Shown: positions 1-36,451 of the stretch, piece after piece
How positions within the stretch are numbered: the stretch's first letter is position 1
Layout: every line of letters starts with the position of its first letter
NCBI GenBank assembly: GCA_013285685.1
Contig: JABDHD010000035.1
Coordinates: forward strand, 1 to 36,451
From: Bacteroidota bacterium
GTDB lineage: Bacteria; Bacteroidota; Bacteroidia; Sphingobacteriales; Sphingobacteriaceae
DNA length: 36,451 nt
Direction of reading: 5' to 3'
Program-made: the position numbers and the translations under genes
Notes under the pieces: generated by a model
Told to the model about the DNA's origin: nothing
Database searches by the model: none
Seen by the model: only the letters and a program-made list of their open reading frames with translations

Positions 1-349
1 CCAGCGTGTCGCGGCTATACTGGCAGTAACCTTCGCCCCCTTTTATAAAAGCCGAACCTTCTGTTATCGGGGTGCTTACTACGCCCGGGCAAACCAAATT
101 CACTTTTATACCAAGCGATCTCGACTCCGCGCGTAAGGTGCGTGTATAGGCGGCAACAGCATGTTTGGTGGTGCTGTAAGGGCCTACGATTGCCAGCCCG
201 TCAATCAAACCAGCCAGTGATGAGGTGTTGACTATTTGCCCGCTGCCTTGTTTCAGCATCAATTCATAGGCATACTGGGAGCCATAAAGCACGCCGTAAA
301 AATTAAGATCGAAGGCGTATTTCCAATCATAAAAGTCCGTGTCGCGGCA
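1..349 (-). pseudogene. SDR oxidoreductase fragment lacking its N-terminal half (continues off window)
   Basis: Reading leftwards from about 349, one frame gives an SDR core: a DFYDW...NFYGVLYG stretch, the catalytic-Ser motif NTSS, YSTTK (the YxxxK catalytic pair) and a VCPGVVSTPI segment after the active site. The Rossmann TGxxxGxG motif and NNAG, normally in the first 90 residues, are absent. At that point the sequence runs in another frame into the 5' part of an NmrA-like gene. The frame stays open to the window edge, so the C-terminus lies outside. Best read as the 3' part of an SDR gene beheaded by a deletion. An assembly join is the alternative. Confidence 0.75.
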
Positions 350-960
350 ATATAGCGGATGGTTTTGCCGGTGAAGCTTAAGCTAAGTAGTTCTTCGGCA
401 GCAACTGCGGCGATGTCATTTGGGTGCACCAGGACGATTGGGCTGTCGGCGCCATAATTGTTGCCCAGGATACCGGCATGTTTGATGAGGCCGATCATGG
501 CAAACAAATTTGTGTAAAAATTGGCAGGGCGCAAGTGAATAACGTCGACACCCTCAAGCGCATCCAGTTCCAACTCGGCGAAGTGGATTCCCGAAACCGG
601 CCCGCAGCCCTCGGGCATGTGCGCGCCGATGCTGCTCAGTTGAACCACTTTCTTAACGCCAGCGGCCTTGATCGCGTCAGCAAAATTTTTGCCGATCTGG
701 CGGATGCGGGCTTTCCAGTCTTCAGGCGCGCTTGCCGGTGGCGGGATCAGTTCAAATACCGCATCGGCGCCCTTAAAGGTTTCAGTTAAAAAAGCAACAT
801 CTTCAACCGAACCAACGGCGGCTTTCGCGCCAAGTGCTTCTATCTCCGGTTTCCTTGCTTCATGGCTGCTGATCACGGTGACATCATGCCCGGCGGCTAC
901 TAATTTTGGGGTGAGGGGTTTGTTAATGTTTCCCAGCGACCCTGATAAAATGTATTTCAT
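259..960 (-). pseudogene. NmrA-like NAD(P)-binding protein, C-terminally truncated
   Basis: Begins MKYILSGSLGNINKPL, the glycine-rich dinucleotide-binding start of atypical SDR/NmrA-like reductases, and keeps family sequence to about residue 205 (GKTIRYIA). The remaining residues (ATRTFMIGNT... to MPMN) are out-of-frame translation of the neighbouring SDR fragment. NmrA-like proteins of this type are usually about 290 residues, so about 85 are missing and the fold is probably incomplete. The start has a good promoter on the minus strand: TTG at 1015-1013, 20-bp spacer, TAACTTTG at 992-985. A divergent HxlR gene probably controls it. Confidence 0.8.
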
Positions 961-984
961 GATTTTTTGTTTTTTTATTTAGGT

Positions 985-1019
985 CAAAGTTATACCTTTA
1001 CTGTACTTTTAGCAAGTAC
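985..1019. promoter_or_regulatory. promoter of NmrA-like gene with overlapping HxlR-type operator
   Basis: Minus-strand TTG (1015-1013), 20-bp spacer and TAACTTTG (992-985) match the Bacteroidota sigma-A promoter. TACTTTTAGCAAGTAC (1004-1019) lies across the -33 element and spacer, and matches 13 of 16 positions of TACTTTTAGTATGTAG at 30736-30751, also between an HxlR gene and an oxidoreductase. The operator role is inferred. Confidence 0.55.
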
Positions 1020-1040
1020 TAACAAAAAAGTAAGTATAAA

Positions 1041-1394
1041 ATGGCTGTTAAAGAAAGTTCGACCAACCAGGAAAATAAGCGGATCATCAACACCAGGTGC
1101 CCGGTAACTTTCACACTCGAAATGATAGGCGGGAGGTGGAAACCGCTCATTCTTTATAATTTACGTTTATCAACCCTTCGTTATGGGCAGTTAAAAAAAA
1201 CCATCCCCGGCATCACCGAAAAAATGCTGATACAGCATCTGCGCGAACTGGAAGCGGACGATTTGATAAAACGTGATGTTAAACCTGTTGTTCCGCCACA
1301 CGTAGAATACAGTTTAACGGAAAAGGGGCAAAGCCTTGGCGCTTTGCTGAACGAGATGGCCGAGTGGGGGATGAAGAATCGTCTGAACCGTTGA
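1041..1394 (+). CDS. HxlR family transcriptional regulator
   Basis: A 117-residue winged helix-turn-helix protein with the HxlR layout: CPVTFTLEMIGGRWKPLIL near residues 20-38, then RYGQLKKTIPGITEKML and LRELEADDLIKR (recognition helix), and a wing ending VEYSLTEKG. HxlR proteins act as dimers and often control a divergent reductase gene in response to electrophiles such as quinones or aldehydes. This one faces the truncated NmrA-like gene across an 80-bp gap holding that gene's promoter. It keeps a Cys near residue 20, the region used for thiol sensing in some relatives. That it senses electrophiles is inferred. Confidence 0.9.
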   Translation: MAVKESSTNQENKRIINTRCPVTFTLEMIGGRWKPLILYNLRLSTLRYGQLKKTIPGITEKMLIQHLRELEADDLIKRDVKPVVPPHVEYSLTEKGQSLGALLNEMAEWGMKNRLNR

Positions 1395-1500
1395 TTGAAG
1401 CTGATTTTTATGATTCAGCTGATGTTATAGGTTAAAAGAGAAAGCCTCAAAGGCCAATTCATTCAAAGCGGGCGCAAAATAATATTTTGACAATTAACCA

Positions 1501-1590
1501 TCTCTGTGGCTCTCTGCGCCTCCTCCGTGTTTCTCCGTGGTAAAATTTAACCGCAGAGAGACACAGAGCAAGCACAGAGAACACTGAGAA
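1501..1590. repeat. intergenic hairpin of CACAGAGA-type 9-nt repeats
   Basis: The left arm (1501-1545) is rich in CTCTGTGG/CTCCGTGG units and the right arm (1546-1590) in complementary CCGCAGAG/CACAGAGA units, giving a long imperfect hairpin. It fills most of the 266-bp gap between the HxlR gene and the PRC-barrel gene, which converge here. The same type recurs at 35494-35582 and 4984-5092. Confidence 0.8.
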
Positions 1591-1660
1591 TAAATTTATT
1601 TCGTCACGTTATGGACATGTTTACTTTTGAGACTGCCTCTTTTAAATTAGCGCGGAGCTC

Positions 1661-2191
1661 TCAATCTTCCCGGTCATAAAACCGGTCTTCATTGAAATGG
1701 TCATGGCGATAAAATTCATCTTCTTCATGTTCGCTGCGGTTCGCCGGCTCCAGTATCTTCCGTATAGCAATTTCGGTATGCCGCGATAAACGGCCCTTTT
1801 CATACAGCGGAAGTGAATCCAACTGCTGGGCGCTTATGGTAGGTATATAAACCAGGTTGCCATGTTCGCCCGGGTTATAGGCGCTAAATGCAGGGTCGAC
1901 CTGACGCCTGCGGTGCGCCGCCTTTGACTTGGTATATAATTCGGCCAGGCCTATCGGGATCAGTACCATCCTCTCCTCGTCAAGGTCGAGCTCATTTTTA
2001 TCCAGGTCCGCTATAATATAACGCACTTTATTTGTATCCGGATCAAACAGCAGATCGTCCACATCGCCGGCTTTTTTGCCGCTGCGGGTGATAATATCCC
2101 AGCCGGTAATATCTGGTTGTCCGCCTGCTATTTCGTAACCGCTGTTATGTAGTTCTTCAAGGCTGGTCGCCACTTTTTCCTGAGTTGCCAT
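1661..2191 (-). CDS. PRC-barrel domain protein
   Basis: A 176-residue soluble protein. Residues about 20-85 form a PRC-barrel: DITGWDIITRSGKKAGDVDDLLFD followed by VRYIIADLD and RMVLIPIGLAEL. A second, weaker half carries VDPAFSAYNPGEHGNLVYIPTIS. The C-terminus is highly charged, rich in Asp, Glu, His and Tyr (EHEEDEFYRHDHF), and probably disordered. PRC-barrels occur in photosynthetic reaction centre H subunits and in RNA-processing and stress proteins; in non-photosynthetic Bacteroidota the role is not settled. It ends against the hairpin at 1501-1590. Confident on family, not on function. Confidence 0.85.
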   Translation of the reverse strand: MATQEKVATSLEELHNSGYEIAGGQPDITGWDIITRSGKKAGDVDDLLFDPDTNKVRYIIADLDKNELDLDEERMVLIPIGLAELYTKSKAAHRRRQVDPAFSAYNPGEHGNLVYIPTISAQQLDSLPLYEKGRLSRHTEIAIRKILEPANRSEHEEDEFYRHDHFNEDRFYDRED

Positions 2192-2241
2192 AATTTTATT
2201 TTAAGATTAAAAAATGTTTACACAAGTACCACGCCGCTTTA

Positions 2242-2412
2242 TTAAGGCGTACTTGTTTTTGTTGTTTTTGCAGTATCAGTAGTCGATGCGGTTGCCGCAC
2301 CATGATAGTATCGCTGGTAGCAAAAAGCAGCGGCTGCTAAAATGATAATAATGAGGATCAGCCATAGCCACCAGCTAATGCCGCTCTTGCGTTTTACTTC
2401 TAAATGTGCCAT
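2242..2412 (-). CDS. small single-span membrane protein (MAHLEV type)
   Basis: The preferred start is the ATG at 2412, giving MAHLEVKRKSG then WWLWLILIIIILAAAAFCY, one strong transmembrane helix, followed by a Thr/Ser/Ala-rich tail of about 20 residues. A longer frame from 2490 would add 26 residues with no sign of conservation, and was not chosen. Short proteins opening MAHLEV or MAHVEV before a tryptophan-led membrane segment recur in Bacteroidota as uncharacterised inner-membrane proteins. It lies just upstream of the PRC-barrel gene on the same strand, 50 bp or more apart, and may be co-transcribed. No function can be named. Confidence 0.65.
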   Translation of the reverse strand: MAHLEVKRKSGISWWLWLILIIIILAAAAFCYQRYYHGAATASTTDTAKTTKTSTP

Positions 2413-2605
2413 GATCTGAATGAATTGGTTATAATAGCAACACCGGGATATGGAATAGGTTTTGGTTTTTATTGATTTATCGGTTGGCAAACCTTTTCGA
2501 TAAATACAACGCAGCGGAAGAAGATGGTATCGGCCGTTGAATTAACCAGTATAATTTTGCCGATTATCCAATGGTTAGTTCTGCGTGGTTTTTACAATTA
2601 GACCT

Positions 2606-3778
2606 TTACGTTTGTTCCTGCAACGACGCCAGTTCTTCCAGGTGAACAGTAAGGTCGATTGTGCCATCAAGCGCAGCTGCCTTCTCAAAGTTTGCCGAGG
2701 CATTGGCCTTATCTTTTAATTTCAGGTGGTATAAACCTAAAGCTTTGTAAGCATCAGCTATGTATTCATTTAACTCCAGGCAGGTATCGATCAGTCTTTT
2801 TCCTTCTTTCAGGTCACCCTGCATTATTTTTGAATAAGCCAGGTTTGCATAGGGCTGGGGAAAAGTTGGTTTTAGTTTTATAGCGCGGTCCAATGCCCGT
2901 TTGGCCACCTGGTGGGCGCCTTTTTCAACCAGTTCATAACCGATATTTGTTAGAGCGAGGATATGATTTTTATCCTTTTTGATCACTTCGCTGTAGGTAT
3001 TGATGGCATCGTCATGCCGGCCCGTTAGGGATTGGAGGCCGCCCCTGTAAAACAGCACATTATTGGATAATGGCGCCATATTTTCGAGTACTTTGATGGC
3101 ATTTGCCGCTTCATCAAATCGCCTGGATTCCAAAGCGAGCGGAATGATCAGGTTGAGTATTTCCCTGTTTTTTGGCACTGCCACCAATACGGCTTTTAAT
3201 TCCGTCACTGCTCCATCGTAATCCCTGTTCTTCAAAGATTTTATGGCCGCTACGTAGTCGGGCAGCCTGTTTTTTATTTTTAGGGTGAAGAGCAATTGTT
3301 TGCCGTCACTGTCCAGTTTATTATCAAACGAACCAATTATTTCCCTGGGAATCAGGTTGCCGAGTAAACTCAAAAACGAAAAGCTTAAAAATATGTAACA
3401 TGCAATTTGAACCAGTATTTGGGCATGTGCGGTAAACGCGATAAGCGCGATAATGCCGGCCGAAATCAGTGTAAAAACGACGCCCGCCAGCAAGATCACT
3501 ACATATTTTTTATAATCCGTTTCTGCTTTATAGCTTCGGCAAAGCCCGATGCCCCGCACAAAGGGAAACGACTTTTTTACGTAAAAGCGCAGCTTACCCG
3601 CATTAAAACGCAGCACGTTTTTGCGGCTGCCATACGAGCCGATATAAATATCAATCCTGCGGGGTTTTGTTAAAACCAGGTAGGCCAGGGCGTGCCCTAA
3701 TTCGTGAAACACGGCGATCAGCGGGCTGGAAATAAAAACAGCCGCATAAATAACGGCTAATACTACCCAATCATTCAT
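2606..3778 (-). CDS. membrane M50-like metallopeptidase with C-terminal TPR repeats
   Basis: 390 residues. The N-terminal membrane domain (about 1-160) has the zinc motif HELGH at 25-29 inside the first hydrophobic segment, further hydrophobic segments near 90-140, and a downstream NLIP...DSDG element (141-159) in the place of the third zinc ligand of site-2 proteases. Residues about 165-385 hold tetratricopeptide-like helices (AVTELKAVLVAVPKN, AINTYSEVIKKDKNHILALTNIG, ALDRAIKLKPTFPQPYANLAYS). M50 enzymes cut within or at the membrane; the TPR part suggests a protein partner on the cytoplasmic side. It follows XdhC by 17 bp and is probably co-transcribed. The substrate is unknown. Confidence 0.8.
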   Translation of the reverse strand: MNDWVVLAVIYAAVFISSPLIAVFHELGHALAYLVLTKPRRIDIYIGSYGSRKNVLRFNAGKLRFYVKKSFPFVRGIGLCRSYKAETDYKKYVVILLAGVVFTLISAGIIALIAFTAHAQILVQIACYIFLSFSFLSLLGNLIPREIIGSFDNKLDSDGKQLLFTLKIKNRLPDYVAAIKSLKNRDYDGAVTELKAVLVAVPKNREILNLIIPLALESRRFDEAANAIKVLENMAPLSNNVLFYRGGLQSLTGRHDDAINTYSEVIKKDKNHILALTNIGYELVEKGAHQVAKRALDRAIKLKPTFPQPYANLAYSKIMQGDLKEGKRLIDTCLELNEYIADAYKALGLYHLKLKDKANASANFEKAAALDGTIDLTVHLEELASLQEQT

Positions 3779-3795
3779 GCAACTAACTTACAATT

Positions 3796-4917
3796 TTAAT
3801 TTCTTTCATGAATGGGCACATGTCTCAGCTTTAAAAATCCGCCTTCCCTTTTTGAAAAAACAGCTTTTATTTCGGCCAACATCGATAAGGCTATTTCTTC
3901 CGGACTTACCGCGCCGATATCCAGGCCCGCCGGGGCGTGAATGCGTTCCATGTCAGTGCTTGCCACGGGTTTCCCGTCTTCGGCCAGCTCGGTAAATATT
4001 TTTTCCGAGCGCACCCGTGGCCCGAGCATTCCTATATAAAAAGCTTCGGTTGCCAAAGCTTTGGGCAAATTCCGTTTGTCAGTCTTATAATCGTGTGACA
4101 TCAATACAATGGCGGTATACTGATCGATTTGAATATCATTCAGTTGCTCATAGCTAAAAATCGCGTCGACGGTATCAGATAATATCGAATTGATCTTTAA
4201 AGGGTTTGAGACCATCGTCACCCGCCATCCTACTTCCCTGATGAGCCGCGCGAGGGGGTAAATGTCATATTGATGCCCCATTAAAACCAGGTGAATTTCG
4301 GGCAGCAGGATCTCGATAAATACAGCTAATTTCCTCCCGTCAGGCATCTCAATTTGGCCGGGTCCCGAACGGTTGTTTTCAATTTGCAGGTTGATCTGCT
4401 CCCGCAGCTGTTTTTCGATCTTTCCGTCACCAAAAATTTCCAGGCTTTCCGGGCTGTTATATTGTATTACATCGCCTGCTTTTACATTTGCCCATTCGCC
4501 TTCGAGCCCGGTAATGTTGATAAGGACATGTGTTTGCCGGTTTGCTGCCACGCAGGATTTCAAAACTTCGACCGGGTTGTTTTTATTTTGATATTGAAGC
4601 GGCGTAAATAATACGTCGATAATGCCGTTGCAGCCCAGGCCTACGCCAATCTGGTAGGCGTCATCTTCGGTAGTATCATAGGTTATCAATGATGATTCCG
4701 ATTTTGCGATAGCCAGGCGCGCACGTTTTAATGCATCGCCTTCCAGGCAGCCGCCGCTGATGCCGCCCACCCAAACACCATCGTCGGTTACCAGCATACG
4801 GGCGCCGGTGCGGCGGTAGGAGGAACCTTCCACCCGCACAACGGTAGCCAGGGCCGCACGCGTGGCGCTTTTATCTATTTGGTCGTAAGCGTTGATGATG
4901 GCCTTGATCTCTTTCAT
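3796..4917 (-). CDS. XdhC/CoxI family molybdoenzyme maturation protein
   Basis: 373 residues. The N-terminal domain carries GSSYRRTGARML (31-42) and GGISGGCLE (51-59), the latter with the conserved Cys57. The C-terminal Rossmann-like domain runs from about 205 (IHLVLMGHQYDIYPLARL) through IVLMSHDYKTDKRNLPKAL to FYIGMLGPRVRSEKI. XdhC proteins handle and sulfurate molybdenum cofactor for insertion into xanthine dehydrogenase-type enzymes. No xanthine dehydrogenase subunit or Mo-cofactor cytidylyltransferase is visible in the window, so it is an orphan here. It precedes the M50-TPR gene by 17 bp on the same strand. Confidence 0.9.
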   Translation of the reverse strand: MKEIKAIINAYDQIDKSATRAALATVVRVEGSSYRRTGARMLVTDDGVWVGGISGGCLEGDALKRARLAIAKSESSLITYDTTEDDAYQIGVGLGCNGIIDVLFTPLQYQNKNNPVEVLKSCVAANRQTHVLINITGLEGEWANVKAGDVIQYNSPESLEIFGDGKIEKQLREQINLQIENNRSGPGQIEMPDGRKLAVFIEILLPEIHLVLMGHQYDIYPLARLIREVGWRVTMVSNPLKINSILSDTVDAIFSYEQLNDIQIDQYTAIVLMSHDYKTDKRNLPKALATEAFYIGMLGPRVRSEKIFTELAEDGKPVASTDMERIHAPAGLDIGAVSPEEIALSMLAEIKAVFSKREGGFLKLRHVPIHERN

Positions 4918-4983
4918 CCGGAAATACTTTCAGCCCTGGGGCCTTTCTGTATGCTGACAAAGGTACTAACTCTTTAAAAGTTT

Positions 4984-5092
4984 TAACACAGAGAACACAA
5001 AGGGGAAAACACAGAGGTCACAAAGCTTTAATAGTTTGTCATTTTTTCTCTCTGTGCTCTCTGTGCTTTCTTTGTGTATCTCTGTGTTTAAA
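4984..5092. repeat. CACAGAGA/CACAAAG-type hairpin, invaded at its base by MITE copy 1
   Basis: The left arm (4984-5025) has TTAACACAGAGAACACAAAGG and related units. The right arm (5046-5092) has CTCTGTGCTCTCTGTGCTT and ends CTCTGTGTTTAAA, pairing with the start. MITE copy 1 begins at the next base, and its target duplication TGTGTTTAAA is the end of this arm. Confidence 0.75.
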
Positions 5093-5317
5093 CAGGGCAG
5101 ACGCATTAAAAATTATTTTGAATAGAATTATCCTTAATAAATTACCTTTTACTTTTATGATGTATAATTTTAACCGCAAAGGACTCAAAGAGAAAACCGC
5201 GAAGGTCGCAAAGTGCTTAGCTTTGTGAACTTTGTGAAATCTTTGAGCCCTTTGCAATTAAAAAACTAAGCTTTACATGACAAATAAGCCTGAAGGTATA
5301 TTAATGTGTCTGCCCTC
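5093..5317. mobile_element. MITE-like element, copy 1 (225 bp)
   Basis: The left terminus is CAGGGCAGACGCATTAAAA. The right terminus, read inwards, is GAGGGCAGACACATTAA. Both flanks carry TGTGTTTAAA (5083-5092 and 5318-5327), a 10-bp target duplication. The interior is a hairpin of CGCAAAGG/CTCAAAGA units. This copy is the most diverged of three. It contains no coding capacity, so it would need a transposase supplied in trans. Confidence 0.85.
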
Positions 5318-5390
5318 TGTGTTTAAAAATAAATTAATTTTCTATCATTTATTTTAGCCAAAACAGATGGCCTATATTTTAGAATAAACT

Positions 5391-5605
5391 TAGAGCCCGT
5401 TTAAAAATGCTTTTGAAATTTATTTATCAGTTCATTGCTGGCTGTAGAGACGCAATATTTTGCGTCTCGGAGACAAATGTTCAGAATATTCCCACAAGCT
5501 GTAAGCGTAAAACCCAGTCTAAGGCATCTTCCTAAATTTCTAAATTTGGGTCAGAGACGCAAAATATTGCGTCTCTACAGCTGTTTTGATTTTTAAACAG
5601 GCTCT
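5391..5605. mobile_element. inverted-repeat element abutting the pntB stop codon
   Basis: Outer inverted repeats AGAGCCCGTTTAAAAAT (5392-5408) and its near complement (5589-5605) differ by one base over 17. A perfect 28-nt inner pair lies at 5441-5468 and 5554-5581, built around GTAGAGACGCAATATTTTGC. TAAACT flanks the element at 5385-5390 and 5606-5611, a possible 6-bp duplication overlapping the pntB stop codon (5610-5612). Non-coding and MITE-like. Confidence 0.7.
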
Positions 5606-5609
5606 TAAA

Positions 5610-7004
5610 CTAAAGTTCTTTAACCAGGTTAACCAGTTCCTGCAAAACAGTTTTGGCATCGCCAAATACCATAGACGTATTGGGTTTAAAAAAGAGCCCA
5701 TTTTCAATACCCGCATAGCCCGGCCGCATGCTTCTTTTGTTGACGATAACCAATTTTGCTTTGCCAACTTCGAGGATAGGCATGCCGTAGATCGGGCTCG
5801 ACGGGTCGTCCTGGGCAGCGGGGTTCACTACATCATTGGCCCCGAGGATCAGCACAACATCCGTTGAGCCGAATTGTTCATTTGCCGGTTCCAGTTCAAG
5901 CAAATCGTCATAGGATACATCCGCTTCGGCCAGCAGCACATTCATATGGCCCGGCATACGCCCCGCCACCGGGTGGATGGCATATTTTACCTCGACACCG
6001 TTTTTTTGCAGTAATTTTCCCAGGTCGTGACATACGTGCTGCGCCTGGGCCACGGCCAAACCGTAGCCCGGCACGATCATTACTTTATGCGCGTAGCCCA
6101 TCACCATTGCCGCATCACTTAAACTAATCTCCTTGTAAGCACCCTGTTCGCCGGTGCTATGTGCTGAAGCGGCCCCTGTATTGCCAAACGACCCGATAAG
6201 GACGTTCATTAACGACCGGTTCATCGCCTTGCACATCAATATGGTAAGGATGGCGCCCGCCGAACCTACCAGGATACCGCCGGTAAGCATTACCTGGTTA
6301 TTGTATAAAAAGCCGGCGCAAGCGGTTGCTATACCGGTAAAGGAGTTTAAAAGCGAAATAACCACCGGCATATCGGCGCCCCCAATTGGCAATACGAATA
6401 AGATGCCATACACAACCGATAAGCCGAGCATGCTAAAGAAAATAACTGCCGGTACCGAACCGTCGCCGCAGATGATGATGGCGCCAGCTACGATGATAAG
6501 CGCCAAAACCAACAGGTTAACCAGGTGCTGCCCGCGGAAGGCATGGTCCTTTATTTTGCCCCTGAGTTTTCCGTAGGCGATCATGCTGCCGGTAAAGGAC
6601 ACACTACCGATGACCATACCCGCCAGGATGGTTAGCACATGCATGTCGCTATGGTCCTGGGCGATGCGGCCCAGCTCGACCACGGAAATAAGCGCCGCGC
6701 ATAAGCCGCCCATGCCATTAAACATGCTTACCATCTCGGGCATGGCCGTCATTTTGACTTTGCGCGCGGATACTGCGCCGATGATGCTTCCAATGATCAT
6801 TGCGCCGACTATCCAGGGTATATTATGCAGCGCTGTTCCGCCCGGCTGATACAGAAAAAGCGTGCCCAAAATAGCGACGCCCATACCCGCAGTGGATACC
6901 AGGTTACCCCGGCGCGCCGTGGCAGGATGCGATAACATTTTTAGGCCGATGATAAATGAAACTGAGCCGATGAGGTAGCAGATCGCCAGGATACTTGCTT
7001 GCAT
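5610..7004 (-). CDS. pntB: NAD(P) transhydrogenase subunit beta
   Basis: 464 residues, full length. The N-terminal part (about 1-270) is a set of membrane helices with conserved glycine-rich segments (GNLVSTAGMGVAILG, SMFNGMGGLCAALIS, LNSFTGIATACAGFL). The C-terminal NADP(H)-binding domain III includes VMIVPGYGLAVAQAQH, YAIHPVAGRMPGHMNVLLAEA and VLILGANDVVNPAA. With the two alpha polypeptides it forms the inner-membrane proton-translocating transhydrogenase that uses proton-motive force to make NADPH from NADH. It starts 1 base after the pntA2 stop codon, so translation is probably coupled. Confidence 0.97.
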   Translation of the reverse strand: MQASILAICYLIGSVSFIIGLKMLSHPATARRGNLVSTAGMGVAILGTLFLYQPGGTALHNIPWIVGAMIIGSIIGAVSARKVKMTAMPEMVSMFNGMGGLCAALISVVELGRIAQDHSDMHVLTILAGMVIGSVSFTGSMIAYGKLRGKIKDHAFRGQHLVNLLVLALIIVAGAIIICGDGSVPAVIFFSMLGLSVVYGILFVLPIGGADMPVVISLLNSFTGIATACAGFLYNNQVMLTGGILVGSAGAILTILMCKAMNRSLMNVLIGSFGNTGAASAHSTGEQGAYKEISLSDAAMVMGYAHKVMIVPGYGLAVAQAQHVCHDLGKLLQKNGVEVKYAIHPVAGRMPGHMNVLLAEADVSYDDLLELEPANEQFGSTDVVLILGANDVVNPAAQDDPSSPIYGMPILEVGKAKLVIVNKRSMRPGYAGIENGLFFKPNTSMVFGDAKTVLQELVNLVKEL

Positions 7005-7005
7005 G

Positions 7006-7344
7006 TTAATTATCTTTTGTTTGTTTGGATGCTTTGTCTTTTCCGGTCTTAAACATTTCCAGCATTCTGTCGGTCACCACAAAGCCGCCCACTACGTTAA
7101 TGGTGCCCACAATCACGGCAATAAAACCGAGGGTGAGCACAACATAATTATCGGCAGCAGCTTCGCCCATTACAATAATGGACCCAATGATGATGACGCC
7201 GTGTATGGCATTTGCGCCGCTCATCAAGGGCGTATGTAAAACAGAGGGCACCCTGGAGATTACTTCGATGCCTAAAAAAATGGACAGGATGACGACATAT
7301 AATAACTCAAGATTGTTGTGAATGAAGCTGAGCAGCGTTTCCAT
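7006..7344 (-). CDS. pntA2: NAD(P) transhydrogenase subunit alpha, membrane part
   Basis: 112 residues with three or four hydrophobic segments (LLYVVILSIFLGIEVI, VIIIGSIIVMG, VVLTLGFIAVIVGTINVVGGFVV), equal to the C-terminal membrane region of long PntA proteins. A separate small alpha subunit is the arrangement known from Rhodospirillum rubrum and many Bacteroidota. The frame overlaps the 3' end of pntA1 by 38 bp in a different phase and leaves one base before pntB, a compact operon order pntA1-pntA2-pntB. Confidence 0.95.
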   Translation of the reverse strand: METLLSFIHNNLELLYVVILSIFLGIEVISRVPSVLHTPLMSGANAIHGVIIIGSIIVMGEAAADNYVVLTLGFIAVIVGTINVVGGFVVTDRMLEMFKTGKDKASKQTKDN

Positions 7345-8455
7345 GTATTCGGGTTTTGATTATGGGTGAAATGATTTCGCCATTGTGGGTTATGCAGGCG
7401 TTTTTTAGGATATCATCGGAAAGGTCTATTTCAAGCTGGCCGTCTTTATTGACAAGCATTTTCAGGAAGCTCAGCAGGTTTCGGCCGTAGGCTTTACTCG
7501 CATCGGAAGGCATGGAAGCGGCGAGGTTTGAATCGCCGATAATGGTGACGTTGTTCCATACGACGGTTTGCCTATCCCGGGTTAGCCCGGTATTTCCGCC
7601 GGTTGCAGCCGCCAGGTCTATGATGACCGATCCGGCCCGCATCGTAGCGATCATTTCCTGCGTGACCAATACCGGCGCTTTTTTGCCAAATACCTGGGCC
7701 GTGGTGATCACCACATCTGCTTTTTTTATGCTGTCTGCTATTTTTTGTTTTTGTTTTTGCTGGAAGTCTGCGGTTTGATCTACCGCATAGCCGCCGGCTT
7801 TGGCATCGTCTGCGGCGCCCTCAACTTCAACGAATTTTGCGCCCAGGCTTAGTACTTCTTCTTTGGCTGCGGCGCGCGTGTCGAACACTTCCACCACGGC
7901 CCCTAATCGGCGCGAGGTAGCAACCGCCTGCAAACCGGCAACCCCGGCCCCGAGTATCAACACTTTTGCGGGGGGAACGCTCCCTGCCGCGGTCATCATC
8001 ATCGGGAAATAGCGGGAATAGGTGCCAGCAGCCAGCAGCGCCGCTTTATACCCGGCAATATTCGACTGTGAACTCAACACATCCATGCTTTGCGCCCGGG
8101 TGGTACGCGGCAGCATGTCCAAACTAAAAACGGTATTTTCGCGCTGCGCCCAGTCTTCAACAAGCTCGTGATTGTACATGGGCTGATAAACGCCTACGAG
8201 CAGCTTATTCCGCAAGGACAAGGGTATTTCGCTGTAATGTATGCCCAGCAGGATATCTGCTCCGTCCAGAATCTCATTTCTTGATTTTACTGTGGCGCCG
8301 GCCTGTGTATAATCTTCGTCCAAACAAAACGCTTTTAACCCGGCGTCTTTTTCAACCCAAACAGCTATACCGTTTTTTATTAGTGAGGCCGCTTCGGTCG
8401 CCAGCAATGATACCCTGGACTCAAAGGAAGGTTCATGTAGAATGCCAATAATCAT
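7307..8455 (-). CDS. pntA1: NAD(P) transhydrogenase subunit alpha, NAD-binding part
   Basis: 382 residues forming the soluble NAD(H)-binding domain I, related to alanine dehydrogenase. Visible are the dinucleotide fold VLILGAGVAGLQAVATSRRLGA with its acidic VFDTR end, the mobile-loop region VVITTAQVFGKKAPVLV and the VIIDLAAATGGNTGLT segment. It transfers hydride from NADH to the NADP site on PntB. First gene of the operon; a 17-bp palindrome lies 55 bp upstream of its start (8510-8526). Confidence 0.96.
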   Translation of the reverse strand: MIIGILHEPSFESRVSLLATEAASLIKNGIAVWVEKDAGLKAFCLDEDYTQAGATVKSRNEILDGADILLGIHYSEIPLSLRNKLLVGVYQPMYNHELVEDWAQRENTVFSLDMLPRTTRAQSMDVLSSQSNIAGYKAALLAAGTYSRYFPMMMTAAGSVPPAKVLILGAGVAGLQAVATSRRLGAVVEVFDTRAAAKEEVLSLGAKFVEVEGAADDAKAGGYAVDQTADFQQKQKQKIADSIKKADVVITTAQVFGKKAPVLVTQEMIATMRAGSVIIDLAAATGGNTGLTRDRQTVVWNNVTIIGDSNLAASMPSDASKAYGRNLLSFLKMLVNKDGQLEIDLSDDILKNACITHNGEIISPIIKTRIHGNAAQLHSQQS

Positions 8456-8509
8456 GGATAAAATTAAATAAAAGTGCCGTCAATTGAAACCACTGCGTAT
8501 TCAAACGAT

Positions 8510-8526
8510 ACTATTGTTACAATAGT
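8510..8526. promoter_or_regulatory. palindrome upstream of the pnt operon
   Basis: ACTATTGT-T-ACAATAGT is a near-perfect 17-bp palindrome, 55 bp before pntA1. Imperfect symmetry extends a further 7 bases each side. Its form and position suggest an operator, but no cognate regulator is recognised nearby. Confidence 0.45.
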
Positions 8527-8588
8527 TTGCTTTTATCGTTTAAACCTCGAACAGCTATTAGCAGGACGCACCCCGGGCGGGGCTATCG

Positions 8589-8825
8589 TTACGGAATAAC
8601 GTTGCCATATTTGTCGAGATTAGCATGGCATTTCGGGCAGGTTGTTCCGCCCCAAAGAAACTGCTGCTGATTTTGAGGCCAACGGACGATAGGTTGCTTA
8701 GCGCCGCATACCGGGCAGTATACGCGCTTCAAATTGATGCCCCATTTTGATTTGCTTTTGCCGGCTATCGCAAACACGACGACGGCCACCAGCACTATGA
8801 TGCCATAAGTAATAAAATCCGTCAT
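8589..8825 (-). CDS. membrane-anchored zinc-ribbon protein
   Basis: 78 residues. An N-terminal transmembrane helix (about 4-21, ITYGIIVLVAVVVFAIAG) is followed by a basic linker and two CxxC knuckles, CPVCG and CPKCH, about 25 residues apart: a four-Cys zinc ribbon facing the cytoplasm. The spacing is rubredoxin-like or ribbon-like, and no enzyme domain is present. It lies upstream of the pnt operon on the same strand with a 133-bp gap, so it is probably a separate unit. Function unknown. Confidence 0.75.
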   Translation of the reverse strand: MTDFITYGIIVLVAVVVFAIAGKSKSKWGINLKRVYCPVCGAKQPIVRWPQNQQQFLWGGTTCPKCHANLDKYGNVIP

Positions 8826-9308
8826 CCGTTTTCGTTGGTTATTTTGTTTTATTGGCTTTAAAGATATAAAATTCTTTGGTTCTGTTTCAGCAGGGTCGCC
8901 CGGAGATCAGGGCAAACGCATTAAAATTATTTTTAACAAAATTACCTGATATTTCAGTTCAACCAGCGCGCTTTACTTTTATAATCAATAGTTTTTACCA
9001 CAAAGTTCACTAAGTGCACAAAGATTTCGCAAAGTGGTCGACGTTCATAGTGTCCTTAGTGCGCTTAGTGGTTAAAAAACTATTCTTTAAACCACCCCGT
9101 TTCTGACATTCACCGCTGATGAGCTTAAAACTATTTTAATGCGTCTGCCCTGACGCGGAGATTTAAGTTTACAGGCAAAAATCAAAGGCGTTGGTCACCC
9201 CATTGAAATAAATTCGGCCGGCAAACCAGAGCGGTGTTCAATATTCATGTTTTTTCTGCCAGAACTCCTAACTTGCAGTATTTTTAACGACTTAAGTAAA
9301 GGCCATCA
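8826..9308. other. 483-bp gene-free interval containing MITE copy 2
   Basis: Lies between two divergent genes. About half is MITE copy 2 (8908-9152). The remaining 150 bp before the Crp/Fnr gene presumably hold its promoter, but no clear TANNTTTG box was identified. Confidence 0.7.
8908..9152. mobile_element. MITE-like element, copy 2 (245 bp)
   Basis: Termini CAGGGCAAACGCATTAAAA and, read inwards from the right, CAGGGCAGACGCATTAAAA. Flanks GCCCGGAGAT (8898-8907) and ACGCGGAGAT (9153-9162) agree at 8 of 10 positions, an aged 10-bp duplication. The interior hairpin uses CACAAAGTT/CACTAAGTG units. Compared with copy 3 it carries 21 additional bases near the left end and is otherwise closely similar. 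Confidence 0.85.
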
Positions 9309-9881
9309 ATGGAAGCTAAAGAAATCTTAAAAGCGCACGTAGCCAAATTAGCCTTGTTGACTAATGAGCAGTTTGATTATTTTTTTTCGCATTTTAAAAA
9401 AGAGAGTTTTAAGAAAGGACAGGCTGTTATTACCGAAGGCGATCCGGTGGATTGCGAGTACTTCGTGATTTCCGGCTGTTTAAAATCTTTCTATATCAAC
9501 GACGACCTGAAAATGTTTATCCTGCAGTTTGCGATGCCAACCTGGTGGGCTTCCGATTACAATGCATTGTATAGTCATACCAGGGCTTCCATCAACGTGG
9601 ATTGCATTGCCGATGCGGAAGTGCTTTGTCTTACCAATGGCGACAGGGAAAAGCTTTGCAGCGAACTTCACAATGTCGAACATTTTTTTCGGTGGAGGAC
9701 CAATAAGGGATATGTTGCGGCTCAAAAAAGGCTGCTGTCCTTTATGAATAACGATGCGAAACACCGGTACGAAGAACTTTTGAAACTCTACCCTGAACTT
9801 TATAATATGGTTCCTAAAAGCCTGATTGCTGCATACTTAGGTGTTTCCAGAGAAACGCTTAGCCGCCTGTACCATCCCTGA
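9309..9881 (+). CDS. Crp/Fnr family transcriptional regulator
   Basis: 190 residues: a cyclic-nucleotide-binding-like beta roll (about 20-115, with FKKGQAVITEGDPVDCEYFVISGCLKSF), a dimerisation helix and a C-terminal helix-turn-helix. The recognition helix SRETLSRL has R181, E182 and R186 in the same pattern as R180, E181 and R185 of E. coli CRP, which read TGTGA. The classical cAMP-binding cassette is not evident, as is common in Bacteroidota members. Two TGTGA-type sites start within 20 bp of its stop codon, ahead of the YceI operon, and the same pair lies before osmC. The ligand is unknown; control of those promoters is inferred. Confidence 0.88.
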   Translation: MEAKEILKAHVAKLALLTNEQFDYFFSHFKKESFKKGQAVITEGDPVDCEYFVISGCLKSFYINDDLKMFILQFAMPTWWASDYNALYSHTRASINVDCIADAEVLCLTNGDREKLCSELHNVEHFFRWRTNKGYVAAQKRLLSFMNNDAKHRYEELLKLYPELYNMVPKSLIAAYLGVSRETLSRLYHP

Positions 9882-9883
9882 AA

Positions 9884-9966
9884 ATTGATCTGCATCACAT
9901 AAATCATTCCTGCCTTCGAATGTGACGTAGGTCACATGTCCTCCCTAAAAATCCTTCCTTACTTTG
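9884..9966 (+). promoter_or_regulatory. dual CRP-type operator and promoter of the YceI operon
   Basis: Site 1 at 9884-9899 reads, on the minus strand, TGTGATGCAGATCAAT. Site 2 at 9921-9936 is TGTGACGTAGGTCACA, a perfect TGTGA-N6-TCACA. The centres are 37 bp apart. TACTTTG (9960-9966) starts 31.5 bp after the second centre. If transcription starts near 9970, site 2 is centred near -41.5, the class II activator position. The same layout is found at 20155-20237. Confidence 0.75.
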
Positions 9967-9991
9967 TGTTGTGATTAAAAACATAAAGAAA

Positions 9992-10513
9992 ATGGGAACA
10001 CAAAAATTTGACATTATAAGCGCTCAAAGCAAGATCGACTGGATAGGCAAAAAGGTGACGGGAGCGCACAATGGCTCCATCGCAATTAAGGATGGTTCTT
10101 TCACGTTGACTGACGGTAAGCTTACCGGTGGTAAATTCATCATCGATACTACAACCATCAAAATACTGGATATAACCGACCCTGCAACTAATGCGCAGTT
10201 TGCCGGTCACCTCGCTTCTGATGATTTCTTCTCTACTGAAAAATACCCGGAAGCGACTTTGGAAATTACCTCGGTTTCCGGCAACCATGTTGCAGGCGAT
10301 CTGACCATTAAAGGGATTACCCATCCTATCGGTTTTGATGTGGCGGTGAATATCAATGGCGGTATATTAATCGCAACCGGCAAGCTGGTAATTGACCGCA
10401 CCAAATATGGAATGAAATTCCGCTCGGGTAATTTTTTTAAGGATTTGGGCGACACATTGATCTACAATGATTTTGAACTGAATATAAGTGTAACCGCTAA
10501 AGCCGCAAATTAA
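9992..10513 (+). CDS. YceI-family lipocalin-like protein
   Basis: 173 residues from the ATG at 9992. An upstream GTG at 9971 in the same frame would begin at the predicted transcription start, so it was not used. The YceI barrel shows as FDIISAQSKIDWIGKKVTGAHNGSIAI, the GGKFIIDTTTIKILD strand pair, HLASDDFFSTEKYPEATLEI and ATGKLVIDRTKYGMKFRSG. YceI proteins bind isoprenoid-type lipids. E. coli YceI is periplasmic, but this one has no signal peptide and should be cytoplasmic. First gene of a six-gene operon behind the dual CRP-type operator. Confidence 0.9.
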   Translation: MGTQKFDIISAQSKIDWIGKKVTGAHNGSIAIKDGSFTLTDGKLTGGKFIIDTTTIKILDITDPATNAQFAGHLASDDFFSTEKYPEATLEITSVSGNHVAGDLTIKGITHPIGFDVAVNINGGILIATGKLVIDRTKYGMKFRSGNFFKDLGDTLIYNDFELNISVTAKAAN

Positions 10514-10536
10514 GCTATAGCATAAAAATTAAGACC

Positions 10537-10758
10537 ATGCCATACGTTAAGATAGAAGTAACCCGCGAAGGCGTTACCAGGGAACAAAAGCAAGCGCTGA
10601 TAAAAGGGGTAACCGATTTGCTTACTGATGTGTTAAATAAAGACCCGCAACTGACCTATGTAGTGATACAGGAATATGACCTGGACGACTGGGGCCATAA
10701 TGGAGAACAGGTATCTGTGCTGAGAGAAAAAGGTATAACCGCTGAAAGAAAAAAATAA
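10537..10758 (+). CDS. 4-oxalocrotonate tautomerase family protein
   Basis: 73 residues beginning MPYVKIEVTREGVTREQK. After Met removal the N-terminal proline would be the catalytic base of this superfamily, and a small beta-alpha-beta unit of this length is typical. Members act as hexamers or dimers on keto-enol substrates and related electrophiles. It sits 23 bp after the YceI gene and one base before the next SDR-like gene, so it belongs to the same transcript. The substrate cannot be told from sequence. Confidence 0.88.
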   Translation: MPYVKIEVTREGVTREQKQALIKGVTDLLTDVLNKDPQLTYVVIQEYDLDDWGHNGEQVSVLREKGITAERKK

Positions 10759-10759
10759 A

Positions 10760-11494
10760 ATGAAACAACAAACAATAATCGTTACCGGTGCTTCATCCGG
10801 CATCGGAAAAGAAATAGCCCGTCATTTTTTAGAAAACGGCGACAACGTGGTGATCAATTCGTCAACGGCTGAAAAATTAGAGCAGGCATACCAGGAACTG
10901 GGCGGCGGCGCAAACCTGGCTGCGGTAGCGGGCAATGTGAGCGATAAAAAAACAGGCGAGAAACTTTTAGCAGCAGCCATTGAAAAATTTGGCTCGGCAG
11001 ACGTCCTGGTGAACAACGCCGGCATATTTGAAACCAGGCCATTCCTCAAAGTGGACGAAGCTTATCTTGACCGCTTTTTAAATACCAACCTGAAAGGCAC
11101 GTACTTTACCACCCAGGCCATCATTCCTCAAATGTTGAAGCAGCAGGGGGGCGTAGTGATCAATATCGGCACGCCCCTTGTAAATCACGGCCTTAGCGGA
11201 GTGCCTATTACGGCACAAATGGCATCAAAAGGTGCAATACATGCGCTTACGATACAGCTGGCAGCAGAGTTTGGTAAAGACAACATCAGGGTGAATACGA
11301 TTGCGCCCGGCACGATCCGAACCCCGATGCATGGTGATAACGCCGATCAAACCGCGGGTTTACATCTGCTGAACCGTGTTGGCGAAGTAGAAGACATCGC
11401 ACAAATGGTTTATACGGTTGCAAAGAGTAACTTTATTAATGGCGCCATTATTAATGTTGACGGCGGCCTGGGGGCCGGGCGCAACCTGAATTAA
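10760..11494 (+). CDS. SDR-like protein with substituted catalytic Ser and Tyr
   Basis: 244 residues with a canonical SDR scaffold: TGASSGIG (9-16), NNAG (85-88), Asn110, Lys157 and the APGTIRTPM segment, ending with DGGLGAG. The catalytic Ser position is Thr138 (INIGT) and the catalytic Tyr position, four before Lys157, is Gln153 (AQMASK). A normal YxxxK is therefore absent, although cofactor-binding motifs are intact. It may be a binding protein, a regulator of a partner SDR, or use different chemistry. One base separates it from the tautomerase gene and one from the next gene. Confidence 0.88.
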   Translation: MKQQTIIVTGASSGIGKEIARHFLENGDNVVINSSTAEKLEQAYQELGGGANLAAVAGNVSDKKTGEKLLAAAIEKFGSADVLVNNAGIFETRPFLKVDEAYLDRFLNTNLKGTYFTTQAIIPQMLKQQGGVVINIGTPLVNHGLSGVPITAQMASKGAIHALTIQLAAEFGKDNIRVNTIAPGTIRTPMHGDNADQTAGLHLLNRVGEVEDIAQMVYTVAKSNFINGAIINVDGGLGAGRNLN

Positions 11495-11495
11495 T

Positions 11496-11948
11496 ATGAA
11501 AACGCTTTTATTGACCGCTTTTTTGTCCTGCACATCGCTGGTATTAAAAGCACAAAATTCAAACAAAATGGAAACTAATCAGCAAGATTCATTGGCAATC
11601 GCACAGACATTGGAAGATTACTATTTCAAAGGTATCTATGAGGGCAATGTTGATACCCTGGGAAACATTTTTAATCCCGGCACCTTACTGTTCGGGGATA
11701 TTAAGGGTCAGCCTTATGCCAAAACGCTCGATCAATACCTTGATGGTGTAAAAAACCGGCAAAGCCCGAAAGATTCAGGCAAACCTTTTAAGGGGACGAT
11801 CATTTCAATTGATGTGGTCAACTCCATCGCGGTTGCTAAAGTACATGTTAAAATGTACGAGTTCAATTATGATGAGTTCCTGTCATTTCACAAGATCGAC
11901 AATCGCTGGTTGATCGTAAATAAAATGATTACCGATGTTTCCGAATAA
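11496..11948 (+). CDS. secreted NTF2-like (lumazine-binding-like) protein
   Basis: 150 residues. A signal peptide of about 20 residues (MKTLLLTAFLSCTSLVLKAQ) is followed by an SnoaL/NTF2-type cone: QTLEDYYFKGIYEGNVDTLGNIFNPGTLLF, then a strand-rich half ending FLSFHKIDNRWLIVNKMI. This resembles the putative lumazine-binding group of Bacteroidota NTF2-like proteins. The fold binds small hydrophobic molecules and has few conserved catalytic residues. It is the only apparently exported member of this operon. Function unknown. Confidence 0.8.
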   Translation: MKTLLLTAFLSCTSLVLKAQNSNKMETNQQDSLAIAQTLEDYYFKGIYEGNVDTLGNIFNPGTLLFGDIKGQPYAKTLDQYLDGVKNRQSPKDSGKPFKGTIISIDVVNSIAVAKVHVKMYEFNYDEFLSFHKIDNRWLIVNKMITDVSE

Positions 11949-11959
11949 ATTTTAGCACG

Positions 11960-13045
11960 ATGTGGTACCAAACAAAAGTATCCGAAATATTGGGCATTGA
12001 ATATCCCATCCTTCAAGGGCCGTTCGGTGGCAACTTGTCGTCTGTTGAGTTGGTTTCAACAGTGTCCAATGCCGGTGGCCTCGGGGGTTGCGGGGCCTAT
12101 ACCTTAAGCCCGGAGGAGATCATCGCAATAGATCAGCAGATCAAAGCATCGACTAATAAGCCTTACAATATTAATCTCTGGGTATTGGATACAGATACGG
12201 TTGACGGTACAGTTTCGGACGAACAGTTTAAACAGGCTCAAACTTTATTCAAGCCTTATTTTGATGAGTTGGGGATAGCCTTGCCAGAGAAACCGGCCCC
12301 GTTCAAATCCCGTTTTGAAAATCAGGTTGAGGTGATCCTGCACCAGAAGCCACCTGTATTCAGCTTTATGTTTGGCGCCCCATCTGCTGATATCCTTGAA
12401 CAATGCCACAGGCTTGGCATTGTTACTGCGGGCGCGGCAACCACGCTTGATGAAGCCATTGTGCTGGAATCGGCCGGAGTTGATCTTATTATTGCTTCAG
12501 GCTTTGAGGCGGGTGGACATCGTCCATCATTCCTGGCGCCGGCGGAATCATCCACCATCGGAACTTTTGTATTGCTACAACTGATTAAAGAAAAGGTAAA
12601 GACGCCGGTTATCGCCGCCGGCGGTATCGCCAACGGCAAAGGTGTTGCAGCGGCGCTGGCGCTTGGCGCGGATGCCGTACAGATCGGTACCGCTTTCCTG
12701 GCCTGCGATGAATCAAATGCTACGACTATCCACAAGCAAATGCTGTCTTCGGATGCGGCTAAATACACTACTTTATCACGGGCTTTCACCGGGCGGCTTG
12801 GCAGGGGAATAACCAGCCGCATTGCGATGGACCTGCTCCATAAAGAAAAAGATTTCCTGCCCTTCCCGCTGCAAACACAGTTCATGTCGCATTTAAGGAA
12901 AGCAGCTATAGAACAGGAGAAATGGGATATGATCTTATTCTGGGGCGGGCAGATCGCACCGGTACTGAAACATACAAAAGCCGCTGAACTGATGAAGTCT
13001 ATAATTAAAGAAACAACGGCATACTTTGACCATCTAAAAGCTTAA
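11960..13045 (+). CDS. nitronate monooxygenase (NPD family)
   Basis: 361 residues, TIM barrel. The FMN-binding and substrate motifs of class I enzymes are present: GIEYPILQGPFGG (11-23), SNAGGLGGCGAY, FMFGAPS, the phosphate-binding ASGFEAGGHR and PVIAAGGIANGKG with ALGADAVQIGTAFL. These flavoenzymes oxidise propionate-3-nitronate or alkyl nitronates; some relatives are NADH:quinone reductases or enoyl reductases. It is fifth in the operon, 11 bp after the NTF2-like gene. The substrate is inferred from family only. Confidence 0.9.
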   Translation: MWYQTKVSEILGIEYPILQGPFGGNLSSVELVSTVSNAGGLGGCGAYTLSPEEIIAIDQQIKASTNKPYNINLWVLDTDTVDGTVSDEQFKQAQTLFKPYFDELGIALPEKPAPFKSRFENQVEVILHQKPPVFSFMFGAPSADILEQCHRLGIVTAGAATTLDEAIVLESAGVDLIIASGFEAGGHRPSFLAPAESSTIGTFVLLQLIKEKVKTPVIAAGGIANGKGVAAALALGADAVQIGTAFLACDESNATTIHKQMLSSDAAKYTTLSRAFTGRLGRGITSRIAMDLLHKEKDFLPFPLQTQFMSHLRKAAIEQEKWDMILFWGGQIAPVLKHTKAAELMKSIIKETTAYFDHLKA

Positions 13046-13070
13046 GAAAAAACATTAAAAGCATAATGTC

Positions 13071-13910
13071 ATGAACACTTCAAAAGTATGGTATGTAACG
13101 GGGGCCTCCCAGGGCCTCGGACTTACCCTCGTAAAAAAGCTGCTTGACCATGGCTACCGCGTTGCTGCAACTTCCCGCGATGCACATGCACTTAGCCTGG
13201 CGGTTGGATTGATAGACCGGGATCGTTTTCTCCCGCTGGCTGTCGACTTAAATAACCCGGATTGTATTGACGAATCCATACAGCAAACGCTGGCGGCATT
13301 CGGACGGATCGATGTGCTTGTTAACAATGCGGGGTACGGAATGACCGGGACAGTAGAAGAAATAGCTGAACAGGATATCAGGAATATTTTTAATGTTAAT
13401 GTGCTGGCAACTATAGCTATGGTAAAAAGTGTGTTGCCGGTAATGCGCAGTCAGAAATCGGGGTATATTATAAATATGGGCTCGGTGGCGGGTTTTGTGG
13501 GCGCTCCGGGCTGGTCGGTTTATTCGGCTACCAAAGCCGCCGCGGCTGCTTTTTCAGAAGTGATCGCGCTGGATGTCAAAGAATTTGGAATCAAAGTTAC
13601 CGTGGTAGAGCCATCAGGGTTCAGGACTGGCTTTCTGACCACGAACTCCCTTGCATTGGTCCCCACCAAAATTGAGGGCTACGAAGCGGTAAAAAATACA
13701 AAGGACCGTTACCTGTCTGCTGACGGACAACAGCCCGGCAACCCGGACCGTGCAGCGGAAATTTTTATGGAATTGGCTGAAAATCCACAGCCACCCATGC
13801 ACCTGTTCCTGGGCAAGGATGCTTATCACAGGGCTTCGGAAAAACTGGCATCTATGACTGTGGAGTTGGAGCAGTGGAAATCAACCACTATCGGTGCAGA
13901 TTTTAAATAA
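13071..13910 (+). CDS. classical SDR oxidoreductase
   Basis: 279 residues: TGASQGLG (10-17), NNAG in DVLVNNAGYGMTG, NMGSVAG for the Ser region and YSATK as the catalytic pair, followed by VVEPSGFRTGF and a long C-terminal extension typical of the 270-280-residue SDR group. Unlike the SDR-like protein two genes upstream, its active site is complete. Last gene of the operon, 25 bp after the nitronate monooxygenase gene; the AraC gene converges on it. Confidence 0.9.
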   Translation: MNTSKVWYVTGASQGLGLTLVKKLLDHGYRVAATSRDAHALSLAVGLIDRDRFLPLAVDLNNPDCIDESIQQTLAAFGRIDVLVNNAGYGMTGTVEEIAEQDIRNIFNVNVLATIAMVKSVLPVMRSQKSGYIINMGSVAGFVGAPGWSVYSATKAAAAAFSEVIALDVKEFGIKVTVVEPSGFRTGFLTTNSLALVPTKIEGYEAVKNTKDRYLSADGQQPGNPDRAAEIFMELAENPQPPMHLFLGKDAYHRASEKLASMTVELEQWKSTTIGADFK

Positions 13911-13947
13911 GAACTCACGCTAAACAACATTAGACATGGTTCGACAT

Positions 13948-14850
13948 TTAATTCAGGTGCCTGTACTCGCTTGGCGATTTTCCTGTTTTTGATTTGAAGA
14001 TCTTTGTAAAGTGAGAAGGATGTTCAAACCCAAGACCGTAGGCGATCTCGCTGATCGAATTATTTGTCCCCCACAATAATGATTTAGCTTTATCTATTAG
14101 TTCCAGGTGTATATGTTCCTGTGTGGTTTTGCCCGTAAATTTGTTTAACAGGTCCGATAAATAGTTAGGCGACAGATTAAGCCTGGAAGCAAAATATTTA
14201 ACATTTGGCAGGCCTGTTTCAATCAGGGTGCTTTGCGAAAAGTAATCCTTTAGTATTTTTTCAAAAGCTTGCACTACATCCGAGTTTACTTTTGCCCTGG
14301 TATAAAATTGCCTGTCATAAAAACGGCTGCAGTAATTCAGCAAGAGTTCGATATTGCTGACGATGAGGCCTTGCGAGTGCTTATCGATATTTTGCGAATA
14401 CTCCCTTTCAATCTTTGCCACGCAATCTTTAATGATCAGTTTCTCCTCTTCCGAAATATGCAGGGCTTCGTTCACCTCATAATTAAAAAAGGAATACTGG
14501 TGTATCTTTCTGCCCAGATCGGTACCATGGATCAGATCGGGGTGTATGAACAGCGCCCAACCTTCGTCTACCGTAACATCCGGACCGGGCGCTAAGACTT
14601 GTCCGGGCGCGGTAAACATTAGCGAACCTTCATTAAAGTCGTAATGCCCCTTGCCATATTTTAACAGGCCCTCGAATTTTTTGCAGGAAATGGTATAAAA
14701 GCCAAAACGGTAAAAAGCATCCTCCCTGGGGCGCTTTGCATAAAAGTCCACGTGGTCTATCACGCTAACCAACGGATGCCTGGGCGGCGTGTATTTTACC
14801 AGCTTGTGCAGATCGCTGATTGATTGAAGATCGATGTATTTATCCGGCAT
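13948..14850 (-). CDS. AraC family transcriptional regulator
   Basis: 300 residues from the ATG at 14850 (MPDKYIDLQS). A longer frame to 14922 was rejected because its extra residues come from the terminal repeat of the element at 14880. The N-terminal ligand-binding region includes FYTISCKKFEGLLKYGKGHYDF and MFTAPGQVLAP. The C-terminal pair of helix-turn-helix motifs ends ISEIAYGLGFEHPSHFTKIFKSKTGKSPSEYR, classical for AraC. It lies between two SDR genes: convergent with the operon at 9992-13910, and tandem after the SDR at 15142. It may control either, by location only. Confidence 0.92.
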   Translation of the reverse strand: MPDKYIDLQSISDLHKLVKYTPPRHPLVSVIDHVDFYAKRPREDAFYRFGFYTISCKKFEGLLKYGKGHYDFNEGSLMFTAPGQVLAPGPDVTVDEGWALFIHPDLIHGTDLGRKIHQYSFFNYEVNEALHISEEEKLIIKDCVAKIEREYSQNIDKHSQGLIVSNIELLLNYCSRFYDRQFYTRAKVNSDVVQAFEKILKDYFSQSTLIETGLPNVKYFASRLNLSPNYLSDLLNKFTGKTTQEHIHLELIDKAKSLLWGTNNSISEIAYGLGFEHPSHFTKIFKSKTGKSPSEYRHLN

Positions 14851-14879
14851 ATTAATTATAAAGTTACCATAAAAATGTG

Positions 14880-15131
14880 GCTGCCCGGATTTGGGGGTGC
14901 GATTCAAATTGCTGCGGTTCAACTGTTGCCTGGCTTATCCACCTCGCGGAATGTGGCTAAAGCCCGCTTTGATGCTTTGTTTTATCCGTCGGTTAAAACC
15001 GACGGCAATGAAAGTAAAAAAGCCTATTCATTGCCGTCCCTTTTAAGGGACGGGCAGTAAACACAGCGCTAAATGGCTTCAGCCAAAATTCGGCGCTTAG
15101 CGAATTTGAATCGCACCCGGATTTGGGCAGC
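14880..15131. mobile_element. 252-bp inverted-repeat element (MITE-like)
   Basis: Ends GCTGCCC...GGGTGCGATTCAAATT (14880-14910) and its inverted copy (15103-15131) share 7 outer and 16 inner bases around a divergent spacer. The interior has its own hairpins, including CCGTCGGTTAAAACCGACGG (14986-15005) and GTCCCTTTTAAGGGAC (about 15039-15054). It has no coding capacity and no clear flanking duplication. It separates the AraC gene from the next SDR. Confidence 0.65.
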
Positions 15132-15141
15132 GATTGGTTTT

Positions 15142-15954
15142 TCAGATGCCAGTTTGGGCGGTCATCATTTTTTTAAAATCCACATCGTCCATTTGTCGCC
15201 TGGTTTGTACCAGTTGCACCGCGTCATGACCTACCGGGTAGCGTAATTTTTCGCTACCGTCGGTTGCTGCTTCATAAATGGCATCAGCCACTTCGCCAAT
15301 ATTTTCCGACATATCCCATTGATCTAACATGGTGATAAATTTATTAAATGCAGGTTGATAGTCATCCAAACCATCCAAATTGAAAAGTGTCATCGAACGG
15401 CCGGCAAACTCGGTTTTATAACCACCCGGTTCAACTATTTTAAGGCTGATGCCAAGCGGCTTTAATTCATATTGCATAGATTCTGTTAAACCCTCAACCG
15501 CGAATTTTGTTGCGTGATACAGGGATGAAAACGGGAAAGTGATCCTTCCGCCTACAGACGAAACGTTGATAATAACGCCCGATTGTTGTTGCCGCATACC
15601 CGGCAACACGGCTTTGGTTACTGCTATCAGTCCAAACAAATTTACGTCGAACTGCTGTTTAACCTGCTCTTCGGTGGCTGCTTCAAACGCGCCCAATGCG
15701 CCGTAGCCTGCATTATTCACCAATACATCAATTTTGCCAAATTTCTCTATACCGGCTGCCACCGCGTTTTGTATGCTTAGCTTATCGGTTACATCCAATT
15801 GGCTAATAAAAACATTGCTAAGCTTAGCAAGTTCCGTTTCTTTTTCGGGTGAACGCATGGTGGCGATCACGTTCCAGCCATTGGTATCAAATAGTTTAGC
15901 GGCCGCTTTTCCAAACCCTGACGAAGCCCCCGTGATTAATACTGTCTTTTTCAT
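15142..15954 (-). CDS. classical SDR oxidoreductase
   Basis: 270 residues with a complete classical site: TGASSGFG (8-15), NNAGYG, NVSSVGG and YHATK, then IVEPGGYKTEF. Close in type to 17-beta-HSD/YbbO-like SDRs of Bacteroidota. Divergent from the MarR gene across 172 bp, the usual layout for a MarR-controlled oxidoreductase. The upstream region has the imperfect box CACCTTTG on its strand. The substrate is not predictable. Confidence 0.9.
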   Translation of the reverse strand: MKKTVLITGASSGFGKAAAKLFDTNGWNVIATMRSPEKETELAKLSNVFISQLDVTDKLSIQNAVAAGIEKFGKIDVLVNNAGYGALGAFEAATEEQVKQQFDVNLFGLIAVTKAVLPGMRQQQSGVIINVSSVGGRITFPFSSLYHATKFAVEGLTESMQYELKPLGISLKIVEPGGYKTEFAGRSMTLFNLDGLDDYQPAFNKFITMLDQWDMSENIGEVADAIYEAATDGSEKLRYPVGHDAVQLVQTRRQMDDVDFKKMMTAQTGI

Positions 15955-16074
15955 TGCTTTATATTTTTAATTTCTAAAGCAAAGGTGTGGCTAAGGGCGC
16001 TGCTTGATTTATATGTTTCAACTGATCCCTTATACATTTCAGGGATAAGCAAAATCAATATTTTTTTAAATTAG

Positions 16075-16111
16075 TTTGATATTTAACTATCAAGTGTATA
16101 ACTTTGTTATA
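16075..16111 (+). promoter_or_regulatory. MarR gene promoter with overlapping perfect palindrome
   Basis: TTTG at 16075-16078, a 20-bp spacer and TAACTTTG at 16099-16106 form a consensus Bacteroidota promoter. TATAAC-TTT-GTTATA (16097-16111) is a 15-bp perfect palindrome lying on the -7 box, so a bound dimer would block transcription. It sets the MarR start at 16127 rather than at an earlier in-frame ATG at 16076. Confidence 0.7.
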
Positions 16112-16126
16112 CTAAATGATTCAGAC

Positions 16127-16588
16127 ATGGCGACGCAAATAAAAAATAGTACAAAAACGGAACTGGCGGTCGCGTTTGGCCGCTCCATGAATGAATTAAG
16201 GACCCATACCAGGCAGCAAATACAGCTAAAGATAAAGGAGCATGGCATTAATATTACTTTTGAGATGCTGGAGGTTATGGCATGCCTGTGGAAAAAAGAT
16301 GGCATTAACCAACAGGAAATTGCTAACCTTACCTTAAGAGATAAATCCAGCATGACCTACTTATTGGATAATCTGGTAAAACGCAAACTGGTAAAACGGG
16401 TGGAAGATGACATTGACAGGCGCAATAAAATAATCTATTTAACAAAAGAAGGCCATGAACTTAGGGAACAGTTGAATCCATGGGTTGCTGAAGTTTACGA
16501 AATGGCTTCAGAAGGAGTGGATGTAGATAACCTGCAAAAAGGCATGTTGGTGCTCAAAGAGATGATCGATAATTTGAAGAAACGGTAA
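16127..16588 (+). CDS. MarR family transcriptional regulator
   Basis: 153 residues from the ATG at 16127; the earlier ATG at 16076 lies inside the promoter. A winged helix-turn-helix spans GINQQEIANLTLRDKSSMTYLLDNLVKRKLVKRVEDDIDRRNKIIYLTKEG, with the DxRxK wing typical of MarR. Flanking helices provide dimerisation. No cysteine sensor is obvious in the DNA-binding domain. Probably represses itself and the divergent SDR through the palindrome on its -7 box (inference). Confidence 0.92.
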   Translation: MATQIKNSTKTELAVAFGRSMNELRTHTRQQIQLKIKEHGINITFEMLEVMACLWKKDGINQQEIANLTLRDKSSMTYLLDNLVKRKLVKRVEDDIDRRNKIIYLTKEGHELREQLNPWVAEVYEMASEGVDVDNLQKGMLVLKEMIDNLKKR

Positions 16589-16655
16589 TTTTTTTATAAT
16601 AAAAGTTGAATACTTGATTGTTTATATAATAACTAATTATTAAACACTTTACGCC

Positions 16656-16820
16656 ATGGACATTGATCAAAGGCCCGTTAAAAAGTTATGGGGGAAAATA
16701 GTCGCATTCCTGGAAAGAGAGGTGACGTTCACGTTTTTATTTTGGTTGATCACATTTTTAATTGTGTTGACGGCAAAAGTCATTTTTATGGTAAGAATAT
16801 TAGCAATAGGCGGAAGATAG
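16656..16820 (+). CDS. small membrane protein, 54 residues
   Basis: ATG at 16656, stop TAG at 16818. The protein begins MDIDQRPVKKLWGKIVAFL, has an amphipathic basic N-terminus, then one hydrophobic helix (FTFLFWLITFLIVLTAKVIFMV) and a short tail ending AIGGR. It lies 67 bp after the MarR gene and 55 bp before the Usp gene, on the same strand as both, and has a plausible A-rich leader. No homologue is recognised. It could be a genuine small inner-membrane protein co-expressed with Usp. Confidence 0.5.
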   Translation: MDIDQRPVKKLWGKIVAFLEREVTFTFLFWLITFLIVLTAKVIFMVRILAIGGR

Positions 16821-16875
16821 ATTGCTTAACCATTGAGGAAAACCCTAAGGGGCGATAAATTTAATTTAATAATTA

Positions 16876-17712
16876 ATGAAGACATTACTTATACCGGTTG
16901 ATTTTTCAGGCACATCTTCAAATGTCCTTAAATATGCGGCAGAATTCAGCAGGGATACAGCTGTAGAACGTATTATTCTTTTGAATAATTATTATTTGTC
17001 AATTTACGAACAGTTGCTGCCATCAGCGGACTTTGTACAAATGAGCGCCGATACGATAAATGAAGAAAGGCAAAAAATTGATGAACGGTTAAAATCTATT
17101 AGCCGCAAACTGGCTAAAAAATGCGGCCCTTCCATCAAAATAGAAACCGCTGTCAGTGACCTTCCGCTGCTGCGGGCCATCCATCAATTGATAGCACAGC
17201 AAAAGCCCCACATGCTGATGATTGGCAGCGACAATAACAGGGATGAAAGTTATATTGGCGAACAGGTTATCACCATCGCCAAAACAAGCAAGGTACCTGT
17301 ATTGATCGTACCCGCCCACGCAAAATATAAAAAGATAAAATTAGCCCTGGTGCCCTGCGATTTCAATGCTGTTTCGCGCCTGGCTTTGTTAACGGAAATA
17401 CGAAGCTCAAATCAATGGTTATGCCCCCCGGAATTAATTGTTTTAAACGTCGACCCTAAGCAAGCGTACCTGGCACACCAGGAAGAAAACCTCCAGGCAC
17501 TCAAAGAAATACTGGAAAGCTACCAATACCAGGTTTACTATTCCGAAGACCGGGATATTGCTCATGGTATACTCGATTTTGCAAACAAGCATCACGCTCA
17601 ACTCATCATTGCCCTGCCAGGTAATTATAGTTTCTTTCGCAACTTAACACATCGCAGCATTACAAACGCCCTTGAATTAAACGCAAATCAGCCGGTACTG
17701 ATACTTAAATAA
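16876..17712 (+). CDS. universal stress protein, tandem Usp domains
   Basis: 278 residues, two Usp folds of about 140 each. The first opens MKTLLIPVDFSGTSSNVLKYAAEFSRD and ends MLMIGSDNN...KVPVLIVPAHA. The second starts KIKLALVPCDFNAVSRLAL and ends ITNALELNANQPVLILK. The ATP-binding GxxG-x9-GS signature is not intact in either half, suggesting a non-nucleotide-binding type. Tandem Usp proteins are common in Bacteroidota next to redox and fermentation genes, and pyruvate oxidase follows here. A strong terminator separates the two. Confidence 0.9.
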   Translation: MKTLLIPVDFSGTSSNVLKYAAEFSRDTAVERIILLNNYYLSIYEQLLPSADFVQMSADTINEERQKIDERLKSISRKLAKKCGPSIKIETAVSDLPLLRAIHQLIAQQKPHMLMIGSDNNRDESYIGEQVITIAKTSKVPVLIVPAHAKYKKIKLALVPCDFNAVSRLALLTEIRSSNQWLCPPELIVLNVDPKQAYLAHQEENLQALKEILESYQYQVYYSEDRDIAHGILDFANKHHAQLIIALPGNYSFFRNLTHRSITNALELNANQPVLILK

Positions 17713-17756
17713 ATAGCGGTACTCTTCGTGGATTAGAATTAAAAAAACCGATCTCA

Positions 17757-17805
17757 TAAAATTAAAGCCGGGCTGGAAAAACAGTTTGGCTTTTTTTTAA
17801 TTTTA
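17757..17805 (+). terminator. rho-independent terminator after the Usp gene
   Basis: TAAAATTAAAGCC (17757-17769) pairs with GGCTTTTTTTTAATTTTA (17788-17805) around an 18-base loop, with a run of eight T in the downstream arm. It ends just 25 bp before the pyruvate oxidase start, so that gene must have its own promoter within or just after it. Confidence 0.75.
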
Positions 17806-17830
17806 TCTAAGCATTCAAATTTTCATGATC

Positions 17831-19552
17831 ATGTCGAAAACAGTAGCAGGAAAACTGGTAGAAATACTGGAACATGCCGGTGTAAAGCATATTCACGGTG
17901 TGGTGGGCGATTCGCTCAACGGAATTACGGATGAATTACGTAAATCCCCGAAAATCAAATGGATACATTACCGTCACGAAGAAGCTGCCGCATTTGCAGC
18001 CGGGGCGGAGGCGCAGCTGACGGGAAAGCTGGCCGTGTGCGCGGGCAGCTGTGGCCCGGGCAATATGCACCTCATTAACGGCTTATATGATGCACACCGA
18101 AGCAATGCCCCGGTGCTTGCCATAGCCGCGCAAATACCCAGCGAACAGGTGGGCAGCAGTTATTTCCAGGAAACCCGCCCCGAGGCATTGTTCAGGGAGT
18201 GCAGTTATTATTGCGAGACGATCGCCTCCGCGCGGCAGATGCCCCGGGTGCTGCAAATTGCGATTCAAAATGCCATTGGATTAAACGGAGTCGCCGTTGT
18301 TGGTCTATCAGGCGATGTGGCCATGCAAAATATTCCCGACGATGAGTTGGAACATCCGTTGTTCTTAAATCGCGCCAGCATCCGGCCTTCCGATGCCGAC
18401 CTGCAGCAGCTGGCATCGCTCATTAATCAGTCAAAAAAAATAACCCTGCTTTGCGGGGCCGGTTGTGCCGGTGCGCACGAGGCGTTAATGACTCTTGCTG
18501 CAAAAATTGCATCGCCAACGGTTCATGCGCTCAGGGGCAAGGAACATGTACAATATGATAACCCCTACGATGTTGGCATGACAGGGCTTATTGGCATAGC
18601 TTCCGGCAATCATGCGGTACTGGAAAGCGATTTGTTGCTCATGCTCGGCACGGATTTCCCATATAAGGAATGGTATCCGACAAACGCCAAAATTGTTCAG
18701 TTGGATATCCGCCCGGAACGTTTGGGGAGAAGGTGTAAACTCGACCTGGGCCTGGTAGGGGATGTTAAGGAAACCATTAATGCTTTACTGCCATTTTTAG
18801 ATCAGAAAACGGATACCGGCTTTTTAGAACTATGCCAGGGCCGGTATAAGCAGAGCCGGAAAAATTTAGATTCCCATGCTAAGGGGGAAACCGGCAGGCT
18901 GATCCACCCGGAATATCTCACAAAAACAATCAGCGATATGGCTGAGGCCGACGCCATATTTTCGGCCGACGTAGGTACGCCGACGGTTTGGGCTGCAAGA
19001 TACCTGGACATGAAAGCGGGGAGAAGATTGATCGGATCCTTCAATCACGGCTCTATGGCTAGCGCTATGCCGCAGGCCATCGGGGCGCAACTGGCATTCC
19101 CCGGCCGGCAGGTTATTTCGCTATCCGGCGATGGCGGTTTTGCGATGATGATGGGCGATATCCTCACCATTTATCAATATAATTTGCCTGTAAAACTTAT
19201 CGTGTTTAACAATGGCTCGCTTGGTTTTGTGGCCATGGAAATGAAGGTCATCGGCATGCCCCCGTTTGGCACCGATTTAAAGAACCCGAATTTCGCAAAA
19301 ATGGCCGAGGCCATTGGAATTTTGGGGATACGAGTAGAACATTCCGAAGACGTACCCGCGGCGATAGAAAAAGCACTGGCGCATAACGGCCCGGTTTTGG
19401 TGGATGTGTTAACAAACCCCACTGAACTGGCGATGCCACCTAAAATAAATGTCGCGGAAGCAAAAGGATTTGGAATTTATATGATCAGGCAAACCCTGCT
19501 TGGCGATGGCGCCGAAGTTTGGGATACGCTCAAAACAAATTTTTTGAAGTAA
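17831..19552 (+). CDS. poxB: thiamine-diphosphate-dependent pyruvate oxidase/dehydrogenase (quinone type)
   Basis: 573 residues from the ATG at 17831 (MSKTVAGKLVEIL), chosen over an ATG at 17825. The three-domain TPP enzyme layout is clear: PYR domain with HGVVGDSLNGI and the catalytic Glu in YRHEEAAAFAAGAEA, central domain, and PP domain with the TPP motif SGDGGFAMMMGDI...NNGSLGF near 432-465. The sequence GPGNMHLINGLYDAHRSNAPVLAI is typical of PoxB-like enzymes, which convert pyruvate to acetate and CO2 and pass electrons to quinone at the membrane. Acetolactate synthase is the main alternative and is less likely given the PoxB-like N-terminus. Confidence 0.88.
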   Translation: MSKTVAGKLVEILEHAGVKHIHGVVGDSLNGITDELRKSPKIKWIHYRHEEAAAFAAGAEAQLTGKLAVCAGSCGPGNMHLINGLYDAHRSNAPVLAIAAQIPSEQVGSSYFQETRPEALFRECSYYCETIASARQMPRVLQIAIQNAIGLNGVAVVGLSGDVAMQNIPDDELEHPLFLNRASIRPSDADLQQLASLINQSKKITLLCGAGCAGAHEALMTLAAKIASPTVHALRGKEHVQYDNPYDVGMTGLIGIASGNHAVLESDLLLMLGTDFPYKEWYPTNAKIVQLDIRPERLGRRCKLDLGLVGDVKETINALLPFLDQKTDTGFLELCQGRYKQSRKNLDSHAKGETGRLIHPEYLTKTISDMAEADAIFSADVGTPTVWAARYLDMKAGRRLIGSFNHGSMASAMPQAIGAQLAFPGRQVISLSGDGGFAMMMGDILTIYQYNLPVKLIVFNNGSLGFVAMEMKVIGMPPFGTDLKNPNFAKMAEAIGILGIRVEHSEDVPAAIEKALAHNGPVLVDVLTNPTELAMPPKINVAEAKGFGIYMIRQTLLGDGAEVWDTLKTNFLK

Positions 19553-19579
19553 TAAACAACCAAAGGCAATCCAGGAGAG

Positions 19580-20080
19580 GTGATCAAAGAATTGTATAAA
19601 CCAAACACTGTTATTTACATTTTAGAATGTATACTGGGTTTGTGCATTTGTTATACACTATACAAATGTTTCCCGCAGCATCAATTTTATTGGAGCATGA
19701 TCTCGGTCGTGTTAGTTATCGCGCCTGACGGAAAGGATTCAAATCGCCTGGCATTTGATAGAATAAAGGCAAATATCCTCGGTTCATCAGTGGGGCTGTT
19801 GTTATTTCTGATACGCATTCCCAACTTGTTTTTAATCTGCCTGGGTGTCATGTTAACCATTGCGATCGGCATATTTTTGAAGCTGAACTCGGCTTTACGT
19901 TCTGCTCTTTCAGCCTTAGTCATCGTAATGATACATGAAGAGGGAGAAAACAGTACCTGGCATATCGGATTAGAAAGGATGGGCTGTGTAATTGTCGGTT
20001 GTATCGTAGGCCTTTTGATCACACTTGCTTTTAATTCCTTCCATTCTTTAAAAAAACAAGGCAATAATGTGGATCGCTAA
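19580..20080 (+). CDS. FUSC/aromatic acid exporter-like membrane protein
   Basis: 166 residues with four or five hydrophobic helices (YILECILGLCICYTLY, YWSMISVVLVIAPDG, GSSVGLLLFLIRIP, LICLGVMLTIAIGIF, GCVIVGCIVGLLITLAF), matching the membrane half of FUSC/ArAE proteins (DxxRLAFDRIKANILGSSVG). Full exporters are longer and have a soluble domain, so this is a short form. The start is GTG at 19580, with AGGAG just upstream, though spacing is tight; a TTG at 19592 is possible. It follows poxB by 27 bp and is likely co-transcribed. Transport of acids is a guess from family. Confidence 0.7.
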   Translation: MIKELYKPNTVIYILECILGLCICYTLYKCFPQHQFYWSMISVVLVIAPDGKDSNRLAFDRIKANILGSSVGLLLFLIRIPNLFLICLGVMLTIAIGIFLKLNSALRSALSALVIVMIHEEGENSTWHIGLERMGCVIVGCIVGLLITLAFNSFHSLKKQGNNVDR

Positions 20081-20154
20081 GAACCTGCCTAAAAACGATT
20101 CAGTATAATTACCGGAGGCCAAAGTTGATTGCCGTTGGCTTCGGCCAACCGAAA

Positions 20155-20237
20155 AGTGACCTACATCACATAAATATTGCCCGCCGTTAAATGTGATGCA
20201 GGTCACACGGTCACGCGAATTTTCGTGCCGTACTTTG
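20155..20237 (+). promoter_or_regulatory. dual CRP-type operator and promoter of osmC
   Basis: Site 1 at 20155-20170 reads TGTGATGTAGGTCACT on the minus strand; site 2 at 20192-20207 is TGTGATGCAGGTCACA. The centres are 37 bp apart and TACTTTG (20231-20237) starts 31.5 bp after the second centre. Distances are identical to those at 9884-9966. The flanking ATCACATAAAT is also shared. Confidence 0.75.
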
Positions 20238-20271
20238 TTGTATAATTTTTAACCAAATAAAAATAAACAAC

Positions 20272-20691
20272 ATGAAACGTACAGCAAAAGCTCATTGGAA
20301 TGGCAGCCTTAAAGAAGGTAAAGGAGAAATATCTTCTCAAAGCACCGTCCTTAACCAAACACCCTATTCGTTTAAAACCCGGTTCGAGTCGGGTATCGGT
20401 ACCAATCCCGAAGAACTGATAGCCTCGGCACATGCAGGTTGTTTTACCATGTCGGTAAGTGCAGCCCTCAATCAAGCCGGCTTTATAGCCAACGATTTGA
20501 ATACCGAAGCCATTCTCGATGTGGATTTGGCTAACCTTAAGATCACGGGTATTCATTTGGATTTGAAAGCCTCATTGATCGACGGTGTCTCCGCCGAAGC
20601 GTTCCAGGAAATTGCAGAGGGCGCCAAAGCTAATTGTATTGTATCCAAAGCGCTTAACGTGCCCATCACTTTAAGTGTTTCCTACCAATAA
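20272..20691 (+). CDS. osmC: OsmC-type peroxiredoxin
   Basis: 139 residues. Catalytic cysteines are seen in [13 protein letters not shown] (about 60-72) and [11 protein letters not shown] (about 118-128), with the substrate-side [17 protein letters not shown] motif. OsmC reduces organic hydroperoxides and fatty-acid peroxides through a Cys pair, with electrons from lipoyl proteins in studied members. It stands alone behind a dual CRP-type promoter that is a near copy of the YceI operon promoter, tying the two units together. Confidence 0.95.
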
Positions 20692-20764
20692 GGATGAAAG
20701 TTTAACAACAGATTCCTATTCTAAATATCAGGTCTACTATCAATTTCTATTAAAAATAAATAAA

Positions 20765-21556
20765 ATGAAAATCGCATCTATTAAAAACAGCTCGTTAAAT
20801 AAGTATTTAATCGCAGCATTCGTAATTCTTAGCAGCTTGCTTATACGGGTTAACGCGGCAGCAGCGCAAACTTCGCACATTAAAAACATCGTGATCGTAC
20901 ATGGCGCATTCCAGGATGGTTCCGGGTGGAAAGCCGTTTACAACATACTCACAAAAAAGGGGTATCATGTAACCATTGTTCAAAACCCGCTGACTTCATT
21001 AAACGATGATGTTGAAGCAACCAACCGTATACTTGATCAACAGGATGGGCCGGTAGTGCTGGTTGGCCATTCATGGGCCGGTGTAGTAATTACCCAGGCA
21101 GGTGTACATCCCAGGGTTGCTTCATTAGTTTATGTAGCCGCTTTTGAGCCGGATAAAGGCGAAACCGCAAATTCATGGTCAGCAACCCAGGCAAAAGCAC
21201 CTTCAATGCGTGTTACGGCAGATCCAAAAGGGGTTGTATTTTTTGACAGAACAACATTCCATGAGGGTTACTGCGCCGATCTTCCTAAGGCTTTAGCTGA
21301 TTTTATGAACGCTTCACAGCAACCTATCGTCGGCTCATGTTTTGGTACTACCGTAACCGAAGTGGCCTGGAAAGACAAGCCCAGTTACGGGATAGTGGCT
21401 ACCGAAGATCATGCCATCAACCCAATGACAGAGCGTAATATGTACAAAAAAGCAAATGCTAAAATAACCGAGATCAAAGGCAGCCATGCGGTGTTTATCT
21501 CGCAGCCTGAAGCAGTTGCAGCGGTGATCATCAAAGCATCTTATGCAAAACACTAA
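20765..21556 (+). CDS. secreted alpha/beta hydrolase
   Basis: 263 residues from the ATG at 20765. An earlier in-frame ATG at 20675 overlaps osmC and adds nothing recognisable. The signal peptide is about 1-36 (LNKYLIAAFVILSSLLIRVNAAAAQ). The oxyanion region IVHGAFQDGSGWKAVY, nucleophile motif GHSWAG and late ATEDHAI and GSHAVFISQPEAV segments give a Ser-Asp-His triad. Resembles the small esterase group (pyrethroid/salicylate-like AB-hydrolase). It lies downstream of osmC and may be read through. The substrate is unknown. Confidence 0.88.
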   Translation: MKIASIKNSSLNKYLIAAFVILSSLLIRVNAAAAQTSHIKNIVIVHGAFQDGSGWKAVYNILTKKGYHVTIVQNPLTSLNDDVEATNRILDQQDGPVVLVGHSWAGVVITQAGVHPRVASLVYVAAFEPDKGETANSWSATQAKAPSMRVTADPKGVVFFDRTTFHEGYCADLPKALADFMNASQQPIVGSCFGTTVTEVAWKDKPSYGIVATEDHAINPMTERNMYKKANAKITEIKGSHAVFISQPEAVAAVIIKASYAKH

Positions 21557-21580
21557 AAAATTGATGGCCTGACTAAATCA

Positions 21581-21613
21581 AATGCCCGATATCCCTTTCA
21601 CCGGGATCGGGCA
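21581..21613 (+). terminator. stem-loop after the secreted hydrolase
   Basis: AATGCCCGATATCCC pairs with GGGATCGGGCATT across a 5-7-base loop. It is not followed by a T-run, so intrinsic termination is uncertain; it may mark the transcript end. Confidence 0.5.
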
Positions 21614-21684
21614 TTGATTATAACATGCAGATAATGATCAGGCTTTTTCTTCTATCAAATCACCTCATTATTTAATCAAAATCT

Positions 21685-21712
21685 CAAATAGATAAAATCA
21701 AACGTCTATTTG
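21685..21712. promoter_or_regulatory. inverted repeat upstream of msrA
   Basis: CAAATAGA (21685-21692) and TCTATTTG (21705-21712) are exact complements 12 bp apart, ending 19 bp before the msrA start. Candidate operator. Confidence 0.35.
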
Positions 21713-21731
21713 ATTTTTAAACAAATATCTT

Positions 21732-22388
21732 ATGAAACGACTCTTTTTATTTGGCATCGGTTTTTTATTATTTGCCGGTGTCGCCAATGGGCAAACGGTG
21801 GGTGGCGCTAATGATTTTACGCCGTTGCCAAAACCTGGTCCGGGAGAACAAGTAGCCACTTTTGGCGGTGGCTGTTTTTGGAGTATGAGCGAAGCTATGG
21901 TTGAGCTAAAGGGCGTAAACAAGGTGATATCGGTTTATGCAGGCGGCACAACTAAAAATCCGACTTATGACCAGGTGGCTTCGCAGACTACCGGGCACGC
22001 TGAATGCTCACAAATTTATTATGATCCGAAAGTGATCAGTTTTGAGACGATAGCCAACGCATTCTTTTTTGCTCATGACCCCACAGAGCTTAACCGCCAG
22101 GGGCCTGATGTAGGCACCGACTATCGTTCCATAGCTTTTTACCGGACCCCGGAGGAGAAAAATATTTTATTGGGTTCGGTAAAAAAGATCAACAATTCAA
22201 AGCATTATCCTAAAGCAATAGTTACCCAGGTTGTTCCGTTTACTGCAGCATATGCCGCTGAAAATTACCACCAGGGGTATTACCGGCTCAATCCAAAGTC
22301 AGCTTACATCATGCAGGTTTCAACGCCCAAAGTAATGAAATTCAGAAAAGCTATGAATGCGGAGTTAAAACCGGAGTTTCAAAAATAA
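21732..22388 (+). CDS. msrA: exported peptide-methionine (S)-S-oxide reductase
   Basis: 218 residues. A signal peptide (about 1-20, MKRLFLFGIGFLLFAGVANG) precedes the MsrA catalytic start FGGGCFWSMSEAM with the nucleophilic Cys. VISVYAGGTTKNPTYDQVASQTTGHAE and the DPTELNRQGPDVGTDYRS block match the family closely. It reduces methionine S-sulfoxide in proteins; the signal peptide places it in the periplasm or envelope. It has no fused MsrB. An inverted repeat lies just upstream. Confidence 0.95.
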   Translation: MKRLFLFGIGFLLFAGVANGQTVGGANDFTPLPKPGPGEQVATFGGGCFWSMSEAMVELKGVNKVISVYAGGTTKNPTYDQVASQTTGHAECSQIYYDPKVISFETIANAFFFAHDPTELNRQGPDVGTDYRSIAFYRTPEEKNILLGSVKKINNSKHYPKAIVTQVVPFTAAYAAENYHQGYYRLNPKSAYIMQVSTPKVMKFRKAMNAELKPEFQK

Positions 22389-22606
22389 TCATAAAAATGC
22401 CTGTCTCAAAATGACGATCTCCAGGTGACATGAACCAACAAGCATATTAAGGCGCGAAATATTTATATCGCAGCTTTACGGAATAAACGTTCCGACTAAC
22501 TATGGCAAACATCTCGGGAAGACGGTCTTAAAGACGGATAATTCTACCGTGAGCTGTGGATGGGTTATGCTAATAACTCAATAGAACTCATTTAAAATCA
22601 CCAATA

Positions 22607-23569
22607 ATGAAAACAACAAATAGCATTCTCAAAATTACAGTAATGCTCATTGCATTTACTTTCAGCGCTTACACTTCATTTTCAAGAAACGTTATTGACC
22701 ACGCTGCAACAACTAACGTTGCAAAACCGGCGTTACCGCCGAAAGGATTTTCCAGCCAATATGCAATCGTAAATGGTGTAAAAATACATTACGTGATCGG
22801 CGGGCATGGAGCACCACTTATGCTGGTAGATGGATTTCCTCAAAATTGGTATATGTGGAATAGATTACTTCCGGAACTTTCAAAGCATTTCACTGTAATT
22901 GCTCCGGATTTGCGTGGTGTTGGAGAGTCTGGTAAACCACAAGGTGGTTATGACAAAAAAAATATAGCTATCGACCTGCACGAACTTGTAAAAAAGCTTG
23001 GTTATAACAAAATTGATATAGCCGGACACGATATCGGTATGATGGTTGCCTGGGCTTATGCAGCGCAATTTCCTGATGAGGTTAATAAGCTCGCTTTACT
23101 GGATGCCCTGATACCCGGCGTCGAACCGGTTTGGAGCCAGGTTAAAGCCCAGGCCTGGTGGTTCGGGTTTTTTAGTCAGCCGCATTCAGCAGAAGCTGTG
23201 GAGGGAAGAATGAATTTCATTTTAGAAGATTTCTTCCCGGCGGTAAGTTTTGTGCAGAACTCATTTACCCCCCAGGAAAAAGCTGAATTTACCCGGGCGT
23301 ATTCGGTAAAAGGTGCAACGAGAGCGTCGTTTCTTTGGTTTGTATTTGAGCAAGACATTAAAGACAATCAGGAATTTCGTAAAAATAAGTTGGCGATGCC
23401 TGTATTGGCAATGGGATCAGACCATTTTGCGCCCTTTTTGGGGGCACATGTCCGTTTGGTTGCTTCCAATGTAAAAGTATGTACAATTACAGGTTCGGGA
23501 CATTGGAATGTCCAGGAACAAACTGGCCAGGTACAAAAAGGCCTGTTGGATTTTTTTATGGAAAAGTAA
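22607..23569 (+). CDS. exported epoxide-hydrolase/dehalogenase-like alpha/beta hydrolase
   Basis: 320 residues. An N-terminal signal (about 1-26) is followed by the alpha/beta fold: PLMLVDGFPQNWYMWNRLLPEL, VIAPDLRGVGESGKP and the nucleophile elbow AGHDIGMMVAWAYA with Asp in place of Ser, as in epoxide hydrolases and haloacetate dehalogenases. The terminal His lies in GSGHWNVQEQTGQV. The usual HGFP oxyanion motif is DGFP here. Two cap-domain tyrosines cannot be assigned by eye, so which enzyme it is stays open. Preceded by 218 bp with no gene. Confidence 0.85.
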   Translation: MKTTNSILKITVMLIAFTFSAYTSFSRNVIDHAATTNVAKPALPPKGFSSQYAIVNGVKIHYVIGGHGAPLMLVDGFPQNWYMWNRLLPELSKHFTVIAPDLRGVGESGKPQGGYDKKNIAIDLHELVKKLGYNKIDIAGHDIGMMVAWAYAAQFPDEVNKLALLDALIPGVEPVWSQVKAQAWWFGFFSQPHSAEAVEGRMNFILEDFFPAVSFVQNSFTPQEKAEFTRAYSVKGATRASFLWFVFEQDIKDNQEFRKNKLAMPVLAMGSDHFAPFLGAHVRLVASNVKVCTITGSGHWNVQEQTGQVQKGLLDFFMEK

Positions 23570-23590
23570 TCCAAAAGAGAATTATGATTG

Positions 23591-23619
23591 CTAAGGCGCA
23601 AACTCCGTTTGTGCTTTAG
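23591..23619 (+). terminator. stem-loop after the epoxide-hydrolase-like gene
   Basis: CTAAGGCGCAAAC and GTTTGTGCTTTAG pair with two G-U pairs around a 3-base loop, beginning 21 bp after the stop codon and followed by CTTTTC. Confidence 0.55.
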
Positions 23620-23827
23620 CTTTTCAGAACGTGGCAAGGCTGAAAAAAAGAAGTTTGATGAAAATACAATACTTGAAAAGGCTGTGAACTTATTTTAGCG
23701 AAAAGCATACTACGCGACCGTCGGGGCTTGCGACAGCGGAAATGTTTGCGAGCGCAAGGGAAATATTAACTACAGATAAATTATTTTAATCAAAATATTT
23801 ATCTTTATGCTCCCTAATTAATAAGTA

Positions 23828-24187
23828 ATGTCTGAAAAAGTTTTACTCATAGAGAACGACCCGGCTGTGCGTGACCTGATTACCTATATCCTGGAAGATG
23901 AAGGAATGATGGTGGTGCAGTTAACAACGCCTGAGGACCTGGATGCAATGGCGCCGTCAACGCCGGACCTGGCACTGATCGATGAATGGATTCCAGGCGG
24001 GCCGGGGCACCGGTTTTGCCTGCGAATCAAGCAAATCTGGCAGATGAGCCATATTCCCATGATCATTATGTCCACCGCCCTTCACGTTGAGGACATCATG
24101 GCGGACTGCCGTGCCGATGCCTATATAAGCAAACCATTTGATTTGAACGAGTTGCTCGCAAAAGTGCGTGAGCAGCTGCGCCATTGA
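23828..24187 (+). CDS. single-domain response regulator (receiver only)
   Basis: 119 residues forming one CheY-like receiver: acidic pocket in LLIENDPAVRD (Glu and Asp near 8-11), phosphoacceptor Asp in LALIDEWIPGG (near 52), the Thr/Ser switch in IIMSTALHVED and the conserved Lys in YISKPFDLNELL. There is no output domain, so it probably relays phosphate or binds a partner. No histidine kinase lies in the window, so it is an orphan. Preceded by 258 bp without a gene. Confidence 0.92.
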   Translation: MSEKVLLIENDPAVRDLITYILEDEGMMVVQLTTPEDLDAMAPSTPDLALIDEWIPGGPGHRFCLRIKQIWQMSHIPMIIMSTALHVEDIMADCRADAYISKPFDLNELLAKVREQLRH

Positions 24188-24704
24188 TTCCTGAAACGCT
24201 AAGCCTGTTGACTTATTTTTAAGCGCTTACTTTCCCGGTAAGGCAGGTAATAATCTTTGTAGAATTGCTTTTGGGCATCTATAAAGGGACTTACGGCGCC
24301 CAGCCAGCTCATCAGTTCCCATTCCGGGCTAAAGTTATTTTACTTAACACCTTTTTTGCCTCACTGCCTACGGCCGCGCTTTGTTTAGTAAAGTATTTTC
24401 ATGATGATCTGATTTATGGTTTTTGAAGTGCTTAGCTAAGGTTAATTTTATAAATCGATTCAGAAAAATAATCCTTAAATACTTGCTGAATAAATACTAC
24501 TTTTGATTGCTAAATCGATTTATTTTAAACCGTATTAGATAAATTAATTCAGCTATGGGGTCATTTTCATCTTTTCGGTGCTGTGTAGGCGCTTATGCTT
24601 TCGTGCCTGTTATTGGAGGTGGTTTAGTCAGCGCCAGGCAGGTAGGTGCACCGGGAGATAACAAAATCATTAAACAAAAAATAAGAAAACACCATAAAAC
24701 AAAC
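24188..24704. other. 517-bp interval with a decayed minus-strand fragment
   Basis: Contains the gene remnant at 24199-24400. The rest, including an in-frame extension of the esterase frame from 24555, shows nothing recognisable and was treated as leader. Confidence 0.5.
24199..24400 (-). pseudogene. unidentified frameshifted gene remnant
   Basis: A minus-strand frame ending at 24199 reads NFSPEWELMSWLGAVSPFID then AQKQFYKDYYLPYRESKRLK to a stop. Immediately upstream a different frame reads QSAAVGSEAKKVLSKIT. Together they look like the C-terminal end of a protein broken by a frameshift with its 5' part lost. No family was recognised. Confidence 0.35.
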
Positions 24705-26291
24705 ATGAAAAGATTAGCGTTAGCCGCCCTTCTATTAAGTGCGATAACTGTAAAGGCACAACAAAAAGTAATACAGCTTTATTACGGCGCGGCCCCAGGC
24801 TCTGAAAAATGGACCTGGACCGAAGCCGAAAACGATGACAACGCCTTGAAAACCAAGGTCGTTTACAACGTTAGTCACCCTACGCTGACCGTTTACCCTG
24901 CCGACACCGCTGTGCAGGGAACCGGTACCGCGGTGGTTATTTGCCCCGGCGGCGGTTTTCATCTATTATCAGTTGAGAAAGAAGGCGCCGACGCGGCAGC
25001 CTGGTTAAATAAAAAAGGTGTCACCGTGTTTGTATTAAAATATCGTTTGGAACACACCACTGGCACCGACCCTTTAAAGGAATTTAGCGACAAAGCCGCC
25101 CAAAAAGGCTTTGAAATGGACAAACTGGATGTTATTCCCTTAGCGGTTGCCGATGGACAGGCCGCGATAGGCTATGTACGCAGCCACGCGGCTGACTATA
25201 AAATTGTGCCCAACCAGGTAGGTATCCTTGGCTTCTCGGCAGGTGGAACCGTGGCCGTGTTAAGCACTATCAATGCGACTGCCGAAAACCGCCCGGACTT
25301 TATTGGCGCCATCTATCCATACATTTCAAAAGGGTTATTAAAGCCTGCGCCTGCTGATGCCCCGCCATTGTTTGTTGCAGCAGCATCAGATGACCTGTTA
25401 AATGCCAACGAACAGCAAAGCACCAACCTTTACAATGCGTGGCTTAAAGCCAAACGCAGTGCCGAACTGCATATCTATGCAAAAGGTGGCCATGGCTTTG
25501 GAATGAATAAGCAAAACATCCCAACGGATAGCTGGATTGACCGTTTTGGTGATTGGATGAATGACCTGGGCTTGTTAAAACCGCTGAGCAATGAAAAAAC
25601 GGAGGCGCAAAAATCTGCCGAAGGCTGGGCCAACTTACAAAAATATTATGACGACCTGGTGCATAACGACTGGGCCTGGCTAAGCAAATACAGCGATGCG
25701 AACGCCAAACTTTCACCTCCGGCCCCGGGCGAAAAACGCGTGATATTTTTGGGTAACTCCATAACCGAAAATTGGGGCAATATTGATCCCCGGTTTTTTA
25801 AGGATAACGGGTACATCAGCCGCGGTATAGGTGGCCAGGTATCAGCACAAATGCTTGTTCGTTTTCGTGAGGACGTCATCAACCTGAAACCTTTGGCCGT
25901 AGTTATCGAAGCAGGTACTAACGACTTTGCCCAAAACCGGGGTTATATCGCTCCTGAAAATATATTCGGCAACATCGTTTCCATGTGCGAGCTGGCTAAG
26001 ATAAACGGGATAAAACCAATTATCGGTTCTGTATTACCCGCAACAGACTTTTCATGGCATAGAGGTTTAGCGCCAGCCGAAAAGATCGCAGCGCTCAATG
26101 ATATGCTTAAAGCTTACGCCGCCAAAAATCATTTCACTTACATCGACTACTGGTCGGCCATGGTAAACGACAAAAAAGGGTTGAAAGTTGAACTGGCACA
26201 AGACGGTTTAGTACACCCCAACCTGGCTGGTTACAAAGTAATGGAACCACTGGCAAAGGCAGCCATTACTGAAACATTGAAGAAAAAATAG
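24705..26291 (+). CDS. exported two-domain esterase: alpha/beta acetyl esterase fused to SGNH hydrolase
   Basis: 528 residues from the ATG at 24705, followed by a signal peptide (MKRLALAALLLSAITVKAQ). Domain 1 (about 25-300) is a BD-FAE/acetyl-xylan-esterase-like hydrolase: VVICPGGGFHLLSVEKEG, nucleophile GFSAGG near 176, and late AKGGHGFGM. Domain 2 (about 340-525) is SGNH: block I GNSITENW near 348, IGGQ (block II), GTND (block III) near 403, and DGLVHPN (block V) near 500. Both domains have their catalytic residues. Such proteins de-esterify plant polysaccharides, here with two different hydrolase folds. An earlier start at 24555 would hide the signal peptide. Confidence 0.9.
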   Translation: MKRLALAALLLSAITVKAQQKVIQLYYGAAPGSEKWTWTEAENDDNALKTKVVYNVSHPTLTVYPADTAVQGTGTAVVICPGGGFHLLSVEKEGADAAAWLNKKGVTVFVLKYRLEHTTGTDPLKEFSDKAAQKGFEMDKLDVIPLAVADGQAAIGYVRSHAADYKIVPNQVGILGFSAGGTVAVLSTINATAENRPDFIGAIYPYISKGLLKPAPADAPPLFVAAASDDLLNANEQQSTNLYNAWLKAKRSAELHIYAKGGHGFGMNKQNIPTDSWIDRFGDWMNDLGLLKPLSNEKTEAQKSAEGWANLQKYYDDLVHNDWAWLSKYSDANAKLSPPAPGEKRVIFLGNSITENWGNIDPRFFKDNGYISRGIGGQVSAQMLVRFREDVINLKPLAVVIEAGTNDFAQNRGYIAPENIFGNIVSMCELAKINGIKPIIGSVLPATDFSWHRGLAPAEKIAALNDMLKAYAAKNHFTYIDYWSAMVNDKKGLKVELAQDGLVHPNLAGYKVMEPLAKAAITETLKKK

Positions 26292-26573
26292 CCATTTTAG
26301 TATTTATACCCGTTCATAAGCCCGGCCTTTATCTTTTATAAGATGCCCATTTATATCCAGTAGCCGTTAAAAGGGGGAGATGCCATTCATATTCATATGG
26401 AAAAAGACGGCGGATTTGTGGCCCGGATAGAACCTGCAGAATAAAATTGCATTAGAAGCAGAAGATTAGTGGGTACGTTTCAAGACTCCCACATTCAGGC
26501 TCAAGGTCGGCGCGGGCCAAAAGCGCTGCAGCACCTATACACCGCGCACGAGTAGCCGCCATGCTCCGCTTGT

Positions 26574-27167
26574 TTATTTTGACATACTAATTATTGCGTC
26601 AACAACCTCCGGCAATTGCAGCAAACCTTCAAATTCGAAATGACCAAAATTATGCTTGATGATGACGCCGGCGTTTAAATACTGCTCACAGGCTGCCCAG
26701 TTTTCCCTGGGCACAAACTGATCGTCGTCTGAAAATATGGCGGTAAATTTATCCGCTCTGCCCGTCACATTGCTAAAATCGATCGGTGGATTCATCCAGT
26801 CGGTCAGCACCGCTTTTTCTTTTTCAGATCTTCCCTGCCAATTGGGGACGCTTACCCAGCCGGCTACTAATACTACTCCGCTTATTTTACTTCCGGAGGG
26901 CAAATTGCTCAGGAATCTGAGCGCCGCCTGGCAACCAACGCTGTGCCCGATAAGACAGGTATTTGTGTCCATTTCGGGGATCAGCGGCATCAAAGCCGAC
27001 ATCCAATCTGCCTTTTTTGGCTCGTCAGGATTTGGCATTTTCATAAAGGTTACCGTAAAGTCAGCTTTTTCTAAAGATTTGATCAGCCATGGGTACCAAA
27101 AGCTATCCGCATGACCACCCCTGCCGGGAATTATGTAAACTTTTTTTAACGATGGTGAAGTTTTCAT
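26574..27167 (-). CDS. RBBP9/YdeN-type serine hydrolase
   Basis: 197 residues: compact alpha/beta hydrolase with VYIIPGRGGHADSFWYPWL, nucleophile GHSVGC (near 74), Asp in FSDDDQFVP and His in HNFGHFEFEG. The length and the GHSxG position fit the RBBP9/YdeN family of small cytoplasmic serine hydrolases, whose substrates are mostly unknown. It is divergent from the ligase gene at 27371. The 282 bp downstream (26292-26573) hold no gene, only a 22-residue in-frame fragment GDAIHIHMEKDGGFVARIEP that was not assigned. Confidence 0.88.
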   Translation of the reverse strand: MKTSPSLKKVYIIPGRGGHADSFWYPWLIKSLEKADFTVTFMKMPNPDEPKKADWMSALMPLIPEMDTNTCLIGHSVGCQAALRFLSNLPSGSKISGVVLVAGWVSVPNWQGRSEKEKAVLTDWMNPPIDFSNVTGRADKFTAIFSDDDQFVPRENWAACEQYLNAGVIIKHNFGHFEFEGLLQLPEVVDAIISMSK

Positions 27168-27260
27168 AGGATTGTCTTTTACCGTGGTGGGGTGTTCAAA
27201 AACTAAGCCAATTACACGCCGACGGATAGCCAGACCTACAAGGGCATACCCTTACTTTAA

Positions 27261-27288
27261 GTTTTCAGTCGGCAGTTTTCAGTCGGCA
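27261..27288. repeat. tandem 14-bp repeat (7-nt periodic)
   Basis: GTTTTCAGTCGGCA occurs twice in a row (27261-27274, 27275-27288); internally each is two related 7-mers. It lies in the divergent gap between the RBBP9-like gene and the ligase gene. Confidence 0.75.
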
Positions 27289-27344
27289 GTAATGCCGCTT
27301 CAAACAACCAAAGCCACTACACAAATATTGCATCAATAAATTAA

Positions 27345-27352
27345 TAGCTTTG
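27345..27352 (+). promoter_or_regulatory. -7 element of the ligase gene
   Basis: TAGCTTTG matches TANNTTTG exactly and lies 18 bp before the ATG at 27371. It makes the earlier in-frame TTG near 27350 an unlikely start. Confidence 0.6.
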
Positions 27353-27370
27353 CTTATAAAACCAATTGCA

Positions 27371-29074
27371 ATGCCTGCCGATTTTACTGATAAGCTAACT
27401 GAATTAATGCGCATTATTGAGCAAAGGGAATTCGACAAACTTGCCGCATTTAATTTGGCCGTGCCCGAAAAATTTAACTGGGTAAGGGATGTGTTTGAAC
27501 CCATAGTTGTAAACCGGAATGCCGGGCGCGATATGCTCGAAATGGTTACGGCTGAAGGGCAAATGAGCACGCTTACCTACGGCCAGGGTCTTACAAAATG
27601 CAACCGCTTGCTGAACCTGTTGCGCAGGCAAAACGTGCGGCAGGGCGATAGTGTGTTTATTATGTGCGGCCTGCACGAGGGTTTATGGATAACCTATTTG
27701 GCGGGTATTAAAGGCGGGTTTATACTGATACCGGCGGCCGGCATATTAAGCGCCAGCGATATTGTGTACCGGTTTGAGAAAGCGCGCCCGAATGTGATCA
27801 TCACCGACCGGGAAAATTTGGCTAAAATGGAGCAGGCCCTGCAGCAATACGAAGGGGATATCGGGGTAAAGTTGCTGCTGGATGGCCGGCATGCGTGCTG
27901 GTCGTCGTTTGATTTGATTGAAAGTGAGGCGCCGGATGCGGCGGCCGCGTATACGGCCAAGGATGATGACCTGTTTTGGTTTTTTACCTCGGGCACCACG
28001 GGTATGCCCAAGGTGGCTGTGCATACACATATGAGTTACCCGCTGGGGCATTTAACTACCGCAGCATGGATCGGGTTGAAGCCAGGCGACAAGCATTATA
28101 ATATTGCGCAGCCGGGCTGGGCAAAGTTTGCCTGGAGCAGCGTGTTCGCCCCGCTTAATATGGGCGCCACGATATTTGTATACCAACCCAAAGGCAGGTT
28201 TATAGCCGCGGAACAATTGCGCGTAATACAGGATTACCAGGTAACCACGTTGTGCGCGCCGCCTACCGCGCTGCGATCATTGATACAGGAAGATTTGCAC
28301 CAGTACCATTTTTCGCTAAAGGAATGTGTTGCGGCAGGTGAACCGCTCAATGCCGAGATCATAAAAGTTTGGGCATCGGGCACGGGCCTAACCATAAGGG
28401 ACGGTTACGGGCAAACGGAAAGCACCTGTATGATCTTAAACCTGCCGGCCAGCAGGATCAGGTTTGGATCGATGGGGAAACCGGCTTTTTGTTATGACAT
28501 GCTGATTGCGGATGGTGACGGAAACGAGCTTCCCCTGCATGAAACCGGTCAGATTGCCGTCCGCATGCACCCGGGGGCTTTCAACGGTATTTTTAAATCG
28601 TACATAGGGGATGAGGAAAGGGTGGCGGAGGCTTTTAAACACGGACTTTATTACACGGGCGATAAAGCGTACAAGGATGAGGACGGGTACTTTTGGTTTG
28701 TGGGGCGTGACGACGATGTTATAAAATCTTCGGGTTACCGCATTGGGCCTTTTGAGGTGGAAAGCGTTTTGCTGGAATTGGATGAGGTGCTGGAATCGGC
28801 GGTAGTTGGGAGTCCGCACCCGATAAAGGGGCAGGATGTAAAAGCCTTCGTGGTATTGACGCCCGAGGCATTGGAAAATGAGGAGCTTTGCCACAGGATT
28901 TTTGCTTATTGCAAAAGCAAACTTGCGGCGTATAAGGTTCCGCGTATTATTGAATTTGTGGATGAATTGCCAAAAACCATCAGCGGTAAGATAAGGCGCA
29001 TTGAACTACGGGCAGGGGAGGAGTACCGAAAGGCGGGAGAGGAAATGGGGAAGCGGGAGCATTTTTTGAAATAA
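27371..29074 (+). CDS. acyl-CoA synthetase (AMP-forming), medium-chain/AcsM-like
   Basis: 567 residues from the ATG at 27371. ANL-superfamily motifs in order: A3 FFTSGTTGMPKVAVHTH (near 205), APPTALRSL, A5 IRDGYGQTESTCM (near 340), A8 GYFWFVGRDDDVIKSSGYRIGPFEVE, and A10 PKTISGKIRRIELR with the adenylation Lys. The order and the TWFFTSGTTG context fit acyl-CoA synthetases of the medium-chain type (ACSM) rather than acetyl-CoA synthetase. Substrate chain length cannot be read. Behind its own TAGCTTTG promoter. Confidence 0.9.
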   Translation: MPADFTDKLTELMRIIEQREFDKLAAFNLAVPEKFNWVRDVFEPIVVNRNAGRDMLEMVTAEGQMSTLTYGQGLTKCNRLLNLLRRQNVRQGDSVFIMCGLHEGLWITYLAGIKGGFILIPAAGILSASDIVYRFEKARPNVIITDRENLAKMEQALQQYEGDIGVKLLLDGRHACWSSFDLIESEAPDAAAAYTAKDDDLFWFFTSGTTGMPKVAVHTHMSYPLGHLTTAAWIGLKPGDKHYNIAQPGWAKFAWSSVFAPLNMGATIFVYQPKGRFIAAEQLRVIQDYQVTTLCAPPTALRSLIQEDLHQYHFSLKECVAAGEPLNAEIIKVWASGTGLTIRDGYGQTESTCMILNLPASRIRFGSMGKPAFCYDMLIADGDGNELPLHETGQIAVRMHPGAFNGIFKSYIGDEERVAEAFKHGLYYTGDKAYKDEDGYFWFVGRDDDVIKSSGYRIGPFEVESVLLELDEVLESAVVGSPHPIKGQDVKAFVVLTPEALENEELCHRIFAYCKSKLAAYKVPRIIEFVDELPKTISGKIRRIELRAGEEYRKAGEEMGKREHFLK

Positions 29075-29394
29075 TCATGTCTGTTTCAGTAGGGTGACCT
29101 GCGAACGCGCGTAAAACGTTCAATCAAATCATTTGTCTTAAACGCTTACAGCAGCCCGCTCAGTTACCGCGGGAGGGACTGTTAGTTATTCACGGGGTGT
29201 TTGTTTTTTAAGGCGCGAATGATTGCTATCGCAAATTGTCTTGACACAAAGCAACCAAAACCACTGTCATCCGCCCATTGGCGTATTCTTTGCCGCACTA
29301 GGCCTTCGCCGCGCAAACCATGAAAAACCTTGGGCTGCAATCTTTTTACCCCACACTTTTTTAAAAGGTTGTCGCACAAAAAAAAGCGAACAAC

Positions 29395-29618
29395 CAGGGC
29401 AAACTCATTAAAATTATTTTTAACAACATTATCTAATATTTCAGTTATAATCAATAGTTTTTACCACAAGGTACACCAAGTGCACAAAGATTTCGCAAAG
29501 TAGTCGATGTTTATAGTGGCCTTAGTGAACTTAGCGGTTAAAAAACTATTCTTTAAACCATACCGTTCCTGGCGTTCACCGCTGATAAGTTTAAAACTAT
29601 TTTAATGCGTCTGTCCTG
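29395..29618. mobile_element. MITE-like element, copy 3 (224 bp)
   Basis: Termini CAGGGCAAACTCATTAAAA and, read inwards from the right, CAGGACAGACGCATTAAAA. The target duplication AGCGAACAAC is perfect at 29385-29394 and 29619-29628, so this copy is the clearest. It differs from copy 2 mainly by lacking 21 bases near the left end. Removing it and one target copy restores a hairpin, AAAGCGAACAACC paired with GGTTATTCGCTTT. Confidence 0.9.
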
Positions 29619-29802
29619 AGCGAACAACCGTGGTTATTCGCTTTGTGCGCCTAAATGTGCAACTTTCGCACCATTTTTTAGACGATATCGGCTTCTGGCT
29701 AATTTGCTAAAAGATTTTAATGAACCTTAATGAGCAGCATCTCCACCAATTGTAAATCTTTATTTCTTCACACGCCCAGCTTTAGTACAGGCCGCATTGC
29801 TT

Positions 29803-29933
29803 TCATTTTTTTGACTGAATTAGGCTAAGTGCGAAATTTAATTCTGTGTCGGCGCCTTTTAAAATATCATCAATTTTAGGAGTTATGGGGTAGTCCGGTT
29901 CAACGCCTCTTAGCTCAAAAGATAATGATCTTC
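29803..29933 (-). pseudogene. C-terminal remnant of an S41 family peptidase
   Basis: In one minus-strand frame the sequence RSLSFELRGVEPDYPITPKI continues DDILKGADTELNFALSLIQ to a stop codon. GVEPDYPITP-x-IDDILKG-D is the usual ending of Bacteroidota S41 (tail-specific protease) proteins. The upstream frame stops at once, and no catalytic Ser/Lys region is present, so only the end survives. Confidence 0.55.
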
Positions 29934-30059
29934 AGATACCCGCCAAGTTATTTGCTGCTTTGTTCAGGTCGAAAAAAAGCAAAGGTTTTGCGTATTTTTA
30001 TTTGAATAAGCAGCAGGATGAATAATAAGGGTATGTGAAGTTCCCGATAAAAAAAAGGC

Positions 30060-30205
30060 GGAGAAAAATATTTCCCAGCCGGTTCGGGCTTTGCAATAAA
30101 AGTCAAACCATGTGCACTCACCCGGGTGCTTCTCGAACCACTTTATGAACGATTTAATATTATTATCCTCATTAGCAATCAGTTTATTAAATAAAAATGT
30201 CTGAG
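30060..30205 (-). pseudogene. unidentified protein-like remnant
   Basis: A minus-strand frame reads NKLIANEDNNIKSFIKWFEK then HPGECTWFDFYCKARTGWEI, with protein-like composition. It has a stop just upstream and no start codon. Family not recognised; may be chance. Confidence 0.25.
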
Positions 30206-30331
30206 TTTTTCAAGATTTAAAATCGGCATCGTACTTAGCTGCCTTTTTACCAGTGCAGACAAAAATATTAATTCGCAAAATATATTAGGGATTGAAAATA
30301 GTACAAGGCCCGGCGGCTTATGGCAATACAT

Positions 30332-30700
30332 TTAGCGCCCGTACAACTCATGCTGCTCATGCAACTCATGACCTGGATCGCTGGCTACCAGGTCTTCCAC
30401 CCATTCCTTTAAATACTCGATAAAAGGAACCAGTCTCCGGCCCGACTCCGTTAAGGTATATTCCACCTTTGGCGGTACTTCTACATAAACTTTACGGCTG
30501 ATCAGTTTGTCATTCTCCAGTTCTCTCAATGTCTGGGTCAGCATTTTTGGGGTAATACCGCTGATGGCTTTTTTCAACTGGCCATAACGCAGGATGCCGT
30601 GAATATGAATGCTGTAAATGATACGTCCTTTGTACTTTCCGCCGATACGCTGGAAGGCGAAGTCAACACAACATTCGGGAGTCGGTTTATGAATTGTCAT
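30332..30700 (-). CDS. HxlR family transcriptional regulator
   Basis: 122 residues: CCVDFAFQRIGGKYKGRIIY, RYGQLKKAISGITPKMLTQTLRELENDKLISRK and VEYTLTESGRRLVPF give the HxlR winged helix. It has two adjacent cysteines near residue 10, where thiol-sensing relatives carry their reactive Cys. It is divergent from the MDR oxidoreductase gene, and the gap holds a 16-bp sequence related to the one beside the first HxlR gene. Confidence 0.92.
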   Translation of the reverse strand: MTIHKPTPECCVDFAFQRIGGKYKGRIIYSIHIHGILRYGQLKKAISGITPKMLTQTLRELENDKLISRKVYVEVPPKVEYTLTESGRRLVPFIEYLKEWVEDLVASDPGHELHEQHELYGR

Positions 30701-30735
30701 AATTAAATACTAACCATTTGATAATCTGTATAGTA

Positions 30736-30801
30736 TACTTTTAGTATGTAGCATTCCAAAAAGTGCATACTTGATGCAAAGATACCTGCAATCTAATTTT
30801 G
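30736..30801 (+). promoter_or_regulatory. HxlR-type operator and promoter of the MDR oxidoreductase
   Basis: TTG (30771-30773), a 20-bp spacer and TAATTTTG (30794-30801) form the promoter, 22 bp before the ATG. TACTTTTAGTATGTAG (30736-30751) lies upstream of -33 and matches 13 of 16 positions of the sequence at 1004-1019. Confidence 0.6.
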
Positions 30802-30822
30802 AACAAAAATTAAATATAGAAA

Positions 30823-31782
30823 ATGAAAGCAATCATATTAAAGGCCGTGGGCGGCCCGGAAAATCTGCAACTGGCCGAAATAGCCGTTCCGTCAATAAAG
30901 GATGATGAAGTTTTAATAAAAGTAAAAGCAATCAGCGTCAACCCCGTCGATGCTTTTGCCCGGCGTAACCAGGATTCCCTCAATTATGTACTACAGCTAA
31001 AGGGTGATGAAAAACACATCATCTTGGGCTGGGACATCGCAGGCATTGTAACCGAAGCCGGCCCGGCGGTTACTAAGTTCAAAATAGGAGATGAAGTATT
31101 TGGCATGGTTAAATTTGTAGGCAAGGCCAATGGTTACGCAGAATATGTAGCGGCACCAGAAAACGATCTGGCGCTAAAGCCAGGTAACATTTCCTTCGAG
31201 GAAGCCGCAGGCGTTGGAATAGCTGCGTTGACCGCCTGGCAGTCAATTGTAACCGGCGGGAAAATAAAAAAGGGAGATAAAGTAATAACCGGTGCATCAG
31301 GCGGCGTAGGCCATTATGCGGTTCAGTTTGCTAAACATTTCGGTGCTTATGTGATCGCTGTAACTTCAGGAGAGAACAGAGATTTTGTACTGGGGCTTGG
31401 TGCGGACGAATTTATTGATTACCACACCCAGGCTTTTGAAGAACTGGTAACAGATGCCGACATAGTACATGATGCAGTTTGGAGCGATGATGTGCATCAT
31501 ATCAGGCGGTCGCTAAGGGCAATAAAGCCGGGTGGCACATTGCTTAGCCTGATTGTGGATTTCGATCATGAAATATCAGAACAGCTTAAATCAAAAAATG
31601 TAACCGGCTACCGTGTCCTGGTACATAAGAGCGAAGAAGATCTGGCTGCTATTGCAGAGTTGTTAGCTAAAGGGATTGTTAAAACCCATGTTTCCCAAAC
31701 GTTTCCTTTGGAAGAAATGGCCAAAGCCCATTCGCTCATCGAGACAAAAAATGCAGTGGGCAAGATTATCGTAACGGTGTAA
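30823..31782 (+). CDS. zinc-free MDR oxidoreductase (quinone reductase-like)
   Basis: 319 residues: N-terminal GroES-like domain (VKAISVNPVDAFARRNQD, GWDIAGIVTEAG) and a Rossmann domain with ITGASGGVGHYAVQFAKHFGA, where NADPH binds. No zinc-binding Cys set is present, as in quinone oxidoreductase-like MDR proteins. Probably reduces quinones or enones with NADPH. The divergent HxlR regulator supports an electrophile-inducible role (inference). Confidence 0.92.
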   Translation: MKAIILKAVGGPENLQLAEIAVPSIKDDEVLIKVKAISVNPVDAFARRNQDSLNYVLQLKGDEKHIILGWDIAGIVTEAGPAVTKFKIGDEVFGMVKFVGKANGYAEYVAAPENDLALKPGNISFEEAAGVGIAALTAWQSIVTGGKIKKGDKVITGASGGVGHYAVQFAKHFGAYVIAVTSGENRDFVLGLGADEFIDYHTQAFEELVTDADIVHDAVWSDDVHHIRRSLRAIKPGGTLLSLIVDFDHEISEQLKSKNVTGYRVLVHKSEEDLAAIAELLAKGIVKTHVSQTFPLEEMAKAHSLIETKNAVGKIIVTV

Positions 31783-31789
31783 ACAAAAA

Positions 31790-31818
31790 GGGATAAGCGA
31801 ATATTATTCGCTTATCCC
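31790..31818 (+). terminator. stem-loop between the MDR and ABM-like genes
   Basis: GGGATAAGCGAAT and ATTCGCTTATCCC are perfectly complementary around a 3-base loop, 7 bp after the MDR stop codon. There is no downstream T-run, so it may attenuate rather than stop transcription. Confidence 0.55.
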
Positions 31819-31835
31819 TCCAATATTTATGTGTT

Positions 31836-32201
31836 ATGGAAGCCAACAAGGTTTTACGGCTTACTGCTAAGGTAAAGATTGATCCAATTGATCGTCCCCG
31901 ATTCATACAAATGACCCGTGAACTTAAAACAATTGTGGCTAAAGAAGGATCCACGCAGGTATTAAGCTATGACTGCTATTTCAATGATGCAGATATAGGG
32001 GAATTTCTGATTACGGAGGCTTATACCGATGAAGCAGCTCTGCTGTCGCATTTAAAGCTAATCAGGCCGATTTCCGTTAAGTATAAGGTTCCCATGGAAA
32101 TAATCCGGTTTGAGTTGTGCGGTGAATTGGCTGAAGCGACCATGAGCCTGTTTAGGGACGCCTATAGCGATATGCTTGAGCACTATGGTTTCAGGCTGTA
32201 A
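31836..32201 (+). CDS. ABM-like (dimeric alpha-beta barrel) protein
   Basis: 121 residues. The ferredoxin-like barrel pattern of antibiotic-biosynthesis monooxygenases is visible: VLRLTAKVKIDPIDRPRFIQMTRELKTIVAKEGSTQVLSYDCYF, FLITEAYTDEAALLSHL and a C-terminal half. Small proteins of this fold oxidise or bind quinols and heme. It lies 53 bp after the MDR gene, beyond a stem-loop. The C-terminal 35 residues do not fit the short ABM form. Moderate certainty on family. Confidence 0.6.
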   Translation: MEANKVLRLTAKVKIDPIDRPRFIQMTRELKTIVAKEGSTQVLSYDCYFNDADIGEFLITEAYTDEAALLSHLKLIRPISVKYKVPMEIIRFELCGELAEATMSLFRDAYSDMLEHYGFRL

Positions 32202-32295
32202 ATATTTCAGTCCTCGCAGGATATGCGAAGCGACTTTGCGATGTATAATGCAAAACCCCAATTCTAACTTAGAATCAGGGTTTTACCATGCTCGG

Positions 32296-32369
32296 TGCGC
32301 CCACCTGGGCTCGAACCAGGGACCAAAAGATTATGAGTCTTCTACTCTAACCGACTGAGCTATAGGCGC
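32296..32369 (-). tRNA. tRNA with CAU anticodon (Met or Ile2)
   Basis: The minus strand folds into a cloverleaf: acceptor GCGCCTA/TGGGCGC, D arm ATAGCTCAGTCGGTTAGAG, anticodon loop CTCATAA with anticodon CAU, T arm with GGTTCGAGCC. The discriminator is A and CCA is not encoded in full. CAU tRNAs are either elongator Met or, with lysidine, Ile2; the GACTCATAATC and TTGGTC context occurs in both, so the identity is not decided here. Confidence 0.92.
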
Positions 32370-32374
32370 TTTTT

Positions 32375-32459
32375 TAAGTCGAAAGTCTTTAGTCTTAAGT
32401 CCTAAGCCTGATAAGGTATTTTCTTTTCTTACGACTTAACACTTTCGACTTGAGACTAA
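32375..32459. repeat. 7-nt-repeat hairpin (AAGTCNN type) beside the tRNA
   Basis: Left arm (about 32375-32406) of AGTCGAA/AGTCTTT/AGTCTTA/AGTCCTA units and right arm (about 32429-32459) of complementary units, between the tRNA 5' side and the kinase 3' end. Same unit family at 35441-35474. Confidence 0.75.
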
Positions 32460-32487
32460 CGAGGCTGCAAATGTAGAAATTTTATAA

Positions 32488-33069
32488 TTATTGCGAAACT
32501 GAATTTTTAGGTTTTGGCAAATTTTGCTCAGTTACCCTAAACATTCCTTCATCAAGGCCTTCCCGTATTTTTTCAGCCATTTCTGCGGCGCTGCATTCAT
32601 TGTGGTATATGGTAAAGATCGCGGCCTCATTAAACGAGTCGTACATTTTGTTGTAAATGCTATAATCGGGCACGGCGCCTTCTTTGCGGTTGGCTGCCCG
32701 GTCGGCGCATATTTTTTTATCGGGCCGTACTACTACATAATTGAGTACCATGCCACGGCTGCCAACTATTTTGTATGCCGTTGGCAAAAACCAGGGCGGC
32801 ACCGAGAAATCAATAATCACCTGGTAACCGGCACGCGCGTAAGAGAGCGATGCGGCAATTGCAGAGGTCATCAGCGTTCTGAAATTTATGCCTGTTTCTA
32901 CCAGGTAAAAACCTTTTGCAAAAAAAGACCAGAATTTATCGCCTTCGATGCAGGCCACGAGACCGGGCGAAATTGCTACTAATTCTTTGGCAATAGTTGT
33001 TTTACCCGCTCCGGGCGGTCCGGAGAGGAGAGTAATGGGTTTGATATTCAACTGTTCATTATTTTCCAT
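32488..33069 (-). CDS. P-loop NTPase/kinase (zeta-toxin/AAA_33 type)
   Basis: 193 residues: Walker A GPPGAGKTT (17-25), a small-kinase core with CIEGDKFW (Walker-B-like), VIIDFSVPPWF, and a lid with RPDKKICADRAANRKEG. Resembles nucleotide or small-molecule kinases of the AAA_33/zeta family. No antitoxin gene accompanies it, so a toxin role is not supported. Divergent from the HAD phosphatase 35 bp away, which could share regulation. Confidence 0.8.
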   Translation of the reverse strand: MENNEQLNIKPITLLSGPPGAGKTTIAKELVAISPGLVACIEGDKFWSFFAKGFYLVETGINFRTLMTSAIAASLSYARAGYQVIIDFSVPPWFLPTAYKIVGSRGMVLNYVVVRPDKKICADRAANRKEGAVPDYSIYNKMYDSFNEAAIFTIYHNECSAAEMAEKIREGLDEGMFRVTEQNLPKPKNSVSQ

Positions 33070-33104
33070 GATTTCAGCATATTTGCCACAAGTTAAAGCA
33101 CTTT

Positions 33105-33737
33105 ATGCAAAACATCAAGAACATCATATTCGATTACGGCAATGTTATTTTTTCGCTTGATTTTAACCGGAGCCGCGAGGCCTGGGCCAGCCTGGGCATT
33201 GCCGATCCCGACGCCTTTTACAGCCACCAACGTCAAGATAAAATTTTTACCGAATTTGAAAGCGGTGATGTCACTTCGGAGCAATTCAGGGCCTATATCC
33301 GGGATGTTTTAAATCAACCCGGATTAACCGACGCACAGATCGACTACGCCTGGAACAGCCTGCTGGTGGGCGTAGCTGAAGGCAACCATGAACTATTGCT
33401 GGATTTAAAAACCCAATACCGCACTTTCCTGCTCAGCAATATAAACCCCATCCACTACGATTTTATTATGGATTACCTGAAAACCGACTTTGGTTTTGAG
33501 CGGGGTAACGACCACTTGTTCGAAAAAGCTTATTACTCGCACCTAATGGGCAAACGCAAACCCAATGCGGACATATTTGAGCGGGTACTGGATGAAAACG
33601 ACCTCATTCCCGCCGAAACACTGTTTATTGATGATAACCCTCAAAATATCGAGGCGGCGAAAAAACTGGGCATAAAAACCTATTTGATGTCCGCCCCGGA
33701 TAGTATACAGGTACTTTTTGCACGGGGAAATAGGTGA
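33105..33737 (+). CDS. HAD-superfamily phosphatase (class IA, YihX-like)
   Basis: 210 residues: motif I IIFDYGNVIF (nucleophile Asp), a helical cap, motif II LLSNIN, motif III Lys in MGKRKPNADIF and motif IV FIDDNPQNIEAAKKLG. The second acid of motif I is replaced, as often seen in this FDxGxV subgroup. Phosphatase on sugar phosphates or nucleotides in studied relatives. Its TGA stop codon lies in the first heptad of the repeat hairpin that follows. Confidence 0.88.
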   Translation: MQNIKNIIFDYGNVIFSLDFNRSREAWASLGIADPDAFYSHQRQDKIFTEFESGDVTSEQFRAYIRDVLNQPGLTDAQIDYAWNSLLVGVAEGNHELLLDLKTQYRTFLLSNINPIHYDFIMDYLKTDFGFERGNDHLFEKAYYSHLMGKRKPNADIFERVLDENDLIPAETLFIDDNPQNIEAAKKLGIKTYLMSAPDSIQVLFARGNR

Positions 33738-33901
33738 AAGGCGAAAGGCAGGAATAAGAGGTGAAAGGCGAAAGGTAAAAGGCGAAAGGTAAAAGATGAA
33801 AGGTAAAAGGTTGATGCGGTATTCATTCTTCTTTCTTTTATCAGGCCATAAAACAAAAATAAAAAAGGAAAAACCTTTTACCTTTCGCCTTTAACCTTTG
33901 A
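33733..33901. repeat. 7-nt-repeat hairpin (AAAGGNN type) between convergent genes
   Basis: Left arm (about 33733-33812) has at least eight AAAGGCG/AAAGGTA/AAAGATG/AAAGGTT units. Right arm (about 33869-33901) carries the complements. The left arm starts at the HAD stop codon and the right arm encodes the last seven codons of proline dehydrogenase. Confidence 0.85.
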
Positions 33902-35077
33902 CCTCCTCTTCATTTCTTTCACGATCAAACTCAACTCACGGCTCATCTGCCCGGCGATGGCGGTATTTTCCTGTGCCCGGCGGAAGAGGTAAGGGAGTAC
34001 TGCTTTTATGGGGCCGTAAGGCACATATTTGGCCACATTGTAGCGGGCATCGGCAAGGTTGAAGCTGAGGTTATCGCTCATCCCCAGTAATTGCGAAAAA
34101 TAAACATGCGGGTTTTGATGGTCGATGTTTTTCTTATCCAGCAGGTCGGCCAGCAGGCGGCAGCTATCCTCGTTATGTGTGCCGGCAACAAAGGCTATTT
34201 GATCGATATGGTCTGTACAATAATCCAGGGCGGCATCATAGTCCCGGTCAGCTGATTGTTTATCGGGCTGGATGGGAGAGGGGTAACCCATTTCGAGGGC
34301 ACGTTTGCGTTCTTTTTCCATGTAGGCCCCGCGTACCAGTTTCGCCCCTAAAATAAAATCTTCTTTTGCGGCTGCCTGGTGGTCGTTTTTTAACGATTGC
34401 AGTTTATCCCACCGGTAAAGCTGGTAAGTATTATAAACGATCGCTTTTTGCTTGTTGAACCGGCGCATCATGTCCAAAGCCAGCTGATCAATAGTATCCT
34501 GTATCCAGGTTTCTTCAGCGTCTATCATTACGGGAATGCCCGTTGCGTGCGCTTTTTCACAAATGGCCAATACCCTGTCCTGTACTTTCTGCCACTCCTG
34601 CTGCTCGGCCCCCGTTAGCGGTGCTTTGCCGTCCAGCTTCTCTAATAGCGCGAATCTTCCAACGCCGGTCACTTTAAAAACGGTTATGGGGATAGCCGGT
34701 TCCTTCGCAGCCCGGCGGATGGTACGGATAATCTCTTCGCAGGTGTGGTCAAAAACCTGCTCGTCATCCTCGCCCTCTATCGAATAATCTAAAATGGTGC
34801 CTACCCGTCCGGCGTTAAGGCTTTGAATAGTTTTTTCACATTCCCTGATGGTTTCCCCCCCGCAAAAATGACGGAAGATGGTGGCTTTAATAAGCCCTTT
34901 GATGGGCAGGTGTATTTTGACCGCGAAGTTGGTGATGGGCGGGCCTATCTTTACTAAAAAGTTAACATTGATCACCCTAAACAGCCAGTAAGCACGCTTT
35001 AGGTCGGAATTGGTGGAGTGCCGGAAAGCGATCTCCGTGTTTTCGAAGGAAAGTTGGTCAGTATTGTTTGGGTTCAT
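33878..35077 (-). CDS. proline dehydrogenase
   Basis: 399 residues. Core motifs of the PRODH barrel: GTILDYSIEGE, VFKVTGVGRFALLEKL, VMIDAEETWIQ, FILGAKLVRGAYMEKERKRA, GTHNEDSC, FSQLLGMSDNLSF and YVPYGPIKAVLPYLFRRAQEN. This is the FAD enzyme that oxidises proline to pyrroline-5-carboxylate, here monofunctional, without the second PutA domain. The last residues (KVKGER) are encoded by the AAAGGNN repeat arm, and the start codon ATGAAC lies in a GTTCATA repeat tract, so both ends carry repeat-derived codons. Confidence 0.95.
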   Translation of the reverse strand: MNPNNTDQLSFENTEIAFRHSTNSDLKRAYWLFRVINVNFLVKIGPPITNFAVKIHLPIKGLIKATIFRHFCGGETIRECEKTIQSLNAGRVGTILDYSIEGEDDEQVFDHTCEEIIRTIRRAAKEPAIPITVFKVTGVGRFALLEKLDGKAPLTGAEQQEWQKVQDRVLAICEKAHATGIPVMIDAEETWIQDTIDQLALDMMRRFNKQKAIVYNTYQLYRWDKLQSLKNDHQAAAKEDFILGAKLVRGAYMEKERKRALEMGYPSPIQPDKQSADRDYDAALDYCTDHIDQIAFVAGTHNEDSCRLLADLLDKKNIDHQNPHVYFSQLLGMSDNLSFNLADARYNVAKYVPYGPIKAVLPYLFRRAQENTAIAGQMSRELSLIVKEMKRRSKVKGER

Positions 35078-35152
35078 AGTTCATAGTTCATGGTTCATAG
35101 CTGATGGTGTATAGCTCTTTTACTATGAACTATCAACCATGAACCATGAACC
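35072..35152. repeat. 7-nt-repeat hairpin (GTTCATA type) at the start of proline dehydrogenase
   Basis: Left arm about 35072-35110 with GTTCATA, GTTCATA, GTTCATG, GTTCATA, then degenerate units; right arm about 35123-35152 with TATGAAC/CATGAAC units. On the minus strand it holds several ATGAAC motifs 7 bp apart, in all three frames, the last being the gene's start codon. Confidence 0.85.
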
Positions 35153-35233
35153 AGCAGCCCGCTTCGCGACAAAAATATAAATTGCCGGGTAAGATTTATC
35201 ATTATTGCAACAATAGTTTAATTTTGCCGCCGC

Positions 35234-35440
35234 ATGATAGAATTCAAAGTCGAGGGCGAGTTTATCCACCTCATTCAATTATTAAAAGCAACCAACCTGG
35301 TGCAAACCGGTGGCGAAGCGCAAATAGTTGTTACTGAGGGCGAGGTAAAATATAACGGCCACGTTGATTACCGTAAACGGCTAAAAGTAAAGCCCGGCGA
35401 TACTGTGGAGTTTAACGGAGAAATTATCAGGGCTGTGTAA
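35234..35440 (+). CDS. small RNA-binding S4-domain protein (YbcJ-like)
   Basis: 68 residues, essentially one S4 domain: IEFKVEGEFIHLIQLLKATNLVQTGGEAQIVVTEGEVKYNG then HVDYRKRLKVKPGDTVEFNG. Small stand-alone S4 proteins of this length (YbcJ/YaaA type) bind RNA and may act with ribosomes; the role is unsettled. Its divergent neighbour is proline dehydrogenase. Immediately followed by an AGTCTTA-type repeat. Confidence 0.88.
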   Translation: MIEFKVEGEFIHLIQLLKATNLVQTGGEAQIVVTEGEVKYNGHVDYRKRLKVKPGDTVEFNGEIIRAV

Positions 35441-35789
35441 AAGTCTTAAGTCGAAAGTCTTAAGTCAAAAGTCGGCTAATAACTTATAACTTTCTTCTCC
35501 GTGGACCTCTGTGCATTCTCCGTGTTCTCCGTGGTAAATTTAACCACAGAGGGCGCAAAGAAGCCACAGAGAACGCAGAGAATTGTTTACGGGAAACTGG
35601 TTTGGCAGAATTTTAGAAAAATGTTTTTAAAAGCGGCGGGCGGTGCGATTCCCCTCTTGAGAGGGGTGGAGGAGTGTGTTAACGAGCATACTGGCGAACA
35701 CATCCCCGCCACAACACATTCCAACGCGCCCCCTCTCAAGAGGGGAGTATTAATTTGTCAATCGCTAAAAACGATTAAAGAAATTATTT
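35441..35789. repeat. 349-bp intergenic block of three repeat types
   Basis: 35441-35474: AGTCTTA/AGTCGAA heptads, same family as 32375-32459. 35494-35582: CACAGAG-type 9-nt hairpin, like 1501-1590. About 35648-35756: an inverted pair built on CCCCTCTTGAGAGGGG. No gene is present before aroB. Confidence 0.75.
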
Positions 35790-36451
35790 ATGAAAACCAT
35801 TCAAAGCGACGGCTACCCGATATTTTTTGAGAACAGTTTGGAAGAGCTTGCCCGGTTTGCAAAGCAGGCTAAATATTCGCGCGTATTTATTTTAACCGAC
35901 GAAAATACCGGTGAGCATTGCCTTCCGCTTGTGCAAAAGCATTTTGAAGGGGAGGACATTTACGACCTGATAGAAGTACCGTCAGGCGAGGAAAATAAGA
36001 CCATCGACTTTTGCACCGGGATATGGAACATGCTGATCGATTTTGGCGCCGACCGCAAGGCCCTGATGATCAACCTGGGCGGCGGTGTGATCACCGATAT
36101 GGGCGGTTTCGCAGCATCCACCTTTAAACGCGGAATTGATTTTGTGCAGGTGCCTACTACGTTGCTGTCGCAGGTAGACGCTTCGGTGGGCGGCAAAACG
36201 GGCATCGACCTGGATGGTGTAAAAAATATCATCGGCACCTTTACCCAGCCAAAGGCGGTATTTATTTCTGCCGATTTTTTGGCTACCCTGCCCCCGCGAC
36301 AGGTATTGAGCGGCACCGCAGAAATGCTGAAACACGGCCTCATTATGGATAAAGTCTACTGGGAAGCCCTAAAATCCAGCAATTTGAGCAAGCCGCAGGG
36401 CGAACTGATCTACCGCTCTGTCGAAATAAAAAACGAAGTTGTAATTGAAGA
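35790..36451 (+). CDS. aroB: 3-dehydroquinate synthase, N-terminal part (runs off window)
   Basis: ATG at 35790 opens a frame still open at the window edge (220 codons, no stop). The AroB core is clear: LGGGVITDMGGFAAST (NAD-binding glycines), VPTTLLSQVDASVGGKTGID (substrate loop) and SGTAEMLKHGLI, whose Glu and His are metal and active-site residues. It converts DAHP to 3-dehydroquinate in the shikimate pathway. About 130 C-terminal residues lie outside the window. Confidence 0.95.
   Translation, partial: MKTIQSDGYPIFFENSLEELARFAKQAKYSRVFILTDENTGEHCLPLVQKHFEGEDIYDLIEVPSGEENKTIDFCTGIWNMLIDFGADRKALMINLGGGVITDMGGFAASTFKRGIDFVQVPTTLLSQVDASVGGKTGIDLDGVKNIIGTFTQPKAVFISADFLATLPPRQVLSGTAEMLKHGLIMDKVYWEALKSSNLSKPQGELIYRSVEIKNEVVIE

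Follow-up and report, generated by a model that had tools for sequence, protein, structure and literature searches.

Escherichia coli CRP recognizes the consensus TGTGA-N6-TCACA, with a central TA, through the residues R-E-x-x-x-R, and its cAMP pocket carries a GEL...R(S/T)A cassette, while FNR carries an N-terminal cysteine cluster. The -33 promoter element is TTG. The spacing of tandem CRP and FNR sites in E. coli is reportedly the subject of earlier papers. According to the available text of one study, class I activation by CRP in E. coli shows a strong 10.5-bp periodicity (PMC6301791). The nearest precedent that we found for the promoters described here is E. coli ogt, where, as far as the accessible part of the report goes, tandem NarL positions at -44.5, -67.5 and -77.5 all work, and NarL at -44.5 and the alpha C-terminal domain occupy opposite faces of the DNA, which its authors call an unusual class I arrangement (PMC7419079). 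The likeness is that of two activator dimers about three turns apart; the difference is that NarL is a response regulator (PMC7419079). In Flavobacterium psychrophilum, the available portion of a start-mapping study places the motif TAnnTTTG at -12 to -5, together with a second motif, TAnnTTGY, at the same place with TA and TTG one base closer (PMC9723704). Among the matches listed in our literature search, which left subscription journals mostly outside, we found no description of a regulator-YceI operon or of half-turn tandem Crp/Fnr sites.

We analysed a window of 36,451 nucleotides from a member of the Sphingobacteriaceae, in which a preliminary description had proposed that the YceI and osmC promoters share one architecture of paired CRP-type sites. 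Direct reading of the forward strand showed that the YceI promoter carries an upstream (partner) site at 9884..9899 (ATTGATCTGCATCACA) and a proximal site at 9921..9936 (TGTGACGTAGGTCACA), with centres 37 bp apart, followed by a TACTTTG box at 9960..9966 whose TTTG starts 34.5 bp past the proximal centre. The osmC promoter carries its upstream site at 20155..20170 (AGTGACCTACATCACA) and its proximal site at 20192..20207 (TGTGATGCAGGTCACA), also 37 bp centre to centre, and its TACTTTG box at 20231..20237. In both promoters TACTTTG starts (9960 and 20231) 31.5 bp past the centre of the second site. Every distance in the preliminary description was exact at both promoters, and the common architecture that it claimed is borne out by these distances and by a register kept in relatives. 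Its TGTGA-N6-TCA(CA) sites stand as a type, but the left half of the upstream YceI site is TTGA, not TGTGA, and this site has 8 of 10 consensus bases; the three others are TGTGA- or AGTGA-like, and this fourth is weaker. Taken singly, sites were no commoner in the window than chance predicts (10 matches with no more than 2 mismatches, 11.0 expected from shuffles); it is the pairing that is unusual. Scanning the organism's own assembly (4.29 Mb, 71% complete) for the paired pattern returned two exact pairs, namely the two window promoters, with no place at 1-2 mismatches and six at 3 (reversed control, two places). The perfect TGTGAN6TCACA was present at the two proximal sites only (control, 0).

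We assessed conservation in 100 genomes, and found the 37-bp pair at no more than one mismatch in 20 of them, the own genome and 19 of 60 from the same genus (reversed control, one genome); none of the 39 genomes of other families had it. Twenty stretches were taken, covering 21 pair places outside the own genome. At 15 of the 21 places the pair lies between a regulator orthologue and a YceI-led operon that continues with SDR, SnoaL-like, NMO-like and often second SDR genes. At the remaining six, what follows the pair is YceI on its own close to a contig end, osmC (two places), an alpha/beta-hydrolase gene with msrA, an SDR gene and a gene that we take to be PEP-mutase-like. Another sample was picked by regulator similarity only, with the motif not used: 80 named orthologue loci at 76-89% identity to the regulator (the best 80 of 222 relatives), spanning Mucilaginibacter, Pedobacter, Chitinophaga, Flavobacterium, Dyadobacter and others, which with the window gave 81 sequences. 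Sites had to score at least 8 of 10 consensus bases, and spacing was left free up to 150 bp. The results showed a single spike in the TTTG offsets of the 458 strand-wise site matches, with 90 at 34.5 bp; the runner-up was 8.5 bp (16 matches), and all other offsets had at most 7. These 90 phased sites were spread over 80 of the 81 sequences, and in the remaining one, L097, the sites are paired at 37 bp but TTTG starts at 33.5 bp. A profile built without redundancy from 28 paired and 26 single promoters gives AaGTGAtcTa.aTCACATAA at the upstream site and AATGTGATgTAGgTCAC at the proximal site, presumably close to the E. coli CRP consensus. In the regulator tree (L080-L159), Mucilaginibacter, Pedobacter, Chitinophaga and Dyadobacter are intermixed, which suggests that the cassette moves between genera.

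The upstream YceI site begins at 9884, 3 bp past the regulator's stop codon, which ends at 9881, and each palindrome could fold, so we considered whether the palindromes are a terminator or RNA hairpins that end the regulator gene. Among the 80 loci, 48 of 74 YceI promoters start within 80 bp of the regulator's end. However, 26 of 74 lie at least 80 bp from it and 11 of 74 operon-heading sites are more than 900 bp away or on the other strand, osmC is headed as well, and the TTTG distance is fixed. Location largely refutes the hairpin reading, promoters remote from the regulator rule it out, and we give it practically no credence. Because 26 of 74 YceI promoters stand away from the regulator's end, although just the 11 are well separated from it, and osmC and other genes are headed too, we assign the promoter to the operon rather than to the end of the regulator gene.

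The fixed TTTG distance in 90 promoters, with the activator site overlapping the -35/-33 region, argues for a class II position of the proximal site, as had been claimed. A class II promoter should also have no -33 element of its own, and in agreement with this the TTG of such an element, starting 17-27 bp upstream of TTTG, was counted eight times over the 90 promoters. The box itself, TACTTTG, is not the usual one: it is one base shorter than TAnnTTTG, and TA stands in the canonical register in 1 of the 90 phased promoters (TA-N2-TTTG) and one base closer in 28 (TA-N1-TTTG), with a pyrimidine after TTTG in 83. In 879 upstream regions of the loci, TA-N2-TTTG was enriched (187 sense versus 102 antisense), and TA-N1-TTTG was not (86 sense versus 92 antisense). 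The TA-n-TTTG at 9960-9966 and 20231-20237 fits the TAnnTTGY motif as given in the accessible text on F. psychrophilum (PMC9723704). There are two explanations: an off-consensus core promoter that depends on its activator, or the use of a holoenzyme of the TAnnTTGY type. A transcription start 41.5 bp after site 2 had been assumed; applying the F. psychrophilum register, as far as the available text gives it, would place the proximal centre at about -42.5 or -43.5 (PMC9723704). Overall, the predicted start would put this centre at about -41.5 to -43.5.

We next describe the partner sites. Of the 90 phased sites, 58 have an upstream partner and 32 have none; 15 of these 32 are in Flavobacterium records, and the rest are in Dyadobacter, Chitinophaga, Pedobacter, Mucilaginibacter and other records. 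Partner distances were 37 bp (43 cases), 38 bp (5), 36 bp (1), 27 bp (5), 26 bp (2) and 47 bp (2), and no partner occurred at any other distance from 17 to 89 bp, save one 42-bp match overlapping a 37-bp partner. The free-spacing search of the 81 sequences gave the same distances, 37 bp (42), 38 (5), 36 (2, one of them, L086, unrelated to the operon), 27 (5), 26 (2) and 47 (2), with further repeats at 49 bp (5), 86 (5), 44 (3), 81 (2) and 135 (2) and remaining distances once each. At 49 and 44 bp the proximal site is matched with a weak site of its own promoter that lies downstream of the box, and the 86- and 81-bp rows are, by arithmetic, 37 plus 49 or 44. In the reversed half-site control no distance occurred more than twice. 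Partners at 26-27, 36-38 and 47 bp from the proximal centre are about 2.5, 3.5 and 4.5 turns away, which is not the phase of a canonical class III helper. These results add a new point: the partners move by whole helical turns, yet their phase relative to the proximal site remains offset by about half a turn.

The spacing was also examined with a free gap across the family, with centres 22-52 bp apart, requiring the TTTG register but, of the upstream site, no more than its inner half. Of 399 family genomes, 60 matched, with 66 matches between them (reversed control, one), at 36 bp (4), 37 bp (49), 38 bp (7), 47 bp (2) and 48 bp (1), and once each at 22, 29 and 52 bp. Twenty of the 66 were checked in wider stretches, and 19 had a full upstream site (at least 8 of 10); the 22-bp case scored 5 of 10. 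The upstream site of the 52-bp case scored 7 of 10 and had no TGA, and that of the 48-bp case scored 9 of 10. One pair, L253 4296, goes against the spacing rule: it is full (10 of 10) and its TTTG is in register, yet its spacing is 29 bp. No regulator homologue lies within its 9-kb stretch, and this pair may belong to another Crp/Fnr protein. A 38-bp pair around position 5000 of L199 (G122) has TACTTCG in register instead of TTTG. In the genus of Chitinophaga sp. S165, 16 of 79 genomes matched, some of which overlap with the 80 similarity-chosen loci. Promoters with a full upstream site there had spacings of 26 bp (2), 27 (6), 37 (5) and 38 (1); the remaining matches were a nested 28-bp match in one such promoter and two at 48 bp without an upstream site. 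A class-wide search of 395 genomes returned only the window's own pairs and one match at 45 bp (G584).

The distinct distances 26, 27, 36, 37, 38, 47 and 48 bp cluster near the half turn at 10.5 bp per turn, with a Rayleigh p of 0.0025, of 0.004 with 29 bp added and of 0.026 for the shifts 26, 27, 47 and 48 alone, these values not being independent. On the regulator tree of 81 sequences, built by a quick method with 35 of 78 inner branches open and used for spacing-change counts only, two changes suffice for the 2.5-turn class and a minimum of 7 for all four spacing classes, which leaves few independent shifts. This count took one state per locus, assigned L097 manually to 37 and disregarded the 42-bp overlap.

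The candidate reader of these sites is the forward-strand gene at 9309..9881, encoding a Crp/Fnr-family regulator of 190 aa with the recognition helix RETLSR at residues 181-186. Membership of the Crp/Fnr superfamily calls for a cNMP-binding-type N-terminal domain and a C-terminal helix-turn-helix; PF00027 matched at 36.8 bits against a cut-off of 27.5, and the structure model (pLDDT 81.9, lower around residues 131-150) matched CRP/FNR folds in Foldseek. The regulator scored 19.9 bits against the cut-off of 266 of the NCBIfam CRP equivalog NF008732 and 25.2 against 228 for the NCBIfam FNR model. Since it falls below both curated cut-offs, cAMP or oxygen control should not be assumed. Its pocket stretch, AMPTWWASDY, has by eye no GEL...R(S/T)A cassette, and its first cysteine is residue 49, which does not fit an FNR cysteine cluster. 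All 81 aligned orthologues keep Cys99 and Cys117, 75 keep Cys57 and 73 keep Cys107; in a homologue of 66% identity (L252) the position of Cys99 is Ser. The best PDB sequence match (E 1.7e-24), which is also the best Foldseek match, is 3dn7, a solved cyclic-nucleotide-binding regulatory protein of Cytophaga hutchinsonii (Bacteroidota) with 29% identity, for which the PDB listing gives neither function nor operators.

The preliminary description read the RETLSR helix as pointing to TGTGA. In 25 of 26 examined homologues at 44% identity or more the helix is RETLSR (once RESLSR), the remaining one failing to align, and it was found in 0 of 9 examined homologues at 35% identity or less, whose helices are of PEF-, PES-, PQF- or TEY-type. 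This conservation favours the regulator as the reader, but the helix is not private to the regulator's family. Of the 22 PF00027 loci that we read in G025, a complete relative, three carry RET[LV]SR, namely the orthologue and two distant paralogues with RETLSR or RETVSR, one of them 30% identical to the regulator. RETLSR alone is therefore weak evidence, and another protein could read the same sites. Regulator paralogues of 44-45% identity (G030:C6:36721, G013:C1:6547173, G021:C4:136494) are followed by TCACA-N7-TGTGAN6TCA, a different close arrangement.

We therefore weighed whether another Crp/Fnr paralogue reads the sites while the adjoining regulator does something else. The three RET[LV]SR proteins of G025 favour this, as do 3 of 20 examined paired stretches that have no regulator homologue, the other 17 having one at 61-82% identity. 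We nevertheless regard it as improbable: the regulator is kept in 20 of 20 pair-bearing genomes, the own genome, 71% complete, has a single RETLSR protein, the regulator, among 8 PF00027 matches, and 48 of the 74 YceI promoters start less than 80 bp from where the regulator gene ends. The regulator search enumerated all 50 genomes that carry it. Among the own and 60 same-genus genomes, 20 have pair and regulator, none has the pair without the regulator, 38 have neither, and three have the regulator without a 37-bp pair (two with 47 bp, one with a single site); Fisher's test gave 2.8e-13 with kinship ignored, and this co-occurrence is confounded, with regulator, operon and promoter moving as a group. 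Taken with the phased site at 80 of 81 loci and the helix of close homologues, it indicates that the RETLSR-type regulator is likely to read the sites, as the preliminary description had supposed.

The genes behind these promoters suggest a small candidate regulon, and the regulator gene has a series of predicted stress genes next to it. The forward-strand YceI-domain gene (9992..10513; PF04264 above cut-off) is followed on the same strand by an SDR gene (10760-11494; family match), a gene for a small protein, presumably SnoaL-like (11496-11948), a FabK/nitronate-monooxygenase-like gene (11960-13045; family match below the FabK cut-off) that we take to be a nitronate monooxygenase (NMO), and what is presumably a second SDR gene (13071-13910), labelled in part from similarity. 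These genes, from YceI to 13910, probably form one operon, given a gene order common to relatives. The osmC gene (20272..20691, forward strand) encodes an OsmC-family peroxiredoxin (TIGR03562 above cut-off; PF02566). Phased promoters in relatives also head osmC, NMO-like, SnoaL-like and SDR genes; MsrA is among the predicted targets there, as are, by our assumption, aldo/keto reductase and DJ-1-like genes. At L100, L267, L268, L269 and L271, next to regulator homologues, this paired operator also stands before operons whose genes we take to be DJ-1/PfpI, with pirin presumably also at L100. The target genes (OsmC, YceI, MsrA and others) and the two invariant cysteines suggest an oxidant, thiol or electrophile as the signal, which is a guess. 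A genome-wide CRP-like regulon was rejected: TGTGAN6TCAC-N27-TTTG had only 0-3 matches per genome over 61 genomes (reversed control, 5 in total). It matched in 31 of the 61, comprising 22 of 23 with the regulator and 9 of 38 same-genus genomes without it, so some single-site matches with TTTG come from chance or other regulators.

From the TTTG distance of 34.5 bp, the 26-27/36-38/47 spacing rule, conservation, co-occurrence and a common recognition helix, we consider it probable that the YceI operon and osmC form a small regulon switched on by this regulator, a class II activator accompanied by a second dimer upstream on the far side of the DNA. The RETLSR-type regulator (9309-9881) would bind both sites of each pair as separate dimers; the proximal dimer, in the class II position beside RNA polymerase, would activate rather than repress both targets; and the partner dimer, displaced by about half a helical turn, might contribute to activation by way of the second alpha C-terminal domain of RNA polymerase or of the DNA path. 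This resembles tandem (class III) or class II cAMP-CRP promoters of E. coli in its TGTGA-N6-TCACA sites with central TA, a proximal site near -41.5, a second upstream site and R-E-x-x-x-R, but differs in that the regulator misses the CRP model, the partner is half-integral turns away, the promoter box is that of Bacteroidota and target sites per genome are few. The 'helper' role given to the upstream site is a putative function, and 32 of 90 phased promoters have no partner. Since it is half a turn off the proximal site's face, the upstream dimer would not be a simple in-phase class I helper.

The upstream site might instead repress or tune: from the opposite face, a second dimer could obstruct the alpha C-terminal domain or make the DNA curve away from polymerase. 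Its half-turn offset is the reverse of the in-phase class I arrangement described for E. coli CRP in the available text (PMC6301791), and single-site versions are common (32 of 90). Partners are, however, well conserved: of the 58, 24 score 10 of 10, 29 score 9 and five score 8, the threshold, so that 53 of 58 score 9 or 10, and 47 rows of one 50-row group of the regulator tree have one. Comparable upstream positions also activate at NarL/ogt, according to the accessible part of that report (PMC7419079), and we hold repression or tuning to be rather unlikely. Activation by the upstream dimer could, tentatively, extend to a wider rule, in which Bacteroidota Crp/Fnr activators use an opposite-face tandem of a class II dimer and a second dimer at 2.5, 3.5 or 4.5 turns, which the free alpha C-terminal domain would contact by reaching behind the DNA; we see this as possible, though the odds are against it.

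To our knowledge, few activator promoters have been dissected in Mucilaginibacter, Pedobacter, Chitinophaga and Flavobacterium, and a regulon with operator, promoter register and likely regulator is now proposed for these genera. The natural spacing series of 26/27, 37/38 and 47 bp, whose variants all have the upstream site rotated half a turn away from the expected face, makes the phasing of upstream activators at class II promoters directly testable. If the opposite-face tandem is true, natural selection has run a helical-phasing experiment on this promoter.
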